Below, piece by piece: positions 1 to 64,000 of a stretch of DNA of 64,000 nucleotides; positions within the stretch are counted from its first letter, which is position 1; every line of letters begins with the position of its first letter. This DNA is from Geomonas oryzisoli (GTDB taxonomy: Bacteria; Desulfobacterota; Desulfuromonadia; Geobacterales; Geobacteraceae). The position numbers and the translations under genes are program-made. The DNA is taken from the NCBI RefSeq assembly GCF_018986915.1, contig NZ_CP076723.1, forward strand, positions 496,001 through 560,000, given 5' to 3'. The notes beneath the pieces were generated by a model, which was not told the DNA's origin, searched no databases, and saw only the letters and a program-made list of their open reading frames with translations.

Positions 1-533
1 TCGTGGTGTTTGAGGATCACGATGACGGCGATCATGCCCGCCATGATGATGGTTTCGCGGGGGACGCAGGTGGCCCAGGCGAACGCGGGGATGCAGGCGG
101 CCGCGGTGATCGAGGCCAGGGAGACGTAACGCCACTTGTACAGGACCAGGGCGAAGACGATGATGCCGAGCAGTACGGCCAGCGGTGCGGTCCCCAGCAG
201 CACGCCCAGCGCGGTGGCGACGCCCTTGCCTCCCTTGAAGCAGAGGAAGACCGTGTAGACGTGGCCGAGGAAGGCGGCGAGGCCGATGGCGGCGACCCAC
301 AGCGGAGAGAGCCCCAGCGCGTGCGCGACCAGAACGGGGATCAGCCCCTTGAAGCAGTCGCCGACCAGGGTCATGATGCCGAGTTTTTTGCCGGCGGTGC
401 GGTAGACGTTGGTGGCGCCGATGTTGCCGCTGCCACATTCCCTGATGTTGATGCCCATGCTCCGGGCCAGGAGCAGGCCGGTCGGTACCGAGCCGAGCAG
501 GTACGCGCCGACCAGGAGTAGAATCTCGTTCAA
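1..533 (-). CDS. plsY: Glycerol-3-phosphate acyltransferase PlsY (3' part beyond window)
   Basis: Integral membrane enzyme that moves an acyl group from acyl-phosphate to glycerol-3-phosphate, the first step of phospholipid synthesis in most bacteria. The reading frame gives repeated hydrophobic segments plus the family motifs GSVPTG (residues 14-19), GSGNIGATN (34-42), GDCFKG and FKGGKGVAT. About 177 residues are present and the C-terminus lies outside the window. I chose a TTG start at 533 because a GGGAG ribosome-binding sequence lies 8 bases upstream and the next residues match the family N-terminus. It has no overlapping partner in the window. Confidence 0.93.
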   Translation of the reverse strand, partial: MNEILLLVGAYLLGSVPTGLLLARSMGINIRECGSGNIGATNVYRTAGKKLGIMTLVGDCFKGLIPVLVAHALGLSPLWVAAIGLAAFLGHVYTVFLCFKGGKGVATALGVLLGTAPLAVLLGIIVFALVLYKWRYVSLASITAAACIPAFAWATCVPRETIIMAGMIAVIVILKHH

Positions 534-658
534 AGCGTTCTCCCAGTGTCTAATGAAACAACCGCGCATCCTACAGTATTTCGGTTGAAACTGCAAGTCG
601 CCGGGGGACGTGGGGCTGCTGATTGCAATAACGGGGACGTGCGGGAGATACTGATGCT

Positions 659-681
659 CCCCCTCCATTGATGGGAGGGGG
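659..681. repeat. GC-rich hairpin in plsY upstream gap
   Basis: An 8-bp inverted repeat (CCCCCTCC / GGAGGGGG, 7-base loop) in the 227-bp gap between the DoxX gene and plsY. There is no convincing T-run on the minus strand, so I do not call it a terminator. It resembles the GC-rich palindromes found in other gaps of this window. Confidence 0.45.
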
Positions 682-760
682 GACTTTTGTGGCCAGTGCA
701 ATCGTGGGGGGGATTTCAGAGAAGGGGGCATACGAGGGGGGGCAAGCGGTCCTGCCGGCG

Positions 761-1189
761 CTAGCCGGCGCGCAGCCGCTCGTAGCGCAGTACTGCGGCG
801 GTCATGGCGAGGAAGACGGTGTCGCGTAGCAGTGCCACCCAGGGGGCGGTCTTGGCGCCTTCCATGCGGAAGCAGCCGCAGTCGATATCCAGCCCCCTGA
901 TCATGGCGGAAGCAAGGGCAGCCATGAAGACCAGGTTCAGCATGCCTATGATCAGCGCGCCGCTTTTCACCCGGAACCCGCAGATGAGCAGCACGCCGCA
1001 GATAAGCTCGAGGAAGGGAAGCACGGCGGCGGTGAGGTAACTCCAGAAGTAGGGGAGGATCCGGTAGGCCGCCACGCTGCCGGCGAAGGCAACCGGATCG
1101 GCGATCTTCGGGACGGCGGCATAGATGAAGACGGCGCCCAGGGCGACGCGCAGCACCAGGGGGATCAGGGGGAGGCGGAATGGTTTCAT
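761..1189 (-). CDS. DoxX/MauE-family membrane protein
   Basis: A 142-residue protein with four predicted membrane segments (about residues 8-28, 48-71, 77-97 and 116-134), typical of the DoxX/MauE family. A CGCF motif at residues 104-107 after the third segment suggests a redox-active or metal-binding cysteine pair; MauE-type proteins are linked to disulfide or thiol chemistry. The ATG at 1189 overlaps the rhodanese stop codon (ATGA), so the two genes are probably translationally coupled. An upstream-extended frame exists but runs inside the rhodanese gene and is not believable. The exact substrate is unknown. Confidence 0.8.
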   Translation of the reverse strand: MKPFRLPLIPLVLRVALGAVFIYAAVPKIADPVAFAGSVAAYRILPYFWSYLTAAVLPFLELICGVLLICGFRVKSGALIIGMLNLVFMAALASAMIRGLDIDCGCFRMEGAKTAPWVALLRDTVFLAMTAAVLRYERLRAG

Positions 1190-1683
1190 GGCGCTCCTCC
1201 CGTGGTCGGGTAGCCGGCATCCCGCCATTCGGGGAGTCCTCCCTCGAAGACATAGACCGAGGCGTAGCCGGCCTTGATCAGGAGCTTGCCCAGTTCCATG
1301 CTGTCGTGACAGGAAAAGCCGTTGCAGTAGGCGATGATGACAGCGTCCTTGGCGACTCCCTGCAACTGCGGCGTCTGCTGCCGGGTCGCTTCCTCCAGCG
1401 GGAAGGAACGCGCCCCGGAGATATGTTCCTTGGCGAAGCTGGCGCCGCTTCTGGCGTCGACCAGCACCGCTTGTCCGGAGTCGTGCAGTTCCTTTACCTG
1501 CACAAGGGCGATCGGCATCGGGAGCGCCTCGGCCTGCTGTGCCGCGGGCGCCGTCTGTCCGGCAGGTGCGCCGCGCCAGGCGTCGGCCAGGAGCGTCCTG
1601 TTCCAAAAAATGCCGAAAACAGCCGAGGTGAACACGATAGCGGCGATTTCCAGGACGATTTTCAGCCAGTTTTTCGATAGCAT
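1186..1683 (-). CDS. Membrane-anchored rhodanese-like sulfurtransferase
   Basis: A protein of about 165 residues with one N-terminal membrane segment (about residues 8-27), an Ala/Pro linker and a C-terminal rhodanese domain. The active-site loop starts at Cys120 (CNGFSC), and the fold-typical VLVDAR and hydrophobic strand are present. Such domains carry persulfide sulfur on the catalytic Cys. The anchor suggests the domain faces the periplasm. It overlaps the DoxX gene by four bases, which points to a paired redox or sulfur function. The start is uncertain: ATG at 1683 begins just before the membrane segment, while an in-frame TTG at 1770 would add 29 Pro/Thr-rich residues; neither has a strong ribosome-binding site. 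Confidence 0.85.
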   Translation of the reverse strand: MLSKNWLKIVLEIAAIVFTSAVFGIFWNRTLLADAWRGAPAGQTAPAAQQAEALPMPIALVQVKELHDSGQAVLVDARSGASFAKEHISGARSFPLEEATRQQTPQLQGVAKDAVIIAYCNGFSCHDSMELGKLLIKAGYASVYVFEGGLPEWRDAGYPTTGGAP

Positions 1684-1812
1684 GTCCGGACCCGTTTTGG
1701 CAGGTGCGGTCGGCGGCGGGGGGCCGTCGGCGCTCCTGGTTGAAGTAGCCACCTGAGAGATGTTACGCAAAAGCGGCGTTCAGGTCAACGGGCGCGCTCC
1801 TGGTGAGGATTG

Positions 1813-2247
1813 CTAGAGCCGTTCGGGGGGGTAGATGTCGTGCTCTTCGAGCCAATGGGCGGCACGGTCGGTGAGGAAGGCCTCCCTGATCGCGTGGAAG
1901 CGTTCCTGTTCCTCGGGGTAGAAGGAGAGGATTTCGTGCAGCCTGCCGTGGGACTGCTTGCCGCTGAACGCCCGCGCCAGCATCCCCTTCAGGCTCTCGT
2001 TGGTGAGCCGCTGGATGAAGGCGTGCACCAGCTGGCGCTCCTGTCCGTAGTCGAAGGGGGGCACCTCGAGGAACCGCTCTTCCTGGGATGCCACCTCGTC
2101 CCAGAAATTCTCGTCCTCGTAGTCGGCGGGGACCGAGAAGACCTCGCCGGTCTCCCGGTCCAGGAAGTAGATCAGGTCCGGGTCGCCGTTCTCGAAGGCC
2201 TCCATCAAGTCTTCCCAGACGATCTCCAGGTTGCGTAGTGCGTGCAT
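1813..2247 (-). CDS. UPF0158 family protein
   Basis: A 144-residue acidic soluble protein matching the UPF0158 family, whose function is not established. The N-terminus (LxxIxxAFE-like pattern) followed by YFLDRETGEV is the family hallmark, and the C-terminal half contains the FxxxxxFxxxAxxWLEE-like helix. The ATG at 2247 is chosen because AGAGG lies six bases upstream; an earlier start would read through a GGTCAAGGTCAAGG simple repeat. The gene stands alone, followed by the rhodanese/DoxX pair after about 130 bp. Confidence 0.82.
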   Translation of the reverse strand: MHALRNLEIVWEDLMEAFENGDPDLIYFLDRETGEVFSVPADYEDENFWDEVASQEERFLEVPPFDYGQERQLVHAFIQRLTNESLKGMLARAFSGKQSHGRLHEILSFYPEEQERFHAIREAFLTDRAAHWLEEHDIYPPERL

Positions 2248-2353
2248 CGGTACCTCTTGAAAACAGGTTGAGGTCAAGGTCAAGGTAGAGCTTGAGCCAG
2301 CCGCCCGTTCCTGTTTCCTTTACCAACCCCGTATTTTTGTATATATTGCGCAA

Positions 2354-3067
2354 ATGCGCAAGATTTTCATCGCCGACGCCCACCTCAGAAGCCCGCAGGA
2401 CCGGAACTACCGGACCCTGGTCCGTTTCCTGGATACGCTTCCCGCCGACACCGACACCCTTTACCTGCTGGGAGATATCTTCGAGTTTTGGATCGGAAAC
2501 CCGCGGCCTGTATACGGCCACTATGGGGAAATCGTGGATTGTCTGAAGCGGGTGAGGGAGCGCGGGGTGCGCATCGTCTACTTCGAGGGGAACCACGACT
2601 TCCATCTGGGGGGCTTCTTCAAGGAGCAGCTGCAGGCCGAGGTCCATCCCGACGGCACCGAACTGGAGATCGAGGGGAAAAAGATCTGTCTGTGCCACGG
2701 GGACCAGGTCAACCGGGGCGATCATCGCTACCTGGCCTTGCGTTCCCTGCTGCACGGCCCCCTGGTGCAGGCCCTGGTGCCGGTTTTCCCGCGCCGGCTG
2801 GCCGACCGGATCGCGGCCGCCATGTCCCGGAACTCGAGCGGGCAGCACGCCGCACGCAGACAACGCTGGGACTACCCGGCCATCCTGGAGAACTTCGCCC
2901 GCGAACGCTTCGCGGCCGGCTGCGACATGGTCGTCACCGGGCACTTCCATCTCCCCATGGAAATAAGGGAGGGGGACCGGGTCTTCATCTCCCTTGGTGA
3001 CTGGATCACCCATTATTCCTACGCCCAGTGGACCGAGGCGGGGCTTACCCTGGAGCGCTTCGCCTAG
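2354..3067 (+). CDS. lpxH: UDP-2,3-diacylglucosamine diphosphatase-like metallophosphoesterase
   Basis: A 237-residue calcineurin-type phosphoesterase. Metal-binding motifs occur in order: DAH (residues 8-10), GDIFEFW (Asp41), GNHD (79-82), HGD (115-117) and GHFH near residue 197. The GDIFEFW variant and length fit LpxH, which cleaves UDP-2,3-diacylglucosamine to lipid X in lipid A synthesis. No clear ribosome-binding sequence precedes the ATG. It ends tail to tail with the Cys-cluster gene with a 4-base overlap. A broader phosphoesterase role cannot be excluded. Confidence 0.86.
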   Translation: MRKIFIADAHLRSPQDRNYRTLVRFLDTLPADTDTLYLLGDIFEFWIGNPRPVYGHYGEIVDCLKRVRERGVRIVYFEGNHDFHLGGFFKEQLQAEVHPDGTELEIEGKKICLCHGDQVNRGDHRYLALRSLLHGPLVQALVPVFPRRLADRIAAAMSRNSSGQHAARRQRWDYPAILENFARERFAAGCDMVVTGHFHLPMEIREGDRVFISLGDWITHYSYAQWTEAGLTLERFA

Positions 3068-3300
3068 TCCTGCCGCAACCCGAAGAGCCCCAGGTAGTTC
3101 GTCACCCGTTCCTCCAGGGTCGGCGCCGCGATCACTGCGCAGATCTCGTCCGGGCGGTACCCCCGGCACACCGCCGGCCGTTCCTCGTAGATCAGGCAGC
3201 GCTGCTCACCGGAGAGGTGGCGGCACCTCTCTCCCACCTTCTTGTCCAACGAGCTGATATCCGGCGCGACGCAGCAGGTCCCGCATCCCGAGCATCCCAT
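3064..3300 (-). CDS. YkgJ-type cysteine-cluster protein
   Basis: A 78-residue protein with an N-terminal Cys cluster (C3, C6, C9, C10) and further Cys residues in the middle (RCRHL, RCLIYEERPAVCRGY). This matches the YkgJ/CxxCxxCC family, thought to bind zinc or an Fe-S cluster; the function is not known. It is short for the family but intact. It converges with the lpxH-like gene and is downstream of the penicillin-binding protein gene by 7 bp, so it may be co-transcribed with it. Confidence 0.82.
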   Translation of the reverse strand: MGCSGCGTCCVAPDISSLDKKVGERCRHLSGEQRCLIYEERPAVCRGYRPDEICAVIAAPTLEERVTNYLGLFGLRQD

Positions 3301-3307
3301 CTTTCAC

Positions 3308-4645
3308 CTACCTGAAGAATGCCTCCAGGGCCTGTTCGCCCACCGAGGTCGCCTTGATGCGCCACTTGTTCTCGTTGATGACCAGCGCGGCCAGGGCGAT
3401 CTGCGGGTCCTCCATGGGGGCGTAGGCGGCGAACCAGCTGTAGTGCCCGGCGGGATCGGTGCCGTCGATGGAGCCGGTCTTGGCGGCGATGCGCACCGAG
3501 GCGAGCATCCTTCTCCCCCTGCGGTCGTGGAAGGCGCGGCGGGAGGTGCCGCTCTCCACGGTTGTGGCCAGCATGTGGGCCAGGTCGCTGGCGGTCTGCG
3601 GCGTCATCACCGTGCGCAGCACCTGGGGCTTCTGGGTGAACACCACGTTCCCCTTGGCGTCGCGGATCTCGCTGGCAAGCGAAGGCGCCATCATGACGCC
3701 GCCGTTGGCCACCGTGGCCATGATGGTCGCGGCATGGAAAGGTGAAATCTTGACCTCGCGGTTGAGACCTGCGCCCATGCGCATCAGCTCGTCGACGGTG
3801 CCGGGGACGGGGGCTGTACTGGCTACGATGGGAGAGCCGGGGACGATGGACTGGTTGAAGCCGTACCTGCCGGCGTAGAGCAGCAACGGATCGCGCCCGA
3901 CCACCTCGCCGGCGAGCCGGCCGTACACCGGGTTCACCGATTTTCCCATGGCGAGGGAAAGCGGCATCTGCTGGTTGCCGCGGCCGGGCCGCACCCGCCA
4001 GTATTTCGGGCTTTCCGAGGTGAGCTTCCCGTTGAAGGCGAACATGGTGTCCGGCCCCACCTTCTTCTCTTCCAGGGCCGCGGTGGCGGTGACGATCTTG
4101 AAGAGCGAAGCCATGGGGTAGGGGCGGTAGTTGGCCCCCTTCTCCCACCCCGGCTGCGACGCGGAGTGCGACACCGCCGCGAGGATGCGCCCGGTCTTTG
4201 GCTCCAGGGCGACGAAGAGCCCGTAGGGGACCTTGTAATCGCTGAAGAGTTTCTCGATCTTTCTCTGCACCTCTTCATCGATGCCGTAGATCACCTGTCC
4301 GCCCTGCGGCAGGGGCGCGGTCAACTTCCCCCCCTGCACCTGGGCGTTCGAGTAGGCGTCGGCGGCGAGCTTGAAGGCGCTCCCCTGGTCCAGGTTGGCA
4401 AGGGACACTGCGGCCGGTTTCTCGGGCACAGGTGCACTTTTGGCGCGGGGAGTTCCGAAGAGGGAGATCAGTGGGTAGGAGGCGAGCAAAAGCGCGATGG
4501 CGGGCAGGATGATCTTGAGCCTCTTCTTCTGGGGCTTGGTCTCCTCGATCTGCCGAAGGAAGACGTTGCGCCCTTCCTGTGCTTTTTTCCTGCCGAGTCG
4601 TCTGCTGTGTTTCTTTTCTTTATCGATGTCTTTTAGATCTTGCAT
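3308..4645 (-). CDS. Penicillin-binding transpeptidase-domain protein
   Basis: A 445-residue protein with a Lys/Arg-rich cytoplasmic start, one membrane anchor (about residues 43-63) and a periplasmic penicillin-binding transpeptidase domain. Active-site motifs are all present: SLFK (Ser180-Lys183), SVN (236-238) and KTG (389-391). It should cross-link peptidoglycan or act as a carboxypeptidase. It lacks the glycosyltransferase domain of class A enzymes and the long pedestal of FtsI/MrdA, so I leave the symbol blank. The short spacing to the downstream Cys-cluster gene suggests one transcript. Confidence 0.88.
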   Translation of the reverse strand: MQDLKDIDKEKKHSRRLGRKKAQEGRNVFLRQIEETKPQKKRLKIILPAIALLLASYPLISLFGTPRAKSAPVPEKPAAVSLANLDQGSAFKLAADAYSNAQVQGGKLTAPLPQGGQVIYGIDEEVQRKIEKLFSDYKVPYGLFVALEPKTGRILAAVSHSASQPGWEKGANYRPYPMASLFKIVTATAALEEKKVGPDTMFAFNGKLTSESPKYWRVRPGRGNQQMPLSLAMGKSVNPVYGRLAGEVVGRDPLLLYAGRYGFNQSIVPGSPIVASTAPVPGTVDELMRMGAGLNREVKISPFHAATIMATVANGGVMMAPSLASEIRDAKGNVVFTQKPQVLRTVMTPQTASDLAHMLATTVESGTSRRAFHDRRGRRMLASVRIAAKTGSIDGTDPAGHYSWFAAYAPMEDPQIALAALVINENKWRIKATSVGEQALEAFFR

Positions 4646-4678
4646 ATCCCGCTTCTGGCCGTCTGTTGAATCGGGCCA

Positions 4679-6022
4679 CTATATGTCAACTGCGTCCCCT
4701 TTGTCAACGACGCGCGGGCGCATTTCCGGGAAGGCCAGATCCTTCAGGGTGACCCCTCCCAAGGCCGCAGTGACGGCCGCTTCCGACTCGTCAAGAAGCC
4801 CTTCGGCCAGCTCTTCGCCGGAGATGGCGGCCGAGGCGCCGCTCCTTCTCAGCGAGAGGAGGACATCGGCGATGGAAACCTGGTCCAGGTCCCGAGCGGG
4901 GTAGTAGCTGCCGCGGCCTTCCCCGGCCAACACGATGAACCCCTGGTCGCGCAGGTGCTCCAGGGTTTTGCGCACGATGCGCAGGGGGACGCCGAGCTTC
5001 ATCGCCAGGTGGTGCTCCCCCCAGGCGGCGTCGCCGCGGTAGAAAGTCTCGGCGATGTGGCGCAGGGCCGCCAGCGCCACCAGTTCCTGCAGCTCGTGGC
5101 TGATGTCGCGTCCCCGGATGTCGCGCCGGAAGGTGCTGCGGTTCTGGTGCGCCGCCACGACCTCCATCCCGAACAGGACGATGATCCAGCTCACGTAGAT
5201 CCAGACCATCAGGATGGGAAGCGCCGCCAAAGTGCCGTAGATGGCGTTGTAGTTGCCGGCGCCGACCTGAAAGTGGATGTAGGCCCACTGGGCGAACTGC
5301 CACAGCGTACCGGCCAGCACCGCCCCGATCAGGGCCGAGTCGAAGCGCACCCGCGTGTTGGGCATGAAGACGTAGAGGAGGAATATGGCGGTCCAGACCA
5401 CGAGGTACGGCGTGAGCCCCAGGGTGAACAGGAACAGGTCCCCGAGGTAGGTCCACTCCATGAACCAACCGGTGAGCCACTTGCTCGACAGCGTGGTGGT
5501 GATGCTGGTGGCGGCTAAAAGCAACAGCGGCGCGCTGACCAGGACGCTCAGGTAGTCGCTGAACTTGCGGTAGAAGGTCCGGGTCTCTGGCACCCCCCAG
5601 ATCACGTTGAAGGCCTCCTCGATGCTCCCCAGCATGCTGATGGCGGTGAAAAGGAGCGCCGCGAGGCCGATGGCGCCCACCGATCCCATGTTGGTGTTGC
5701 CGATGTAGGAGATGACCCGGTTCACCACCTCCTCGTTGCCGGCGGTGACCTGCTTCAGGATGAGCGGCACCAGGCGGTTCTGGGCGCCCAGCCCTTTGAG
5801 CACCGAAAAGGCGAGGGCGAGCAGCGGCACCAGGGACAAGAGCGTCGTGAAGGAGAGGGCCGTGGCCCGCAGCAGCGAGTTGTTGGCCATGAAGTTGGAG
5901 AAGGCGAAGCCGGTGAACTGTAAGAGCCTCAACCCCTTGCCCCGCCACCCCCCGATCGCTGCGGGGTCGTATTGCCAGATCATGCCGGGGGACAGCTTCG
6001 TTTTGCCGTTGAAATCATTCAT
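4679..6022 (-). CDS. YihY/BrkB-family membrane protein with C-terminal winged helix
   Basis: A 447-residue protein. The first 300 residues hold about six membrane segments and the family signature (ATALSFTTLLSLVPLLA early; GTLAALPILMVWIYVSW late) of the YihY/BrkB family, once mislabelled ribonuclease BN and probably a transporter. The last 130 residues look like a winged-helix domain (LGVPLRIVRKTLEHLRDQG), an arrangement seen in this group of bacteria. Start ATG at 6022 gives the expected N-terminus. The gap upstream holds a large palindromic repeat. Confidence 0.87.
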   Translation of the reverse strand: MNDFNGKTKLSPGMIWQYDPAAIGGWRGKGLRLLQFTGFAFSNFMANNSLLRATALSFTTLLSLVPLLALAFSVLKGLGAQNRLVPLILKQVTAGNEEVVNRVISYIGNTNMGSVGAIGLAALLFTAISMLGSIEEAFNVIWGVPETRTFYRKFSDYLSVLVSAPLLLLAATSITTTLSSKWLTGWFMEWTYLGDLFLFTLGLTPYLVVWTAIFLLYVFMPNTRVRFDSALIGAVLAGTLWQFAQWAYIHFQVGAGNYNAIYGTLAALPILMVWIYVSWIIVLFGMEVVAAHQNRSTFRRDIRGRDISHELQELVALAALRHIAETFYRGDAAWGEHHLAMKLGVPLRIVRKTLEHLRDQGFIVLAGEGRGSYYPARDLDQVSIADVLLSLRRSGASAAISGEELAEGLLDESEAAVTAALGGVTLKDLAFPEMRPRVVDKGDAVDI

Positions 6023-6116
6023 ATGCTGTGGCACCGCTGCTGCTCGCGGCACACGACCCCGCCGGTGCGTGCGCCGCAAAGAAAAACCCGATTAGTGACA
6101 ACCTTCCGCTGGTAAA

Positions 6117-6207
6117 AGTCCCCCTTTGCGAAGGGGGATTTAGGGGGATTTGCTTTAGTTTCGGGAAAGGCAAATCCCCCCAGCCCCCCTTCGCAAAGGG
6201 GGGAGTG
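6117..6207. repeat. Inverted pair of 35-bp palindromic repeats
   Basis: Two inverted copies of a roughly 35-bp unit lie in the BrkB upstream gap. Each unit is itself a near-palindrome (CCCCTTTGCGAAGGGG core) followed by a GGGGGATTTGC tail, and the copies face each other across about 15 bases. This looks like a dispersed intergenic repeat or a miniature element. No gene is in this stretch. Confidence 0.8.
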
Positions 6208-6234
6208 GGAGGTAGCGGAAGATCGTCGCCAATC

Positions 6235-6268
6235 AGGAAGAAAAAAAAGCCCACCTTTGGTGGGCTTT
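6235..6268 (-). terminator. Rho-independent terminator after the YtxH gene
   Basis: On the minus strand a 9-bp stem (AAGCCCACC / GGTGGGCTT, 3-base loop) is followed by a run of T. It lies 20 bp after the YtxH-type gene and should end the two-gene transcript. Confidence 0.88.
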
Positions 6269-6287
6269 CGGACTGTGGGACATGGCG

Positions 6288-6602
6288 CTAGACCTGGGTC
6301 TTCTGTTTCTCCCTTTCCCGCTCCATCGCCTCCTTGCCGGCCTCTATGGCCGAGGAGATGATGTTCTTCTTCTCCAGCACCAGATCCTTGCCGTCCTCAT
6401 AGCTGGACCTGATCTTGTCCTGCGCCTCGCTGGCGTATTCCTTGATCTTGTCCACCGCGTCGTCGGCCAGATCCTTGATCTTGCCGCGCAGTTCCTCGCC
6501 GGTGTTCGGCGCGAGGAGCAGGGCTGCCCCGATCCCGACGGCAGCACCGGCCAGGAAGGAAAGCAGCATAGTACCGGTCCCGATATCTTTATCTTTTGAC
6601 AT
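6288..6602 (-). CDS. YtxH-domain small membrane protein
   Basis: A 104-residue protein with one glycine/alanine-rich membrane segment (about residues 11-31, ending LLAPNTGEELR) followed by a long charged helix rich in Lys, Glu and Asp. This is the YtxH (gas-vesicle/stress-associated) pattern; the molecular function is unknown. It follows the DUF948-type gene by 5 bp, and such YtxH/DUF948 pairs are common in envelope-stress loci. A strong terminator follows. Confidence 0.87.
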   Translation of the reverse strand: MSKDKDIGTGTMLLSFLAGAAVGIGAALLLAPNTGEELRGKIKDLADDAVDKIKEYASEAQDKIRSSYEDGKDLVLEKKNIISSAIEAGKEAMEREREKQKTQV

Positions 6603-6607
6603 GGCGG

Positions 6608-7003
6608 TTACCCCCTAATTTTGGTTTTCACTATTCTATCAGCAATGTATTTGCCCGCAACCTTGACCCCCGCCATCCAGACCGAGGAGTTGGTCACGAT
6701 GTCAGACGCAATCCCCAACACCTTGTTGATCATGCGTATGTTGTGTCCGGCATGGCCGAGCTCGCTTAAAAGCATGTTCACGCCTTCGGCATTGGCCGCT
6801 GCGGCGCTGGTAACTACCTGAACGTCCGATACTGTGTCACGCAGTTCCTTGACCAGCGGCGTTACTTCCTTTTGCAACAGGTCAGCGGCGCCCTGCAGTG
6901 CGAGAGCCGCTTTTTTTAGTTCAGTGAGGACCGGAATCAGGCACAGCGCCAGCACGACGAGGGTCAGAGCCGTCACTGCCGAGGTTATCTGTAGAAAAAG
7001 CAT
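6608..7003 (-). CDS. DUF948-type membrane protein
   Basis: A 131-residue protein with an N-terminal membrane helix (about residues 5-27) and an amphipathic helical stretch (LxxELRDTVSDVQ), typical of DUF948 proteins. The start ATG has a strong AGGAGG site five bases upstream. It is the first gene of a two-gene unit with the YtxH protein. The function is unknown; a structural or stress role at the inner membrane is inferred from the family. Confidence 0.82.
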   Translation of the reverse strand: MLFLQITSAVTALTLVVLALCLIPVLTELKKAALALQGAADLLQKEVTPLVKELRDTVSDVQVVTSAAAANAEGVNMLLSELGHAGHNIRMINKVLGIASDIVTNSSVWMAGVKVAGKYIADRIVKTKIRG

Positions 7004-7062
7004 GCGATCCTCCTGGTACTGGGCGAACTCTTTTTTTCAAAGGCTTGGAAACAAGGGAGGGG

Positions 7063-7096
7063 TAAAAAGGTCGGGGAGGCCGCGGAGGCCTCCCCG
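7063..7096 (-). terminator. Rho-independent terminator after the cytochrome gene
   Basis: On the minus strand a GC-rich stem (GGGGAGGCC / GGCCTCCCC, 6-base loop) is followed by a run of T (CTTTTTA). It lies 17 bp past the cytochrome stop codon. Confidence 0.83.
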
Positions 7097-7112
7097 ATGC
7101 GCTGCAGGAGTA

Positions 7113-8006
7113 TTACTTCTTCACCGGTTTGGCCGGCTTGGCTGCCGGTGCCGCCGGCTTGGCTGCCGGTGCCGCCGGCTTGGCCGGAGCGGCTGCCGGG
7201 GTCGCTGCGGCCTCACCCCAACGGTTCAGGTCGTGTGCGATGCTGTGGCACTCGCCGCATTTCGGGAACTTCGCCATGATGGCGGCCGGGTGCGGTTTGA
7301 CGTGGCACTGGGTGCACTGCGGAACCATCTTGTGCTTGGCCTGGTGGCAGTAGACGCAGGCGAGCTTGCTGTGCTTGGCGGTGCTGGAGGTCAGCAGCTT
7401 GAACGCCTTGCTGTGGCAGGCGGCGCACATCTTCGACGGGGTGTCGGACTTGTAGGTCACGTCAGCCGGTTTGTGGGCCTGGTGGCAGACTTTGCAGTCC
7501 TTGGCGGCCATGTCGTTGGAGTGGGGCTTGTGGCACTGGGTGCACTCCGGAATGCGGCCGTGAACGTTGTGGCAGAAGGAGCAGTTGAGGGCGGAGTGCT
7601 TGCTCTTGAAGGAGCGCAGCTGCTCGATCTGGCCGGTGTGGCAGGTCAGGCACGGATCGGTGACGTTGTTGCCGAACTTTATGTTCTTCGGAGTATGGGG
7701 GTTGGTGTGGCAGCCGAGGCAGCCCTGGAGCTTGAAGTGCGGCTTGCCTTCGTGGCACTGGCTGCACTGCGGGATCGGCTTCTTAACCTTGGGCGGGTGC
7801 CCGACGTGACAGTCCTGGCAGGTCACCTCGGTTTTGTGCTTGCCGCCGGCAGCTGCGATATCCTTGGGCGGCTGCTCATGGCACTTCACGCAGTCCGCGC
7901 TGGTCAGCACCGCCGTAGGTTTTGCAGGATCGGCAGCGGCAGCGGTTCCCACGAATGCGAACAGCGCCAGGGCCGATACAAGGTTGAAAAGTTTTGCTAC
8001 TCTCAT
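7113..8006 (-). CDS. Dodecahaem c-type cytochrome
   Basis: A 297-residue exported cytochrome. A signal peptide (about residues 1-24, ending GTAAAA) is followed by twelve CXXCH haem-binding motifs, the first at Cys39 and the last (CGECH) near residue 250. Many extra His residues between motifs can serve as second axial ligands. The protein ends in an Ala/Pro/Lys tail of about 40 residues. It should carry electrons in the periplasm or outer surface, as part of extracellular electron transfer. Motif spacing does not match the c7-repeat dodecahaem proteins of Geobacter sulfurreducens, so I give no symbol. It has a good promoter, an optimal GGAGG site and its own terminator, so it is monocistronic. 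Confidence 0.95.
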   Translation of the reverse strand: MRVAKLFNLVSALALFAFVGTAAAADPAKPTAVLTSADCVKCHEQPPKDIAAAGGKHKTEVTCQDCHVGHPPKVKKPIPQCSQCHEGKPHFKLQGCLGCHTNPHTPKNIKFGNNVTDPCLTCHTGQIEQLRSFKSKHSALNCSFCHNVHGRIPECTQCHKPHSNDMAAKDCKVCHQAHKPADVTYKSDTPSKMCAACHSKAFKLLTSSTAKHSKLACVYCHQAKHKMVPQCTQCHVKPHPAAIMAKFPKCGECHSIAHDLNRWGEAAATPAAAPAKPAAPAAKPAAPAAKPAKPVKK

Positions 8007-8050
8007 TGCCCCCTCCTTGGTATTAAAACAGAGTTAATTTTAAGCATGGA

Positions 8051-8080
8051 TTTATATAACGTCTTGAGGTGAATTGTCAA
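8051..8080 (-). promoter_or_regulatory. Sigma70-type promoter of the cytochrome gene
   Basis: On the minus strand TTGACA is followed after 16 bases by TATATA (or after 18 bases by TATAAA), 45 bp before the start codon. The remaining upstream gap (8081-8278) holds no gene that I can support. Confidence 0.75.
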
Positions 8081-8278
8081 GGGTTTAGGCACTAAAACAG
8101 GCCCTTTGATCAAGCATCGGCGCGGCACGAACTACAGTCGATCCTGAGCGATAACGGCAAAGGTAAGTTCCGAGGAAACAGCAACAAAGAGAGAGGAGGG
8201 GATAAAGAACCAGTGTATCGTGCTTTTTACTCTGTTTCTTGACTTGAAGCGGGTGATTTTGCGGTGGGGCTCGCGATG

Positions 8279-8311
8279 TTTCGGCCTCCCCTGCTGCAGG
8301 GGAGGCCGAAA
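8279..8311 (-). terminator. Perfect hairpin after the amino-acid-binding protein gene
   Basis: A perfect 16-bp inverted repeat with a one-base centre, 8 bp past the stop codon of the solute-binding protein. There is no long T-run, so it may act as a weak terminator or as a 3'-end stabiliser. Confidence 0.6.
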
Positions 8312-8319
8312 ACAAAAGG

Positions 8320-9138
8320 TTACTTGTCGGCGGTGATCTTGAAGGTGCGCTTGAGCGGAGTGGCGGTCTTCGGGCCGAACCACTTCTCGAAGATCTTCTT
8401 CGCTTCGCCGTTTTTCTCCATCTCGAGCAGGGTCTTGTTCACGAAGGCGACGAAGTGCTTGTCGTCCTTGCGCATGCCCAGGCCGTAGGGCTCCTCGGAG
8501 ATCTGCAGGTTGGGGATCTCGAACTTGTTCTTGTTGGGAGCCTTGCCCAGGATGCCGGCCAGGATCGACTCGTCGGTGGTGACTGCCGCCACCTTACCCT
8601 GCTGCAGCGCCAGGAACGCCTGCGGGTAATCGTCGAAGGAGAGGATGGTGGCGGTGGGGATCGCCTTGGCCACGTTCTGCTCCGAGGTGGAGCCTTTGGC
8701 GGTGCCGATCTTCTTCCCTTCCAGGTCCTTGAGGCTCTTCACCGCGCCCTTCTTGGTGATGAACTTCTGTCCGGTGAGGAAGTAGGTGTAGCTGAAGTCG
8801 ATCTGCTTGGCGCGCTCCGGGTTCTTGGTCATGGTGGCGGCGATGATGTCGATGTTGCCTTCCATGAGCTGCGGCATGCGGGAGGCCGAGGTCACCGGTT
8901 TCACTTCCAGCTTCACACCGAGCTTCTTCGCGATGTACTTGCAGAAGTCGATGTCGTAGCCCACGATTTCGCGGGTCTTCTCATCCACGTAGCCAAACGG
9001 CGGCAGCGAATCCTTCACCCCGGCGACGAGGACCCCCTTCTTCTTCACCTCGGCCAGCGTGTCGCCTGCGGCGAGAGCGGCGTGGGCCATGATGCCGACC
9101 AGGGCAACAGCAGCGAACAGCGTCAACAGTTTCTTCAT
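8320..9138 (-). CDS. Amino acid ABC transporter substrate-binding protein
   Basis: A 272-residue periplasmic binding protein of family 3 (polar amino acids). A signal peptide covers residues 1-23, followed by the family core (PFGYVDE, GYDIDFCKYIAKKLG, MTKNPERAKQIDFSYTYF). The sequence is closest in pattern to glutamate/aspartate or general polar amino acid binders, but the ligand cannot be read from it. The partner ATPase gene lies 320 bp upstream on the same strand; no permease gene is nearby. The gap between them is filled with a GTTCAA-type repeat. Confidence 0.9.
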   Translation of the reverse strand: MKKLLTLFAAVALVGIMAHAALAAGDTLAEVKKKGVLVAGVKDSLPPFGYVDEKTREIVGYDIDFCKYIAKKLGVKLEVKPVTSASRMPQLMEGNIDIIAATMTKNPERAKQIDFSYTYFLTGQKFITKKGAVKSLKDLEGKKIGTAKGSTSEQNVAKAIPTATILSFDDYPQAFLALQQGKVAAVTTDESILAGILGKAPNKNKFEIPNLQISEEPYGLGMRKDDKHFVAFVNKTLLEMEKNGEAKKIFEKWFGPKTATPLKRTFKITADK

Positions 9139-9169
9139 CAGTGATCCTCCTTTTGAATGAATAAAACCC

Positions 9170-9448
9170 GTTCAACGTTCAAGGTTCAACGTTCGACGGA
9201 GTGAAAACGTACCGGATTATACCAGAGTGACTTGCACCTGCATCCTTTCTGGCAAAAAAAACAAGAAACAGATGCCGTTCAATGTTCCAGGTTCGACGTT
9301 CGACACAGTGAAAGCGCACAGGCAAACATCACAGTGACTTGCACGGGCATCTTCCCCGGCAAAAAAAGCAGCAATGCAGAAGCCATAGCTGAACCCATGC
9401 CTCGTGGGGTGAGTATAACCTCGAACGTTGAACGTTGAACCTTGAACG
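9170..9448. repeat. GTTCAACGTT repeat array with degenerate 90-bp duplication
   Basis: The 323-bp gap holds two imperfect direct copies of an approximately 90-bp unit (9170-9263 and 9276-9370). Each begins with GTTCAAxGTTC repeats and ends with TGACTTGCAC, GGCATC/GCATCC and GGCAAAAAAA. An inverted block of the same GTTCAACGTT unit closes the gap at 9423-9448. No gene is visible here. Confidence 0.8.
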
Positions 9449-9461
9449 GCCGTTCAGGCGG

Positions 9462-10196
9462 TTAGTGCATGGGCGAGAGCAGCTGTTTCAGGAATTGCTG
9501 CGCCCGTTCGTGCTGCGGGTTCTTGAAGAACTGCTCGGGCGCGGCCTGCTCCAGTATGGTGCCCTGATCCATGAAGACCACCCGGTGGGAAACCTCGCGG
9601 GCGAAACCCATCTCGTGGGTCACCACGACCATGGTCATCCCGCTTAGCGCGAGCTTCTGCATGACGTCGAGCACCTCGCCGATCATCTCGGGATCCAGCG
9701 CCGAGGTGGGCTCATCGAAGAGCATGATGCGCGGCTTCATGGCGAGGGCGCGGGCGATGGCGACACGCTGCTGCTGACCTCCGGAGAGCTGCGCGGGATA
9801 GGCGTCCCGCTTCTCGGCGAGGCCTACCCGCTCCAGAAGCGCCATGGCCTGTTCCTGCGCCTGTGCCTTCGGGGTCTTTCTGATCTTGATGGGGGCCAGG
9901 GTGATGTTGGCGAGGACGGAGAGGTGAGGGTAAAGGTTGAACTGCTGGAACACGAAGCCTACTTCGGCGCGCAGCTTGTTGATGTCGAGCTTCTTGTCGC
10001 TGAGATCCTTGCCGTCGACGATCAGGGTGCCCTGGTCGATCGGCTCAAGCTGGTTCACGGTCCGGATCAGGGTGGACTTGCCACTGCCCGAGGGACCACA
10101 CACGACGAGCACCTCCCCGGGTTTCACGTGGAGGTTGATGTCGTTCAGCACGTGCAGCTTCTTGAACCACTTGTGGACGCCTCTGAATTCGATCAT
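9462..10196 (-). CDS. Polar amino acid ABC transporter ATP-binding protein
   Basis: A 244-residue ATPase of the GlnQ/ArtP type. Walker A is GPSGSGKST (34-42), followed by the Q-loop FQQFNLYP, the signature [14 protein letters not shown] and Walker [15 protein letters not shown]. It would power uptake of the amino acid captured by the neighbouring binding protein. Start ATG at 10196 is preceded by GGGAG; an upstream in-frame start is less likely. No membrane permease is encoded in this unit, so it must pair with one elsewhere, or the locus has lost it. Confidence 0.92.
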
Positions 10197-10314
10197 GGGT
10201 TGCTCCCGCTCGGTTAAGACCAGCACCACCGCGCTCTCATTACCCTCATCTTAAGTAACAGACGCGGCAAATGCAACCCAATTTTCGATATTGTCAAACT
10301 TCGTTCTGAAAAAG

Positions 10315-11151
10315 TTACAGGGATGGGTGGGCCAGTGTGCCGCCGATGGGGATCTTGAAGGCACCCGGTGAGGTCTGGTACTTGGTGAGCAATAAAAACA
10401 CGAACTTCTGGCGCTCCAGGAAGGAGGGCTTGGGCATCATCTCCATGGTGAGGTTGAGCGGCGAGGCACCTACCGGGTTGCCAAGGACGGTGTCGCCGGA
10501 GAGGCGGACATAGATGCCGTCGCCGTTTAAGGTAAAGCTTTTTAAAACGGCGCGCCCCTTGTCGATCTTGAGGGCGCCGCGCACCTCGCGGTAGGCGGCG
10601 TCGGGAAGGGGCATGGCGCCGATCTTGACTCCGGCAACCTCGGCGGCGCGGACCTCGAGCTGCAGCTCGCCCGTGCCTCCCCCTTTGTTCGCCTCCATTT
10701 TGCCGTTGAGCTTCAACTCTCCACTCACCTTGGCCTCGGCCACGGTGCTGAAGAAGGGGATGTCCTCGAGCCGCACGCCGCGGCACTGCATGCTCCACCC
10801 CTTTGCCGTGCCGAGGTCGACTTCCCCGGCGGCCTCGCCCGCTCCGATGCTGCCGCGGTAGGCAAGGCGCGCCTTGCCGGCAAGAAGCGGCAGCAGCTCC
10901 AGCCGCACCTTCACCCGGCCGAGTTTGAGGATCGCTCCCTTCTCGGAGCCGAGCTCCACCTTGTCGGCCTTGAGCCCCAGCGGAAAACTCTTGCCGAAGC
11001 CGGTGCACTCCAGGGTGTATCCCGCGTTCTCCGCGACCCGGACCAGGACCCCCTTGATGGCGTCGTTCGGGGTGAACAGCAGCGTCAGGAGCAGGAACAA
11101 AATGAGCGCCGCGGGTACGCCGCAGGCAAGGTAAAGGGTGCGTCTGTTCAT
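10315..11151 (-). CDS. gspN: Type II secretion system protein GspN
   Basis: A 278-residue inner-membrane protein with one N-terminal membrane helix (about residues 8-27) and a periplasmic beta-rich domain, matching the GspN family. GspN is an accessory part of the type II secretion inner-membrane platform. It is the last gene of the operon; its ATG directly follows the gspM stop codon. The 118-bp gap after it has no clear terminator. Confidence 0.82.
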   Translation of the reverse strand: MNRRTLYLACGVPAALILFLLLTLLFTPNDAIKGVLVRVAENAGYTLECTGFGKSFPLGLKADKVELGSEKGAILKLGRVKVRLELLPLLAGKARLAYRGSIGAGEAAGEVDLGTAKGWSMQCRGVRLEDIPFFSTVAEAKVSGELKLNGKMEANKGGGTGELQLEVRAAEVAGVKIGAMPLPDAAYREVRGALKIDKGRAVLKSFTLNGDGIYVRLSGDTVLGNPVGASPLNLTMEMMPKPSFLERQKFVFLLLTKYQTSPGAFKIPIGGTLAHPSL

Positions 11152-11694
11152 CTATTTCCCCGCCGGTGCCGGCTTGATGAGGGCGATGGTGAGAGTGAGG
11201 TCGAGCTTGGACGGGTCGTCGAACCTCTGCTTGATCAGGGCTTTCTTGACCGTCACCGGCCGGGCACCTTTCTCCAGGCGGTAGATCAGGTTGACCGTCT
11301 CGTTGGCGGATAGCCCTTCCATGCGCAGTTCGGCGGCGTCCTCCACGTAGCCCGGGATGTCATCGCCCTTGATGGATTTGACCTGGCTGGAGCGACCCTT
11401 GATGCCGATCTCGTCCACGATCTTGGCCGGGGAATCGTCCGCCTTGGTGGCCATCAGCCGGTTGGCCAGGCGCTGGGCTCCCTGGTTCGCCTCCTGGTAG
11501 CGCAGCTTCAGGCGCATCATTTCGGCGATGTCTGCCTCGCGCGCGGCGCGCTTTTTTTCCAGGACGGAGATCCTGCTGTTCGCTGCGGAAAGGAGCACCA
11601 GGATGGCCAGCACGATGGCGATGGCGACGCCGATGCGCTGACGGGTGCGCTGGTCCAGCCCCTGCAGGAGGGTGATCATCTCTTCGCGTTTCAT
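11152..11694 (-). CDS. gspM: Type II secretion system protein GspM
   Basis: A 180-residue bitopic membrane protein: short cytoplasmic start, one membrane helix (about residues 22-42), coiled-coil (about 43-75) and a small periplasmic ferredoxin-like domain. This is the GspM/PilO-like layout; GspM binds GspL in the inner-membrane assembly platform. Sequence similarity in this family is low, so position between gspL and gspN is part of the evidence. Its ATG overlaps the gspL stop codon by four bases. Confidence 0.82.
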   Translation of the reverse strand: MKREEMITLLQGLDQRTRQRIGVAIAIVLAILVLLSAANSRISVLEKKRAAREADIAEMMRLKLRYQEANQGAQRLANRLMATKADDSPAKIVDEIGIKGRSSQVKSIKGDDIPGYVEDAAELRMEGLSANETVNLIYRLEKGARPVTVKKALIKQRFDDPSKLDLTLTIALIKPAPAGK

Positions 11695-12980
11695 CGCGTC
11701 ACCCCCTTCATCTTGCCGCTCAGCGTGAAGGTGACGCTGCCGTCGGGTCGCGATTTGGTCTCACCCACCTCGGCCCCCTCCAGGACGGCGGCGGCACGGG
11801 TTTTCAGGTCACTTGCTGCCTGCGCGTTCTTTGCGTCCCCCTTCAGGCGCACGTCCGAGCCGGTCACCTCGGTTTCGTAGATGCCGAAGACGTCATCCCC
11901 CTTGACCTGGGCCACGTCGCTTAAAAGCTTCAGCACGTTGCTGGAGGTCTTGGCACCTTCCAGGCGCTTGATCTCGGAACGGAGCTCGGCAACCTCGTCG
12001 ACCGCCTTTTTCCGGGTCGGGAACACTTCCTTGTAGATGCCGGTGATGGCGCGATCCAGCGAGGCAAGGTCGCGTTTGACCAGGTAGTAGCGCACGCCGC
12101 TTTCGGCGAAGATGAGGAGCACCAGGGCGGCTGCCAGCATCATGCTCACCTTGAGACGCTGGTACAGCTTCTCGGTCGCGGCGGTGTAGGCGAGGGGGCC
12201 GCGACGCAGGTTGACGGCTGAATTGTCGGCCAGGGCCGCCGCCAGCGCGTAGGTGCCGGCCAAGTCGTGCGCGGCGCGCGGGTCGTCGCCGAAGGCTTCG
12301 AAGAGCCCCTTGGTGGAGGGGGAGACGGTCGCTTCCTCCTGCTTGCCTGGGGTGTGCGAGATCACGCGCTCCACGCGCAGGTTGCGGGAGAGCTCCAGCG
12401 CGGCCACGGTGCGCTGCAGATCCGCTTCGGTCGCGTTGGGGGGGAGGGCACGGAAGTAGATGGGGGCTCCGTCGCTGTAGGCGGCGACGGCCTCTCCGTC
12501 GCTCACCGCCACGGTCCCGGCGGCAGGCGCCAGCTTGTCCCAGTGGAACAGTGATGCGGTGACCACTTCCGGCTCGAGCCCGGCCTGCTTCAAAAGTTCG
12601 ATCTTCTCGGAGAGCTCCTGGACCCTGCCCCAGACCGCCAGCACCTTACCGCCGGAAAGCGGCAGGGCGTCGAAGGCCAACTGGTCCGTATCGAGTGCGG
12701 TCTCCCCTTTGAGTTCCAGCGGGAGGAGTTCGCGCACCTTGGCGCGGTCGCTGATGGGGAGCTCCAGCTCCCGCATGAACAGAGATGAGGGAGGGAGGGC
12801 GAGGACCACCCGGTGTTCACCGGTCGCCAGCGAGCTTCCGGCGAGGATGCGGGAGAGTTCCCCCTCCTCACCCGAAAGCGGGTGCCGCTCGGCGGAGAGG
12901 AAGGTCGCTCCGCCCTTCTTGGCCCTGAAACTGGCCAGGACCAGTTCGGTCCTTTTCAGCTGTACGATCAGCATGTCCAT
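11691..12980 (-). CDS. gspL: Type II secretion system protein GspL
   Basis: A protein of about 429 residues with a cytoplasmic actin-like (PilM-type) N-terminal domain, a membrane helix near residues 284-304, and a periplasmic ferredoxin-like end. GspL links the ATPase GspE to the periplasmic platform. I take ATG at 12980 as the start because GGAGAG lies seven bases upstream and it shares one base with the gspK stop codon (TGATG); a TTG five codons earlier is possible but sits on the ribosome-binding site. Confidence 0.86.
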   Translation of the reverse strand: MDMLIVQLKRTELVLASFRAKKGGATFLSAERHPLSGEEGELSRILAGSSLATGEHRVVLALPPSSLFMRELELPISDRAKVRELLPLELKGETALDTDQLAFDALPLSGGKVLAVWGRVQELSEKIELLKQAGLEPEVVTASLFHWDKLAPAAGTVAVSDGEAVAAYSDGAPIYFRALPPNATEADLQRTVAALELSRNLRVERVISHTPGKQEEATVSPSTKGLFEAFGDDPRAAHDLAGTYALAAALADNSAVNLRRGPLAYTAATEKLYQRLKVSMMLAAALVLLIFAESGVRYYLVKRDLASLDRAITGIYKEVFPTRKKAVDEVAELRSEIKRLEGAKTSSNVLKLLSDVAQVKGDDVFGIYETEVTGSDVRLKGDAKNAQAASDLKTRAAAVLEGAEVGETKSRPDGSVTFTLSGKMKGVTR

Positions 12981-13912
12981 CAATATTCTCTCCAATAAAG
13001 GACCCTGGGCGACGTGCTTCCCACGTCGGTCACCACGGCCTCGACGATACGTACGCTTTCTCCTACCTTCCCCTCGGAACGGATCCGGTAGATGGAACCC
13101 TTGAATCCGACTTTTATGGATAGGGCCTGGGTGAGCGTCGAGCTCCCGAAGACATCGGCGAGCGTTTTGATCACCTTGGTCTTGCGGTACTCGAGGATCT
13201 GGGCTACCTGGTCCCCGGTCATGAGGCTGTCATCCAGTGACATCAGGACCTCTTTGGGGGCTGTGTTGATGTTGATCACAGCGGCAGGGGCGCCGTTTGC
13301 CACTCCGTACGGTGTGACCAAGCCACGCAACTTGGCCAGGACTTCCGGGGTGTACCCCTTGATCAGCCCGAGCTCTTCGAAGGTGTCCAGCTTGTCGTTG
13401 TGCACCAGGAGCGGGGTCTTCAGGGTGCCGTAGTAGATCTTTTCTGCACCGCTTGGACGCGGCGTGTCGTCGGTGTCGACCCAGTCCGCCAGCGGGTCGT
13501 AAAGGTCGCGCGACAGCTTCAGGGTGTCGAAGAGCCTCAGCAGTGCATCCTTTTGGAACTGGTCCGGCGTGCCGGTCTGCGAGGTTGCGGCATTCAGGTC
13601 GATCTTGCCGGTCTCCTCCTCGATGGTGACGGTAACCGTGCCGTTGTCAGCGTCGAAAGACTGCGGCTTAGCCCACGGCTCCAGCAAGGAGCTGTACTCC
13701 CCCCCGAGCCTTAGCGTGCTGGAGACCTGCAGAAGCTTGATGCCACCAGCGATCCCAGACTCGGCCAGAATGCCCGCCTGCTGCGATGCTACAAAGTTGT
13801 GGCTGTGCGAGGTGTCGACGTAGACCTCGTTGACGAACTCGGCCAATAGTGCCACGAGAAGCGTAGTCACGATGAGTGCTATGACGAGGGCGAATCCCCT
13901 TTCCCCCCTCAT
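12980..13912 (-). CDS. gspK: Type II secretion minor pseudopilin GspK
   Basis: A protein of about 310 residues. The prepilin cleavage site (RGERGFAL) and hydrophobic helix occupy residues 1-26; the large globular domain contains the expected DLNAA, DWVDTDDTPRPSGAE and ININTAPKEVL stretches of GspK. GspK caps the pseudopilus tip with GspI and GspJ. Start ATG at 13912 overlaps the gspJ stop (ATGA); a longer upstream frame would place about 45 unrelated residues before the cleavage site, so I reject it. Confidence 0.92.
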   Translation of the reverse strand: MRGERGFALVIALIVTTLLVALLAEFVNEVYVDTSHSHNFVASQQAGILAESGIAGGIKLLQVSSTLRLGGEYSSLLEPWAKPQSFDADNGTVTVTIEEETGKIDLNAATSQTGTPDQFQKDALLRLFDTLKLSRDLYDPLADWVDTDDTPRPSGAEKIYYGTLKTPLLVHNDKLDTFEELGLIKGYTPEVLAKLRGLVTPYGVANGAPAAVININTAPKEVLMSLDDSLMTGDQVAQILEYRKTKVIKTLADVFGSSTLTQALSIKVGFKGSIYRIRSEGKVGESVRIVEAVVTDVGSTSPRVLYWREY

Positions 13913-14550
13913 GGCGTTTTCCTCAGCGTGGCGACGGTGCTGAAGACCTCGCCTCCCTTGGCCGTTATCGTGACTCTCACCTTGTTGGGAAGCCTGTTGT
14001 TGAGCGCCGTGTCCCACGTTTTGACCCACTTGCCGCCGTCCCAGCACTCGACCATGAACCCCTCCACCCGGTCCATCACCGGGTAGGGGACCGATGCCAC
14101 GCTGGTGTCGAGATAGAGGTCGCGGGCCTCGCGCACCAGGCCGAGGATCTGGTCGTCATCCTTTTCCCGTACCGAGTAACGCACCACCATGAGGTCGGAC
14201 GCCGGCGACGGGTCGATGCGAGGCGGGGTGAGAGCGGTGAACTGTAAAAGCGAAGCCGGCTTGCCGAAGCTGTCCCGGTCCTCGACCACGAAGTGGAACC
14301 GCTGTGTGGTTGCCGTTGTTGTCGTTGCACCGGCGCTTGATGTGGGTGCCTTGTAAAAGACCGACGTCAGCTCGTCGTGCAGCTTCCCCAGCGTGGCGGA
14401 GAGCTCGCGGCGCTCCTCCATCCTGATGCCCCCCTTGTCGCGGGCCGCGACTACCGAGAAGTAGGTGCCATACAGGGCGCCGGCCAGGATCACCAGAAGC
14501 GCCAGGGCGATCAGAAGCTCAATGAGGGTGAAGCCTTTGTTATTGCGCAT
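13909..14550 (-). CDS. gspJ: Type II secretion minor pseudopilin GspJ
   Basis: A protein of about 213 residues beginning with the class III leader and cleavage motif (KGFTLIELLIAL) and a globular beta domain of GspJ type. It forms the pseudopilus tip with GspI and GspK. The start ATG at 14550 lies inside the end of gspI (11-base overlap), and its own stop overlaps gspK, so the minor pseudopilins are tightly coupled. Confidence 0.9.
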   Translation of the reverse strand: MRNNKGFTLIELLIALALLVILAGALYGTYFSVVAARDKGGIRMEERRELSATLGKLHDELTSVFYKAPTSSAGATTTTATTQRFHFVVEDRDSFGKPASLLQFTALTPPRIDPSPASDLMVVRYSVREKDDDQILGLVREARDLYLDTSVASVPYPVMDRVEGFMVECWDGGKWVKTWDTALNNRLPNKVRVTITAKGGEVFSTVATLRKTP

Positions 14551-14884
14551 TTTGCGGTGCGTATTGCACAAGCGACAGCCTTTTCGTGTCGTTGGCCCAG
14601 ATGACGGTCAGACGGATCATGTTCAGGCCCGGGATCTCGGTCTTGGTTGTTTCGCGCTCCCACTTGTGATCGGGATGATCGGGCGCGAAGGTCCCCTTGG
14701 TGTCGGTCTTTTTGGCGAATTCGGGATCTTCCAGCTTGGCACGCCCCAGCAGTACAGCCGTGGTCTCCTCGGTATCGGCGGCGATACGCGAGAGGTGGAA
14801 GTTGACCGAGGAGATCACCGTCAAGAGGACGCCGGCGGTGATGGCAAGGGCGATCATCACCTCGAGTAGTGTGAAGCCTCTCAC
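14540..14884 (-). CDS. gspI: Type II secretion minor pseudopilin GspI
   Basis: A 114-residue minor pseudopilin with almost no leader: the cleavage motif RGFTLLEVMIAL follows the start immediately. GspI nucleates the pseudopilus tip. The start is GTG at 14884, overlapping the gspH stop codon (GTGA). The length is typical of the family. Confidence 0.9.
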   Translation of the reverse strand: MRGFTLLEVMIALAITAGVLLTVISSVNFHLSRIAADTEETTAVLLGRAKLEDPEFAKKTDTKGTFAPDHPDHKWERETTKTEIPGLNMIRLTVIWANDTKRLSLVQYAPQNAQ

Positions 14885-15402
14885 GAGTTCACCTCCTGGT
14901 ACCCTGCCTGGACCGTCACCTTCCCTCCCGAAGGGTAGGCCGTCACGGTGAACTGCTCCTTGCCCCCCTTGAGATGGATGGTCACGCCGTCGCCCACGCC
15001 TCCGGGGCCGAAGGGGATGACGACTTCACCCTCGGTGACCGCGCCGCGGCTGCCCACACTCACGTCCTCGATGTCGATCCCCTCTTCGATGAGCCGCCTC
15101 CCCATGAACTGGTCCGCCGGCTGCAGCTCTTCACCGGAAGGGGATACCTCGGTGATACGGGTGGTGTTCTCGCCCAGTTGCAGGTGCAGGCGGTAGACCT
15201 TCTTGGTGACGATGGCCTGGTCGTTGAGGAACCTGAGGCCGCTGGCCAGGTTGCGCGCCGAACTCTTAAGGCGGGTTGCCTCGGGCTCGGGGAGCCGCGG
15301 CAGCACGATCCCCGCCGCGAGGGCGATGATGAAGATCACCACCATCAGCTCCAGGAGGGTGAAGCCGGCTTGGCCGCGGTCATGGTTTTTGGCTTTATTC
15401 AT
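14881..15402 (-). CDS. gspH: Type II secretion minor pseudopilin GspH
   Basis: A 173-residue protein with a 12-residue leader, cleavage motif AGFTLLELMVVIFII and a beta-sandwich globular domain, as in GspH/FimT. It is placed just below the pseudopilus tip. The start ATG at 15402 follows a 96-bp gap from gspG that contains a small hairpin, the longest gap inside the operon. Confidence 0.88.
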   Translation of the reverse strand: MNKAKNHDRGQAGFTLLELMVVIFIIALAAGIVLPRLPEPEATRLKSSARNLASGLRFLNDQAIVTKKVYRLHLQLGENTTRITEVSPSGEELQPADQFMGRRLIEEGIDIEDVSVGSRGAVTEGEVVIPFGPGGVGDGVTIHLKGGKEQFTVTAYPSGGKVTVQAGYQEVNS

Positions 15403-15442
15403 CGATACCAAGTGCGGTCGTTCCTCTTGCGCAGCTTCAAGG

Positions 15443-15462
15443 CGGGCGAATGATTATTCGCC
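15443..15462. repeat. Small hairpin between gspG and gspH
   Basis: An 8-bp perfect inverted repeat (GGGCGAAT / ATTCGCCC, 4-base loop) in the gspG-gspH gap. It could stabilise the upstream gspG message, which encodes the most abundant pseudopilin. There is no T-run on the minus strand. Confidence 0.7.
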
Positions 15463-15498
15463 CCTACCGTCGGAATCCCGGGTGTCCTTCCGCCAGAC

Positions 15499-15942
15499 CT
15501 ACTTCATGCTCCAGCTTTCGATGTCGGCGTTCTTACCTTCGCCGCCGCGGGCGCCGTCGGCACCGTAGGAGGAGAGGTCGTAGTCGCCGTGCTCGCCGGG
15601 GGAGAGGTAGATGTAGTCGTTGCCCCAGGGATCCTTGGGCACGTTCTTGTTCTCCAGGTACCCCTCGGACTTGTAGTTGTTGGGGATCTTGCCGGTGGTC
15701 GGCTTGGTGACCAGCGCCTGCAGTCCCTGCTCGGTGCCGGGGAAGCTGCCGGTGTCAAGCTTGTAGAGCTTCAGCGCGGTTTCGATGTTGCGGATCTGGA
15801 CCTTGGCGTCGGCTACCTTGGCGTCGTCGCTGCGGCCGATGATCTTCGGCCCGACCAGGACGGCCAAAAGGCTCAGGATGACGATGACCACCATCAGTTC
15901 GATCAGGGTGAAGCCGCGGCTGTCTTTCATGGTTTTCAGCAT
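15499..15942 (-). CDS. gspG: Type II secretion major pseudopilin GspG
   Basis: A 147-residue major pseudopilin: short leader, cleavage motif [15 protein letters not shown], long N-terminal helix and the conserved C-terminal calcium-binding type region ([16 protein letters not shown] ... DLSSYGADG). It builds the piston-like pseudopilus that pushes substrates through the secretin. Start ATG at 15942 gives a normal leader and has a GAGG site. In Geobacter sulfurreducens a GspG-type protein (OxpG) is known to be required for metal-oxide reduction; whether this is its ortholog is inference. Confidence 0.95.
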
Positions 15943-15980
15943 GGAGTGACCTCGCAAAGAATGGAATGGAGTCATTACAG

Positions 15981-17183
15981 TTATTTCACCAACTGGTTCA
16001 GTTGCATGATGGGTAGCAGTACGGCGATGACCATGAAGCCGATGGTGAGACCCATGCCCAGGATCAGCATCGGCTCGAGCAGGGCCATGGAACGGGTCAC
16101 CTGCGCGTTGAACTCCTTCTGGAAGGCGTCGCCCGCCTTGATCAACATGGCGTCCAACTCGCCGCTTTTCTCGCCGACGGCGGTCATGTGAGTCAGAAGC
16201 GGCGGGAAGAGCGGGCTCGTTTTAAGCGCGCCGGAGAGGCTCCCCCCCTGGATCAGCGACTCGCGCGCCTCGGCCAGGAACGACTTGTACTCCCGGTTCA
16301 CCACGGCCTCGCCGGTGATCTCCATGGCCTTGATGATGGGGACGCCGCTTTGCAGCAAGAGCCCGAGCACCTTGGCGAAGCGCGACAGCACCAGGCGCCG
16401 CCAGAGCTGGCCCGCCATCGGGAGCCCCAGGATGAAGCGGTCGCGCTTGTGCAGGAAGTTCTCGTTGGCCTTGGCCCGCTTCCAGGCCGCGGCGGCGCCC
16501 AGGGCAGCCGCGCCCATGATCCACCACCCCTTTCGCACCGCGGTGCTCGCCTTGATCAATAGGACCGTGACCAGCGGCAGGGTGGCCTTGTTGCTCTCGA
16601 AGACGGCGGAGATCTTGGGGACCACGAAACCGAGCAGCACCATCATGACGCCGATACCGACCACCACCATGATGGCGGGGTAGATGAGGGCGGTAATGAC
16701 CCGGCTTCTCACCTCGGCCTGGTCCTCCTGGAACTCGGCCAGGCGCTCCAGTACCACCTCCAGCGCGCCGCTCGCCTCGCCGGCGGCGACCATGCCTATG
16801 TAGCTCTCGGAGAAGACCTGCGGTTCGGCGGCGAGCGCCTGCGCCAGTCCCTGGCCTTCGGCGAGCCGGTCGCGCACCCGCCCGAGCACCCGCTTCAGTT
16901 CGCCCGGCGCCTCCTGCTCCCACAGGGTCGCCACGGCCTCGTAGACGGGCACGGCGCTCCCCAAAAGGGTCGCGAGCCTCCTGGTGGCAAGGGAGAGGTC
17001 GGGGACGCTGACGCCGGAGTTGAGCGCCCAGCGGGAGCCTGCCTCGGTGGCGGGGGCGATCTCCTTGGCGAAGAGCCCCTTCTGCTTCAGCTGCAGCCGC
17101 GCGTCGTTCTCGCTGGCGGCGTCGACGGTCCCGGTGACCTCGGCACCCTTCTGGTTGAATGCGCTATAGCGAAAGGTCGGCAT
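15981..17183 (-). CDS. gspF: Type II secretion inner-membrane protein GspF
   Basis: A 400-residue polytopic membrane protein with two repeated T2SF domains (about residues 68-190 and 270-395) and three membrane helices (about 165-190, 216-238, 370-395). It is the inner-membrane core on which the pseudopilus assembles. The start ATG at 17183 lies 20 bases inside the 3' end of gspE and has an AGGA site. Confidence 0.93.
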
Positions 17184-18726
17184 AGTCGTCCTGGGTCACC
17201 CTCAGGACCTCCTCGATGGTGGTAATCCCCGCCGCCGCCTTCATCAGGCCGTCCTCGCGCAGGGTGCGCATCCCCTTGGAGACGGCGTACTCCTTGATGG
17301 CGCCGGAGGAGGCCTGGCGGATGATCATGGAGCAGAGTTCGGCGTCGATGGGAAGGAGCTCGTAGATGCCGACCCGCCCGATGGTCCCCAGGTTGAAACA
17401 CTTGTCGCAGCCGCGGCCGCGGTAGAGAACCGGCGGCAGCTCCACGCCCGGGTAGCTGCGGTCCGGGGTGTAGGATTCCTTGCAGTGCGGGCAGATCACC
17501 CGTACCAGCCGCTGCGCCAGCACCGCGGAGAGCGACGAGGCGACCATGAAGGGCTCGATCCCCATGTCGATGAGGCGGGTGACGGCGGTGGCTGCGTCGT
17601 TGGTGTGCAGGGTGGAGAGCACCAGGTGGCCGGTGAGCGAGGCCTGCATGGCGATCTCGGCGGTCTCGGCGTCACGGATCTCGCCGATCATGACGATGTC
17701 CGGGTCCTGCCTGAGGATGGAGCGCAGCCCGTTGGCGAAGGTGAGGTCGATCTTCGGGTTGACCTGGATCTGCCCCACCCCCTTCAGCTGGTATTCGATC
17801 GGGTCTTCGACGGTGATGATGTTCTTCTCCGGCGAGTTGATCTGGGAGAGCGCCGCGTACAGCGTGGTGGTCTTGCCGCTGCCGGTCGGGCCGGTGACCA
17901 GGATGATGCCGCTGGTGCGGGAGAGAAGGCGCTCCATGAGGAGGTCGTTCTTGTCCGAGAGCCCGATTTCCTTCAGGGAAAGGACGCCGCGCTGCTTGTC
18001 CAGAAGCCTTAAGACCACACGCTCCCCGAAAAAGGTCGGGATCAGCGAGACGCGGATGTCGACGTCGCGGCCGGCGACTTTCACGCGGATGCGGCCGTCC
18101 TGGGGGAGCCTCTTCTCGGCGATGTTCAGTCCCGACATGATCTTGACGCGGGAGGTGAGTGCCTCCTGGATCACCTTCGGGGGGGAGAGCATCTTGTAGA
18201 GCAGGCCGTCGATGCGGAAGCGGACCTCGAGCTCGCGCTCGAACGGCTCGATGTGGATGTCGCTGGCGCGCTCCTTGACCGCCTGGAACAGGATCGAGTT
18301 CAGAAGCCGGATCACCGGCGCCTCGTCGGTCAGCTCCATCAGGTCACGCGGTTCGTTGAACGAGGTTGCCAGAGTGGAGAGCTCCTCCCCCTCGAGTTCC
18401 TCGACCACCTCCTGTGCCGAGCCGGAGAGCCGGGAGTAGAGCCGGTTCACTGCGTCGATCAGGACCGGCTGGGGGACCACCACGGTGGAGACCGGGAGCT
18501 GGAACAGCCCGGCCATCTCGTCCACGGCCAGTAGGTTGGCCGGGTCGGCGCTGGCCGCGATCACGGTCCCTTGTTCCTCACGCAGCGGGAGCAGGAGGTT
18601 GTTGCGGGCGAAGTTGAGCGGCACCCTGGTCACCAGCGCGCCGTCTACCTTGGAATCGTCGATCTCGGCCTGGAAGGGGAGGCCGAGACGTTCCGCTATG
18701 CTTTCTAGATCGAGGGTTTCTGCCAT
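17164..18726 (-). CDS. gspE: Type II secretion ATPase GspE
   Basis: A 520-residue cytoplasmic ATPase that drives pseudopilus assembly. An N-terminal GspE-N domain is followed by the core ATPase: Walker A GPTGSGKT (279-286), Asp box, Walker B MIGEIRDAETA and the His box GHLVLSTLHTND. A zinc-binding tetracysteine (C412, C415, C440, C443) is typical of GspE/PilB-type ATPases. It has 16 bp to the preceding gspD gene and overlaps gspF. Confidence 0.95.
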   Translation of the reverse strand: MAETLDLESIAERLGLPFQAEIDDSKVDGALVTRVPLNFARNNLLLPLREEQGTVIAASADPANLLAVDEMAGLFQLPVSTVVVPQPVLIDAVNRLYSRLSGSAQEVVEELEGEELSTLATSFNEPRDLMELTDEAPVIRLLNSILFQAVKERASDIHIEPFERELEVRFRIDGLLYKMLSPPKVIQEALTSRVKIMSGLNIAEKRLPQDGRIRVKVAGRDVDIRVSLIPTFFGERVVLRLLDKQRGVLSLKEIGLSDKNDLLMERLLSRTSGIILVTGPTGSGKTTTLYAALSQINSPEKNIITVEDPIEYQLKGVGQIQVNPKIDLTFANGLRSILRQDPDIVMIGEIRDAETAEIAMQASLTGHLVLSTLHTNDAATAVTRLIDMGIEPFMVASSLSAVLAQRLVRVICPHCKESYTPDRSYPGVELPPVLYRGRGCDKCFNLGTIGRVGIYELLPIDAELCSMIIRQASSGAIKEYAVSKGMRTLREDGLMKAAAGITTIEEVLRVTQDDYADLSL

Positions 18727-18742
18727 GGGAGTCTGTCCGCCG

Positions 18743-20668
18743 TTACTGGTTGCGAATTTCGGGCTTGTCCGCGGTCACGGACTTCGGTTTCTCCTCGAGA
18801 GCGCGCTCCAGGTTGAACGGTGCGTCGTTCTTGACGGCGTCGGAGAAGTTTTTGCGCTGGGTGGTCGAGACATCGGCCAGATCGCGCGCGTCCTTGATGA
18901 TGCGCGGGGTGAGCATGATCAGCAGGTTGGTCTTGTCGCGCTTGGTGGACTTGGATTTGAAGAGCCAGCCCAGCCCCGGGATGTCGCCCAAGAGCGGGAT
19001 CTTGCTCTCGGTCACCTGGTCGGTGTCCTGGATCAGGCCGCCGATCAGCACGGTGTCGGTGTTCTTCACTACCACGGAGGTCTTGGCGGAACGCTTGGTG
19101 CTACCAAGGCTCGGGCTGGTCGCGGTGCCGAAGTCCTTCACCGCCGAGATCTCCTGGTAGATGTCGAGCTTGACGTACTCACCCTCGCTGATCTGGGGCT
19201 TGATCTTCAGAATGATACCGGTGTCCTTGCGCTCGATGGACTGCTGGGAGAGGCCGGTCGAGGTGAGGTTGGTACCCGAGACGAAGGGGACGTTCTCGCC
19301 CACGAAGATCTCGGCTTCCTTGTTGTCGCTGGTCATGATGTTCGGCGTGGAGAGGACGTTCAGGGCACCATTGGTCTGCAGCGCCTGCAGCACTACCGGG
19401 ACGTTGACCTTGCCCAGGGTCACCTCCATGCCCAGGTTCTTGGCCGCCGCTGCCGTCGTGGTGAGGCCGGCCACGGTGCCGAAGGGATCGAAGGTGCCGA
19501 TGGTGGCCACGGTGCCGTTGGATGCGGCGCCGATGACGCCGATCTGCACACCGAGATCCTTGGCCTTATTCACGGAAACCTCGGCGATCATCGCCTGGAC
19601 GAAGACCTGGCGGCTTCTTCTGTCCAGTTTCTGGATCACCTGCAGGAGGTTTTGGTAGTCGGTCGGGGAGGCCATGATCACCAGCGAGTTGGTGGCCTTG
19701 TCCGGGGTGATGGTGATCTTGCCCCCCTCGAAGACGGCCTGCTGCGGTGCCGCGGCGGTACCCGGAGCTGCGGGCGCCGCGGTCGAGGTCCCTTTCACCA
19801 GTCCTTCCAGCACCTTGGCAACCTCGGTCGCCTCGGCGTTTTCCAGGTAGTAGACGTTCACCTTGCTGCTGGTGGTGGGGGGGACCACGTCGACCAGCGC
19901 GATCAGTTTCTTGATGTCGGCCTTGTCCTTGTCGGAGCCGAAGATGATGAGGGCGTTCAGCCTCGCGTCGGCGACCACGGGGACGCTGCCGGTGGCGGCG
20001 CCCGGTGCCGCCGCCTTGCCGCTTTGCTTGCCGGAGAGCCAGTCCTTGACCATGGTGGCCACGCTGTCGGCGGCCGCGTTCTTCAAAAAGACCAGCTCGG
20101 CCCCCTCGCGCACCTGGTCGGTATCGATGTGCTTGAGGATGCTCAGGATCTTCTGGATGTTGTAGGCGGAGTCCACCACGAGGATCAGGTTGGCGGCACC
20201 GAATGCGGAAATCTGCCCGTCCTTGGAGACCAGCGGCTGCAGGAAGGTGACCGCGTCCTGCGGGGCGACGTGCTCGAGCTGGATCACCCGGGCCTGGTAG
20301 CTGTCGTTCACCACCCCCTTCTCGTCGTCGGTCAGGACCTTCATCCCGGCCTGCCTGGCAGCCGCGGTCGGGACGATTTTCATCACCTTCCCTGCAGGCA
20401 CCACGGTGAAGCCTTTGAGCTCCAGCACCGAGGTGAAGACGTTGTAAGCCTCCTCGTTGGAGAGCTTGGCCGGGGAGAAGACCGAGATCTTACCCTTGAC
20501 CCGTTCGTCCATGATGAAGTTCTTGCCGGTCAGGTCGCTGACGAATTTCACCATGGTGGCGATGTCCACGTCGGTGAAGTTGAGCACCACCCCCTTGGCG
20601 AAGACCAGGGTCGGGGCGGCGACCAGGAACATGAGCATGGCTGTGATGCGGGCGATTCTTCTTTTCAA
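18743..20668 (-). CDS. gspD: Type II secretion secretin GspD
   Basis: A 641-residue outer-membrane secretin. A signal peptide (about residues 1-24) precedes periplasmic N0-N3 domains (about 28-330) with an Ala/Gly-rich loop, and a C-terminal secretin channel domain with the signature VLIGGLIQDTD and the amphipathic final strands (IPLLGDIPGLGWLFK, LLIMLTPRII). Secretins form the gate for folded substrates. The start is TTG at 20668, supported by AGGGGGG about six bases upstream; no ATG gives a better signal peptide. The short polar end after the secretin domain may bind a pilotin. Confidence 0.94.
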   Translation of the reverse strand: MKRRIARITAMLMFLVAAPTLVFAKGVVLNFTDVDIATMVKFVSDLTGKNFIMDERVKGKISVFSPAKLSNEEAYNVFTSVLELKGFTVVPAGKVMKIVPTAAARQAGMKVLTDDEKGVVNDSYQARVIQLEHVAPQDAVTFLQPLVSKDGQISAFGAANLILVVDSAYNIQKILSILKHIDTDQVREGAELVFLKNAAADSVATMVKDWLSGKQSGKAAAPGAATGSVPVVADARLNALIIFGSDKDKADIKKLIALVDVVPPTTSSKVNVYYLENAEATEVAKVLEGLVKGTSTAAPAAPGTAAAPQQAVFEGGKITITPDKATNSLVIMASPTDYQNLLQVIQKLDRRSRQVFVQAMIAEVSVNKAKDLGVQIGVIGAASNGTVATIGTFDPFGTVAGLTTTAAAAKNLGMEVTLGKVNVPVVLQALQTNGALNVLSTPNIMTSDNKEAEIFVGENVPFVSGTNLTSTGLSQQSIERKDTGIILKIKPQISEGEYVKLDIYQEISAVKDFGTATSPSLGSTKRSAKTSVVVKNTDTVLIGGLIQDTDQVTESKIPLLGDIPGLGWLFKSKSTKRDKTNLLIMLTPRIIKDARDLADVSTTQRKNFSDAVKNDAPFNLERALEEKPKSVTADKPEIRNQ

Positions 20669-20692
20669 TGCATCCCCCCTGAGGTTCTATCC

Positions 20693-21592
20693 TTAGCGTA
20701 TGTCGTAATTGAAAGTGGTCGGTTGGCCGTCGCGGATCAGGTCGAGCTTGATCCTGCTCTGTCCTTTGAGCGAGGCGAAAGACTGGATCGCCTTCTCCGG
20801 CGAGTCGATCGGGAAATCGTTCATCCTCAGGAGAACGTCGCCGTTTTTGATGCCGACGGTGCCGAAGATCCCCTGCGGCTTCACCTCCGACGCCCGGAAC
20901 CCTTCGACCTTGCCGTCCTTCATGCTGGGGAGAAGGCGCGCGTCGGTCATGGCCTGCCCGATGTTGTCCAGGGCGGCGTTGAGCGCGCGCTGGTCGATGA
21001 CGTAATTCCCTCCGCCGGAGGAGGCGGCCAAGCCGCCGGCACCACCGGCCGGCGCTGCCGCGGGCGCGGCGGCAGCCTCTGCCGCGGCGGCCATCGGGGT
21101 CAGGATCTTCACCCGCTTGCCGCCGATCAGGATCTCGGCCACGTCCTTTTTTACCGAGACCAGCGGACCTGCAGAGAACACCGTGTCCCCAAGGCGGAAG
21201 ACCCGCTCCTCGTGGCTCGAGGTCTTCTGCACCAGCGCGAAGGTTTCGCGGAAGGAGCCGACCGCCGTTCCCAGGAGGACCAGGTCGCCGACGGAGGCGG
21301 CGGGACGCGCGGCGGCCGCCGCTGCCGGGCCTGCGGCTGTCTGCTGCTGCAGCGGGGTGAGTTTTCCCTGCGTTGCCTTGCCGAACAGCCCCCGCTCCAG
21401 GATGGGAGCGAAGCTGAGCAGATCCTGGCTCCCGGCCGGCGCGGCGGGACTCTGGGCCGCGACCTGCTTCTGGGCGTTCCTGGGATACAGGGCGGCGATC
21501 TTGACGCTCAGCAGATCCGCTGCGATGAGCGCCGCGACTGCGGTGATCGCCAGGCCGAGGGTTATGTTCAGGGGGAGAATCCAGCGCGGCAT
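20693..21592 (-). CDS. gspC: Type II secretion protein GspC (PDZ type)
   Basis: A 299-residue protein: N-terminal membrane helix (about residues 8-28), periplasmic homology region (about 100-170), an Ala/Pro-rich linker and a C-terminal PDZ domain (about 225-295, with GIFGTVGIKNGDVLLRMNDFPID split by the core). GspC connects the inner-membrane platform to the secretin and helps choose substrates. It is the first gene of the operon, with AAGAAGG before the ATG and a promoter 37-65 bp upstream. Confidence 0.9.
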   Translation of the reverse strand: MPRWILPLNITLGLAITAVAALIAADLLSVKIAALYPRNAQKQVAAQSPAAPAGSQDLLSFAPILERGLFGKATQGKLTPLQQQTAAGPAAAAAARPAASVGDLVLLGTAVGSFRETFALVQKTSSHEERVFRLGDTVFSAGPLVSVKKDVAEILIGGKRVKILTPMAAAAEAAAAPAAAPAGGAGGLAASSGGGNYVIDQRALNAALDNIGQAMTDARLLPSMKDGKVEGFRASEVKPQGIFGTVGIKNGDVLLRMNDFPIDSPEKAIQSFASLKGQSRIKLDLIRDGQPTTFNYDIR

Positions 21593-21628
21593 GAAATACC
21601 CTTCTTTGCGAGTAGTTGGAACTGAGCG

Positions 21629-21657
21629 AATATATTAGATGCCTTTGAGTTATGCAA
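21629..21657 (-). promoter_or_regulatory. Sigma70-type promoter of the gsp operon
   Basis: On the minus strand TTGCAT and TATATT are separated by exactly 17 bases, 37 bp before the gspC start codon. It lies after the hairpin terminator at 21659-21705, so the terminator does not attenuate this promoter. Confidence 0.75.
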
Positions 21658-21658
21658 C

Positions 21659-21705
21659 AAAAAAGGGGGTCCGGGCACCCCGGTTTCGGCATCCTCCCGG
21701 CACCC
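21659..21705 (-). terminator. Rho-independent terminator without an assigned gene
   Basis: On the minus strand GGGTGCCGGG pairs with CCCGGACCC (one bulge) and is followed by CCTTTTTTG. It would end a minus-strand transcript starting in the 21.7-22.1 kb gap, where no protein gene is visible. See the candidate RNA below. Confidence 0.65.
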
Positions 21706-21925
21706 TTTTCCCCCTTCGCCACGGCCTTGGCATCCCCAGTGCGGGGACCGCCGTTACTACTGGCTCACGTGAAGGGAGACTGGATAATGAGAGCCAGCGG
21801 TACCCGTGCCTTAACCAAGCGCCACTGTATGAGCAAAAGCTGTGCCGCCGCTTCTGGAGCGAGAATGCGGGAACGCATTGTAACAGATGGTGCATGATTT
21901 GCCGCACTTTTTTCCAATGAAGACG
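21659..21925 (-). ncRNA. Candidate small RNA of unknown family
   Basis: A minus-strand stretch with several local hairpins (CTGGCTC/GAGCCAG, CCCC/GGGG, GCCA/TGGC) ends in the terminator at 21659-21705, and TACAAT about 210 bases upstream could be a -10 element. It resembles a terminated small RNA but matches no family I can recall. The start is a guess. The rest of the gap to 22090 has further hairpins and no supported gene. Confidence 0.3.
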
Positions 21926-21968
21926 CCGGCTACGGAGACGCCGGCATGTGCCGGGGGCGGGAACTTGG

Positions 21969-21991
21969 ACGCGGTCATGCCGCTTTTTTTT
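21969..21991 (+). terminator. Weak hairpin with T-run on the plus strand
   Basis: GCGG / CCGC with a 5-base loop followed by eight T residues, about 100 bp upstream of mqnB. The stem is short, so this is a weak candidate terminator of an upstream plus-strand RNA. Confidence 0.35.
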
Positions 21992-22032
21992 GACGTGTGA
22001 CGGTTCTTTGACTCGCAGATGGCCGCTAGACG

Positions 22033-22062
22033 TTGAAGTCCGCTGGACTGCTGTGGTACACT
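22033..22062 (+). promoter_or_regulatory. Possible promoter of mqnB
   Basis: TTGAAG and TACACT are separated by 18 bases, 29 bp before the mqnB start codon. Confidence 0.5.
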
Positions 22063-22090
22063 CCCGCACCACACCTTTGCTGGAGAGCAC

Positions 22091-22831
22091 ATGAACCGTA
22101 TCATCGTCACCGCATCGACCTGGATGGAACTTTCCGCCCTGGTGGCCGCCACCTCGGCAGTCGCTCTGCCGGGGGCGGGGCCGCTGCCGGTGTATCGCGC
22201 CGGGAAGGGGAGGACGGAGCTCCTCTTCGTCCAGACCGGGATCGGGAAGGTGAACGCGGCCATCGCCGCCACCCTCCTGTGCGAGCGCTACGCCCCGGAT
22301 CTCGTGGTCAATACCGGCTGCGGCGGCGCCTTCGTCGGGTCCGGCCTGGCGGTGGGCGACCTGGCGGTCGCCGACAGCGAGTGCCTCGCCGATGAAGGAG
22401 TGCAGACCCCCGCCGGGTGGCGCGGGCTCGACCTGATCGGCATCCCCGTGTACGAGGGGCGGGGCGAGCGGCTCTTCAACCGGATCCCGCTCGACCGGGA
22501 CGTGGCGCGTGGCGCCCTCGACCTTGCCACGGCAGGCGGCTTCAAAGCCCTCATGGGGCCCTTCCTCACCGTTTCCACCTGCTCCGGCACGGCGAGCCAG
22601 GGAGAGGAACTGCTGCGACGGTTCCCGGGAGTCTGCGAGAACATGGAGGGCGCCGCCGTCGCCCAGGTTGCTTTCAGTCACGGCGTTCCCTGTCTCGAGA
22701 TTCGTGGCATCAGCAACATGGTGGAGGATCGGGACCTGTCGAGGTGGGACCTGAAAGGCGCCGTGAGCGAGGTGCAGCGGTTTCTCACGCTTTACCTGGA
22801 AGCCATTGCGGACATTCCACGCCTTGCCTGA
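22091..22831 (+). CDS. mqnB: Futalosine hydrolase MqnB
   Basis: A 246-residue nucleoside phosphorylase-fold enzyme that splits futalosine to release hypoxanthine in the alternative menaquinone pathway. The fold is seen in GIGKVNAAIAATLL, NTGCGGAF, VSTCSGTA and the active-site ENMEGAAVAQVA with its Met-Glu pair, followed by EIRGISN, whose Asp/Asn position is typical of hydrolases of this group. Distance to 5'-methylthioadenosine nucleosidases is small by eye, but mqnD follows by about 190 bp, which supports the menaquinone role. Confidence 0.88.
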   Translation: MNRIIVTASTWMELSALVAATSAVALPGAGPLPVYRAGKGRTELLFVQTGIGKVNAAIAATLLCERYAPDLVVNTGCGGAFVGSGLAVGDLAVADSECLADEGVQTPAGWRGLDLIGIPVYEGRGERLFNRIPLDRDVARGALDLATAGGFKALMGPFLTVSTCSGTASQGEELLRRFPGVCENMEGAAVAQVAFSHGVPCLEIRGISNMVEDRDLSRWDLKGAVSEVQRFLTLYLEAIADIPRLA

Positions 22832-22920
22832 ACCGCGTGCTCACTCCCTTCCTGCTGCAGTCTAAGGAATCTTCCTGCCACAACTTCTAAATGTACTATG
22901 AGTCATTCGTTAACCTTTTC

Positions 22921-22949
22921 TTGCACGAGAGGCGTGCCGATAGTATATT
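22921..22949 (+). promoter_or_regulatory. Sigma70-type promoter of mqnD
   Basis: TTGCAC and TATATT with a 17-base spacer, in the mqnB-mqnD gap. Two small hairpins (GCCGT/ACGGC and GCAGC/GCTGC) follow in the leader, so mqnD can be transcribed independently of mqnB. Confidence 0.72.
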
Positions 22950-23021
22950 GGTGAGTCTTAAACTCGCCGTTTTGACGGCAGCCACTTCGCTGCAACTGTT
23001 TGCCGGGAGTTGGATCAACAC

Positions 23022-23891
23022 ATGAATACAGCAGTGTCACAAAAGCAGGATCAGGAGTCACCTTCTGTGCTTTCTCTGGGCTTTTCACCCTGTCCCAACG
23101 ATACCTTTATCTTCGACGCCCTGATCCACGGGCGCGTCGACTGCGGCTTCCGGTTCCGCGAGCAGTTGGAGGACGTGGAGACTCTGAACCGGATGGCGCT
23201 GGCATCGGTGCTGGACGTTTCCAAGGTTTCCTATCACCTGTTGGGGCATATCCTGAAGGATTACCTCCTGTTGAGAAGCGGCGGTGCCCTGGGGCGCGGC
23301 TGCGGCCCTCTGGTGGTGGCCCGTGACGGCCTCGAGCCCGGGGGGCTTGCCGGCAAGCGGGTCGCCCTGCCCGGGCGGTACACCACGGCCGCGCTGCTGC
23401 TTAGGCTGTTCGATCCCTCCCTGACCGATTTCGTCTACCTTCCCTTCCATGAGATCATGGCCGCGGTGGCGGACGGCTCGGTGGCGGCCGGCGTGATCAT
23501 CCACGAATCCCGTTTCACCTACCAGGGGTACGGCCTGAAAAAGGTGGTCGACCTCGGGGAGTGGTGGGAGCGGGAAACGGGACACCCGATCCCGTTGGGG
23601 GGGATCGCGGCCAAGCGTTCCCTGGGCCGGGACGCGCTGCTCAGGCTCGAACAGGGGCTGGCCGAAAGCGTCGACTACGCCTTCCGGCACCCCGAAGAGT
23701 CCCGCCCCTACATCCGTGCCCACTCCCAGGAGATGAGCGACGAGGTGTGCGACGCCCACATCGGGCTCTACGTGAACGATTTCTCCCGCGGGCTGGGGAG
23801 CGAAGGGGAAGCGGCGGTGCGCCTGCTGCTGGGGCGTGCGGCGGAGGCGGGGATCATCCCCCCCTGGCAGGAGCCGTTGCTCATTTCCTGA
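23022..23891 (+). CDS. mqnD: 1,4-dihydroxy-6-naphthoate synthase MqnD
   Basis: A 289-residue enzyme of the futalosine menaquinone pathway that converts cyclic dehypoxanthine futalosine to 1,4-dihydroxy-6-naphthoate. The hallmark GFSPCPNDTFIFDAL is near residues 20-34, then LEDVETLN, DVSKVSYH, GRGCGPLVV and LPFHEIM with the family's active-site His. The periplasmic-binding-protein-like fold is used as an enzyme here. ATG at 23022 is used with GGGAG 12 bases upstream; the in-frame TTG at 23010 is too close to that site. Confidence 0.92.
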   Translation: MNTAVSQKQDQESPSVLSLGFSPCPNDTFIFDALIHGRVDCGFRFREQLEDVETLNRMALASVLDVSKVSYHLLGHILKDYLLLRSGGALGRGCGPLVVARDGLEPGGLAGKRVALPGRYTTAALLLRLFDPSLTDFVYLPFHEIMAAVADGSVAAGVIIHESRFTYQGYGLKKVVDLGEWWERETGHPIPLGGIAAKRSLGRDALLRLEQGLAESVDYAFRHPEESRPYIRAHSQEMSDEVCDAHIGLYVNDFSRGLGSEGEAAVRLLLGRAAEAGIIPPWQEPLLIS

Positions 23892-23964
23892 ACAGGAAAA
23901 CTCAAGTTATGCCTGTTCCCGCCGAAAGGTGCAGGAGCTGTTGTAGTATCGTGGAGGATCTTGG

Positions 23965-26163
23965 ATGACCAAGCCGTTCAACTGGAAGCGGCACATAGCG
24001 GTGGGGGGGACCTTCATCGTCCTGTTCTGGGTGGGGGACGCGCTGCTTGACGCCACCATCATGGGGCGTGAACCGTTCTTGCGGCAGCTCCACGATCCGA
24101 ATACCTACGAGATCTGGATGCGCACCTTCTACGCCTGCCTGCTCGGCGCCTTCTTCGCCTCCCTTTCCGTGGTCTGCGAGCGCGGCCGCAGGGTGGAGAC
24201 GGCCCTGCGCCATTCCGACGATCTCTCCCAGATCTTCCTGGAATCCTCCCGCGACGCCATCTGCGTCCTCAAGACCGCCGACTATACCATCGTCAACTGC
24301 AACGGCGTCTTTCTCGCCAACCACGCCCTGACCGAAGAGACCGCGCGAGGGTGCTCCTTCGCCGAGCTGGTGGCACGTCAGGGGCTCGGCGACCAGATCA
24401 TGAGCCTCATCTCGGACTGCGCCTGCAGCGGGACTGCGTTGAACAGCGAGATCTGCTACCGCGCCGAGGACGGCAGGAACCGCTACGAGGACATCTCGGT
24501 GCACCCGATCGGGGCCCTGGAGCAGGGGGTGCGCACGGTGCTCTTCGTCGCGCGCGACATCACCGTGCGACGCATCTCGCAGGAGCGGCTCGAGGAGTCC
24601 GAGGCGAGGTACCGCGCCATCTTCGAGGACACCGGCACCGCCATGGCCATCATCCTTCCCGACGGGACGCTGCAGATGGTGAACCGCGGCTTCGAAGCGG
24701 TGACGGGACTTTCGCGCGGCGAGCTCGAGGGGAAGAGACTTTGGACCGAGTTCATCGGCAGCTGCGGCAGCGACGGGGTCTCCGCCCCGGACGAGGGTGC
24801 TCCCTCCGCTTCCCCGCGCCGCAGCTTCGAGGTTCAGCTCTCCGGCAAGGACGGCATTCGGACCATGGCCGGCAACTGGGCTGCCATCGAGGGGACCGAC
24901 CGCTCGGTGCTTTCCCTGGTCGACATCAGCGCCCACAAGGAGGTCGAGGAGGCGCTCAGGGAAAGCCGGGCCACCCTGGCCGTGGCGCAGCGCATCGCAC
25001 GCCTGGGCAACTGGGACTGGGATCTCGGCAGCGACACGCTCGAGTGGTCGGACGAGATGTACCGTATCTACGATGTCGATCCCGACTCGTTCGTGCCGAC
25101 CCACGAACTGGTGCTGCAGGCGGTGCACCCCCAGGACCGCGAGCAGGTGATCCGTTCCGTGAACGACGCCATATACAACCGCAGGGCCTGCCAGCTGGAC
25201 TACCGCATCGTGCTCCCCAACGGCGCGACGCGTACCCTCTCCGCCCGGGCCGAGGTTACCTACGACGCCCAGGGCAAGCCGCTGCACATGCTTGGTACCG
25301 CCCAGGACATCACCTGGCGCCTCGAGGCCGAGCAGGCGCTCAGGAACTCGGAGGAGAAGTTCTCCAAGGCCTTCCATGCCTCGCCGGACTCCATCGTCAT
25401 CACCCGCGCCCAGGACGGCACCTACATCGACGTCAACGAGGCGTTCCAGGAGATCACCGGGTACAGCAGGGAGGAGGTGATCGGCAAGACCTCCACCGAG
25501 CTGATGCTCTGGGCCGACCCCGACGCCCGCATGGTGATGCTCAAGCTGTTGAACGAGCACGGGCACGTGCGCAACCTGGACGTGCGCTTCCGGGTCAAGT
25601 CAGGCGAGATCCGCGAGCTTTTGTGGTCTGCGGACGTGATCGAGTACCAGGGGGAGGCCTGCCTGATCGCCATCTCCCGCGACGTCACCGATCAGCGCCA
25701 GATGGAGCGCGAACTGCTGGAAAGCGATGCCCGCCTGTACATGAAGCACGAGGAGCTGAAGAACGTCTTCCACCAGATGGAAGGGATCCGGCGCGAATGG
25801 GAAGAGATCATGGACTGCATCTCCGACATGTTCATCCTCGCGGACCAGTTCGGCAAGATCCGGCGCTTCAACCGGGCCGTCGAGACCTTCACCGGCATGG
25901 CGCACCGGGACATCGTCGGCAGGGATTGTCTCGCCTTCCTCGAGGAGCACGGTCTGAAGGAGCACCTGGAGTCTCCGGGGATCGAACTGCTGCACAAAAA
26001 AAGCGGCAAATGGTTCGTGGCCAAGCGGCACGCCTTCCCGCCGGAGGTCGACGGCTCCGCGCGCGAGGTGGTGATCATCAACGACACGACCACCATCGGC
26101 CGGCACCAGCGAAGGCCGCAGCCCGAGGACAGCGGGTCGGCGCGGCTCTCGGATGTCGGCTAG
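23965..26163 (+). CDS. Multi-PAS membrane sensor without output domain
   Basis: A 732-residue protein: two membrane helices near the N-terminus (about residues 11-31 and 54-72) with a short loop between them, then about five PAS/PAC modules (about 84-205, 212-320, 330-455, 460-578 and 605-715). Each PAC-like end (ARDIT, VDIS, AQDIT, SRDVT) is readable. No histidine kinase, GGDEF, EAL, HD or DNA-binding domain follows; the protein ends in a short Arg/Gln/Pro stretch. The N-terminus is like that of many Geobacter sensor kinases. It may be a receiver-only scaffold or a kinase that lost its end. The start has a GGAGGA site. Confidence 0.85.
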   Translation: MTKPFNWKRHIAVGGTFIVLFWVGDALLDATIMGREPFLRQLHDPNTYEIWMRTFYACLLGAFFASLSVVCERGRRVETALRHSDDLSQIFLESSRDAICVLKTADYTIVNCNGVFLANHALTEETARGCSFAELVARQGLGDQIMSLISDCACSGTALNSEICYRAEDGRNRYEDISVHPIGALEQGVRTVLFVARDITVRRISQERLEESEARYRAIFEDTGTAMAIILPDGTLQMVNRGFEAVTGLSRGELEGKRLWTEFIGSCGSDGVSAPDEGAPSASPRRSFEVQLSGKDGIRTMAGNWAAIEGTDRSVLSLVDISAHKEVEEALRESRATLAVAQRIARLGNWDWDLGSDTLEWSDEMYRIYDVDPDSFVPTHELVLQAVHPQDREQVIRSVNDAIYNRRACQLDYRIVLPNGATRTLSARAEVTYDAQGKPLHMLGTAQDITWRLEAEQALRNSEEKFSKAFHASPDSIVITRAQDGTYIDVNEAFQEITGYSREEVIGKTSTELMLWADPDARMVMLKLLNEHGHVRNLDVRFRVKSGEIRELLWSADVIEYQGEACLIAISRDVTDQRQMERELLESDARLYMKHEELKNVFHQMEGIRREWEEIMDCISDMFILADQFGKIRRFNRAVETFTGMAHRDIVGRDCLAFLEEHGLKEHLESPGIELLHKKSGKWFVAKRHAFPPEVDGSAREVVIINDTTTIGRHQRRPQPEDSGSARLSDVG

Positions 26164-26213
26164 GAAAAGTCTCGCAAGATTAGAAGGTTAGCTCGGCCAC
26201 GGTTCATTGAAAC

Positions 26214-26241
26214 TTGACTTTGGGGTTAGAGCGTGTTATAC
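26214..26241 (+). promoter_or_regulatory. Sigma70-type promoter of the RlpA-like gene
   Basis: TTGACT and TTATAC with a 16-base spacer, 30 bp before the ATG. Confidence 0.7.
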
Positions 26242-26270
26242 GAATGCCTCGCCCAACAAAGGAGGTGCGC

Positions 26271-26723
26271 ATGGCATCATCCGAGCGGAGCGGCAGGCTG
26301 GTACGGGTAATCGTGCTGGCCCTGATGCTCCTCCCGATCCACACGCTTCCCCTGCTGGCTGCAGAACAAGTAGCAAAACCGGTAGTAGAAAAAGCAGAAC
26401 CGCAAGAAAAGTCGGTGGTGAAAAAACTGGTCGGCATAGCATCCTACTATGCCAAGAAGTTCCACGGAAGAGCGACCACCTCGGGAGAGCGGTACCATCC
26501 GGAAAAGATGACCGCTGCCCACCAGAGTCTTCCGCTGGGCACGAAGGTTCTGGTCAGGAACCTCGCCAACGACAAGGAAGTCACGGTTGTCGTCAACGAC
26601 CGTTGCCGCAAGAAGGGGTTCCCCTTCATCGACCTGTCACGGGCCGCGGCAAGGAAACTGGGGTTCCTCGGGGAAGGAAAGGCCAGAGTGGCCATCATTC
26701 CGCTGACCGAGGACGAATCCTAG
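26271..26723 (+). CDS. RlpA-like (septal ring lytic transglycosylase) protein
   Basis: A 150-residue exported protein: signal peptide (about residues 1-31), a Lys/Glu linker and a double-psi beta-barrel domain with the RlpA motifs GIASYYAKKFHGRATTSGE, AAHQSLPLGTKVLVRN and VVVNDR. RlpA enzymes cut naked glycan strands at the division septum. It lacks a SPOR domain and a lipobox, so its localisation differs from Escherichia coli RlpA. The start has a perfect GGAGG site. A strong terminator follows. Confidence 0.88.
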   Translation: MASSERSGRLVRVIVLALMLLPIHTLPLLAAEQVAKPVVEKAEPQEKSVVKKLVGIASYYAKKFHGRATTSGERYHPEKMTAAHQSLPLGTKVLVRNLANDKEVTVVVNDRCRKKGFPFIDLSRAAARKLGFLGEGKARVAIIPLTEDES

Positions 26724-26752
26724 CAACAAAATACAATCTGGGCGAACAGAGA

Positions 26753-26785
26753 AAAAGGCCGGGGGCTTGCCCCCGGCCTTTTTTC
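26753..26785 (+). terminator. Strong rho-independent terminator after the RlpA-like gene
   Basis: A 12-bp stem (AAGGCCGGGGGC / GCCCCCGGCCTT) with a 2-base loop followed by T6. Confidence 0.93.
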
Positions 26786-26804
26786 TTGTAAGGGACTGGG
26801 GCAG

Positions 26805-26911
26805 AAGGGACTGGCTCCGTCAGGTGCCTGTCCCTCTAGCGGAACGCTCCTTTCGGCTCAGCCAACTTTTGAAGCAGTAAGGGGACGGGCACCTGCCGGA
26901 GCCAGTCCCCC
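26805..26911. repeat. Inverted pair of GGGACTGGCTCC repeats
   Basis: Two copies of an approximately 31-bp repeat (GGGACTGGCTCC ... AGGTGCCTGTCCC) face each other at 26805-26836 and 26881-26911. Other copies occur at 33595-33628 and 46353-46384, so it is a dispersed family. Confidence 0.9.
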
Positions 26912-26922
26912 TTCCGCAAACA

Positions 26923-26957
26923 AAAAAGGCAGCCCCGCGACAGGGCTGCCTTTTTTA
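26923..26957. terminator. Bidirectional terminator between the RlpA-like and TPR genes
   Basis: A GGCAGCCC / GGGCTGCC stem flanked by A and T runs on both sides; it can end the minus-strand TPR transcript and back up the plus-strand terminator. Confidence 0.88.
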
Positions 26958-26982
26958 TATGATCTGCTGCCCGGGTGGGCGG

Positions 26983-28911
26983 CTACTCTTCCTTGTGCTT
27001 CTTCTTCGAGGAGGACTTCTTCTTTTTGGAGGAAGACTTCTTCGACGACTTCTCTTCCTTCTCCTTCGACTTCTTCCCTTTCTTACCTTTCTTGGACTTG
27101 CTCCCGCCCGATCCCTTGTGCTTGCGATAGCTTCTCGGCTCCGGGGTGAATTCGTCCTTGATGTTGCTCAACAGTACCTGGGCCTCTTCCAGTTCCGGGT
27201 CGGCCTTCCGGGCCGCCTCGAGGGATTCCTTGGCCTCGGCGATGTGGCCGTCCTTCATCTGCACGCGCCCCATGGCGTTCAGGGCCTTGGCGTGGTCGGG
27301 CTTGAGCTTAACCGCTTCCTTGTACTCGTCGGTGGCGGCGGTGTAGTTCTTCTGGAACTCGTACACCAGCCCCAGCTTATAGTGCGCGTTGGGGTCGCTG
27401 GGGGAGAGCTCGACCCCTTCCTTCAGGAGTTTCGCAAGGGAGTCGTAGTTCTTGTTCTTGACGTAGATGGCGGTGAGGGCGGTGCGCGCCTCCTGATCGT
27501 CCTTCTTCAGGCGGAGCACTTCCTGGTACTCGTTGGCGGCCTGGTCCATTTCGTTGCGCTTGCGCAAGAGGCTGGCGAGCTCGCGGTGGGCATCGAGCGC
27601 TTCCGGATCCAGCTTGATGGCGGCCTGGTAGGCGCTGATGGCGGAGTCGAGGTCCTTGGTGTTGACGAAGGCGCGGGCGAGTTTCAGCTGGGTCGGGGCG
27701 TCGGCGGGGTTCGCCTTGATAAGCGCCTGGTACTGCTCCAGGGCCTGCGGGAAGCTTCCCCTCAGGGTGTAGATCTCGGCCAGACGCTGGCGCGCGTGTA
27801 TGTTGTCGGGGGTGCTCGCCAGCACCTGGCGGTATTCCACCACCGCTTCGTCCAGGAGCGCTTTGCGCTCGTAGATCCCGGCCAGGTTCAGGTGCAGCTG
27901 CGGGTTCTCACCCTTGTTCCTGATGGCGTCGCGGTAGTAGGACATCGCCTCGTCCTCGCGCCCCACCGCCAGCAGGCAGTCGCCCAGGCGCTGCTGCGCC
28001 ACGGCGTCAGTCGGCTCCTCCGCGATCCTGAGGCGATACTCGCTGATCGCCATCTCGTAGTCCTTGGAATCTTTGTACTGATCGGCGAGCGCCATGTGAT
28101 CGACCTTGGGCGTGTCCTTCACCTTGGGGACGATGCCGGCCAGCACCCGCTCGTACTCGGCACTCTTCTGGTCCCCCTTGCGGACGTACCCTTCGGCGAG
28201 CAGGCGGTGCACGTCCTTGTTGCCGGGCTCGGCAATGGCGGCCTGCTTCAGCTCGGTCACCGCCTTGTCGACCTCGCCGCGGGCCATGAGCAGGGCGCCC
28301 AGCCCAAGGCGCGCCCGGGCGTTGCCGGGCTGGATGGCGAGCGCCTTACGGTACTCGTCCTCGGCCTTTTGCTTCTGACCGACCGCATCGTAGGATACCG
28401 CCAGGTCCGTGTGCAGGGAGGCGTCCTCCGGGAGGGCCGCCAGCGCCTCGGTGTAGTGGAAGATGGCGAGCTGGTGCAGATCCTTCTGGGCCAGGATGCG
28501 GGCGAGCCCTCCGTGGTAGCGCGGGTCGCCGGTCTTGAGCCCCTGGGAGAGCTCGACCGCCGCCTCTTCGCTGGCGCCTTTTTGCAGGTGCAACAGGCCG
28601 AGGTTGCCGCTGGCCGGGTAGAAGTCCGGGTCCAGCGCCAGGGTCTCGCGGTATTCCTGGATGGCGGCGTCGATGTTGCCGCTGCGCTCGAAAGCGAGCG
28701 CCTTCAAGTACCTGCCGGGGGCGCCGGTGGGGCACAGTTCCGCCACGCGCTTTTCGGCGTCCTTTCTCTTCTGCTCGCTTGCCTGCGGCGAGAGCTCCAG
28801 GATGGTCTTCTTCGCCTCCAGGCAGCTGTTGGTCGCCGGGAACGGCCAGCTGAAACCGGTGCTGAACAGGGTCACCGCAAGAAGCGACGACAGTGCTGCG
28901 TATCTTTTCAT
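26983..28911 (-). CDS. Exported TPR-repeat protein with Lys/Ser-rich tail
   Basis: A 642-residue protein: signal peptide (about residues 1-21) followed by about 14 tetratricopeptide repeats up to residue 575 (recognisable by W/Y-LG-Y-A-F-A-P spacing such as AIQEYRETLALDPDFYPA). The last 65 residues are almost only Lys, Ser, Gly and Glu. TPR proteins are scaffolds for protein complexes; the partner is unknown. The cationic tail might bind a negatively charged surface such as nucleic acid, LPS or peptidoglycan. It is monocistronic. Confidence 0.88.
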   Translation of the reverse strand: MKRYAALSSLLAVTLFSTGFSWPFPATNSCLEAKKTILELSPQASEQKRKDAEKRVAELCPTGAPGRYLKALAFERSGNIDAAIQEYRETLALDPDFYPASGNLGLLHLQKGASEEAAVELSQGLKTGDPRYHGGLARILAQKDLHQLAIFHYTEALAALPEDASLHTDLAVSYDAVGQKQKAEDEYRKALAIQPGNARARLGLGALLMARGEVDKAVTELKQAAIAEPGNKDVHRLLAEGYVRKGDQKSAEYERVLAGIVPKVKDTPKVDHMALADQYKDSKDYEMAISEYRLRIAEEPTDAVAQQRLGDCLLAVGREDEAMSYYRDAIRNKGENPQLHLNLAGIYERKALLDEAVVEYRQVLASTPDNIHARQRLAEIYTLRGSFPQALEQYQALIKANPADAPTQLKLARAFVNTKDLDSAISAYQAAIKLDPEALDAHRELASLLRKRNEMDQAANEYQEVLRLKKDDQEARTALTAIYVKNKNYDSLAKLLKEGVELSPSDPNAHYKLGLVYEFQKNYTAATDEYKEAVKLKPDHAKALNAMGRVQMKDGHIAEAKESLEAARKADPELEEAQVLLSNIKDEFTPEPRSYRKHKGSGGSKSKKGKKGKKSKEKEEKSSKKSSSKKKKSSSKKKHKEE

Positions 28912-28969
28912 GTAGGGCCCTTTTATTCGAGAGAACGTGTGGTGGGGGCGCAGTCACGGTGCGCGGGGA

Positions 28970-28999
28970 CTCGGCCCGGGGCAACCGGGCACTGCCGAG
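28970..28999. other. Nested hairpin in TPR gene leader
   Basis: CTCGGC/GCCGAG encloses CCGGG/CCGGG-type pairing (CCCGG GGCAA CCGGG). It lies about 60 bp upstream of the TPR gene start within a 318-bp gap that otherwise holds the promoter for the Hsp20 gene and no supported gene. Confidence 0.4.
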
Positions 29000-29143
29000 C
29001 CGTGCGGCCCGGTGAGGTTGGCGGATTATACACATCGGTGCTAATAAATTCAATTCCAAAACGATAATCATTAACGATCCCGCGCGCTTGTCCCCGGAAA
29101 CCCGCACGGGGTGTGGGGTGCTCGCAGGTTAGGGCGGATTACC

Positions 29144-29171
29144 TTGACTTTCATGATAAAGATGGTTAAAT
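29144..29171 (+). promoter_or_regulatory. Possible promoter of the hsp20-lon-thiL operon
   Basis: TTGACT and TTAAAT with a 16-base spacer, 59 bp before the Hsp20 start codon. Because the operon encodes heat-shock proteins, a heat-shock sigma site is also possible; I do not see a clear one. Confidence 0.5.
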
Positions 29172-29229
29172 CATCTGCACCGGCCACGGGGCCGGTTTTT
29201 CATTAATAGCCGTGCAACAGAGGGGCGCG

Positions 29230-29670
29230 ATGGCGGTAATTCCCAAGGAACCTTTGGAATGGCTGAACCTGTTCCGCCAGCAGATGGATGAGATCTTCCG
29301 TTTTCTCTCCACGCTGGAGGGGCGGGAGGGCTTCACCGAGAAGGAACATGCCCCGTTGGTCGACATCTACGAAACCGACCGCACTTTCGTGGTCGAGGTG
29401 GAACTGCCCGGCTGCGATCGCGGCGACATCACCCTGAGCCTGTGCTGCTCCACCCTGGTGGTGGAGGGAACGGCACGGGACGAAACGGCACCCGGCGCCA
29501 CCTACACCTGCCTTGAGCGCGGCACCGGCCGTTTCTGCAGGGCCATCGAGGTCCCCCCGGGCGTCGACCTGGAGGGGGGGCAGGCGCGCTACCGGCGCGG
29601 GCTGCTGACGGTCGAGTTCCCCTGGTGCAAGGGGGAAACGCCGCATATCCGGGAGATTCCGATTCAGTAA
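29230..29670 (+). CDS. Hsp20/alpha-crystallin small heat-shock protein
   Basis: A 146-residue chaperone of the Hsp20 family. The alpha-crystallin domain (about residues 45-135) carries VDIYETDRTFVVEVELPG and the late YRRGLLTVEFP strand, typical of the family. It holds unfolded proteins for refolding. It sits 12 bp before lon, a natural pairing of holding chaperone and protease. ATG at 29230 has GAGGGG five bases upstream. The C-terminal IxI motif appears as IPI at the end. Confidence 0.92.
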   Translation: MAVIPKEPLEWLNLFRQQMDEIFRFLSTLEGREGFTEKEHAPLVDIYETDRTFVVEVELPGCDRGDITLSLCCSTLVVEGTARDETAPGATYTCLERGTGRFCRAIEVPPGVDLEGGQARYRRGLLTVEFPWCKGETPHIREIPIQ

Positions 29671-29682
29671 GGAGAGGTATAA

Positions 29683-32121
29683 ATGGAAAACAGGCAGGAG
29701 ACCGAAGAACTTAATATACCGGATGTTCTGCCGCTGCTCCCGGTCCGGGACGTGGTCGTCTATCCCTACATGATTCTGCCGCTTTTCGTGGGACGCGAGA
29801 TCTCCATCGCGGCCGTCGATCACGCCCTGTCCAAGGACCGCATGATCTTTCTGGCCACGCAGAGGGACGTGGGCGACGAGGACCCTGCCCCCGAGGCGAT
29901 CTACGAGGTCGGCACGGTGGCCATGATCATGCGCATGCTGAAGCTTCCCGACGGCAGGGTGAAGATCCTGGTGCAGGGGCTCACCAAAGGGCGCATCACC
30001 GAGTACCTCAGCGAGAAGCCCTTCTACTCCGTGCGCATCGACCGGATCATCGAACCGGCGGCACCGGAGAACACGCTGGAATCCGAGGCGCTGATCCGCA
30101 CCGTGAAGGAAGAGCTGGCGAAGATCGTGGCCCTGGGCAAGGCGGTCTCCCCCGAGGTGATGGTCATCGTCGAGAACATGCAGGAGCCCGGGGCGCTCGC
30201 CGACCTGGTCGCCAGCAACATCGGCCTCAAGGTGGAGGAGGCGCAGGGGCTCTTGGAGGTGGTCGATCCGCTGGAGCGCCTGAAGAAGGTGAACGACCTC
30301 CTGAACAAGGAGAGCGAGCTCCTCAACATGCAGGCCCGCATCCAGTCCGCCGCCAAGGAGGAGATGGGCAAGAGCCAGCGCGAGTACTACCTGCGCGAGC
30401 AGTTGCGCGCCATCCAGCAGGAGCTGGGCGAGACCGATGCCAGAAGCGAAGAGATGGCCGAGCTGAGAAAGGCCATCGAAAACGCCAAGATGCCGCAGAA
30501 CGTCGAGAAGGAGGCCCTGAAGCAGCTCGGGCGCCTGGAGCAGATGCACCCTGACGCCGCCGAGGCGGGGATGCTGCGGACCTTCCTGGACTGGATGGTG
30601 GATATCCCCTGGGGCAAGGCGACCAAGGACGCCCTGGAGATAAACCGCGCCTCCGAAATCCTCAACGAGGACCATTACTTCCTGGAGAAGGTGAAGGAGC
30701 GTATCCTCGAGTTCCTGGCGGTCAGGAAGCTGAAGAAGAAGATGAAGGGACCGATCCTCTGCTTCGTGGGGCCTCCCGGCGTCGGCAAGACCAGCCTGGG
30801 CAAGTCCATCGCCCGCGCCATGGGGAGAAAGTTCGTGCGCATCTCCCTGGGCGGGGTGCGCGACGAGGCGGAGATCCGCGGCCATCGCCGCACCTACGTG
30901 GGCGCGCTGCCGGGGCGGATCATCCAGGGACTCAAGCAGGCAGGCTCCAACAACCCGGTCTTCATGCTGGACGAGCTGGACAAGCTCGGCTCCGACTTCA
31001 GGGGCGATCCCTCCTCCGCACTTTTGGAGGTGCTCGATCCGGAGCAGAACAACAGCTTCTCGGACCACTACATCAACCTTCCCTTCAACCTGTCCAACGT
31101 GATGTTCATCGCCACGGCGAACCAGATGGACACCATTCCGGGCCCCTTGCGCGACAGGATGGAGGTGATCAACCTCTCCGGCTACACCGAGGAGGAGAAG
31201 CTCGGTATCGCCAAGCGCTACCTCGTGCCGCGCCAGGTGAAGGAAAACGGCATCACCGAGGAGATCGCGGTCTTCTCCGAGGAGGCGCTGCGCACCATCA
31301 TCGCCAAGTACACCCGCGAGGCGGGCCTTAGGAACCTGGAGCGCGAGATCGGCAGCGTCTGCCGCAAGGTGGCCAGGAAGTTCGCCGAAGGGAAAGGGGA
31401 GAAATTCGTCATCACCGCCGGGACGGTGCCCAAGTACCTCGGGCCGCCCAAGTTCCTGCGCGAGGAGGAGATGGAGAAGAACGAGGTCGGCGTGGTTACC
31501 GGTCTCGCCTGGACCCCGGTTGGGGGCGAGGTGCTCTTCGTCGAGGCGACGGTCATGAAAGGGAAGGGGGGGCTGACGCTCACCGGCCAGCTGGGCGACG
31601 TGATGAAGGAGTCGGTCCAGGCGGCGCTTTCCTACATCCGCTCCAAGACCGCGGAACTGAACATCCCCGAGGACTTCAGCTCCAGCATCGATATCCACGT
31701 GCACGTTCCGGCCGGCGCCATCCCCAAGGACGGCCCCTCGGCCGGGGTGACCATGGCGACCGCGCTGGTATCGGCACTCACCAAGATCCCGGTGCGCAAG
31801 GAAGTCGCCATGACCGGCGAGATCACCCTGCGCGGCAAGGTGCTCCCCATCGGCGGCCTGAAGGAGAAGATCCTTGCCGCGGCGCGCCTGGGCGTCACCA
31901 CGGTGATCATCCCGATACAGAACAAGAAGGATCTTGAGGACGTCCCCAAGACCATCCTCAAGAAGCTCAAGATAGTCACCGCCGCCAACATCGACGACGT
32001 GTTGGCGGTCGCCCTGGAGAAGTTTCCGCCCCCGGCCCCCAAGGCGGCCAAGCCTGAACCGCCGAAAACCAAGGTCAGGACCCGCGTCCCGGTCCCGGCA
32101 CCGGTGAGGGGCAAGGCTTGA
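29683..32121 (+). CDS. lon: ATP-dependent protease Lon (LonA type)
   Basis: An 812-residue AAA+ serine protease that removes damaged and regulatory proteins. The N-terminal substrate-binding domain (about residues 1-210) is followed by the AAA+ domain with Walker [10 protein letters not shown] (about 362-370) and Walker [10 protein letters not shown]. The protease domain has the catalytic Ser686 in KDGPSAG and the Lys further on (GGLKEK). The C-terminus has a Pro/Lys-rich extension. AAGGAGAGG before the ATG is optimal. The stop codon overlaps the thiL start. Confidence 0.97.
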
Positions 32122-33176
32122 AACTTGCCGAGCTGGGCGAATTCGGCCTGATAGACAGGATCAAAGCAAACGTCGCCGCGTCACCCTCGGTGCTCTTGGG
32201 CATCGGGGACGACGCGGCGGCGCTGTCTCCCACCCCCGGACAGGTCACCCTGATCACCTCCGACATGCTGCTGGAGGGGGTCCACTTCGACCTCTCCTTC
32301 TGCGATCCGTTCACCCTGGGCAAGAAATCCCTCTCCGTCAACCTCTCCGATGTCGCCGCCATGGGCGCGCGGCCGCGCCACTTCCTGCTCGGCGTCGCGC
32401 TCCCCAAGGATGTCCCGCTCGAATTCATGGACGGCTTCATGGCGGGCATGCTGGAACAGGCCGGTCGCTACGGCGCGACCCTGGTGGGCGGGGATACCTG
32501 CGCCTCCAAGGGGGGATTGGCCATCTCGGTTACCGCGCTGGGCGAGCAGCGTCCGGAACTGGTTTTGAAGAGAAGTGGCGCGAGGCCGGGGGATCTCATC
32601 TGCGTGACCGGAACGGTCGGGGACGCTGCGGCGGGGCTGAAACAGCTCTTCGCGGGGGTGCGGGACGGCTTCCTGGTGGCGCGCCAGTTGGATCCGACGC
32701 CAAGGGTGGAGACCGGGGTGGCTCTGGCCGAGGCGGGTGTCGTTACCGCCATGATCGACGTAAGCGATGGGGTGCTGCAGGACCTGGGGCACATCTGCGA
32801 GATGTCGGGAGCGGGGGCGCGTCTGGAGCTTGCCCGGCTCCCGCTTTCCGAGCACTACTTGGCTTACTGTGGGCACAATGATCATGCTCCCCTCGCCCTC
32901 TGGGAGAGGGGCGGGGGTGAGGGCGCTGCTACCGGCAAGCTGCCTCCTGGCCACGACCCCTTTGCCCTGGCGCTTTCCGGCGGCGAGGACTACGAACTGC
33001 TGTTCTGCATCCCTGCCGGCAAGGAGTCCGAGGTGGCGGCCATCTGTGCCTCCGTGAACCTCCCTGTCTCCGTGATCGGGGAGATCACCGCAGGCACCGG
33101 CGTCCAACTGACCGCTCCCGACGGTTCATCCTACACACCGCCCCGGCGCGGCTTCGACCACTTCGGCGCCGACTAG
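32118..33176 (+). CDS. thiL: Thiamine-monophosphate kinase ThiL with in-frame repeat insertion
   Basis: A 352-residue enzyme that phosphorylates thiamine monophosphate to the active cofactor thiamine diphosphate. The family core is clear: GIGDDAAAL near residue 35, SVNLSDVAAMGARPRHFLL, GGDTCAS and the C-terminal ALSGGEDYELLF. The start is TTG at 32118, overlapping the lon stop (TTGA). Residues about 257-272 (PLALWERGGGEG) come from a GC-rich palindromic repeat read in frame; this may explain the extra length compared with the usual about 320-330 residues. It ends tail to tail with YjbQ, another thiamine gene. Confidence 0.9.
   Translation: MKLAELGEFGLIDRIKANVAASPSVLLGIGDDAAALSPTPGQVTLITSDMLLEGVHFDLSFCDPFTLGKKSLSVNLSDVAAMGARPRHFLLGVALPKDVPLEFMDGFMAGMLEQAGRYGATLVGGDTCASKGGLAISVTALGEQRPELVLKRSGARPGDLICVTGTVGDAAAGLKQLFAGVRDGFLVARQLDPTPRVETGVALAEAGVVTAMIDVSDGVLQDLGHICEMSGAGARLELARLPLSEHYLAYCGHNDHAPLALWERGGGEGAATGKLPPGHDPFALALSGGEDYELLFCIPAGKESEVAAICASVNLPVSVIGEITAGTGVQLTAPDGSSYTPPRRGFDHFGAD
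32888..32925 (+). repeat. Palindromic repeat inside thiL
   Basis: A GC-rich unit (CCCCTCGCCCTC, GGGAGAGGG, GGGGTGAGGGCG blocks) inside the thiL coding sequence. It is read as PLALWERGGGEG. A related unit lies in the gene at 38266-40194. Confidence 0.85.
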
Positions 33177-33571
33177 TCCGCGCAGATCCTCACAGCCACC
33201 TTCCTTTCCCTCGGACCATCGAACTCGCAGAAGTAAAGCGCCTGCCAGGTGCCTAAAAGGAGCCTGCCCCGGTCGATCAGGAGCCGCTGGCAGCTCCCGA
33301 CCAGGGTCGACTTGACGTGTGCCGCGGAATTCCCCTCGGCGTGGGTGAAGTAGTGCTCGTCCGGCACCAGCCGGTCCAGGCAGTTGGCGATGTCCCTCTT
33401 TACCGCCGGGTCCGCCCCCTCGTTCACCGTGATCCCCGCCGTGGTATGCATGACGAAGACGTCGCAGCTGCCGCTCCCCACCATGCTGGCCGCAATGAGG
33501 TTCTGCACCATCGCCGTGATGTCGATCAGCTCCGTCCTCTCCCTGCTTTTCAGTGTCAGGTACTGGATCAT
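33173..33571 (-). CDS. YjbQ-type secondary thiamine-phosphate synthase
   Basis: A 132-residue protein of the YjbQ family with the conserved VMHTTAGITVNEGADPAV core, HAEGNSAAHVKS and the final GTWQALYFCEFDGPRERKV split by conserved strands. The Escherichia coli member has weak thiamine-phosphate synthase activity. The placement opposite thiL supports a thiamine link. Start ATG at 33571 has GGAGGGAC; longer frames exist upstream but run through a dispersed repeat and the TPR gene, so they are rejected. Confidence 0.9.
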   Translation of the reverse strand: MIQYLTLKSRERTELIDITAMVQNLIAASMVGSGSCDVFVMHTTAGITVNEGADPAVKRDIANCLDRLVPDEHYFTHAEGNSAAHVKSTLVGSCQRLLIDRGRLLLGTWQALYFCEFDGPRERKVAVRICAD

Positions 33572-33594
33572 CCGTCCCTCCGTAAGCGCTGCTA

Positions 33595-33628
33595 AGGGGA
33601 CTGGCTCCGCAGGTGCCTGTCCCCCTTT
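33595..33628. repeat. Single copy of the GGGACTGGCTCC repeat
   Basis: Copy of the dispersed family (GGGGACTGGCTCCGC AGGTGCCTGTCCCCC) in the gap between the YjbQ and TPR genes. Confidence 0.88.
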
Positions 33629-33654
33629 GGCTCTGTCCCCCTTTGAGATGCAGG

Positions 33655-34155
33655 CTACTTCTTGAAGAGGCTGCTTCTCAGCTTGCCCAGGTACTTGTTG
33701 AGCGGGTTTCCCCTGGCGAGGAAGGGGAGTACCGGTTTCTCCCGATGTCCCAGCGTCTGCAGCAGCCTGGTGATGGCGGGGTTTCTCCCCACCCTGAGTC
33801 CCAGGTGCAGCGCCCTGATGGCCTCTTTCTTCCTGCCGGCGGAGAGGTAGATGGTGCCCAGGCGCAGAAAATGGTTCGAGTTCTTGGGCTCCTGCTTGAC
33901 CGCCTCCTGACATAGCGCGAGGGCGGTCCGGATGTTGCCGGTGTGCTGGGCCAGGGCCAGGGCGTACAGGGAGAGATGCTCGGGCGAACGCCGTCTTTGC
34001 AGTGCGGCGTGCAGGTAGCGGTGGGCGGCGGCGAACTTGCGCGCCTCCAGGGCCTCGCTGCCCAGGCGCACCAGCTCCTCGGTCTCCATGTCGTCCAGGC
34101 CGGTGTCTTTGGGGGCTTCGTACAAATCTGATTTGGTCATCTTGGCGTCGTTCAT
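33655..34155 (-). CDS. Small TPR-type protein
   Basis: A protein of about 166 residues with two or three tetratricopeptide-like helix pairs (LGSEALEARKFAAAHRYLHAAL; LALCQEAVKQEPKNSNHFLRLG; AGRKKEAIRALHLGL split over two repeats) and a basic C-terminal end. No signal peptide is visible. The start is uncertain among three nearby Met codons at 34161, 34155 and 34140, none with a strong ribosome-binding site. It has no clear functional link to its neighbours. Confidence 0.72.
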   Translation of the reverse strand: MNDAKMTKSDLYEAPKDTGLDDMETEELVRLGSEALEARKFAAAHRYLHAALQRRRSPEHLSLYALALAQHTGNIRTALALCQEAVKQEPKNSNHFLRLGTIYLSAGRKKEAIRALHLGLRVGRNPAITRLLQTLGHREKPVLPFLARGNPLNKYLGKLRSSLFKK

Positions 34156-34363
34156 GATCATGTGCTCGCACGAAGTAGCCGCAGCTGGCTGCGGGTGGGC
34201 GGGGCTGGTGGGGTGGTCCCAAGTCTTATTAAGATCGTATACTATAGCACTTAATCTTAGAAAAGACATCCTCCGAATCGGTCCGTACCGCACCGATGGC
34301 GGCTTTAGCCCGGGCGGCGGGCAGGGTTGAAAAAAAAAGGGATTTGTGTTCTAATCTGCGGCT

Positions 34364-34852
34364 GTGGAACAGTGCGCATACATAGGGCTGGGGAGCAACA
34401 TCGGCGACCGGGAGCTGAAGCTCCTGATGGCGGTAGCGGAGCTGGGCAAGCTGCCGCGCACCCGCGTCACCGCCGTTTCCCCCTTCTACGAGACCGAACC
34501 GGTCGGAGGGGTGCCCCAGGACAACTTCTACAACGCCGTGGTGCGCCTCAGCACGGAACTGGCGCCGCTTGAGCTTCTGGAGCGGCTGAAGAAGCTGGAA
34601 ACCGGTGTGTTTCACCGTGTGCCGTCGCAGCGCTGGGGTGCCCGCAGCATGGACCTCGACATCCTCCTCTACGGCGAGCTGGTCTTGGAAAGCGAACAGC
34701 TCACCATCCCGCATCCGCGCCTGGCGGAACGTCGCTTTGCCCTCCAGCCGTTGTCCGACATCGCACCGGACCTGGTGCACCCGATCCTGGGCAAGCGCAT
34801 TGTCGAACTGTTGACTGAGCTGGCCTCCCCCGAGAAGGTGGTCAGGATTTGA
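34364..34852 (+). CDS. folK: 2-amino-4-hydroxy-6-hydroxymethyldihydropteridine pyrophosphokinase
   Basis: A 162-residue folate biosynthesis enzyme (HPPK) that transfers pyrophosphate from ATP to the pterin. The signature RWGARSMDLDILLYG is near residues 88-102, with GLGSNIGDRE at the start and the magnesium-binding Asp pair in MDLD. The start is GTG at 34364, giving the conserved AYIGLGSN right away. It opens a plus-strand group with a YHS protein and the transaldolase. Confidence 0.95.
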   Translation: MEQCAYIGLGSNIGDRELKLLMAVAELGKLPRTRVTAVSPFYETEPVGGVPQDNFYNAVVRLSTELAPLELLERLKKLETGVFHRVPSQRWGARSMDLDILLYGELVLESEQLTIPHPRLAERRFALQPLSDIAPDLVHPILGKRIVELLTELASPEKVVRI

Positions 34853-34862
34853 GGGGGGACGA

Positions 34863-35099
34863 GTGAAGTTTCTGATCTGGGCGCTGCTGGCGTACCTCGT
34901 GTACCGCATGTTCGTCGGCAAGTCGGCCGAAAAGATAGCTAAAAAGGAACCTGCCGCCGCCGAGACCTTCCAGGACCCGGTTTGCGGCGTGTACATAGCC
35001 GAGGCCGACGCGGTGGTCGGCAGGTTGGAGGGGAAGCGTTATCACTTCTGTTCCATGGACTGTTTAAAAAAATTCGAAGAGATGCAGCAAGGGCACTAA
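34863..35099 (+). CDS. YHS/TRASH-type membrane protein
   Basis: A 78-residue protein with an N-terminal membrane helix (about residues 2-16) and a cysteine-containing YHS-like domain (DPVCGVYI ... [12 protein letters not shown]). The Cys pattern suggests metal binding. The start is GTG with GAGGGG seven bases upstream. It sits between folK and the transaldolase and may be co-transcribed with them, without an obvious shared role. Confidence 0.82.
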
Positions 35100-35118
35100 C
35101 AACATAACCGGAGGAAAG

Positions 35119-35763
35119 ATGAAGTTTTTTATCGACACAGCGGACGTTAAAGAGATTCGGGAGGCCAACGAACTGGGACTGGTGGACGGCGTCACCACCA
35201 ACCCCTCCCTGATCGCCAAGAGCGGCCGGCGTTTTGAGGAAGTGATCAAGGAGATCACCGAGATCGTGGACGGCCCTATCTCCGCGGAGGTCATCTCCCT
35301 GGAGCACGACGGCATGATCGCCGAGGCAACCGAGCTGGCCAAGATCCACCCCAACATCGTCATCAAGCTCCCGATGACCCCGGAAGGGCTCAAGGCGACC
35401 AAGACCCTGTACAAGCAGGGGATCAAGACCAACGTCACGCTGATCTTCACCCCGATGCAGGCCCTGCTTGCCGCCAAGGCCGGCGCCACCTACGTCTCTC
35501 CGTTCGTCGGCCGCCTGGACGACATCTCCCAGGACGGCATGGGGATCATCGAAGAGATCAGGACCATCTTCGACAACTACGGCATGGACGCCCAGATCAT
35601 CGTGGCCAGCATCAGGAACCCGGTGCACGTGCTCAATTCCGCTCTCATCGGCGCGGACGTCTGCACCATTCCGTACTCGGTCATGCTGCAGCTTGCCAAG
35701 CACCCGCTCACCGATGCCGGCATCAAGAAATTCCTGGAAGACTGGGAGAAGGTTCCCAAGTAG
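35119..35763 (+). CDS. Transaldolase / fructose-6-phosphate aldolase family enzyme
   Basis: A 214-residue aldolase of the small transaldolase family (TalC/FsaA type). The Schiff-base Lys83 lies in VIKLPMT and the family core [15 protein letters not shown] and SPFVGRLDD is present. It either splits fructose-6-phosphate or works as transaldolase in the pentose phosphate pathway; small members from bacteria like this are usually transaldolases. GGAGGAAAG precedes the ATG. A GGGCGGGTC hairpin follows at about 35818-35838. Confidence 0.92.
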
Positions 35764-35817
35764 AAGGCGAAGCGGAAGGTTTCCCTTCCGCGGTACGGGT
35801 AACAAAGACGTTACTGA

Positions 35818-35838
35818 GGGCGGGTCCTGGACCCGCCC
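35818..35838 (+). terminator. Terminator-like hairpin after the transaldolase gene
   Basis: A perfect 9-bp stem (GGGCGGGTC / GACCCGCCC, 3-base loop) followed by TTGCTTT, between converging genes. A second hairpin (GCGGAAGG / CCTTCCGC) lies just before it at 35772-35791. Confidence 0.75.
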
Positions 35839-35855
35839 TTGCTTTATGGTGGGGG

Positions 35856-36467
35856 TTACTCCGCGGGGTCCGCGCTCTTGCCGCGCTGCAGGCGAACGTA
35901 CACGGCGATGATCACGACGCTGGCGATGACGACGCCGATGAGCGCCTGGTGCGAGTAGCGCATGATCAGCTCCTGGTTGCTCCCGATGAAGTAGCCGATG
36001 AAGGTGAGCACGGTGACCCAGATCCCCGCGCCGAGCAGGGTGTAGAGGGAGAACTTGATGTGGTTCATCCCGGCCAGGCCCGCGGGAAGTGAGATCAGGT
36101 GGCGTACCACCGGCAGCAGCCTCCCGATGAAAGTCGAGATCTCGCCGTGGTCCTTGAAGAAGCGCTCGACTTTGGCGAACTTCTCCTCGGTGATGAAGAC
36201 GTACTTGCCGTACTTCAGGATCAGCGGACGGCCGAGGTAGTGCGCCGCGAAATAGTTGGCGTAGGCGCCGATGAGGCTACCCACGGTGCCGCAGACGATG
36301 GCCACCACCATGCTCATCTGCCCCTGCTGGGCCAGGTAACCCGCCGGCGGCATCACCAGTTCGCTGGGTATGGGGAAGACGGAGCTCTCCAGGGCCATCA
36401 GGAGAAAAATGCCGGGGTAGCCCATTGCCCCTATGGTTTCGACCAGCCACTGTACTGCTGCATGCAT
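35856..36467 (-). CDS. DedA-family membrane protein
   Basis: A 203-residue protein with several membrane segments and the DedA motif region (ESSVFPIPSELVMPPAGYLA near residues 27-46; FIGRLLPVVRHLISLPAGLA near 112-131). DedA proteins help flip lipids such as undecaprenyl phosphate or phosphatidylethanolamine and support proton gradients. Start ATG at 36467 has AAGGAG. A shared gap of 150 bp separates it from the divergent pyrophosphatase gene. Confidence 0.9.
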   Translation of the reverse strand: MHAAVQWLVETIGAMGYPGIFLLMALESSVFPIPSELVMPPAGYLAQQGQMSMVVAIVCGTVGSLIGAYANYFAAHYLGRPLILKYGKYVFITEEKFAKVERFFKDHGEISTFIGRLLPVVRHLISLPAGLAGMNHIKFSLYTLLGAGIWVTVLTFIGYFIGSNQELIMRYSHQALIGVVIASVVIIAVYVRLQRGKSADPAE

Positions 36468-36618
36468 GCCTTGCTCTCCTTTGTCGCGCGTTCTTTGCCG
36501 GCGCCATTCTATACGGCGCGCGCCAAAAAAACGACTAATTTAATTTTTCCGTCCTGCGCAGGGGGCGGCCGGGAACGAGGTTTCCGCCGACAGACGCAGG
36601 ACGCACACGAAAGGAAAC

Positions 36619-38265
36619 ATGGACAAGCAGATTTTCGTTATCGGCCACAGAAACCCGGACACCGACTCGATCGCCTCGGCCCTCGCCTACGCCCACCTGA
36701 AGCGGGCGCTTGGGGACGAGCGGGTCACTGCCGCCATGGCCGGCAACCTCAACCCGCAGACCACCTGGCTTTTGGGGAGGCTCGGCATCGAAGCCCCGCT
36801 GTACCTGGCCGACGTGCACCCCAAGGTGCGCGACGTGATCCAGCGCACCCCGATCACGGTGGCCGCCGATGCCCCGCTTTTGACTGCCCTGGAGCAGTTC
36901 CACCACAACTCCATCCGGGTGCTGCCGGTGCTGGACGGCGCCGGCGTCCCCAAAGGGGTGATCCCGCTCAGAAAGATCGCGGAGCGCTCGCTGGTGACCG
37001 GCGCCGAGTCGCTGCGACTGGTTTCCGCCTCGCTCGCCTCCCTGGCCGCCTGCCTTCAGGGAAGCTTTCTCTCCGGCTGTGCCGATCCCGCCGTGGAGAG
37101 CCTGCACCTCTTCGTCGGGGCCATGGCCGAGGAGTCTTTCATCGACCGGATCTCCGGCTTCGATCCCGCCACCTTGGTGGTCGTGACCGGCGACCGCACC
37201 TCGATCCAGAAGGCGGCCATCGAACGCGGCGTGCGCCTTCTGGTGGTGACCGGCGGACTCCCGGTGACCGACGAGGTGGTGCGCCTGGCTGAGTCCCGCG
37301 GGGTGGCGCTTCTCTCCACGCCGCTGGACACCGCGGCCACCATTTCCCGGGCACGCCTGGCCACCCCCGCGCTGGCCCTGGCAGTCCCGACCTTCGAGAG
37401 CGTGTCGGTCGGCGAACCGCTGGGACGGCTGCGGGACAAGCTGTTGCACTCCGGTGAGACCGCCGTGCTGGTCCTCGAGGAGGACGGCACCCTGGCTGGC
37501 GTCGCCACCAAGTCTTCGCTGTTCGCACCGCTTCCCTACGCCCTGATCCTGGTGGACCACAACGAGCTCACCCAGTCGGTGCCGGGCGCCGAGGACCTGG
37601 AGATCCTCGAGGTGATCGACCACCACAAGCTGGGCAACCCTCCCACCAGCAACCCGATTCCCTTCATTACCGCGCCGGTCGGGAGCACCTGCACCATCGT
37701 GGCGTCGCTCTACGAGGAGCACGAGGTGGAGCCCCCCGCGCAGATCGCGGCACTCTTGCTGGCAGGGATCCTCTCCGACACGGTGATCCTCAAGTCCCCG
37801 ACCACGACGCCGAAGGACCGCGCCACCGTGGCGCGGCTTGCCGCCGTCGCGGGGCTCGACTGGGAGGCCTTCGGCGCCGAGATCTTCGCCGCGTCCGGGG
37901 CGCTCTCAGGCTACGGCAGCCCCGAGCGCGTGGTCGGTTCCGACTTCAAGCTCTTCAGCCAGGGCGAGCTCACCTTCGGCGTCGGCCAGGTCGAGGTGTT
38001 CGGCTTCGGCGAGTTCAACGAGATGAAGGCCGAGCTGCGCCAGGCGCTTGCGGCGCGGCGTGAAAAGGAAGGTCTGGAGCTCGCCGGGCTCATGGTCACC
38101 GACATCTCCACCGAGAGCACCATGTTCCTCATGGAGGGGGGGCAGGCCTTCACCAGGTTCATGGGGTACCCGCAGCCCGAGCCGCACGTCTTCGAGATGA
38201 AGGGCGTCATGTCGCGCAAGAAGCAGCTGGTGCCGCACATGATCAAGGTGCTGGGAGGACGCTAG
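36619..38265 (+). CDS. DHH-family manganese-dependent inorganic pyrophosphatase with CBS and DRTGG domains
   Basis: A 548-residue enzyme of the type II (DHH/DHHA2) family that splits pyrophosphate to phosphate. Motifs: GHRNPDTDS (residues 9-17), VDHNE, DHHK (near 334-337) and GSTCT. Between the DHH start and core lie two CBS repeats (about 65-120, 250-300) and a DRTGG-type region, as in nucleotide-regulated pyrophosphatases. AMP/ATP binding to the CBS repeats would control the activity. Its stop is directly adjacent to the next gene's ATG. Confidence 0.9.
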   Translation: MDKQIFVIGHRNPDTDSIASALAYAHLKRALGDERVTAAMAGNLNPQTTWLLGRLGIEAPLYLADVHPKVRDVIQRTPITVAADAPLLTALEQFHHNSIRVLPVLDGAGVPKGVIPLRKIAERSLVTGAESLRLVSASLASLAACLQGSFLSGCADPAVESLHLFVGAMAEESFIDRISGFDPATLVVVTGDRTSIQKAAIERGVRLLVVTGGLPVTDEVVRLAESRGVALLSTPLDTAATISRARLATPALALAVPTFESVSVGEPLGRLRDKLLHSGETAVLVLEEDGTLAGVATKSSLFAPLPYALILVDHNELTQSVPGAEDLEILEVIDHHKLGNPPTSNPIPFITAPVGSTCTIVASLYEEHEVEPPAQIAALLLAGILSDTVILKSPTTTPKDRATVARLAAVAGLDWEAFGAEIFAASGALSGYGSPERVVGSDFKLFSQGELTFGVGQVEVFGFGEFNEMKAELRQALAARREKEGLELAGLMVTDISTESTMFLMEGGQAFTRFMGYPQPEPHVFEMKGVMSRKKQLVPHMIKVLGGR

Positions 38266-40194
38266 ATGAAGAAATTCCTGGATCGGATCGCGCAAGGGGT
38301 GTTGATCGGCGACGGCGCCATCGGCACCATGCTCTACGCAAAGGGGGTGGCGCCGGAGGCGAACTTCGAGCACCTGAACCTGGTGCGCCCGGAGTTGGTG
38401 CTGGAGCTGCACCGCGAGTACCTGGCCGCCGGTGCGCAGGTCATCGAGACCAACACCTTCGGTGCCAACTGCGCCAAGCTATCCGCCATCGGACTCGGAG
38501 GGAAGGTCGCCGAGATCAACCGCAAGGGCGCCCAGCTCGCCAGGCGCGCCGCCGACGGGCAGGACGTCTTCGTGGCGGGCTCCATCGGCCCACTGGGACG
38601 CGGCAAGAGTGAGCTGTCGCCGGAGCAGGTCGCCGACTGCTTCCGGGTACAATCGGCGGCGCTCGCCGAGGGCGGGGTGGATCTCCTGATCCTGGAGACC
38701 TTCTCCGAACTGGACGAACTGCTGACCGCTCTGGCGGCGGCCAAGGAGATCGGTCTCCCCGTGGTGGCGAACCTCGCTTTCGGGGAGGGGGGGCGCCTTC
38801 CCGGAGGAGCCTCCGCCGAGGGGGCCGCGCGTGCGCTCGCCGCCGCCGGCGCAGACGTCGTGGGTGCCAACTGCGGCGCCGGGCCGCTGGAACTGCTGGC
38901 GACCGTGAAGCGGATCGCGGCCGCCTGTTCGCTGCCGCTGGCCGCCTATCCCAACAGCGGCTTCCCCGAGTACATCGACGGCCGCTACATCTACCGCACC
39001 ACCCCGGAGTACTTCGCGGATCGCGCCGAGGAGCTGGTCGCCGCCGGTGCCTCCCTGGTCGGCGGCTGCTGCGGCACCACGCCGGAGCATATCCGCGCCA
39101 TGACCGCAAGGATGCAGGGGAGCCTGAATTTTACCCTCGCCCTCCGGGAGAGGGTGCCCGAAGGGCGGGTGAGGGCGCTGCCACAAAGCGAGAGTATTGC
39201 CGTCAGCGAAGCCCTCACCCCCAGCCCCTCTCCCGCCTGCGGACCGAAGCCCTACGGTGGGCGAAGGCCCGAAGGGCGAGGGGAGCTTCAGGCAGGTTTC
39301 CTCGCCCATTGGGGCACCGAACCGGTGATCACGGTCGAGCTCGACCCGCCCAAGGGGCTCGATTGCGCCCGTGTGCTGGCCGGAAGCCGCGCTCTCAAGG
39401 AGGCGGGAGCCCACGCCATCAACCTGGCCGAGAACCCGCTGGCCCGCGTGCGCATGGGTAACCTGGCGCTCGCCTCGCTGATACGCCGCGAGGTGGGGAT
39501 CGAGGTGATCGCGCACGTGACCTGCCGTGACCGCAACCTGATCGGGATGCAGTCCGAGCTGATGGGGGCGAGCCTCATGGGGGTCACTTCCATACTGGCC
39601 GTTACCGGCGATCCGGCGAGCCTGGGCGACGAGGCGGGTGCGTCCTCTGTCTTCGACCTCAACTCATTCACGCTGATCAAGCTCTTGAGCGACCTGAACA
39701 GCGGGGTGAACGCCTTGGGCAATCCCATCGGCTCCGGCACCGGTTTCACCATCGGCGCCGCCTTCAACCCCAACACCCAGAACATGGAGGTGCAGGTGCG
39801 GCGGCTGGTGAAGAAGGTGGCCAACGGCGCCCGTTTCGCCCAGACTCAACCGATCTACGACATCGCGCGGTTTGAGGAGATGATGGAGCAGACCGCGCAC
39901 CTGGGCATTCCGATCCTTTCCGGCGTGCTGCCGCTCGTTTCCGGCAGGAACGCCGAGTTTTTGCACAACGAAGTGCCCGGCATCGTCATCCCCGAGGAGA
40001 TCCGCAAGCGCATGGCCGGCAAGAGCGGCGACGAAGGTGTCGCCGAAGGTCTCGCCATCGCCAGGGAATTCATCGAGAGGGCCAGCGCCAAGGCCGGCGG
40101 TTTCTACCTGATCCCCCCCTTCGGCAAGTACGAGATCGCGGTGGAACTGGTCCGTTACATCAAGGACCTGCGCCGCCCGCAAGAAATCCCATAA
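38266..40194 (+). CDS. Bifunctional homocysteine S-methyltransferase / methylenetetrahydrofolate reductase with in-frame repeat linker
   Basis: A 642-residue two-domain enzyme. Residues about 1-287 form the homocysteine methyltransferase (GDGAIGTMLY, FGANCAKL, zinc-binding Cys in GANCG and GGCCGTTP). Residues about 343-640 form the flavin-dependent methylenetetrahydrofolate reductase (TVELDPPKG, HVTCRDRN, GDPASLGD). It makes methyl-tetrahydrofolate and methionine in one polypeptide. The linker at about residues 288-342 is built from an inverted pair of GC-rich palindromic repeats read in frame. The ATG follows the previous stop codon directly and uses its upstream GGGAGGA. Confidence 0.92.
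   Translation: MKKFLDRIAQGVLIGDGAIGTMLYAKGVAPEANFEHLNLVRPELVLELHREYLAAGAQVIETNTFGANCAKLSAIGLGGKVAEINRKGAQLARRAADGQDVFVAGSIGPLGRGKSELSPEQVADCFRVQSAALAEGGVDLLILETFSELDELLTALAAAKEIGLPVVANLAFGEGGRLPGGASAEGAARALAAAGADVVGANCGAGPLELLATVKRIAAACSLPLAAYPNSGFPEYIDGRYIYRTTPEYFADRAEELVAAGASLVGGCCGTTPEHIRAMTARMQGSLNFTLALRERVPEGRVRALPQSESIAVSEALTPSPSPACGPKPYGGRRPEGRGELQAGFLAHWGTEPVITVELDPPKGLDCARVLAGSRALKEAGAHAINLAENPLARVRMGNLALASLIRREVGIEVIAHVTCRDRNLIGMQSELMGASLMGVTSILAVTGDPASLGDEAGASSVFDLNSFTLIKLLSDLNSGVNALGNPIGSGTGFTIGAAFNPNTQNMEVQVRRLVKKVANGARFAQTQPIYDIARFEEMMEQTAHLGIPILSGVLPLVSGRNAEFLHNEVPGIVIPEEIRKRMAGKSGDEGVAEGLAIAREFIERASAKAGGFYLIPPFGKYEIAVELVRYIKDLRRPQEIP
39131..39292. repeat. Inverted pair of palindromic repeats inside the methionine/folate fusion gene
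   Basis: Copy 1 (39131-39178; CCCTCGCCCTCCGGGAGAGGG then a GGGTGAGGGCG end) and inverted copy 2 (39216-39292; CCCTCACCCCCAGCCCCTCTCCCG then a small inner palindrome and GGGCGAGGGGAGC). Both are fully open in the gene's frame and code for a flexible, Pro/Arg/Gly-rich linker. Confidence 0.88.
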
Positions 40195-40221
40195 TTCCCA
40201 TGACTCCGATTATTCAGCTTT

Positions 40222-40235
40222 TTGACCTGCATCAA
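40222..40235 (+). promoter_or_regulatory. FNR/CRP-family type binding site
   Basis: TTGACCTGCATCAA is a near-perfect FNR-type palindrome (TTGAT-N4-ATCAA with one change). Its centre is only 34 bp before the start codon of the sirohaem reductase gene, so it may repress, or the true promoter lies elsewhere. Confidence 0.6.
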
Positions 40236-40261
40236 TTTCAATCCAGACAAAGGAGCAGATG

Positions 40262-40948
40262 ATGAACACCAAGGACATCCTGGAAAAAGGCGCCATCCTG
40301 CAGCGTGACCGCGAGACCTACGCCATCGCCCCGCACATCCCGGGCGGCTTCACGGACACCGCCACCCTGAGAAAGATCTGCGACGTGGCCGACAAGTACA
40401 AGCTGGAAGTGAAGCTCACCTCGGCCCAGCGCATCGCCATGTTCGGCGTGAAGGAAGAAGAGCTCGACGCGGTCTGGGCCGATCTTGCCCAGGCCCCCGG
40501 CGCCGCCATCGGCCTGTGCGTCAGGAGCATCAAGATCTGCCCGGGCACCCAGTGGTGCAAGAGGGCGGTGCTCGATTCGGCATCGCTAGGGCTCAAGCTG
40601 GACAAGATCTACCACGCCATGGAGCTCCCCAACAAGATGAAGATGGGGGTTTCCGGCTGTCTCTTGGCCTGCTCCGAGTCCGGCGTCAAGGACATCGGCA
40701 TCGTCGGCCACAACAAGGGGTGGCGCATCCTGGTGGGGGGGAACTCCGGTCCCAGGCCGCGCCTGGCGGAACTCCTGGTGGACAACATCCAGACCGAGGA
40801 AGAGGTGCTGGAGATCGTCGCGAAGGTGGTGGAAGTCTACAAGAACGACCCGCAGCAGGGGCGTCTGGGCAGGCTGATCGAGGAGAAGGGGATCGAGGCA
40901 TTCAGGGCGGCCGTGCTCGGCAGCCAGGACGCCGTGGTCGGAAAGTGA
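40262..40948 (+). CDS. Small stand-alone nitrite/sulfite reductase-type sirohaem protein
   Basis: A protein of about 228 residues with the ferredoxin-like half-domain of nitrite/sulfite reductases and the cofactor-binding Cys motifs CPGTQWC and CLLACSES (CX5C and CX3C) that hold a 4Fe-4S cluster bridged to sirohaem. At less than half the usual length, it resembles the small assimilatory-type (Fsr-like or DsrC-independent) reductases of anaerobes. The substrate may be sulfite or nitrite. ATG at 40262 is preferred because GGAG lies six bases upstream. An FNR-type site lies upstream. Confidence 0.85.
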   Translation: MNTKDILEKGAILQRDRETYAIAPHIPGGFTDTATLRKICDVADKYKLEVKLTSAQRIAMFGVKEEELDAVWADLAQAPGAAIGLCVRSIKICPGTQWCKRAVLDSASLGLKLDKIYHAMELPNKMKMGVSGCLLACSESGVKDIGIVGHNKGWRILVGGNSGPRPRLAELLVDNIQTEEEVLEIVAKVVEVYKNDPQQGRLGRLIEEKGIEAFRAAVLGSQDAVVGK

Positions 40949-40949
40949 T

Positions 40950-41765
40950 ATGGACGCAGCGATAATGACTGAAACAAAGCCTGCGCGGGAGTCTTCTACG
41001 TCCCTCATCGAGGACGCGCTGTTCACGCGCATCAAGAACCGTGTCGGCAAGGCGATCCACGACTTCAACCTGATCTCCGAGGGGGACCGAATCGCCGTCG
41101 CGGTCTCCGGCGGCAAGGACTCGTACTCCATGCTGCACATGCTGGACACGCTGCGCCGGCGCGCCCCGGTGCGCTACGAGCTGGTCGCCATCAACATCGA
41201 CTCCGGCTACCGCGGTTACCGTGCCGACATCATCGAGGACCACCTGAAGGAGCACGGCTTCACCTACCACATGGAGAAGACCGAGCACTACGACATCATC
41301 TCGGAGAAGCGCCGTCCGAACTCCTCCTACTGCTCCATCTGCGCGAGGCTCAAGCGCGGCACGCTCTACACCCTGGCGCAGCAGATGGGATGCAACAAGC
41401 TGGCGCTTGGCCACCACATGGACGACTTCATCGAGACGCTGCTTTTGAACCAGTTCTTCGTGGGGTCGCTGAAGGCGATGGCTCCCAGCATGCTGGCCGA
41501 CAACGGCGTCACCACGGTGATCAGGCCGCTGGTCTACGTTCCGGAGAAGGAGATTATCCCGTTCTCCCGCAACAACCGTTTCCCGGTTGTATGCTGCTGC
41601 TGCCCGGTCTGCGGCACGGCCGATTTGCAGCGCAAGAAGATGAAGGAGTTGTTGGAGACCTTGGAGCGCGACAACCCCTTGGTGAAGAAGAGCCTTTTGA
41701 AGGCCCTGTCCAACGTCCACCCGCGCCACTTGCTGGACAAGGGCTTGACCAGGATCCCTTCCTGA
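40950..41765 (+). CDS. ttcA: TtcA-family tRNA thiolation-type ATPase
   Basis: A 271-residue PP-loop protein: nucleotide loop SGGKDSYSM (near residues 54-62), then CxxC (YCSIC near 131) and a Cys-rich end (VVCCCCPVCG) that together would hold an Fe-S cluster. TtcA adds sulfur to cytidine 32 of tRNA. The second Cys group with four adjacent Cys residues is unusual. The gene starts one base after the reductase stop codon, so the two are probably co-transcribed; the link to a sulfite reductase type enzyme is suggestive of sulfur supply but is inference. Confidence 0.88.
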   Translation: MDAAIMTETKPARESSTSLIEDALFTRIKNRVGKAIHDFNLISEGDRIAVAVSGGKDSYSMLHMLDTLRRRAPVRYELVAINIDSGYRGYRADIIEDHLKEHGFTYHMEKTEHYDIISEKRRPNSSYCSICARLKRGTLYTLAQQMGCNKLALGHHMDDFIETLLLNQFFVGSLKAMAPSMLADNGVTTVIRPLVYVPEKEIIPFSRNNRFPVVCCCCPVCGTADLQRKKMKELLETLERDNPLVKKSLLKALSNVHPRHLLDKGLTRIPS

Positions 41766-41848
41766 CGCAGATCGGCGACGATGTCCTTCACCGTCAGGTG
41801 CCCGCAGTAGACGACGATTCCCACAGCTCCTATGACCATCGGTTCCAT
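41534..41848 (-). other. Possible small divergent gene, antisense to the ttcA end
   Basis: A 104-codon frame starting at ATG 41848 with a strong GGAGG site. The first 28 residues lie in the gap and look protein-like (MEPMVIGAVGIVVYCGHL start), but the rest is antisense to ttcA and looks random. It may be a short relic of a longer gene cut by rearrangement, a real small gene, or a chance frame. I favour a truncated remnant. Confidence 0.25.
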
Positions 41849-41890
41849 ATGCTACCTCCGCTTTCCTTGATGATACGACGGTAGCATGCG

Positions 41891-41913
41891 GTAGCGACAA
41901 AATAAGTCGCAAC
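41891..41913. promoter_or_regulatory. Operator-like palindrome in the ttcA / polyferredoxin gap
   Basis: GTAGCGAC and GTCGCAAC, an inverted repeat with 8-bp arms (7 of 8 match) and a 7-base A/T-rich centre, directly before CATATACG. Direct GGTAGC copies lie next to it. This is a likely regulator site for the polyferredoxin gene. Confidence 0.5.
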
Positions 41914-41942
41914 ATATACGCAAGGCAACAAAGGTGAGGTTC

Positions 41943-42935
41943 ATGGCAGAAAAAAAAGTGCAACAGGTCAGGCTGGCAGTGCAGTGGGGCTTTCTTCTTT
42001 TCTCTCTCTACCTGGGGGTAACCTTCTACCGTTTCGTGCTTCATTTCCGAAGCGGCGGAGCTACCCCGTTCGTGGAGCGTCCGGACGGCGTCGAGGCGTT
42101 TCTCCCCATCTCCGGCCTGGTCAGTCTCAAGGGATGGATGACCCTGGGCACGATCAACGACGTGCACCCGGCGGCGCTGGTGGTCCTTTTAACCGTGATC
42201 GCGGTGTCTCTCCTTTTGAAGCGCTCCTTCTGCTCCTGGGTCTGCCCGGTGTCCACCATCACCGAGGTGTGCTGGAAGGTGGGGACCAAGGTTTTCGGCA
42301 AGAACTTCAAGGTATGGCTTTGGCTGGACTGGCTGCTGCGTCCGATCAAGTACCTGCTGCTTGCCTTCTTCCTGTTCTCGATCCTGGTGATCATGGCGCC
42401 GGACAGCGTCGCCTCCTTCATCACCGGCGATTACAACAAGATGGCCGACGTGAAGATGCTCGACTTCTTCGTGAATCTGTCCGGTACGCCACTCGTCGTC
42501 ATCGGCGTGTTGCTGGCGCTCTCGTTCTTGTTCAAAAACCCCTTCTGCCGTTTCCTCTGCCCGTACGGCGCGCTGCTCGGCCTGGTGTCGCGCCTGTCGC
42601 CGGTCAAGGTGCAGCGCAATGAAAGCGCCTGCATCTCCTGCGGCGGCTGCACCAAGGCCTGCCCGTCCTATATCGACGTCATGCACCAGGAAAGGGTCTG
42701 CTCCGAGGAGTGTGTCGGCTGCCTGCGCTGCGTGAGCGCCTGCCCGAAACCCGAGGCGTTGCAGATGAAGGCGAAGAACGGCAAGGTGGTGCCGGGGATG
42801 GTCTATGCGGCGTTGGTGGTGGCGGTTTTCATCGGCGGCACCCTGATCGGCAGGGCCACCGGGCACTGGCACACTGGTATCACCAAAGCGGATTACCAGC
42901 GTCTGATAACCGCACCGCCGGTGGACCACCCCTAG
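41943..42935 (+). CDS. Membrane polyferredoxin (NapH/YccM/RsxB-like)
   Basis: A 330-residue membrane protein with about five helices and two kinds of cysteine motifs: loop motifs CSWVCP and CRFLCP (typical of NapH-type electron input proteins) and two 4Fe-4S ferredoxin motifs (CISCGGCTKACP; CVGCLRCVSACP). It should pass electrons from the quinone pool or a periplasmic donor to a cytoplasmic acceptor. It has a GAGG site before the ATG and an operator-like palindrome upstream. Direction and partners are not evident. Confidence 0.85.
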   Translation: MAEKKVQQVRLAVQWGFLLFSLYLGVTFYRFVLHFRSGGATPFVERPDGVEAFLPISGLVSLKGWMTLGTINDVHPAALVVLLTVIAVSLLLKRSFCSWVCPVSTITEVCWKVGTKVFGKNFKVWLWLDWLLRPIKYLLLAFFLFSILVIMAPDSVASFITGDYNKMADVKMLDFFVNLSGTPLVVIGVLLALSFLFKNPFCRFLCPYGALLGLVSRLSPVKVQRNESACISCGGCTKACPSYIDVMHQERVCSEECVGCLRCVSACPKPEALQMKAKNGKVVPGMVYAALVVAVFIGGTLIGRATGHWHTGITKADYQRLITAPPVDHP

Positions 42936-42947
42936 CGAACACGGTCC

Positions 42948-43035
42948 CCTCCCCCGGAGGGGGAGGGACAGGGAGGGGGACGCGCGGCGGCTCTTACAAT
43001 CTTCCCCCCTCCCAGCCTCCCCCCTCCGGGGGGAG
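42948..43035. repeat. Inverted pair of GC-rich palindromic repeats
   Basis: Copy 1 (TCCCCTCCCCCGGAGGGGGAGGG then GGGAGGGGG, about 42948-42981) and its inverted partner (about 42999-43035) face each other in the gap between converging genes. Same architecture as the pairs at 39131-39292 and near the IS element. Confidence 0.85.
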
Positions 43036-43073
43036 GAGTTGCTTCCGCCAGTCACACGCATAGCCTAAACGCA

Positions 43074-43105
43074 AGAGGGGACGGTATCGCTACCGTCCCC
43101 TCTTG
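43074..43105. terminator. Bidirectional terminator
   Basis: A perfect 13-bp stem (AGAGGGGACGGTA and its complement, 4-base loop), suited to end both converging transcripts. Confidence 0.82.
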
Positions 43106-43177
43106 GTATTTCTGGCACCGGCCGGGTGAAAAAGGCTCATGTGCCTTTCCCCGCCGTTGCACCTTGTTTTTGAGCTG

Positions 43178-43597
43178 CTACCCTTCCTCTTCCTCGCCCA
43201 GCGCGATCTCGCGGTAAGCGCGGTCTTCTTCGAAGCGCTTGGTCTGGGCCTGCTGCTTCTCCAGGTCCGCCTTGCACTTGACGCAGTGGCGGGCGAAGGG
43301 GACGATCTTCAGCCTCCCGATGGGTATTTCTTCCTCGCACTCCTCGCAGATGCCGTACTCGCCTTCTTCCAAACGCAGTAAAGCCTCGTCGATATTACGC
43401 AATTTCTCGCGCTCCCGGTCGCCCAGCAGAAGACCGAGTTCACGATCGCGCTCGCTGGAAGCCTGGTCATAGATGTCGCCGCTCGGCTCGTTGATCGGTG
43501 CATCGGAGCCGGACTTGACAGTCTTGTTAATCTCTTTAAGCGTCTCCTCTTTCATCTTGAGGAGCATCGCTTTCATTTCTTCGGGTTTTTCAGTCAT
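43178..43597 (-). CDS. DksA/TraR-type zinc-finger protein
   Basis: A 139-residue coiled-coil protein with a C-terminal four-Cys zinc finger (CEECEEEIPIGRL ... CVKCK) of the DksA/TraR family. DksA binds RNA polymerase with ppGpp and changes promoter choice under starvation. The coiled-coil tip keeps an acidic DxxDxA-like element (DIYDQASSE), needed for DksA action. Start ATG at 43597 has GGAG, though 11-12 bases upstream. Two terminator-like hairpins follow. Confidence 0.9.
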   Translation of the reverse strand: MTEKPEEMKAMLLKMKEETLKEINKTVKSGSDAPINEPSGDIYDQASSERDRELGLLLGDREREKLRNIDEALLRLEEGEYGICEECEEEIPIGRLKIVPFARHCVKCKADLEKQQAQTKRFEEDRAYREIALGEEEEG

Positions 43598-43680
43598 GTA
43601 TAAACTATCTCCGTTTGAGTCATTGTCCCGCAAAGCGACGCAATAATACAGCAATAGCGGTCGGTGTCAAGACTAAAAGC

Positions 43681-45027
43681 CTACTCTATGATCTCCCCAA
43701 TCAGGTCGTAATCAGAGGAGTCAGTGATCTTCAATCGCACTATGTCACCGACGTTGGCGTTGCCTGCGGTGATGTACACTTGGCCGTCCACATCCGGGGC
43801 CTGACGGGAGGATCTACCCTTCAAGAGCAGCTCGGTTTCCTCGCTGTACCCCTCGACCAGCACGTCCTCCTCGCTGTCCACCAGGGTACGGTTGTGCTTG
43901 AAAGAGACGCGGGCCTGGGTCCGCATCAGCTTCTTGTGGCGCTCGCGCTTGATCCGCTCGGAAACCTGCTCCGGCATGTCCGCCGCCGGGGTCCCCTCCT
44001 CGCGGGAGTAGCAGAACACGCCGAGGCGGTCGAAGCGGGTCTCCTCGACGAACTGCAAGAGCGTCTTGAAGTCCTCATTGGTTTCGCCGGGGAAGCCGAC
44101 GATGAGGGAGGTGCGGATGGCAATGTCCGGGATCTCCTTGCGCAGCTTGGCGATCAGGGCGCGGATGTCGGCCTCGCCGCTTCTGCGTTTCATGTTCTTC
44201 AGCACCGGATCCGAGATGTGCTGGATGGGGAGATCCAGGTACTTGCAGACCTTGGGCTCGTTCTTGATCAGTTCGATCAGCGAGTCCCTGACCCCGTCCG
44301 GGTAGGCGTAGAGGAGCCTTATCCACTTGAGACCTTCCAGCTTTGCCAGTTCCTGGACCAGCAGCTCGAGGCTCGGCTGTTCCGGCAGGTCGCGGCCGTA
44401 GGCGGTGATGTCCTGGGCGATCAGGTTGAGTTCCTTCACCCCCGCCTCTACCAGGGCCTTCGCTTCCGCCATGAGGGTCGCGAAGGGGCGGGAGCGGTGC
44501 GCGCCGCGCAGGGACGGAATCACGCAGTAGGAGCAGTTGTTGGAGCACCCTTCAGCGATCTTCAGGTAGGCGGTGTAGTGCGGTGAGGACTGCAGGCGCG
44601 GCAGTTCGTCGTTGTAGACGAAGTTGGGGTCGCCGGTGTAGCAGAGCTGGGCGTCGGTCCCCTTCTTCTCGGCGATGATCTCCGCGATGCGCGGGTAGTC
44701 GCCGGTGCCGATGAAGATGTCCACCTCGGGGAGCTCCTTGGCGAGCTCCTCCTGGTAGCGCTGCGGCAGGCAGCCGGTCACGATCAGGAGCTTGCAGCGC
44801 GCGTCGTGCTTTCTGTCGGCCAGGTCGAGGATGGTGTCGATGCTCTCCTGCTTGGCCTCCTTGATGAAGGAGCAGGTGTTCACCACGATGATGTCGGCCT
44901 GCATCTCATCGGTGGTGACTTCGTACTCGTCCTTGGAGAGGTAGCCCAGCATCACCTCGGCGTCCACCAGGTTCTTCGGGCAGCCCAGGCTCACCAGGCT
45001 CACTTTTTCCTTAATCTTCTGGTTCAA
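43681..45027 (-). CDS. rimO: Ribosomal protein S12 methylthiotransferase RimO
   Basis: A 448-residue radical SAM enzyme that methylthiolates Asp of ribosomal protein S12. The UPF0004 domain starts with [12 protein letters not shown] and carries Cys residues for a second cluster (NTCSF, TGCL). The radical SAM motif is [13 protein letters not shown] domain follows at the end. SLGCPKN distinguishes RimO from MiaB. The start is TTG at 45027 with GAGGGG seven bases upstream. Confidence 0.95.
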
Positions 45028-45044
45028 AAAAATCCCCTCTTCTA

Positions 45045-45530
45045 TCAGCTTCTGAAGTTGACGAACTGCATGTCGATGTCGAGATCCTTACCTTTGAGGA
45101 TCCGGATCACCTCCTGGAGGTCGTCGATGTTCTTGCCGGTGACCCGGATCTGGTCGTCCTGGATCTGGCTTTGTACCTTGAGTTTGGTTTCCTTGATGAC
45201 CGCACCGATCTCCTTGGCCTTCTCCTTGGAGATTCCCACCTGCAGAGTGATGATCTGGCGCACCATGCTGCCGGAGGCCTGCTCCACCTTGCCGTACTGC
45301 AGCGCCTTGGGCGATATGTTGCGTTTGACGAACTTGGACTGCAGGATGTCGATGACCGCCTTCAGCTTGAAGTCGTCCTCGGAAAGGACCTTGATGCTTT
45401 CCTTCTCCAGGGTCACCTCGCTCTTGGACCCTTTGAAGTCGTAGCGCTGCCCGATCTCCTTCACGGTCTGGTTGATGGCGTTGTCGACTTCCTGCATGTC
45501 GACCTTGGAAACGATGTCGAATGACGGCAT
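45045..45530 (-). CDS. YajQ-family nucleotide-binding protein
   Basis: A 161-residue protein of the YajQ/UPF0234 family ([15 protein letters not shown] start, [26 protein letters not shown]). Some members bind cyclic di-GMP and affect transcription; others bind nucleotides or RNA. AGGGGG precedes the ATG. It lies 17 bp before rimO, likely one transcript. Confidence 0.92.
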
Positions 45531-45545
45531 AAAACCCCCTAAAAA

Positions 45546-45616
45546 TTCAGGTTGAGGTTGAGGTTAAGGTTGAGGGCCCGGAAGCCCTTTCTTAACCTCA
45601 ACCTTAACCTTGACCT
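45546..45616. repeat. GGTTGAGGTT simple-repeat hairpin
   Basis: A row of GGTTGA/GGTTAA hexamers and its inverted complement surround a GGGC/GCCC hairpin, between lolA and yajQ. A related row without the partner arm lies at 2264-2286 beside the UPF0158 gene start. Confidence 0.8.
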
Positions 45617-45619
45617 GCT

Positions 45620-46327
45620 TTATCTTTTAATGACTTGAACCCCCGAGGGGATCTTGAAGCTGAACTTGCCGCTGGAGATGCCGCGGTTGGTCTTCACGTT
45701 GCTGAAATCCATCCTGGTGGTGTTGCCGGTCTGGTCGACCACCGTGGAGGAAAGCACCGGGAACGGCGTGCCGGGGTGCCCCTTGGCCACGAAGCTTTCC
45801 ACCGCGTCGCCTGAGATGGTCAAGAGGAGCTTGGCCATGGCCGGGCTCTTCTTGTGCGGGGTGAGCTCCAGCTGGTAGTTGCCGCTCTTGTCCTTTTGCT
45901 CGGCGGCAAACGCGATGCTGAAATCCTTGGAAACCTGCCCCAGGCCCGAGAGGTAGTTCATGGCGATGCCGTTACTCGCCTCCAGGAGTTGCGCCAGATC
46001 CATCACCATGACCTGCTTCTGGTCCGGGATGTAGTACCACACCGTCTTGCCGTTGGAAACGATCTGCTGCTTGGGCTTGGTGTAGTTGAAGCGGAACATG
46101 GACTCCTTGCCCCCTCCCTTCTTCAGCAGGAGCTCACCGGCACCCTTCTCCTCGCGCTTCATTGCCTTGATGCTGCTTCTCTGGCTGAAGTCTGCCTGCA
46201 GGTCGTTCAAGGACCCGTACCCCTGCTCGATGGTGCGCACTACCTGGGAGAGCTCGGCGCAAAGGGCCACACCGGCGTTGAGGGCGATCAGGGCGAGACA
46301 CAGGACGGCGGTTCTGGCGAATTTCAT
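45620..46327 (-). CDS. lolA: Outer-membrane lipoprotein carrier protein LolA
   Basis: A 235-residue periplasmic chaperone that ferries lipoproteins to the outer membrane. A signal peptide (about residues 1-24) precedes a LolA-type half-barrel (LNDLQADFSQRS start; MFRFNYTKPKQQIVSNGKTVWYY core split over two strands). ATG at 46327 has AGAGG eight bases upstream; an extended frame reaching 46483 passes through a dispersed repeat and is rejected. It ends near the GGTTGAGG repeat hairpin. Confidence 0.9.
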   Translation of the reverse strand: MKFARTAVLCLALIALNAGVALCAELSQVVRTIEQGYGSLNDLQADFSQRSSIKAMKREEKGAGELLLKKGGGKESMFRFNYTKPKQQIVSNGKTVWYYIPDQKQVMVMDLAQLLEASNGIAMNYLSGLGQVSKDFSIAFAAEQKDKSGNYQLELTPHKKSPAMAKLLLTISGDAVESFVAKGHPGTPFPVLSSTVVDQTGNTTRMDFSNVKTNRGISSGKFSFKIPSGVQVIKR

Positions 46328-46352
46328 AGCTTCGACCTCTGAAAGTAGTGAA

Positions 46353-46384
46353 AAGGGGACAGACACCTGTGGAGCCAGTCCCCT
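46353..46384. repeat. Copy of the GGGACTGGCTCC repeat (inverted)
   Basis: Fourth copy of the dispersed family, in the gap between lolA and cheC, starting right before the lolA ribosome-binding region. Confidence 0.85.
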
Positions 46385-46451
46385 ACAATGTGCCGCAGTG
46401 GCAGCAGTTTGACCGGGCATTCTGACATACAACCGGGTAAGGTGCAACCTT

Positions 46452-47051
46452 TCATTGCTCCAGGGCGCCCAGCAGAGCGGCAAGCGAGGCGGGCGCGGGC
46501 ATGAGGAAGATGCTCCCGCCGCACAGGGAATCGGAGACCGTGAACATCGCGTCCATCATCACCACTGCGTTGTCGCCGTCGCCGCGGTCCAGGGCGCGCA
46601 CGAGGATCTCGCTTCCCGGGCCGGTGCTCAGGGCGGGCACCGACGGGAGCAGGGTCATCTTGAGGGAACTCCCCAGGGCGTTGAGGCACGCCGAGGCAAG
46701 GATGTTCCCCACCTCCATCAAGGTGGCGCGTTCCATCTCGGAAAGCGGCGCACCTTCCTTGGGGAGTTCACCTAAAAGCAGCTCCAGGATGTGCCGGGCG
46801 TTCTCCTGGAGCAAAAGGATCAGGATGCTGCCGCGCACGTTGCCGAGGATCTGCAGCTGCAGGGCGGTCGCCTCATGGGAATCGAGCAGGTGGGGCAGGG
46901 CCGAGCCCTCCAGCACCTGGAGCCGGGGCACCTGAATGCTCACACTCTTCCCCATCAGCTGGGACAGGGCGATCGCTGCGTGCTGCATACCGGTGTTGCA
47001 CACCTGGGTGAGCGCCTTGAGTTCGCCATCGTGCAGGTTGTGGTGCGGCAT
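46452..47051 (-). CDS. Chemotaxis phosphatase CheC-like protein
   Basis: A 199-residue protein of the CheC/CheX/FliY family with two repeated halves. The second phosphatase motif (E-x2-N in MEVGNILASACLNALG) is clear; the first is less clear. CheC removes phosphate from CheY-P. It is the last gene of the chemotaxis operon, 63 bp after cheA. No cheD is seen. Confidence 0.82.
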   Translation of the reverse strand: MPHHNLHDGELKALTQVCNTGMQHAAIALSQLMGKSVSIQVPRLQVLEGSALPHLLDSHEATALQLQILGNVRGSILILLLQENARHILELLLGELPKEGAPLSEMERATLMEVGNILASACLNALGSSLKMTLLPSVPALSTGPGSEILVRALDRGDGDNAVVMMDAMFTVSDSLCGGSIFLMPAPASLAALLGALEQ

Positions 47052-47114
47052 GTTAGCCTCCCGAGATGAGCCGCTCCCGGCGGGGGAAACGGCGGCTGAG
47101 GGTCGCGAAACGGT

Positions 47115-48767
47115 TCACAGCAGTCCGGCCAGGTCGAGGATGGCAACGATCTCGCCGTCGCCCAGGGTCGCGCCGCCGGCCACCCCGGCCATCTTGGACA
47201 GCGGCCTTCCCAGTTGCTTCACGAACAGCTCGTGCTGCCCGAGGAGACGGTCCACGACGATGCCGACCCGGCGTCCCCTGGCCTCGGTGACGAACAGGGG
47301 GAGGATGCCGTCCGGGAAGCGCCCCAGCGGCAGCCCGAGCACGCGGTTCAGCGACAGAAGCGGAATCGCCTCGTCGTCGAGTTGGAACATCTGCCTCTTG
47401 CCCATGGTTTCGATCTGTCTGCGGGACAGCTCCACTGTGCGCTGCACCGCGTTCACCGGGATGGCCGCCTTCACCTGGCCTATCTGCACTACAAGCGCGT
47501 GGATGATGGCGATGGTGAGCGGCAGCCTGAGCGTGATGGTGGTGCCTAGGCCGGGCTCGCTCTCGATGCCGAGGGTTCCCCCCAGCTTCTGGATAGCCGC
47601 GTTGACGGCGTCCATGCCGACCCCCCGGCCGGAGATGTCGGTGACCTCTTTGGCGGTGGAGAAGCCGGGGATGCAGGAGAGCATCAGCGCCTGGCGCGGC
47701 GAGAGCAGCTCACCCTCCTCGGGTGTCAAAAGCCCCTTGGCGATGGCGGCCTCGATCATGGCCTTGGGTTCCATGCCGCGGCCGTCGTCGCGCACGGTGA
47801 TCTGGATGCGGTCCCGGTCCCGGCTTACCGCGAGCCACACCGTTCCCCGCGCCGGCTTGCCGGCCTGCTCCCGCTCGCCGCTCTCCTCGATGCCGTGGTC
47901 CACGGCGTTTCTGAGGATGTGGTTCAGCGGGTCGACCAGCTGCTCCAGCATACCGCGGTCCAGCCCGATCTCACGCCCGGTCAGCTCGAAATGGATCTCC
48001 TTGCCGCTTTTCTTGGCGACGGAACGCACCGAGCGCTGGAAACGGTCGCTGATCGCCTCGAAAGGCATCAGGCGCACCTTCATCACCTCGTCGTGCAGGG
48101 CCCGCAAAAGCTTCGCCGTCTCGGAGACGGCGTCGTTGAGCGCCGGGGAGGCGAGCTCCCGACCGATGTTCAAAAGGCGTTGTTTGTTGGTCACCAGCTC
48201 GCCGGTCAGGTTGATCAGGTGGTCCAGCAGCTCGGTTTTCACCCGCACCGTGCCCCCCGCCTCGCCGACCGGTTCCTTCGCCTTTTCCGCCTCGGCGGGC
48301 GGTGCGGGGGCGTCTGCTGCGGGGGAGGGTACGGCATCGGCGGCGGCGCCCCTCGGCTCCGCCTGGTCGACTGCGGCCGCCTTGGCCGCGGCCGGCGTGT
48401 AGAGCGCGAGCCGCTGCGCATAATCGCCGGTGGGGAGGGTGGAGGGACGCTCCTGCTCCACGTCGTCAAGCAGCACGTCGATCAGGTCGACCCCCTCCAG
48501 AAGGAGGTCGGCCACCCCGGCGTCGAAGGGGAGGGCGCCGTCGCGCACCCGCGCCATCAGGTCCTCCATGCTGTGGGCCACCACCACCACGTCGCCGTAC
48601 TCCATCGAGGCGGCCATCCCTTTGAGCGAGTGCGCGCCGCGAAACAGGGCGTCGACGGCGCTGCGCTCCCCGGGCGACTGCTCGAGGGCCACTACCTGCT
48701 CCGCGATGGTACGCAGGTACTCCCGGGATTCCGAGAGAAAGAGGGCTTTGTACTGCGACATGTCCAT
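47115..48767 (-). CDS. cheA: Chemotaxis histidine kinase CheA (no P2 domain)
   Basis: A 550-residue kinase. Hpt domain with phospho-His46 in GAHSLKGMA; a short Ala/Pro/Glu linker (about residues 115-170) where the CheY-binding P2 domain would be; dimerisation domain (about 175-240); HATPase with NHILRNAVDHGIE, DDGRGM and GRGVGMDAV; and a C-terminal CheW-like domain (about 410-548). It phosphorylates the CheY encoded 3 bp upstream. The start has AGGGG seven bases upstream. Confidence 0.94.
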   Translation of the reverse strand: MDMSQYKALFLSESREYLRTIAEQVVALEQSPGERSAVDALFRGAHSLKGMAASMEYGDVVVVAHSMEDLMARVRDGALPFDAGVADLLLEGVDLIDVLLDDVEQERPSTLPTGDYAQRLALYTPAAAKAAAVDQAEPRGAAADAVPSPAADAPAPPAEAEKAKEPVGEAGGTVRVKTELLDHLINLTGELVTNKQRLLNIGRELASPALNDAVSETAKLLRALHDEVMKVRLMPFEAISDRFQRSVRSVAKKSGKEIHFELTGREIGLDRGMLEQLVDPLNHILRNAVDHGIEESGEREQAGKPARGTVWLAVSRDRDRIQITVRDDGRGMEPKAMIEAAIAKGLLTPEEGELLSPRQALMLSCIPGFSTAKEVTDISGRGVGMDAVNAAIQKLGGTLGIESEPGLGTTITLRLPLTIAIIHALVVQIGQVKAAIPVNAVQRTVELSRRQIETMGKRQMFQLDDEAIPLLSLNRVLGLPLGRFPDGILPLFVTEARGRRVGIVVDRLLGQHELFVKQLGRPLSKMAGVAGGATLGDGEIVAILDLAGLL

Positions 48768-48770
48768 CGG

Positions 48771-49136
48771 TTACCCCTGGGCCACTTCCCTGAGCACTCG
48801 GGTGACCAGCTCGGGGTTGAACGGCTTCAGTATGAAGGCCTTGGCGCCGGCCTCGGCCGCCGCGGTGGTGAGTGCCTCCTGGCCGATGGCGGAACACATC
48901 ACCACGCGGGCCCCGGCGTCATAGGCCATGATCTCTTGCAGCGCCTCGATCCCGCTCTTGTTGGGCATGACGATGTCCAGGGTGACCAGGTCGGGGAGAC
49001 ATTCCTTGTATTTCGCCACCGCTTCCACGCCGTCGGATGCCTCGTCGGCTATCTCGTACCCCTCCTCCACGAGGATATCGCGCAGCATTTTCCTCATGAA
49101 AAGGGAGTCGTCAACTATCATGACCTTCAAGGCCAT
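48771..49136 (-). CDS. cheY: Chemotaxis response regulator CheY
   Basis: A 121-residue single receiver domain with the acidic pocket D9/D10, phospho-acceptor D54 (VTLDIVMP) and the conserved Lys in FILKPF. It should carry the CheA signal to the flagellar motor or another target. Its start overlaps the cheW stop by one base. Confidence 0.93.
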   Translation of the reverse strand: MALKVMIVDDSLFMRKMLRDILVEEGYEIADEASDGVEAVAKYKECLPDLVTLDIVMPNKSGIEALQEIMAYDAGARVVMCSAIGQEALTTAAAEAGAKAFILKPFNPELVTRVLREVAQG

Positions 49137-49588
49137 CAGGTACCTCCTGGTTTGGCATTGTTGGGGGCGGATTCTTGCAGCTCCTGCTCCAGGCCGTCCA
49201 AAAGTGTTGCCAGGCGGAGCAGGCGCACGCTCCCCTGCGGCGTCTCGAGCAGCGCCTCGGTGAGCGGGTCGTCATGGCTGCTGGCGCCGGTGATGCTGCC
49301 GGCATCAAGGATGGAGCCGACCGCATCCACCTTGAGGGCGAGGTGGGCAAGCCGGGTGTCGATGACCAGGATCTTCCCCGGTAGCGGGCGCCCCGGCAGG
49401 CGCAGGTAGCCGGCCAGGTCCACCAGCGCGGTGAGGTTGCCGTGGAAGTTGATCAGCCCCAGGTAGTGGGGCGGCGCTCCCGCAAAGGGGTAGCACTGCT
49501 GCGGCTCCATCACCTCGCAGACCTCCTGCAGGTTCAGGGCGAACTGCTGCCGTGCCGCGCTGAACAGGAGCAGGCGCTCGGCGGTCAC
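49136..49588 (-). CDS. cheW: Chemotaxis coupling protein CheW
   Basis: A 150-residue CheW-type adaptor domain that links receptors to CheA ([35 protein letters not shown] split over two strands, ILVIDT). The start is GTG at 49588, overlapping the receptor stop codon (GTGA). The C-terminal end extends slightly past the family. Confidence 0.9.
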
Positions 49589-50871
49589 GCCTCGGGCTCC
49601 GGCGCGCTCTCCGGTTCGACCTGGAAGCGCTCCACCGAGCGCAACAGCTCGTCGGCGAGCTTGGCGAGCTCCTGGGTCTGGTACACCATCTCCTGCATGG
49701 CCGAGTGCTGCTCCTCGGTGGCGGCGGAGACCTCCTCGGTCGAGGCCGCGTTATCCTCGGCCACCTTGGCGATCTCGTCGACCATGCTCACCATCTTGGC
49801 GGCGCCGGTGGTCTGCATCTGGGACAGGTCGGCGATGGAGTTGGCCTTTCTCTCGGTCTCGACGACGGTGGCCAGGATCTCCCTGAAGGCGTCCGCGGTG
49901 ATGTCCAGGTTCTTCTTGCCCACGATGATGCCGCGCGAGCTGTCGGTGATGGTCTCCTGCAGCCGGCGGCTCTCCACCTTCACCAGGTCGATCAGCTCCA
50001 CGATGTCGGTGGCGCTCTTGGCGCTGCCGTCGGCGAGCTTTCTCACCTCCTCGGCCACGACGCCGAACCCTTTGCCGTACTCGCCGGCGCGGGCCGCCTC
50101 GATGGAGGCGTTCAGGGCAAGGAGGTTGGTCTGGCGGGACATCTCCACGATGAAGTCGGCGATCTTGCCGACCTGCATCAGCTTACCGTTGAGGTCCATG
50201 AACTGCATGCTGATCAGCTCGACGGAATCGAAGAAGCTCTTCAACCGCTCCACCGAGTCGTTGGCGAGCTCGCCCCCTTTTTGCGCGGTGAGGCTGGTCT
50301 CCCGTGCCGCCTTAGCGGTCTCCTTGGCCCGGCGCGCCACCAGGTCCACCGAGATCGCCATCTCGTGGATCACCTTGGCGCTCTTGGACAGCATCTCCGC
50401 CTGGTTCTCCGCGCCCCCCGAGATGCTCTCGATGGCCTGCGCCACCTCCTCGGTGGAGGCGTTGATCTCGAGGGCGCTGGAGGAAAGGGTGCGCGAGGAC
50501 TCGGAGACCCGCTCCGAGGTTTCCCTGATCTGGCGTACCAGGATGCGCAGGTTCTCCTGCATCGTGTTGATCGAGAGCGCCATGGAGTGGGTCTCGTCGG
50601 GGAAGCGGGTCGCCGGGAACTCGAGATCGCGGGAGAGGTCCCCCTGGCTGATGGATTCGGTGGCACCGGTCAAAAGGGAGATGTTTTTGGTGAAGCTCCG
50701 GGAGAAGAAAGAGCCCAGTATCAGACCCACCGTGAGCGCCACCACGTAAGAGAGGACACTGGTGAGCTCGGGCGAGTACTGCAGGTGCTGCACCGCAGCG
50801 GGAACGAAGACGACGGCGGCGACCACGGCCAGAAAGCCGAGGATGAACTTGTAGCCGATTTGGATGTACAT
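49585..50871 (-). CDS. Methyl-accepting chemotaxis protein without periplasmic sensor domain
   Basis: A 428-residue receptor with two N-terminal membrane helices (about residues 7-28 and 38-57) joined by a very short loop, a HAMP-like stretch and a full signalling coiled coil. The hairpin tip reads [18 protein letters not shown] and is nearly invariant in the family. The lack of a sensor domain suggests it senses membrane, cytoplasmic or redox state. A Pro/Glu-rich end without a CheR pentapeptide closes the protein. Confidence 0.92.
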
Positions 50872-50905
50872 GGGGGAATTGCTCCTTTTCCTGCTTAAGA
50901 AATCG

Positions 50906-51736
50906 TTACAGGGCCCGGTAGATCCGCTCCACGGGGCAGATGGTCCGGAAGCGCTTGCGGGCGGTGCCGAACAGGGTTTCCGCCTTGCCCAGCACCAAGT
51001 AGCCTCCCGGGGAAAGGGCGTCGGCGAAGCTATTCAGGATGGTCTCCTGCCGCTCCCTCTCGAAATAGATCAGTACGTTGCGACAAAGGATGAGATCGCA
51101 GGGGTCCCATCCCTGCCGGTGGTTCAGGTCGGCGTGCTCGAAAAGGACCTGGCTGCGGACCTCGCTCGCCAGGCGGTAACGCCCCCCCTCGGGGGAAAAC
51201 CGGCGCTCCAGGACCCCCGGGGGGAGCTCCGCGAGCCGGTCCGGGTGGTACAGCGCCTCCCGTGCCTGATCCAGGATCCCCGCATCCACGTCCACGGCCA
51301 AGATGGTGACCCGCCCCGCGTCGACCGCCTCGGGAAAGCGCTCCTTCATCAGCAGCGCGAGGGTGTAGGGTTCCTCTCCGCCGGCGCAGCCGACGCTCAA
51401 GGCGCGGACCTGGTCGCGCTGCTCGAGGAGCTGCGGCAGGATCTCGGCGCCGAGTTTTTCGAAAACGGGCGGATTGCGGAAGAAATGGGAGACGTGGATG
51501 GTGAGGACCCGGAGCAGGTGGTCCTGTTCGGCGGTGCTGCGGGTGAGGAGCTCGCCGTACGCCTCGGGGGAGGGGGAATGGGTGGCGCGGACCCGGATAT
51601 GGATGCGCCGCTTGACGCATTTGTCCTTGTACCCGTCCAGGGTGAACCCCGAGCGGGCTTTGAGGATGCGCCCGATGACCTCGAAGGTGTCTGGGGCGAT
51701 ATCCGGTTCGACGCTGCCGGTTATGCCGTTAAGCAT
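50906..51736 (-). CDS. cheR: Chemotaxis methyltransferase CheR
   Basis: A 276-residue SAM-dependent methyltransferase that methylates receptor Glu residues. A CheR N-terminal helix domain is followed by the Rossmann-type domain with [13 protein letters not shown] and NVLIYFE. Start ATG at 51736 is used because it gives the normal length; no clear ribosome-binding site is seen, and an in-frame TTG at 51784 would add 16 residues. It heads the operon; no cheB is present in the window. Confidence 0.9.
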
Positions 51737-51840
51737 GTGCCACGCTGCGGGCGTTTGCCGCCGACTGCCTTCTTTCCGGTGCAACCGAGGCCATCTGAAC
51801 CCCTACGGTGATGAGGATGCTGCCCAAATGGTGAATGGAT

Positions 51841-51869
51841 AGCATAACTGCGGCTCAATAGTCAATCAA
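51841..51869 (-). promoter_or_regulatory. Possible promoter of the chemotaxis operon
   Basis: On the minus strand TTGATT and TATGCT are 17 bases apart, about 105 bp upstream of cheR. Confidence 0.55.
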
Positions 51870-51919
51870 GACGTCCACTTGCGGCAAAAAAGGGGGAGGC
51901 GGTGCGGGGCGATGTTGTC

Positions 51920-51936
51920 CCCCCTCCCCTCGCGGG
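51920..51936. repeat. Left half of a palindromic repeat split by the IS element
   Basis: CCCCCCTCCCCTCGCGGG ends exactly at the IS element; its right half (GCGGGAGGGG...) restarts at 53203. Joined at one GCGGG copy, they rebuild a CTCCC/GGGAG palindrome like others in the window. Confidence 0.85.
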
Positions 51937-53202
51937 TGTATAGACCGGAGACATAGGTTACACATGTTCGGAGACATGGGTGACACTTATTGCCAAGAAA
52001 TTACTTCCCTCTTTGGAGGTGGGCATGCCTTGGCAAGAGGTGACGACCATGACCCTCAGGACAGAGTTCGTGATGTTAGCGATTCAAGACGGCAGCAATA
52101 TTTCGCAGCTTTGTCGGCAGTTCAACATCAGCCGCGACAAAGGCTATAAGTGGATTCGTCGGTATAAGGAGCATGGAGATGCTGGCCTTTACGACTGCTC
52201 TCGACGCCCCCATAACAGTCCTGTACAGACTGATGTCTCCGTCGAGAGTGCAATCCTTGCGCTTAGAAAAGAGCACCCGGCTTGGGGTGGCCGTAAGATC
52301 AAGGCTTGTCTGGAAGCAGACGGGAAACAAGTGTTCCCTGCAGCTTCCACGATTACTGAGATCTTACGCCGTAACGGTCAGTTAGCCCCGGCAGAGTCCG
52401 CAAAGCACAGGGCTTTTATTCGTTTTGAGCATCCCCACCCGAATGCTCTGTGGCAGATGGACTTCAAAGGCCATTTTCTAACCCGTCAGGGCCGCTGTCA
52501 CCCGTTGACGGTCCTAGATGACCACTCTCGCTACAACCTGGTGCTCCAAGCTTGTGGCGACGAGACAACTGCTAGCGTAAAGAATGCTCTTGTTGCCGCC
52601 TTTCGAAACTACGGATTGCCAGACCGAATGACCATGGATAATGGCAGTCCCTGGGGAGACGACGGAGAATACCAACTCACTGTGCTGACAGCCTGGTTAA
52701 TCCGGCTCGGAGTAGGTGTGAGTCATTCACGGCCATACCACCCTCAGACCCAGGGTAAAGACGAGCGGTTTCACCGCACCCTGCTTGTAGAAGCAATAGC
52801 TGGTAAAAATTTCGACGATTTAGCTCAATGCCAACAAGCTTTTGACGAGTTTAGAGTCTTGTACAACTCAAAGCGGCCACATGAGTCATTAGGGCAAAAG
52901 CCGCCAGTTACCCGCTATCAGCCAAGTGCACGGATGTACCCAGAGGTGCCACCGCGAATCGAGTATGCGCCCGGTGATCACGTCCGAAAAGTGCAGGACA
53001 AAGGGATCGTCTTCTTCAAAGGCCAAGTGTTCAGGGTCTCCAGGGCGTTACGAGGGGAACCGGTTGCTTTTCGCCCCACGGATCAGGACGGAACATTTTT
53101 GATTTACTACTGCCACCACAAGCTCCGGGAGATCCGGATTGGTGAGAAAAAAGTGTCACCCATGTCTCCGAACGACTGTCACCCTTGACTCCGGTCTATA
53201 CA
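51937..53202 (+). mobile_element. IS481-family insertion sequence, apparently complete
   Basis: A 1266-bp element with 52-bp imperfect terminal inverted repeats starting TGTATAGACCGGAG at both ends. A 5-bp direct repeat GCGGG flanks it (51932-51936 and 53203-53207), the expected target duplication. The single transposase gene fills the element. Its base composition is clearly lower in GC than the host genes, which fits recent arrival. Confidence 0.95.
52025..53188 (+). CDS. IS481-family transposase
   Basis: A 387-residue DDE transposase: N-terminal helix-turn-helix (SQLCRQFNISRDKGYKWIRRY split over two helices), then the integrase core with the acidic residues in QMDFKGHF, TMDNGSPWG and KDERFHRTL, the usual IS481 spacing. 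ATG at 52025 has GGAGG five bases upstream; a GTG at 51980 inside the terminal repeat is possible but has no ribosome-binding site. No frameshift or stop is seen, so it may be active. Confidence 0.95.
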   Translation: MPWQEVTTMTLRTEFVMLAIQDGSNISQLCRQFNISRDKGYKWIRRYKEHGDAGLYDCSRRPHNSPVQTDVSVESAILALRKEHPAWGGRKIKACLEADGKQVFPAASTITEILRRNGQLAPAESAKHRAFIRFEHPHPNALWQMDFKGHFLTRQGRCHPLTVLDDHSRYNLVLQACGDETTASVKNALVAAFRNYGLPDRMTMDNGSPWGDDGEYQLTVLTAWLIRLGVGVSHSRPYHPQTQGKDERFHRTLLVEAIAGKNFDDLAQCQQAFDEFRVLYNSKRPHESLGQKPPVTRYQPSARMYPEVPPRIEYAPGDHVRKVQDKGIVFFKGQVFRVSRALRGEPVAFRPTDQDGTFLIYYCHHKLREIRIGEKKVSPMSPNDCHP

Positions 53203-53335
53203 GCGGGAGGGGTAGGGGGTGGGGGTAGGCGCCACATTTGCGCTGATGGCAGGTTCCCCCACCCCCCTCCCGCCTCCGCGGGACGAAGCGCTTCGGCGCG
53301 CAGGCCCGTCAAGGGAGGGGGGGGAGCGGAGGGGG
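53203..53335. repeat. Right half of the split palindromic repeat pair
   Basis: GCGGGAGGGG followed by a GGGGGTGGGGG tail, then an inverted partner (CCCCCACCCCCCTCCCG with an inner GCGC palindrome and GGGAGGGGGGGG), between the IS element and the aminotransferase stop codon. Confidence 0.85.
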
Positions 53336-53347
53336 AGCCGGCCCGGC

Positions 53348-54652
53348 TTAGGAGGCGAGGTAGGCGGCGATGTTCTCGGTCAGGGTGCGGTAGATCTTGC
53401 GGCACTCCGCCTCGTCGCGCTCAAGCAGCGTGACGCGGAAGCCCAAAAGCTCCGTGTTGAACGAGGAGAGCGGCACCACGCAGATCCCGGTGTGGGCCAG
53501 GATGTAGTAGACGAAGCGCTTGTCCGGGGCGACGCCGGGCTGGTTCACGATCCCTTCCACCAGCGCGCGGATCTCCGGGTTCTGGATCGGCAGGCTCTGG
53601 GTGTCGTTCAACACCCCCTGCTTGAACGGGACCGCCATGTAGAAGGCGCCGTTGGTGCGGTTCACCGACAGCTGCGGGACCCGGGAGAGCGCTTCGTACA
53701 TGATGTTGCTCATCTTCTCGTAACGCCCGATGCGCTCCTTCAGGTAGTTGTGGTACTCCGGGTGCTTCATCACGGCGGGGAGGCAGCGCTGCGGCAGCGT
53801 GGTGGAGCAGACCTCGTTCATCTTGGAGGAGAGGATGGAGTTGACGAACTTCTTGAAGCGCGGGTCGCGCTCGCCGTTGTAGACCTCGATCCAGCCGCAG
53901 CGCGAGCCGGGCCAGGGGAGTTCCTTGGAGATCCCCTTCATGGCGATGGCCGGGACCTCGCCGATCACGTCGGAGATGGGGACCGTGTGCTCGCCGTTGT
54001 AGACGATGTTGCTGTACACCTCGTCGGCGATCAGGAACAGGTCGTACTTCTTGGCGATGGCCACGATCTGTTTGAGCACCTCGGGGGGGTAGACCATGCC
54101 GGTCGGGTTGTCCGGGTTGATGATCATGATCCCGGAGATCTGCGGGTTGTACTTCACGTGGCACTCGAGGTCGTCCATGTCGGGGTACCAGTTGTCCTCC
54201 GGCTTCAGGCGATAGCAGACCGGGACCGCGTTGGCGTGGGCCGCCTCGCCGATGGAGTGCGTGGTGTAGGTGGGCGAGGGCATCAGCACGCGGCTTTCGG
54301 CCCTGAGGTTCCCGTAGACCTTGGCGATGGCGTCGCCCAGGCCGTTGAAGAAGATGATGTCGTCCGGGGTGATCTGCGCGCCCCCGCGTTTGTTGGTGAT
54401 CTCGCAGATGAACTCGCGGGTCTCCAGGACGCCGCGGGTGGGGCAGTAGGCGTAGCTCTCGTCGTGCATCGCCTCGGCCGCAACGATCTCCTTCATCCAG
54501 AGCGGGATGGTCTCTCCCTTGACGATGGGGTCCCCGATGTTCTCCCAGTTGATCTTCACCCCGAGACGCTGGACTTTCTCGGCCACAGTGACGATGTTTC
54601 GGATTTCGTAGGTAAGCTCTCCCGCGCCGGGAGTGACTATTTCGTTGCGCAT
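53348..54652 (-). CDS. Pyridoxal-phosphate aminotransferase (class I/II)
   Basis: A 434-residue fold-type I aminotransferase. NPDNPTG (the substrate carboxylate and PLP-region motif) lies near residue 180, YSNIVYNG near 220, and the PLP Lys is in GISKELPWPGSRCGW near 240. It resembles the AlaA-like subgroup, so pyruvate/glutamate transamination to alanine or branched keto acids is possible, but the substrate is not determined. It is alone, after a hairpin-marked gap, and its stop is next to a repeat. Confidence 0.9.
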   Translation of the reverse strand: MRNEIVTPGAGELTYEIRNIVTVAEKVQRLGVKINWENIGDPIVKGETIPLWMKEIVAAEAMHDESYAYCPTRGVLETREFICEITNKRGGAQITPDDIIFFNGLGDAIAKVYGNLRAESRVLMPSPTYTTHSIGEAAHANAVPVCYRLKPEDNWYPDMDDLECHVKYNPQISGIMIINPDNPTGMVYPPEVLKQIVAIAKKYDLFLIADEVYSNIVYNGEHTVPISDVIGEVPAIAMKGISKELPWPGSRCGWIEVYNGERDPRFKKFVNSILSSKMNEVCSTTLPQRCLPAVMKHPEYHNYLKERIGRYEKMSNIMYEALSRVPQLSVNRTNGAFYMAVPFKQGVLNDTQSLPIQNPEIRALVEGIVNQPGVAPDKRFVYYILAHTGICVVPLSSFNTELLGFRVTLLERDEAECRKIYRTLTENIAAYLAS

Positions 54653-54703
54653 TCTTTCCCCCCTGATTGGTATGTATCTGCCGGACTAAAGCGAATTTTT
54701 TAT

Positions 54704-54737
54704 AAAAAAAGGCCGTGGGGGTCCCCCACGGCCTTTA
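54704..54737 (-). terminator. Strong terminator upstream of the aminotransferase
   Basis: On the minus strand GGCCGTGGGGG / CCCCCACGGCC (2-base loop) is followed by seven T. It ends transcripts of the SH3-like/VOC genes. The remaining gap to 54894 has no supported gene. Confidence 0.9.
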
Positions 54738-54894
54738 GTAGAAATCTATTTTTCTAATCAGCAGTGGCGGCTCTAGAAGTGTCTGGCCGCTGCTGCCGCG
54801 TGGACTGTGCCACGTGATGTAACGTTGTTAGTATACATGACGCCTCAAATAACATGCAGGGATATCAATGTCAATGCTTTTTCTGTTTCAGCGG

Positions 54895-55458
54895 CTACTT
54901 CAGCGAGACGGTGAGTCTGCCGTCGGGGTCGCGCCAGCGCAGCCACCCGGCCGGTGCCTCGACCCTGACCCACTCCTTTGCCACCTCCAGGACCTTGAGC
55001 TCCCGGTCCCGGGACAGCGGCGGCGCGGGGCTCGCCTCCCCCCCCGGGGCCAGCCGCAGCTGGTACCACTCCTTCTTCAGGCCCGGGAGCAGGCGCACCG
55101 TGCGCCCGGGGAGGAAGTCGCGCCACTCGCGGTACTCCCAGCCGCGGGCCTTTTCCAGCCACCCCTGGCGTCCCGCCTCGTCCAGCGCCACCCGAACCCA
55201 GCCGCCGCGCCGCTCGCTCGCGGCCACAAGCGGCTCCGTGTCGTCCCCGGCAAGACGCGGCAGCGCCTGCGGCGTGGTCTCGGTCACCCGCTGCACCCCC
55301 GGTTCCCGGTACAGGGGGAGGCTTTCCGGCTGCCATCCCGCCCCCTGCCTGAGAATCAGGACGCCGCAGCCGCTGTAGGGGCGCGGCGCAGGGAGGGCGG
55401 CCAGGGCCGCCGAAGCGGCGCCGGCCATGAGCAGTGCGGAAATCAAAAAAGCTCTCAC
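54895..55458 (-). CDS. Exported SH3-like protein of unknown function
   Basis: A 187-residue protein with a signal peptide (about residues 1-22) and two SH3-like stretches (ERRGGWVRVALDEAGRQGWLEK; EVAKEWVRVEAPAGWLRWRD by pattern, each split by a conserved Trp/Gly). Such domains often bind cell-wall peptides. The start is GTG at 55458, overlapping the VOC gene stop (GTGA), so it is translationally coupled to it. I do not recognise a more specific family. Confidence 0.7.
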   Translation of the reverse strand: MRAFLISALLMAGAASAALAALPAPRPYSGCGVLILRQGAGWQPESLPLYREPGVQRVTETTPQALPRLAGDDTEPLVAASERRGGWVRVALDEAGRQGWLEKARGWEYREWRDFLPGRTVRLLPGLKKEWYQLRLAPGGEASPAPPLSRDRELKVLEVAKEWVRVEAPAGWLRWRDPDGRLTVSLK

Positions 55459-55808
55459 ATCTCCACCAGGGCGAACTCGTTGCCGTCCGGGTCGGCGACA
55501 ACCGCCATTTTGCCCCACGGGCTCTTCTCCAGGGGCTCGGTGAAACGGACCCCTTCCTTGGTGAGCCGGGCGTAGAGCTCTTCAAGCCCTTTCACGGTGA
55601 AGGTGATGCCGGTGTGGCGCCCCACCAGCTTCTGCGCCGCCTCGTGCATGGCCAGCGACACGCCCAGAGCGGTCCCCTCGGTAGGGAGGAACTCCATCAT
55701 GTACTCGGTCTCCTGCCCGGCGGGAAGCCCCAGCTGTTCCCGATAAAAACGGCGCGCGGCCTTGATGTCCTTGACAAATACAACAATATTCTTAATTTTT
55801 TCTACCAT
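55455..55808 (-). CDS. VOC-family (glyoxalase-like) protein
   Basis: A 117-residue protein of the glyoxalase/bleomycin-resistance/dioxygenase (VOC) fold with FVKDIKAARRFYREQLG and the end strand VVADPDGNEFALVEM. The metal-binding His/Glu pattern is partial, so the reaction is unknown. ATG at 55808 has AAGGTGG upstream. A much longer upstream frame overlaps the divergent thiolase-like gene and is rejected. Confidence 0.85.
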   Translation of the reverse strand: MVEKIKNIVVFVKDIKAARRFYREQLGLPAGQETEYMMEFLPTEGTALGVSLAMHEAAQKLVGRHTGITFTVKGLEELYARLTKEGVRFTEPLEKSPWGKMAVVADPDGNEFALVEM

Positions 55809-55926
55809 GAAAACCACCTTGAATGATATGTTGTGACAGCGTTCTAATACATAGCAGAGTGGGCGGGCGCTGGCAAGGCTATTCAGCCGCCGGACGGTGG
55901 CGGGGCGCCCCTTGCAGGAGGGAACC

Positions 55927-57528
55927 GTGACGCAGCAATTCAAACCCAGGGAGGTCTACGTCGCCTCCTCGTATGCGGCCCCGGTGGGGCGCTACAACGG
56001 CCGCGAGCGCGAGGCGCTGAGCTTCTTGGAGATGGCCGAAAAGGCCGGCGAGGTGTTCGCCGGGAGCCGGATCCGCCGCTCCGAGGTGGGGGCGGTCGTG
56101 GTCGGGTGCCAGAACCCGGTCGCCTTCTCCGGGGTGGACAACACCGCCGCCAAGATCGCCGGGGTGCTCGGCATCTCCGGGGCGAAGTCGGTGCTGATCG
56201 ACACCGCCTCCTCCTCCGGCGCCTCGGCCCTCGAATACGCCTACCTGCAGATCGCCTCCGGGCGCTGCGATCACGTGCTCGCCATCGGCATCCAGAAGAT
56301 GAGCGACGTCTCCACCGGCCAGGCGACCCGCATCGTCGCCGGCGTGATCGACAAGGACGAGGCCGAGTTCGGGCTCTCGATGCCCGCCTGCGGCGCCCTG
56401 GTGGCGCGCTCGCTGATCGAGCGGCTCAAGCTCTCCACGGAAGAGTGGACCGCCTTCTCGGCCCTTTTGACCCAAAGGGCGCACCGCTTCGCCGCCAGAA
56501 ACCCCGACGCCCACCTGAACTTCGAGATCCCGCTCGAGGAGTACTACCGCCAGATCGTCACAGGCAAGAACTACCGCTACTGGTGGCCGCTGCGCTACCA
56601 CGATTTCTGCCCCATGTCCGACGGGGTGGCCGCCGTCCTCCTCTCCGCCGCGCCGCACGAGGTGATCGTCTCCGGGGTGGGGAGCGCGACCGACATCCCC
56701 ACCATCGCCGACCGTCCCTACTTCCACAGCTTCCCCGCCACGGTGCGCGCCGCCGCCGAGGCCTACGCCATGGCCGGCATCAGGAAGATCACCGACTTCG
56801 CCGGCAAGATCCACGTCAACATGCACGACCCCTTCAACGGCTTCGGCCCCATCAACATGGTGGACCTGGGCTTCGTACCCCGGCGCCGCATCCTCGAGGC
56901 GCTCTTGAACGACGAGCTGACCGGCGAGTTTGGCAGCTTCCCCACCAACATCACCGGCGGCCTGAAGGGGCGCGGCCACCCGCTGGGGGCGACCGGCATG
57001 ATCCAGATCGTCGAGAACCACCGCTTGATCACCGGCGGGCGCTTCCAGATGGGGCTCGCCCACTCCATCGGCGGCCCGATCAACAACAACGTGGTCACGC
57101 TCCTGGAGCGCACCAGCCATTACCGCCAGCGCTCCCGCCCCGAACTCTCCCCCTGGGGACTCCCCCCCCTGGGGCGCATGAAGCCCAAGAACCTGAGCGT
57201 CAACGAGCTTTTGAACGGCGAGCCGGTGCAGGGGCGCTTCGTCGCCGCCACCACCCGCTTCGACTTCAAGACCGGCGCCCCGGAAGGTATCATCCTCATC
57301 GTCTCCTGCCTGGCCCACGGCCAGCGCCACTCCTTCCTGTTCGGCGTCGGCGGCGAGCACTACGCGGAGATCGCGCAGCTCAAATCCGGTGAGCCGGTGA
57401 GCCTGGAGAGAAGCGGCGAGGAGATCCTGGTGAACCGCATGCCGGTCAAGAAGTTCTACCGGCGCACCATGGACGGGGTGCTGGAACTGGCCGGCAGCGG
57501 CTGGAAGAAGCTCACCGGCAACGGCTAG
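55927..57528 (+). CDS. Thiolase-fold protein lacking the catalytic cysteines
   Basis: A 533-residue protein with the two thiolase domains over about 390 residues and an extra C-terminal domain (about 420-530). The thiolase pattern is clear (GGLKGRGHPLGATG with His351; HDPF with His300). However, where the nucleophilic Cys belongs the protein reads TASSSGAS (residues 93-100), and the second active-site Cys is also absent (LAHSIGG). The C-terminal part may be an OB-fold/DUF35-like partner domain. It could be a non-catalytic or altered acyl-CoA enzyme, perhaps acting with another subunit. GTG at 55927 has GGAGGG. Confidence 0.78.
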   Translation: MTQQFKPREVYVASSYAAPVGRYNGREREALSFLEMAEKAGEVFAGSRIRRSEVGAVVVGCQNPVAFSGVDNTAAKIAGVLGISGAKSVLIDTASSSGASALEYAYLQIASGRCDHVLAIGIQKMSDVSTGQATRIVAGVIDKDEAEFGLSMPACGALVARSLIERLKLSTEEWTAFSALLTQRAHRFAARNPDAHLNFEIPLEEYYRQIVTGKNYRYWWPLRYHDFCPMSDGVAAVLLSAAPHEVIVSGVGSATDIPTIADRPYFHSFPATVRAAAEAYAMAGIRKITDFAGKIHVNMHDPFNGFGPINMVDLGFVPRRRILEALLNDELTGEFGSFPTNITGGLKGRGHPLGATGMIQIVENHRLITGGRFQMGLAHSIGGPINNNVVTLLERTSHYRQRSRPELSPWGLPPLGRMKPKNLSVNELLNGEPVQGRFVAATTRFDFKTGAPEGIILIVSCLAHGQRHSFLFGVGGEHYAEIAQLKSGEPVSLERSGEEILVNRMPVKKFYRRTMDGVLELAGSGWKKLTGNG

Positions 57529-57538
57529 CGGGTTTGCC

Positions 57539-57566
57539 TTGACAGGGGGCGCGGGATCGGTATAGT
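57539..57566 (+). promoter_or_regulatory. Strong sigma70-type promoter
   Basis: TTGACA and TATAGT with a 16-base spacer, 54 bp before the small membrane protein gene. Confidence 0.82.
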
Positions 57567-57619
57567 AGCCGCCGGTCCGGGCTCCCCGGGCGAGTCGGTA
57601 ACTAAGGAGCACGCGCAAC

Positions 57620-57781
57620 ATGACCCTGCTGTTCAAGATCCTGGGCGTCATCTTCGCCCTTTTCATCGTGCTGTTCGTTTTCATCGTGATCGAGGAATCC
57701 TTCCTGGGCGGGCGCCGCAGAAGGAAACTGGAGCGCAAGGCGCGGGCCGAACAGGCCGCGCGCGACGAGGAAGCAAAGTAA
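57620..57781 (+). CDS. 53-residue membrane protein
   Basis: A 53-residue protein: one hydrophobic helix (about residues 4-24) and a short basic/acidic tail (GGRRRRKLERKAR ...). It has an AAGGAG site upstream and its own strong promoter, and it ends 18 bp before the flavoprotein gene. I do not recognise the family. Small single-helix proteins often regulate or anchor a membrane partner. Confidence 0.7.
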   Translation: MTLLFKILGVIFALFIVLFVFIVIEESFLGGRRRRKLERKARAEQAARDEEAK

Positions 57782-57799
57782 GTACTCTGCGGAGGCATC

Positions 57800-58411
57800 A
57801 TGGGGGACGCGGTGAAGGTCGTCGCCATCGTGGGGAGCTACCGTAAGGGGGGCATGGTCGACCAGGTCGTCGACGCGGTGCTGGCCGGCGCCGCCCAAGC
57901 CGGTGCGCAGGTGCACAAGGTCTACCTCCTGGACACCCACATCGAGTTCTGCACCAACTGCCGGCTCTGCACCCAGACGCCGGGAGGCGCGCGCGGCATC
58001 TGCCCGGTCGCCGACGAGATGGCCCGGGTGCTGGATCTGGTGGAAGGGTGTGAGGGGCTGGTGCTCGCTTCGCCGACCAACTTCTGGTCGGTGACGGCGT
58101 TGACCAAAAGGTTCGTGGAGCGGCTGGTCTGCTACGCCTACTGGCCCTGGGGAGTGCCCGCGCCCAAGGTGCGCAGCAAGGAGAAGCCCAGGCGGGCGGT
58201 GCTGGTGGCGGCGAGTGCGGCGCCGGGATTCCTGGCGCGGCTGTTCACGCCGGTCGTGAAGACGCTCCGGCAGAGCGCGGAACTGCTCGGGGCTCGTTGC
58301 GTGGGGACCGTGTTCGTGGGGCTGGCGGCGCGGGAAGAGCGCCAGGAGGCGGGGCGGCGGGCGCTTAAGAAGGCGCGCCTCATGGGACAAAGACTGGTGA
58401 CGGGGCGGTAG
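57800..58411 (+). CDS. NADPH-dependent FMN reductase-type iron-sulfur flavoprotein
   Basis: A 203-residue flavodoxin-fold protein. VGSYRKGGMVD is the phosphate-binding loop for FMN, and CTNCRLCTQTPGGARGICP gives Cys residues of the kind that bind a 4Fe-4S cluster in iron-sulfur flavoproteins. SPTNFWSVTALTKRFVERL follows the typical NAD(P)H:flavin pattern. It likely shuttles electrons in redox defence or anaerobic metabolism. The start has GGAGG. Confidence 0.88.
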   Translation: MGDAVKVVAIVGSYRKGGMVDQVVDAVLAGAAQAGAQVHKVYLLDTHIEFCTNCRLCTQTPGGARGICPVADEMARVLDLVEGCEGLVLASPTNFWSVTALTKRFVERLVCYAYWPWGVPAPKVRSKEKPRRAVLVAASAAPGFLARLFTPVVKTLRQSAELLGARCVGTVFVGLAAREERQEAGRRALKKARLMGQRLVTGR

Positions 58412-58424
58412 TCGAGCGGCCTCC

Positions 58425-58625
58425 CTAGCGGGGAGCGGCCATGGTGAAACCGTCCTCGCGCCCCCACAGGCGGCGCGGACGCCTGGTCTGTATCCGGGAC
58501 GGCGCGTCGGCGCATCCCCGGGAGAGGAGGTGCGGCAGGGCGGCTGCGGCGCAAAGAAGGGCCGCCGGGGCCGGGTTTTTTGCTCCCTTGAGTATCGTCG
58601 ATGCTGCCAGTGATTCCCGTGTCAT
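58425..58625 (-). CDS. Possible 66-residue small protein
   Basis: ATG at 58625 with a perfect AGGAGG site five bases upstream, reading a 66-residue frame rich in Ala and Arg (AALLCAAAALPHLL helix then a basic stretch). No family match is recalled. The gene lies in a 486-bp gap and converges with the flavoprotein gene. A chance frame is possible in this GC-rich DNA. Confidence 0.4.
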   Translation of the reverse strand: MTRESLAASTILKGAKNPAPAALLCAAAALPHLLSRGCADAPSRIQTRRPRRLWGREDGFTMAAPR

Positions 58626-58833
58626 CTCTTCCTCCTGCTGCGAAGCTTCGAGCCTGGGGACAAGCAAGAGGCGTTCCCTGCCGGTAACTGCTCGATATCG
58701 TTGGAACAGGCCAGACGCAAGCGGTGTTTTTGACCGTCGTATTTTTGACTTTGGGCCCCGTGGCGGCGGAATTTTGACTCGCGGCGGCGTCGGCCGGTGC
58801 ATCGAGCGCGCCCCCTCCCTCATGAGTATGTCG

Positions 58834-58863
58834 TTGATTTTTCCCTAATACCTTTAGTATAGT
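58834..58863 (+). promoter_or_regulatory. Possible promoter of the def-fmt operon
   Basis: TTGATT and TATAGT with an 18-base spacer, 34 bp before the def start codon. Three TTTTTGAC-like blocks lie further upstream at about 58726-58784. Confidence 0.55.
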
Positions 58864-58897
58864 GACTCGGATAGCCCCATAGCCAAAGGAAGGACAT

Positions 58898-59416
58898 ATG
58901 GTACGAAGAATATTGACCTATCCGGACCCGGAGCTCAAGAAGCGCTCCCTGCCGGTTACCGTGATCACTGACAAGACCCGCGAACTGGTGCGGGATATGG
59001 CCGAAACCATGTACGACGCCCCCGGCGTCGGCCTGGCCGCTCCGCAGATCGGGGTGCACCAGCGCATCGTGGTGATCGATGTGTCCGGCAAGGACGAAGA
59101 GCCCGAACTGATCGTCGCCATCAACCCCGAGATCATCCACGCCGAAGGCGAGGCCTACGAGGAGGAGGGGTGCCTGTCGGTGCCCAAGTTCTCCGCCAAC
59201 GTGCGCCGCCACGCCCGCGTGGTGGTGAAGATGCTGAACCTGGAGGGCGAAGAGGTGGTGATCCGCGCCGACGACCTCCTGGCCATCGCCTTCCAGCACG
59301 AGATCGACCACCTGGACGGCGTCCTCTTCATAGACCACCTCTCCCCGCTCAAGAAGGGGATCTTCCGCAAGCGCTACCAGCGCGCCCAGGAAGAGGCAAA
59401 GGAGCAGCATCGATGA
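58898..59416 (+). CDS. def: Peptide deformylase
   Basis: A 172-residue metalloenzyme that removes the N-formyl group from new proteins. All three motifs are present: GVGLAAPQIG (near residues 43-52), EEGCLSVP (metal-binding Cys) and QHEIDHLDG (metal-binding His pair and catalytic Glu). Length and spacing are typical. AAGGAC precedes the ATG. Its stop overlaps the fmt start (ATGA). Confidence 0.97.
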   Translation: MVRRILTYPDPELKKRSLPVTVITDKTRELVRDMAETMYDAPGVGLAAPQIGVHQRIVVIDVSGKDEEPELIVAINPEIIHAEGEAYEEEGCLSVPKFSANVRRHARVVVKMLNLEGEEVVIRADDLLAIAFQHEIDHLDGVLFIDHLSPLKKGIFRKRYQRAQEEAKEQHR

Positions 59417-60369
59417 CCGGTTTGCGCATCATCTTCATGGGAACTCCCGAATTCGCCTGCCCGACCCTGCGCACCCTGATCGAGCGCGGTGAAAACGTGG
59501 TGGCCGTGGTCACCCAGCCCGACCGTCCCAAGGGGCGCGGACAGCAGACCCTGCCGCCGCCGGTCAAGGTGGTGGCGGAAAGCCACGGCATCCCGGTGCT
59601 GCAGCCGGTGAAGGTGCGTCTCCCCGAGTCGATCGATCAGATCCGCGCCCTGGAGCCGGACCTGATCGTGGTGATCGCCTTCGGGCAGATCCTCCCCAAG
59701 GCGCTTTTGGATATTCCCACACACGGCTGCATCAACGTGCACGCCTCGCTTTTGCCGCGCTACCGTGGCGCCGCGCCGCTCAACTGGTGCATCATCAACG
59801 GCGAGACCGAGACCGGGGTGACCACCATGATGATGGACGTCGGTCTCGACACCGGCGACATGCTCCTGAAAAGCGCCACCCCGATCGACCCCGACGAGGA
59901 CACGCAGAGTCTGCACGACCGCATGTCGCAGCTGGGCGCGGAGCTTCTGGCCCAGACCCTGGACCGCCTGGTCGCCGGCGAGCTCGTCCCGGAGAAACAG
60001 GACGACGCCCTCACCTGCTACGCCCCCATTATGAAGAAGGAAGACGGCCTCATCGACTGGACCAGGAGCGCGCAGGACATCAAGAACCAGGTGCGCGGCA
60101 TGACCCCGTGGCCCGGCGCCTTCAGCTTCCTGGACGACAAGCTGTTGAAGGTGTACAAGGTGCAGACCGCCGCCGGAACGGGCAACCCGGGCGAGGTGGT
60201 AGCCGCCGGTCGCGACGGCATCGAGGTCGCCTGCGGCGAGGGAAGCCTCGTGATCCGCGAGCTGCAGCTGGAAGGGAAGAAGCGGATGGCCGCCGGGGAT
60301 TTTCTCGCCGGTTACAAGGTGCCGGCGGGCTCGCTGCTGGGCAAGAAGGAATCTGCAGTTGGGGCGTAA
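59413..60369 (+). CDS. fmt: Methionyl-tRNA formyltransferase
   Basis: A 318-residue enzyme that formylates initiator Met-tRNA. The N-terminal catalytic domain has the formyl-binding signature (LLPRYRGAAPLNW) and MGTPEFA near the start; the C-terminal OB-fold binds tRNA. The ATG overlaps the def stop codon, giving the classic def-fmt pair. A longer frame from 59170 lies inside def and is rejected. Confidence 0.97.
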   Translation: MTGLRIIFMGTPEFACPTLRTLIERGENVVAVVTQPDRPKGRGQQTLPPPVKVVAESHGIPVLQPVKVRLPESIDQIRALEPDLIVVIAFGQILPKALLDIPTHGCINVHASLLPRYRGAAPLNWCIINGETETGVTTMMMDVGLDTGDMLLKSATPIDPDEDTQSLHDRMSQLGAELLAQTLDRLVAGELVPEKQDDALTCYAPIMKKEDGLIDWTRSAQDIKNQVRGMTPWPGAFSFLDDKLLKVYKVQTAAGTGNPGEVVAAGRDGIEVACGEGSLVIRELQLEGKKRMAAGDFLAGYKVPAGSLLGKKESAVGA

Positions 60370-61129
60370 GGAAAGCTATCAGAAGCCGCCCCAGAAGCGG
60401 CTCTTCGTGGCCCTGATGGGGGTGACCTGCCTCCTTGTGGTGGGGCTCATCTACCTCGGGTGGTACATCCCGACCATGGGGCTTGCCAACATCCATCCCG
60501 ATCTGCCGCGCGTGGTGGGGATGCTGTTCGCCGTCCTCTCCGGCATCGCGGTACTCGGCACCGCCCTGTTGGTGCTCACCACGGCCCTCGGCAAGGACAT
60601 CCTCGGCACCAGGTTCATGCGCGGGGTGGTGATCAAGTTCCTGCTCCCGCTCATCGAGCAGATCGGCAAGCTGTGCGGCATCTCCAAGGACACCATCCGC
60701 CAGTCCTTCGTGGCCATGAACAACTCCCTGGTGGTTTCGCAGCGCCTGAAGATCAACGCCGACCGGATCCTGATCCTGCTGCCGCACTGCCTGCAGCTCG
60801 CCGAGTGCGAGATCAAGGTGACCGGCGAGATCGACAAGTGCCTGCGCTGCGGCCGCTGCGACATCATGGGGCTCGCCGATCTGGCCCGCAAGTACAGCGT
60901 CGACATCTCGGTGGCGACCGGCGGCACCCTGGCGCGCAAGGTGATCATCGAGAAGCGCCCCAAGCTGGTCCTGGCCGTCGCCTGCGAGCGCGACCTCACC
61001 TCCGGCATCAAGGACTGCTATCCCCTCCCGGTGATCGGGGTGCTCAACGATCGCCCCTTCGGCCCCTGCTTCAACACCCGCGTCGACGTCGACAAGATCG
61101 ACGCCGCGCTCCGCTCGGTGCTGGTCTAG
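60359..61129 (+). CDS. DUF116-domain membrane protein
   Basis: A 256-residue protein with two N-terminal membrane helices (about residues 17-37 and 53-73) and a C-terminal DUF116 domain containing CLRCGRCDIMGLADLA, a Cys pattern likely to bind a metal or Fe-S cluster. The start is TTG at 60359, overlapping fmt by 11 bases and preceded by AAGGA. DUF116 function is unknown; its gene often follows fmt in this group of bacteria, as here. Confidence 0.85.
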   Translation: MGRKESYQKPPQKRLFVALMGVTCLLVVGLIYLGWYIPTMGLANIHPDLPRVVGMLFAVLSGIAVLGTALLVLTTALGKDILGTRFMRGVVIKFLLPLIEQIGKLCGISKDTIRQSFVAMNNSLVVSQRLKINADRILILLPHCLQLAECEIKVTGEIDKCLRCGRCDIMGLADLARKYSVDISVATGGTLARKVIIEKRPKLVLAVACERDLTSGIKDCYPLPVIGVLNDRPFGPCFNTRVDVDKIDAALRSVLV

Positions 61130-61173
61130 CCGCCGTCCCCGGCGACCACCCGCGCCCCGCGGTAGAGTCCACC

Positions 61174-62103
61174 ATGCGTCTTCGCTACTCCCTGCTCCTG
61201 ATCCTTTCGTTGTTCATCGCCGTGCCCCGCGCCGCCCACGCCCTGGAGATCACCGAGTACCGCGCCCTGCGCGAGCCGGTAGTCGACCGCTCGGGACGCC
61301 ATCTGTGGGCCGTCAGGAGCTTCAAGGAAGAGGGGGTGCCGCACCGGCTCGCGGTCGACCCCGCCACCCTGCAGAGCTTCGACCTGCCGGCCGCCGACCT
61401 GGCACCCCGGCGAGAGGCCGACGCTGACTTCTACGCCACCCGGCTCGGGCGCGCCGTGAAGCGCTACACCGCCGGTCCGCACCGGCTGCAAAACGGCGGC
61501 GCCACCCGCGCCGAGACCGGTGCCGACGGCTTCTTCCTCACCGTCGACCTCTGCCCCTCCAAACGCCCCTTCGAGCGGGAGCTGTTCGAGGCTGCCGCGG
61601 CACTCTCCACGGGGAGGGCGGTTCCGGTGGCGGTGATGGTCACCGGGGTGTGGCTCGACAGCCACCCGGACGAGGTCGCCTACCTGAAGGGTGAGGTCGC
61701 CACAGGGAGGCTGGCGGTGACCTGGGTGAACCACTCCTGGCACCACCACTACGACCCGAAGGTGCCGCTGGCCGACAACTTCCTGCTGGCGCCGGGGACC
61801 GACCTGCGCGCCGAGGTGCTTCACCTGGAACAGCAGCTCCTCTCCCGCGGCCTGGTACCTTCACCCTTTTTCCGCTTCCCGGGGCTTGTCTCCGACGGCG
61901 CCGCCATGAACCTTTTGTCCGAGCTCTCCCTGGTCCCGATCGGTGCCGACGCCTGGCTCGCCAAGGGTGAGCAGCCGCGCCGCGGCAGCTTCATCCTGGT
62001 GCACGGCAACGGCAACGAGCCCAAGGGGATCCGCCTGGCGCTGCCGCTTTTGAAGGGGACGGGGGTGCACCTGCTGCCGCTTGCGGCGGCCTTCGGCGAC
62101 TGA
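61174..62103 (+). CDS. NodB-type polysaccharide deacetylase-like exported protein
   Basis: A 309-residue exported protein with a signal peptide (about residues 1-23). The deacetylase signs are TVDLCPS (catalytic Asp), NHSWHHHY (metal-binding His pair) and FFRFPG (active-site loop), matching carbohydrate esterase family 4. The substrate may be a cell-wall or exopolysaccharide N-acetyl sugar. ATG at 61174 gives a normal signal peptide. It follows the DUF116 gene by 44 bp. Confidence 0.82.
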   Translation: MRLRYSLLLILSLFIAVPRAAHALEITEYRALREPVVDRSGRHLWAVRSFKEEGVPHRLAVDPATLQSFDLPAADLAPRREADADFYATRLGRAVKRYTAGPHRLQNGGATRAETGADGFFLTVDLCPSKRPFERELFEAAAALSTGRAVPVAVMVTGVWLDSHPDEVAYLKGEVATGRLAVTWVNHSWHHHYDPKVPLADNFLLAPGTDLRAEVLHLEQQLLSRGLVPSPFFRFPGLVSDGAAMNLLSELSLVPIGADAWLAKGEQPRRGSFILVHGNGNEPKGIRLALPLLKGTGVHLLPLAAAFGD

Positions 62104-62201
62104 TCGCGGCCCCGCCCGCGCACAACCTGCGGCACCCGCCGCTTTCCCGCCGGCCGGGCTTTTGCCAAGCCGCTCCCGCCGGTCCTGTCACGAGGTAGGT
62201 C

Positions 62202-63068
62202 ATGAAGACACTTCTGCTCGCAGTGATGGCCCTGCTCCTTGCCGTACCACCGTTCTCCGTTCGCAGCTCCTCTGCCGCCCCCCAAAAGCGCGCCGTGGCC
62301 CTCTCCTTCGCCCCGGTTCTCAATACCCCCGACTTCGCCGGCAGTTTCAGCGGCAAGGTGGCGCTCGATCCCTGCCGCGGCGTGCGCCCCATCGAGTTCA
62401 TCGCCCTGCCGGGCACCCTGTTCACCGTGGAGGGGGAGCTCGAGAAGAACGGCGTCAAGGTGCTGCGCGTCACCACCGGCGATTATCCCTATCCTTCCAA
62501 AACCGGGTTGTACGTCGACGCCCGCTTCGTTGAGGCTGCCGGTAGCCAGGCCACCGAGCGCCCGCGCCACCTCCCGGAGCTCCCGGAGATCCAGAAACGA
62601 CTTTTGGCGGCGCTGGGCAAGCCGTACGTGTGGGGCGGCAATGTGAAAGACGGCGTTTCGCTGCTGCGCAGGTACTACCCGCAGGGGGATCCCCTGGCCG
62701 GGGTGGACTGCTCCGGGCTCCTCTACCAGGCGACCGACGGCTTCACGCCCAGGAACACCTCGACGCTCACCGGTTACGGGCGGGCGGTCCCGGTGGCGGG
62801 GCTCTCCGCCGAGGCGATCGCGCGCAAGCTCGAGCCTTTGGATCTACTGGTCTGGAACGGGCACGTGATGGTGGTGCTCGATGACGATTCCATCATCGAA
62901 AGCAGGATGGGGTGCGGCGGGAAGCCCGGCGGGGTGATGATGACCCCGAAACTCGAGCTGCTCAGGCAGATCATGAAAACGAGAAAGCCCGCGGACAGCT
63001 TCCCCAAGGGGAGCGCCGGGGCCGGGGCTTTCGTGGTGCGGAGATGGTTTCCGGACGGGGGGAGATGA
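62202..63068 (+). CDS. NlpC/P60-type exported hydrolase
   Basis: A 288-residue protein with a signal peptide (about residues 1-25), an SH3-like middle part and a C-terminal NlpC/P60 domain: YVWGGN, GVDCSGLLY (catalytic Cys) and LVWNGHVMVVLDD (catalytic His). Such enzymes cut peptide bonds in cell-wall stem peptides. The 98-bp gap from the deacetylase-like gene suggests a possible shared transcript, and both act on envelope polymers. Confidence 0.87.
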   Translation: MKTLLLAVMALLLAVPPFSVRSSSAAPQKRAVALSFAPVLNTPDFAGSFSGKVALDPCRGVRPIEFIALPGTLFTVEGELEKNGVKVLRVTTGDYPYPSKTGLYVDARFVEAAGSQATERPRHLPELPEIQKRLLAALGKPYVWGGNVKDGVSLLRRYYPQGDPLAGVDCSGLLYQATDGFTPRNTSTLTGYGRAVPVAGLSAEAIARKLEPLDLLVWNGHVMVVLDDDSIIESRMGCGGKPGGVMMTPKLELLRQIMKTRKPADSFPKGSAGAGAFVVRRWFPDGGR

Positions 63069-63074
63069 GGCGCC

Positions 63075-64000
63075 CTAGGCCTGGGCGCGCACGAGGGTGA
63101 GGTTGGGGCGCTTCGGGGGCGCTTCGCCGGGCGGTACCTCGCCGAGGACCTCTTCGGAAGAGGGGAGGGGGCCTGCCGGCACCACCTCGAGGAAGACCTC
63201 CACGATGCCGGGGTCGAGCGCCTCGCCGCTCATGGAACGCACCATCTCCCGGGCCTCCCCCTCGGGGAACCTGGCGCGGTAGGAGCGGTCCGTGGTGAGC
63301 GCGTCGTAGACATCGGCGACCGCGACGATGCGTGCTTCCAGCGGAATCGCCTCGCCCTTGAGCCCCAGGGGATAGCCGGTCCCGTCGTACTTCTCGTGAT
63401 GGTGGCGGATGATGTTCTTGGCGAGCTCCGAAAGCCTCGCCTTTTCCGCCAGGTCCGCACCCCAGTCGGTGTGCAGCTTCATGGTCCTGAACTCATCCTC
63501 GTTGAGCCGGCTGCTGCCGTTCAGGATCAGTTCCGAAATGCCGATCTTGCCGCAGTCGTGCAGCCAGCTGCCGTACTTGATCTGGCGCAGGGTATCCTTG
63601 GAGAGCCCCATCGCTTCGGCGATCAGCAGGGCATAGACCGCCACCCGGTCGCAGTGCCCTTTGGTGTTGGGGTCCTTGAGCTCGATGGTCTGGGCCAGGG
63701 AACGCAGCACCGCCTCGTCCTCCCGCCTCATGGACTGCACGATCCGGTAGCGCCTGAGTCCTTCCTGTACCACGTCCAGGATTTCCTGTGATTTCCACGG
63801 TTTCAGCAGGTAGCGAAACACCTCTGAGTTGTTGATGGCGGCCAGCGCCGTGGCGAGGTCGACGTAGGCGGAGATGAGGACCTTGACGGTGTCCGGGGAT
63901 ACCCGGCGCAGTTCGGTGAGAAAGTCGAGCCCGGACATCCCCGGCATCCGGTTGTCCGAGACCACCACCGCGATTTCGTGATGCCTGAACAGCTCCAGGG
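63075..64000 (-). CDS. HD-GYP response regulator, cyclic di-GMP phosphodiesterase type (5' part beyond window)
   Basis: At least 308 residues are present; the receiver domain N-terminus is cut by the window edge. The phospho-acceptor Asp region (VVSDNRMPGMSG) and the receiver Lys (LLKPWK) lie first. A coiled linker leads to an HD-GYP domain with LHDCGKIG, HHEKYDGTGYPLGL (the GYP motif) and VADVYDALTTDR. It should degrade cyclic di-GMP when phosphorylated. The C-terminus is a short Pro-rich end. Confidence 0.92.
   Translation of the reverse strand, partial: LELFRHHEIAVVVSDNRMPGMSGLDFLTELRRVSPDTVKVLISAYVDLATALAAINNSEVFRYLLKPWKSQEILDVVQEGLRRYRIVQSMRREDEAVLRSLAQTIELKDPNTKGHCDRVAVYALLIAEAMGLSKDTLRQIKYGSWLHDCGKIGISELILNGSSRLNEDEFRTMKLHTDWGADLAEKARLSELAKNIIRHHHEKYDGTGYPLGLKGEAIPLEARIVAVADVYDALTTDRSYRARFPEGEAREMVRSMSGEALDPGIVEVFLEVVPAGPLPSSEEVLGEVPPGEAPPKRPNLTLVRAQA

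Follow-up and report, generated by a model that had tools for sequence, protein, structure and literature searches.

The gene thiL of Geomonas oryzisoli contains a 78-bp insertion, read in frame, whose core is a short repeat of the BoxC/PIT (triplex-motif), REP/REPIN type. We consider it very probable (about 0.88) that such an element inserted into thiL and is tolerated there as an in-frame loop, that the fusion gene metHF separately acquired a copy from the same family, and that the shared reading frame requires no special selection. The best reading is that of a selfish BoxC/REPIN-type element, tolerated wherever the frame is kept and a loop is added. The window, that is, the whole stretch of DNA that was analysed, is 64,000 nucleotides long and spans positions 496,001 to 560,000 of a genome that consists of a single contig of 4.85 Mb.

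The thiL gene (32118..33176, plus strand, TTG start, 352 codons) codes for thiamine-monophosphate kinase, with the Pfam domains AIRS (residues 30-143) and AIRS_C (156-332). The earlier note had placed the repeat at 32888..32925; the alignment of orthologs shows the insert to be larger than the repeat (approximately 32871..32948, plus strand, codons 252-277). Inside it, the repeat search and the triplex motif both point to one unit at 32890..32924 on the plus strand, CCCTCGCCC-TCT-GGGAGAGGG-GCGG-GGGTGAGGG-C, read as PLALWERGGGEG; its first 21 bases, CCCTCGCCCTCTGGGAGAGGG (32890-32910), are read as LALWERGGGEG. The next 15 bases (32925..32939, plus strand), compared by eye, resemble the start of the spacer that follows units in two-unit copies, and only 2 of these 15 columns vary among the five genomes that carry the insert.

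ThiL matches were obtained in all 58 genomes searched, of which 26 were aligned in detail. The near kin of the source genome (G000) are Geomonas and Citrifermentans species, including G. anaerohicana Red421 (G002), G. paludis Red736 (G004), G. azotofigens Red51 (G012) and G. propionica Red259 (G010). Eighteen of the 19 genus genomes have a usable thiL ortholog, since the best match in G018 is weak (3.4e-12). The insert is present in five of the 18 (G000, G002, G004, G012 and G017) and absent from the other 13, which show the empty site; it is 26 codons long in four carriers and 25 in G012, where the frame is still kept. The eight aligned outgroup orthologs have at most three residues at this position. 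When the insert region was searched against approximately 5.8 billion clustered proteins, two proteins were returned, both Geomonas ThiL. A ThiL ortholog with a matching peptide but no DNA repeat would have spoken against an insertion; none was seen in the orthologs, in the 33 non-carrier rows of the alignment or in the protein region search.

The insertion site is the loop ahead of the GGEDYELL motif. The earlier note had suggested modelling ThiL, and the predicted model (38 sequences, mean pLDDT 90.3) has the fold of solved ThiL, the best match being 6mfm chain B with a TM-score of 0.94 by target length. Residues 256-277, which adjoin GGEDYELL and lie between a helix ending at residue 250 and another starting at residue 283, have a pLDDT below 50. 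The insert is thus predicted to be a disordered segment, and such a flexible extra loop would probably leave the enzyme undisturbed.

The second copy lies in metHF (38266..40194, plus strand, 642 codons), which codes for a fusion of homocysteine S-methyltransferase and methylenetetrahydrofolate reductase (MetH-like/MetF). It occupies the linker between the Pfam domains S-methyl_trans (13-282) and MTHFR (352-602). The earlier note's statement that both genes share a repeat, read as LALxER in the same frame and orientation, is borne out by the translations and by the 21-mer, which recurs in metHF as CCCTCGCCCTCCGGGAGAGGG (39134-39154, same strand as in thiL). The repeat type is indeed common to the two genes, but the copies are not built alike: that of thiL is a single unit, that of metHF consists of two inverted units, and only the first of these gives LALxER. 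This first unit (39134..39176, plus strand, identified by the repeat search and the linker alignment) is read as LALRERVPEGRVRAL and has a long second loop; a spacer of 34 bases (39177..39210) separates it from the second unit (39211..39283, minus strand), which the gene reads antisense as ALTPSPSP..PEGRGEL. The latter has a loop that is 12 codons longer, a variant seen only in G000, G004 and G001. The metHF alignment covered 30 of the 58 genomes. The linker element is recognisable in nine of the 19 genus genomes, all within one clade of 11 species, of which the two other members, G011 and G012, have no recognisable unit in the linker. The region search with the metHF linker returned three proteins, all of them the fusion enzyme and one of them the window's own. 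We also observed one further unit, read antisense, in each of the metHF linkers of G004 and G009 (L076, L077). Units seem to accumulate in this linker, and there may be exchange among the copies.

It could be argued that the thiL segment is GC-rich, low-complexity sequence that arose by chance in a variable loop, and not a mobile element: the region is GC-rich, and the corresponding site of other ThiL proteins is short and varies. We regard this as having next to no chance of being correct, and reject it. In 100 shuffled windows the 21-mer had on average 0.04 hits at up to three mismatches; the full triplex motif had no hits in shuffled sequence; a block of 26 codons is found in some congeners where others have the exact empty site; and the same motif is interspersed through genomes in which the control search gives almost nothing. 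The earlier note's two separate coding insertions of one repeat type are supported, both being in-frame insertions relative to orthologs and having different sets of carriers. The two lie only 6.2 kb apart, which is striking: by our own arithmetic, a pair of sites drawn at random from 4.85 Mb would be this close in approximately 0.3% of cases. This figure is to be read bearing in mind that the pair was noticed because it falls within one window.

The thiL unit is the only match in the window (at 32890-32923) to the pattern CCCTCNCCC N3-6 GGGNGAGGG N3-4 GGGNGAGGG. This is the BoxC/PIT/TM_ECO consensus, CCCTCNCCC N3-6 GGGNGAGGG N3 GGGNGAGGG, in which we relaxed the second loop from 3 to 3-4 bases; the second loop of the thiL unit has four bases, so that the strict published consensus is missed by that one base. 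Forms with three bases occur in relatives (relaxed-pattern search), and the metHF units, whose loops are longer, do not match the pattern. The relaxed pattern has 13 matches in G000 and up to 253 (G004), and is present in 46 of the 58 genomes; the reversed control has none in any of the 58. We also defined an exact core, GGGAGAGGG N2-14 GGGTGAGGGC, which is found in 27 of the 58 genomes, with 18 copies in G000 and from 0 (G016) to 297 (G004) in its congeners; here the reversed pattern gave a single hit, in G033. Many of the copies elsewhere are inverted pairs.

The window contains other repeats. A third match to the 21-mer (42947-42967, minus strand, two mismatches) falls in a related pair of G-rich palindromes of the CCCTCCCCCTCCGGGGGAGGG type (42947-43032, arms 42951-42980 and 43003-43032), a type for which a covariance search of the same genome listed about 52 near-identical 22-base matches at 27 bits. 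A second inverted-repeat family, GGGACTGGCTCC..GGTGCCTGTCCC, is present at 26807-26909, 33595-33628 and 46351-46384, and a sequence like it adjoins a unit at locus L015. Repeats of the CCGTTCAACGTTCAAGGTTCAACGTTCGA type, direct and inverted, occupy 9168-9449.

The family lies mostly between genes, and copies within genes are rare. In G000, two of 15 distinct clusters (which cover 17 of the 18 exact cores) are in genes, namely those of thiL and metHF. For other genomes we used a codon-usage classifier trained on the long ORFs of the window, and applied it to 260 clusters (60 from G017, 57 from G002, 62 from G004, 42 from G009 and 39 from G006); these were mostly the first-listed exact-core copies, hence a non-random sample, and do not include the thiL and metHF copies. 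The threshold was relaxed before the counts were made, a stricter cut-off having given 0 of 117 clusters and being one that would miss the thiL copy. Three of the 260 clusters came out as candidates for a position within a gene. As a control, the same classifier called intragenic 336 of 424 positions chosen at random in the vicinity of such copies, and 708 of 1000 positions in the window. One candidate was confirmed; the other two are located 22 and 28 codons from the beginning of a frame that runs from stop to stop, and the real start codon probably lies beyond them. The confirmed copy (L200, G002:C11:387200-389200, minus strand) is a third in-frame unit, read as ALTPAPLPEGEG in an OmpA-family protein of more than 2000 residues; it is an insertion, absent from five aligned relatives.

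The insertions into thiL and metHF are separate events, since their carriers differ: metHF has the element in nine species of the 11-species clade, and thiL in five species inside the eight-species part of this clade. It is unlikely that the thiL copy derives from that of metHF, because their second loops are of different types. In a thiL tree calculated without the insert columns, the carriers group together as a single clade, with support of 77/87 and in 80% of 200 bootstrap trees. In a tree of thiL plus MetF, the carriers require four changes and form one clade in 0% of 200 bootstrap trees, but a single clade is not rejected (p-AU 0.149). One ancestral insertion into thiL would be the simplest reading of these trees, and recombination between species may blur its history. 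We propose that a short interspersed repeat of this type, probably non-autonomous, entered thiL in an ancestor that the five Geomonas carriers share. The loop before GGEDYELL thereby grew by 78 bp (26 codons) without change of frame, and the insert would be translated as a flexible loop, probably without disturbing ThiL. In a separate and probably earlier event, a two-unit copy of the same family would have entered the metHF linker. The only insertions to survive would be those that lengthen the gene by a multiple of three at a site able to accommodate a loop.

The earlier note also proposed that selection favours one harmless frame, that of LALxER, or that the element is confined to it. The thiL unit and the first metHF unit do agree in frame and orientation, and among 109 full single units taken from G017 and G002, 102 have this frame open. 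However, 99 of these units are open in five of the six frames, nine in four and one in three; the frame that is usually shut is one sense frame, by a TGA in GGTGAGGG, and the three antisense frames are open in 108, 100 and 109 of the 109 units. A shared frame needs no special selection, because nearly all frames of the unit are open; by our estimate, two copies would agree in frame approximately one time in five if all open frames were equally tolerated. Moreover, the six coding copies are already spread over frames: two are read as LALxER, three antisense as PLP..GEG (the additional metHF units of G004 and G009 and the OmpA-family copy of G002), and one, the second metHF unit, antisense on another codon grid. 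Selection of one frame is thus not supported, and we find it very improbable.

Another explanation is that the repeat within genes is retained because it has its own role as DNA or RNA (triplex, hairpin or binding site), or is homogenised by gene conversion with other copies, instead of being merely tolerated. The dN/dS of the thiL insert is 0.31-1.57, compared to 0.08-0.15 in the rest of the gene (10 pairs), and that of the metHF linker is 0.69, compared to 0.10; the peptide is therefore under relaxed constraint. Yet the columns of the thiL insert do not all vary alike: 10 of the 50 that belong to the unit and spacer are variable, compared to 18 of the 28 formed by the other inserted bases (Fisher p 0.0002, a rough value since the carriers share ancestry), so that the repeat is not drifting freely. 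The metHF linker has a pS of 0.184 compared to 0.414 in the rest of the gene, the variant with the 12-codon loop is patchily distributed, and the metHF pair (39134-39283), taken as RNA, has a better fold than every one of 200 shuffles (z -5.25). Against this, the RNA fold of the thiL insert does not surpass that of shuffles (z -0.90), the thiL unit with its spacer has a low pS (0.127, with a pN of 0.066) that is nevertheless within the usual range of the gene (43 of 308 windows are as low), the stem has mismatches in the thiL units of G002 and G012, and G011 and G012 do without a recognisable element in metHF. We consider a DNA-level or RNA-level function, or homogenisation, unlikely. The thiL sequences nevertheless show some retention of the repeat alongside the relaxed constraint on the peptide.

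Regarding the machinery that would mobilise the family, a local role of a RAYT was considered and found no backing at the loci examined. Four Y1_Tnp matches lie within 4 kb in G000, and no unit is present at any of 18 Y1_Tnp loci (approximately 1.5 kb on each side; four from G000 and otherwise one per genome). In G013, which contains 87 exact cores, no Y1_Tnp match was obtained at an E value of 0.001. Among the congeners, the number of exact cores (0 to 297) does not follow that of Y1_Tnp genes in any obvious way. It may be that the BoxC/PIT-type motifs of Geomonas are a mobile REPIN-like family moved by a machinery other than a recognisable RAYT, and that coding copies such as those of thiL and metHF do not drift as neutral peptide but undergo preservation or homogenisation as DNA, an idea that we find rather doubtful. 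The wide range of copy numbers from species to species should be useful for asking what moves repeats of the BoxC type.

We see here a clear case of occupied and empty sites for a BoxC/REP-type repeat that forms part of the reading frame of a housekeeping enzyme; natural orthologs of either kind are available for comparison, and odd LALxER-like segments in proteins of the genus are explained as derived from the repeat. Rfam at the gathering threshold has no match in 31000-41000. Among the top-ranked literature results, a set that leaves most subscription journals outside, we saw no account of thiL with a translated BoxC-type motif.

One of the closest known systems is the BoxC/PIT/TM_ECO intrastrand triplex motif, which, according to the accessible part of its description, is always intergenic in E. 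coli MG1655 (PMC4666352). The same part of that source describes the three-block layout seen in the thiL unit, CCCTCNCCC / GGGNGAGGG / GGGNGAGGG, and many copies per genome, occurrence across proteobacteria and inverted pairs; the Geomonas copy differs in lying within a coding sequence. Multicopy families of Geobacter bemidjiensis and G. metallireducens, from the same bacterial clade, are found between and inside genes, a likeness that is one of description only, from the available portions of the two reports (PMC2996986, PMC2700814). REPINs consist of two short palindromic units in inverted orientation, separated by a spacer, and most of them are extragenic (PMC3116915, in the portion available). 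The metHF copy and many others share this arrangement of two inverted units and a spacer, whereas the thiL copy is a single unit and the Y1 transposase genes at the 18 loci lack adjacent units. Intragenic GTAG/CGTC REPs are translated inside genes, typically as 20-30 amino acids (PMC3733652, available part); unlike these, the Geomonas units have no terminal GTAG or CGTC tag. Rickettsia palindromic elements, according to the accessible text of PMC2229807, lie in frame within genes of conserved proteins and measure 105-146 bp. The parallel with them drawn in the earlier note is apt as regards behaviour, since here too one repeat type is inserted in frame into genes of conserved proteins; we claim no membership, the Geomonas units being only approximately 35-43 bp long and their coding copies rare. 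Other bacteria are thus known to have in-frame repeats inside genes, and we regard the copies in thiL and metHF as a real and fairly ordinary instance of tolerated repeat insertion.
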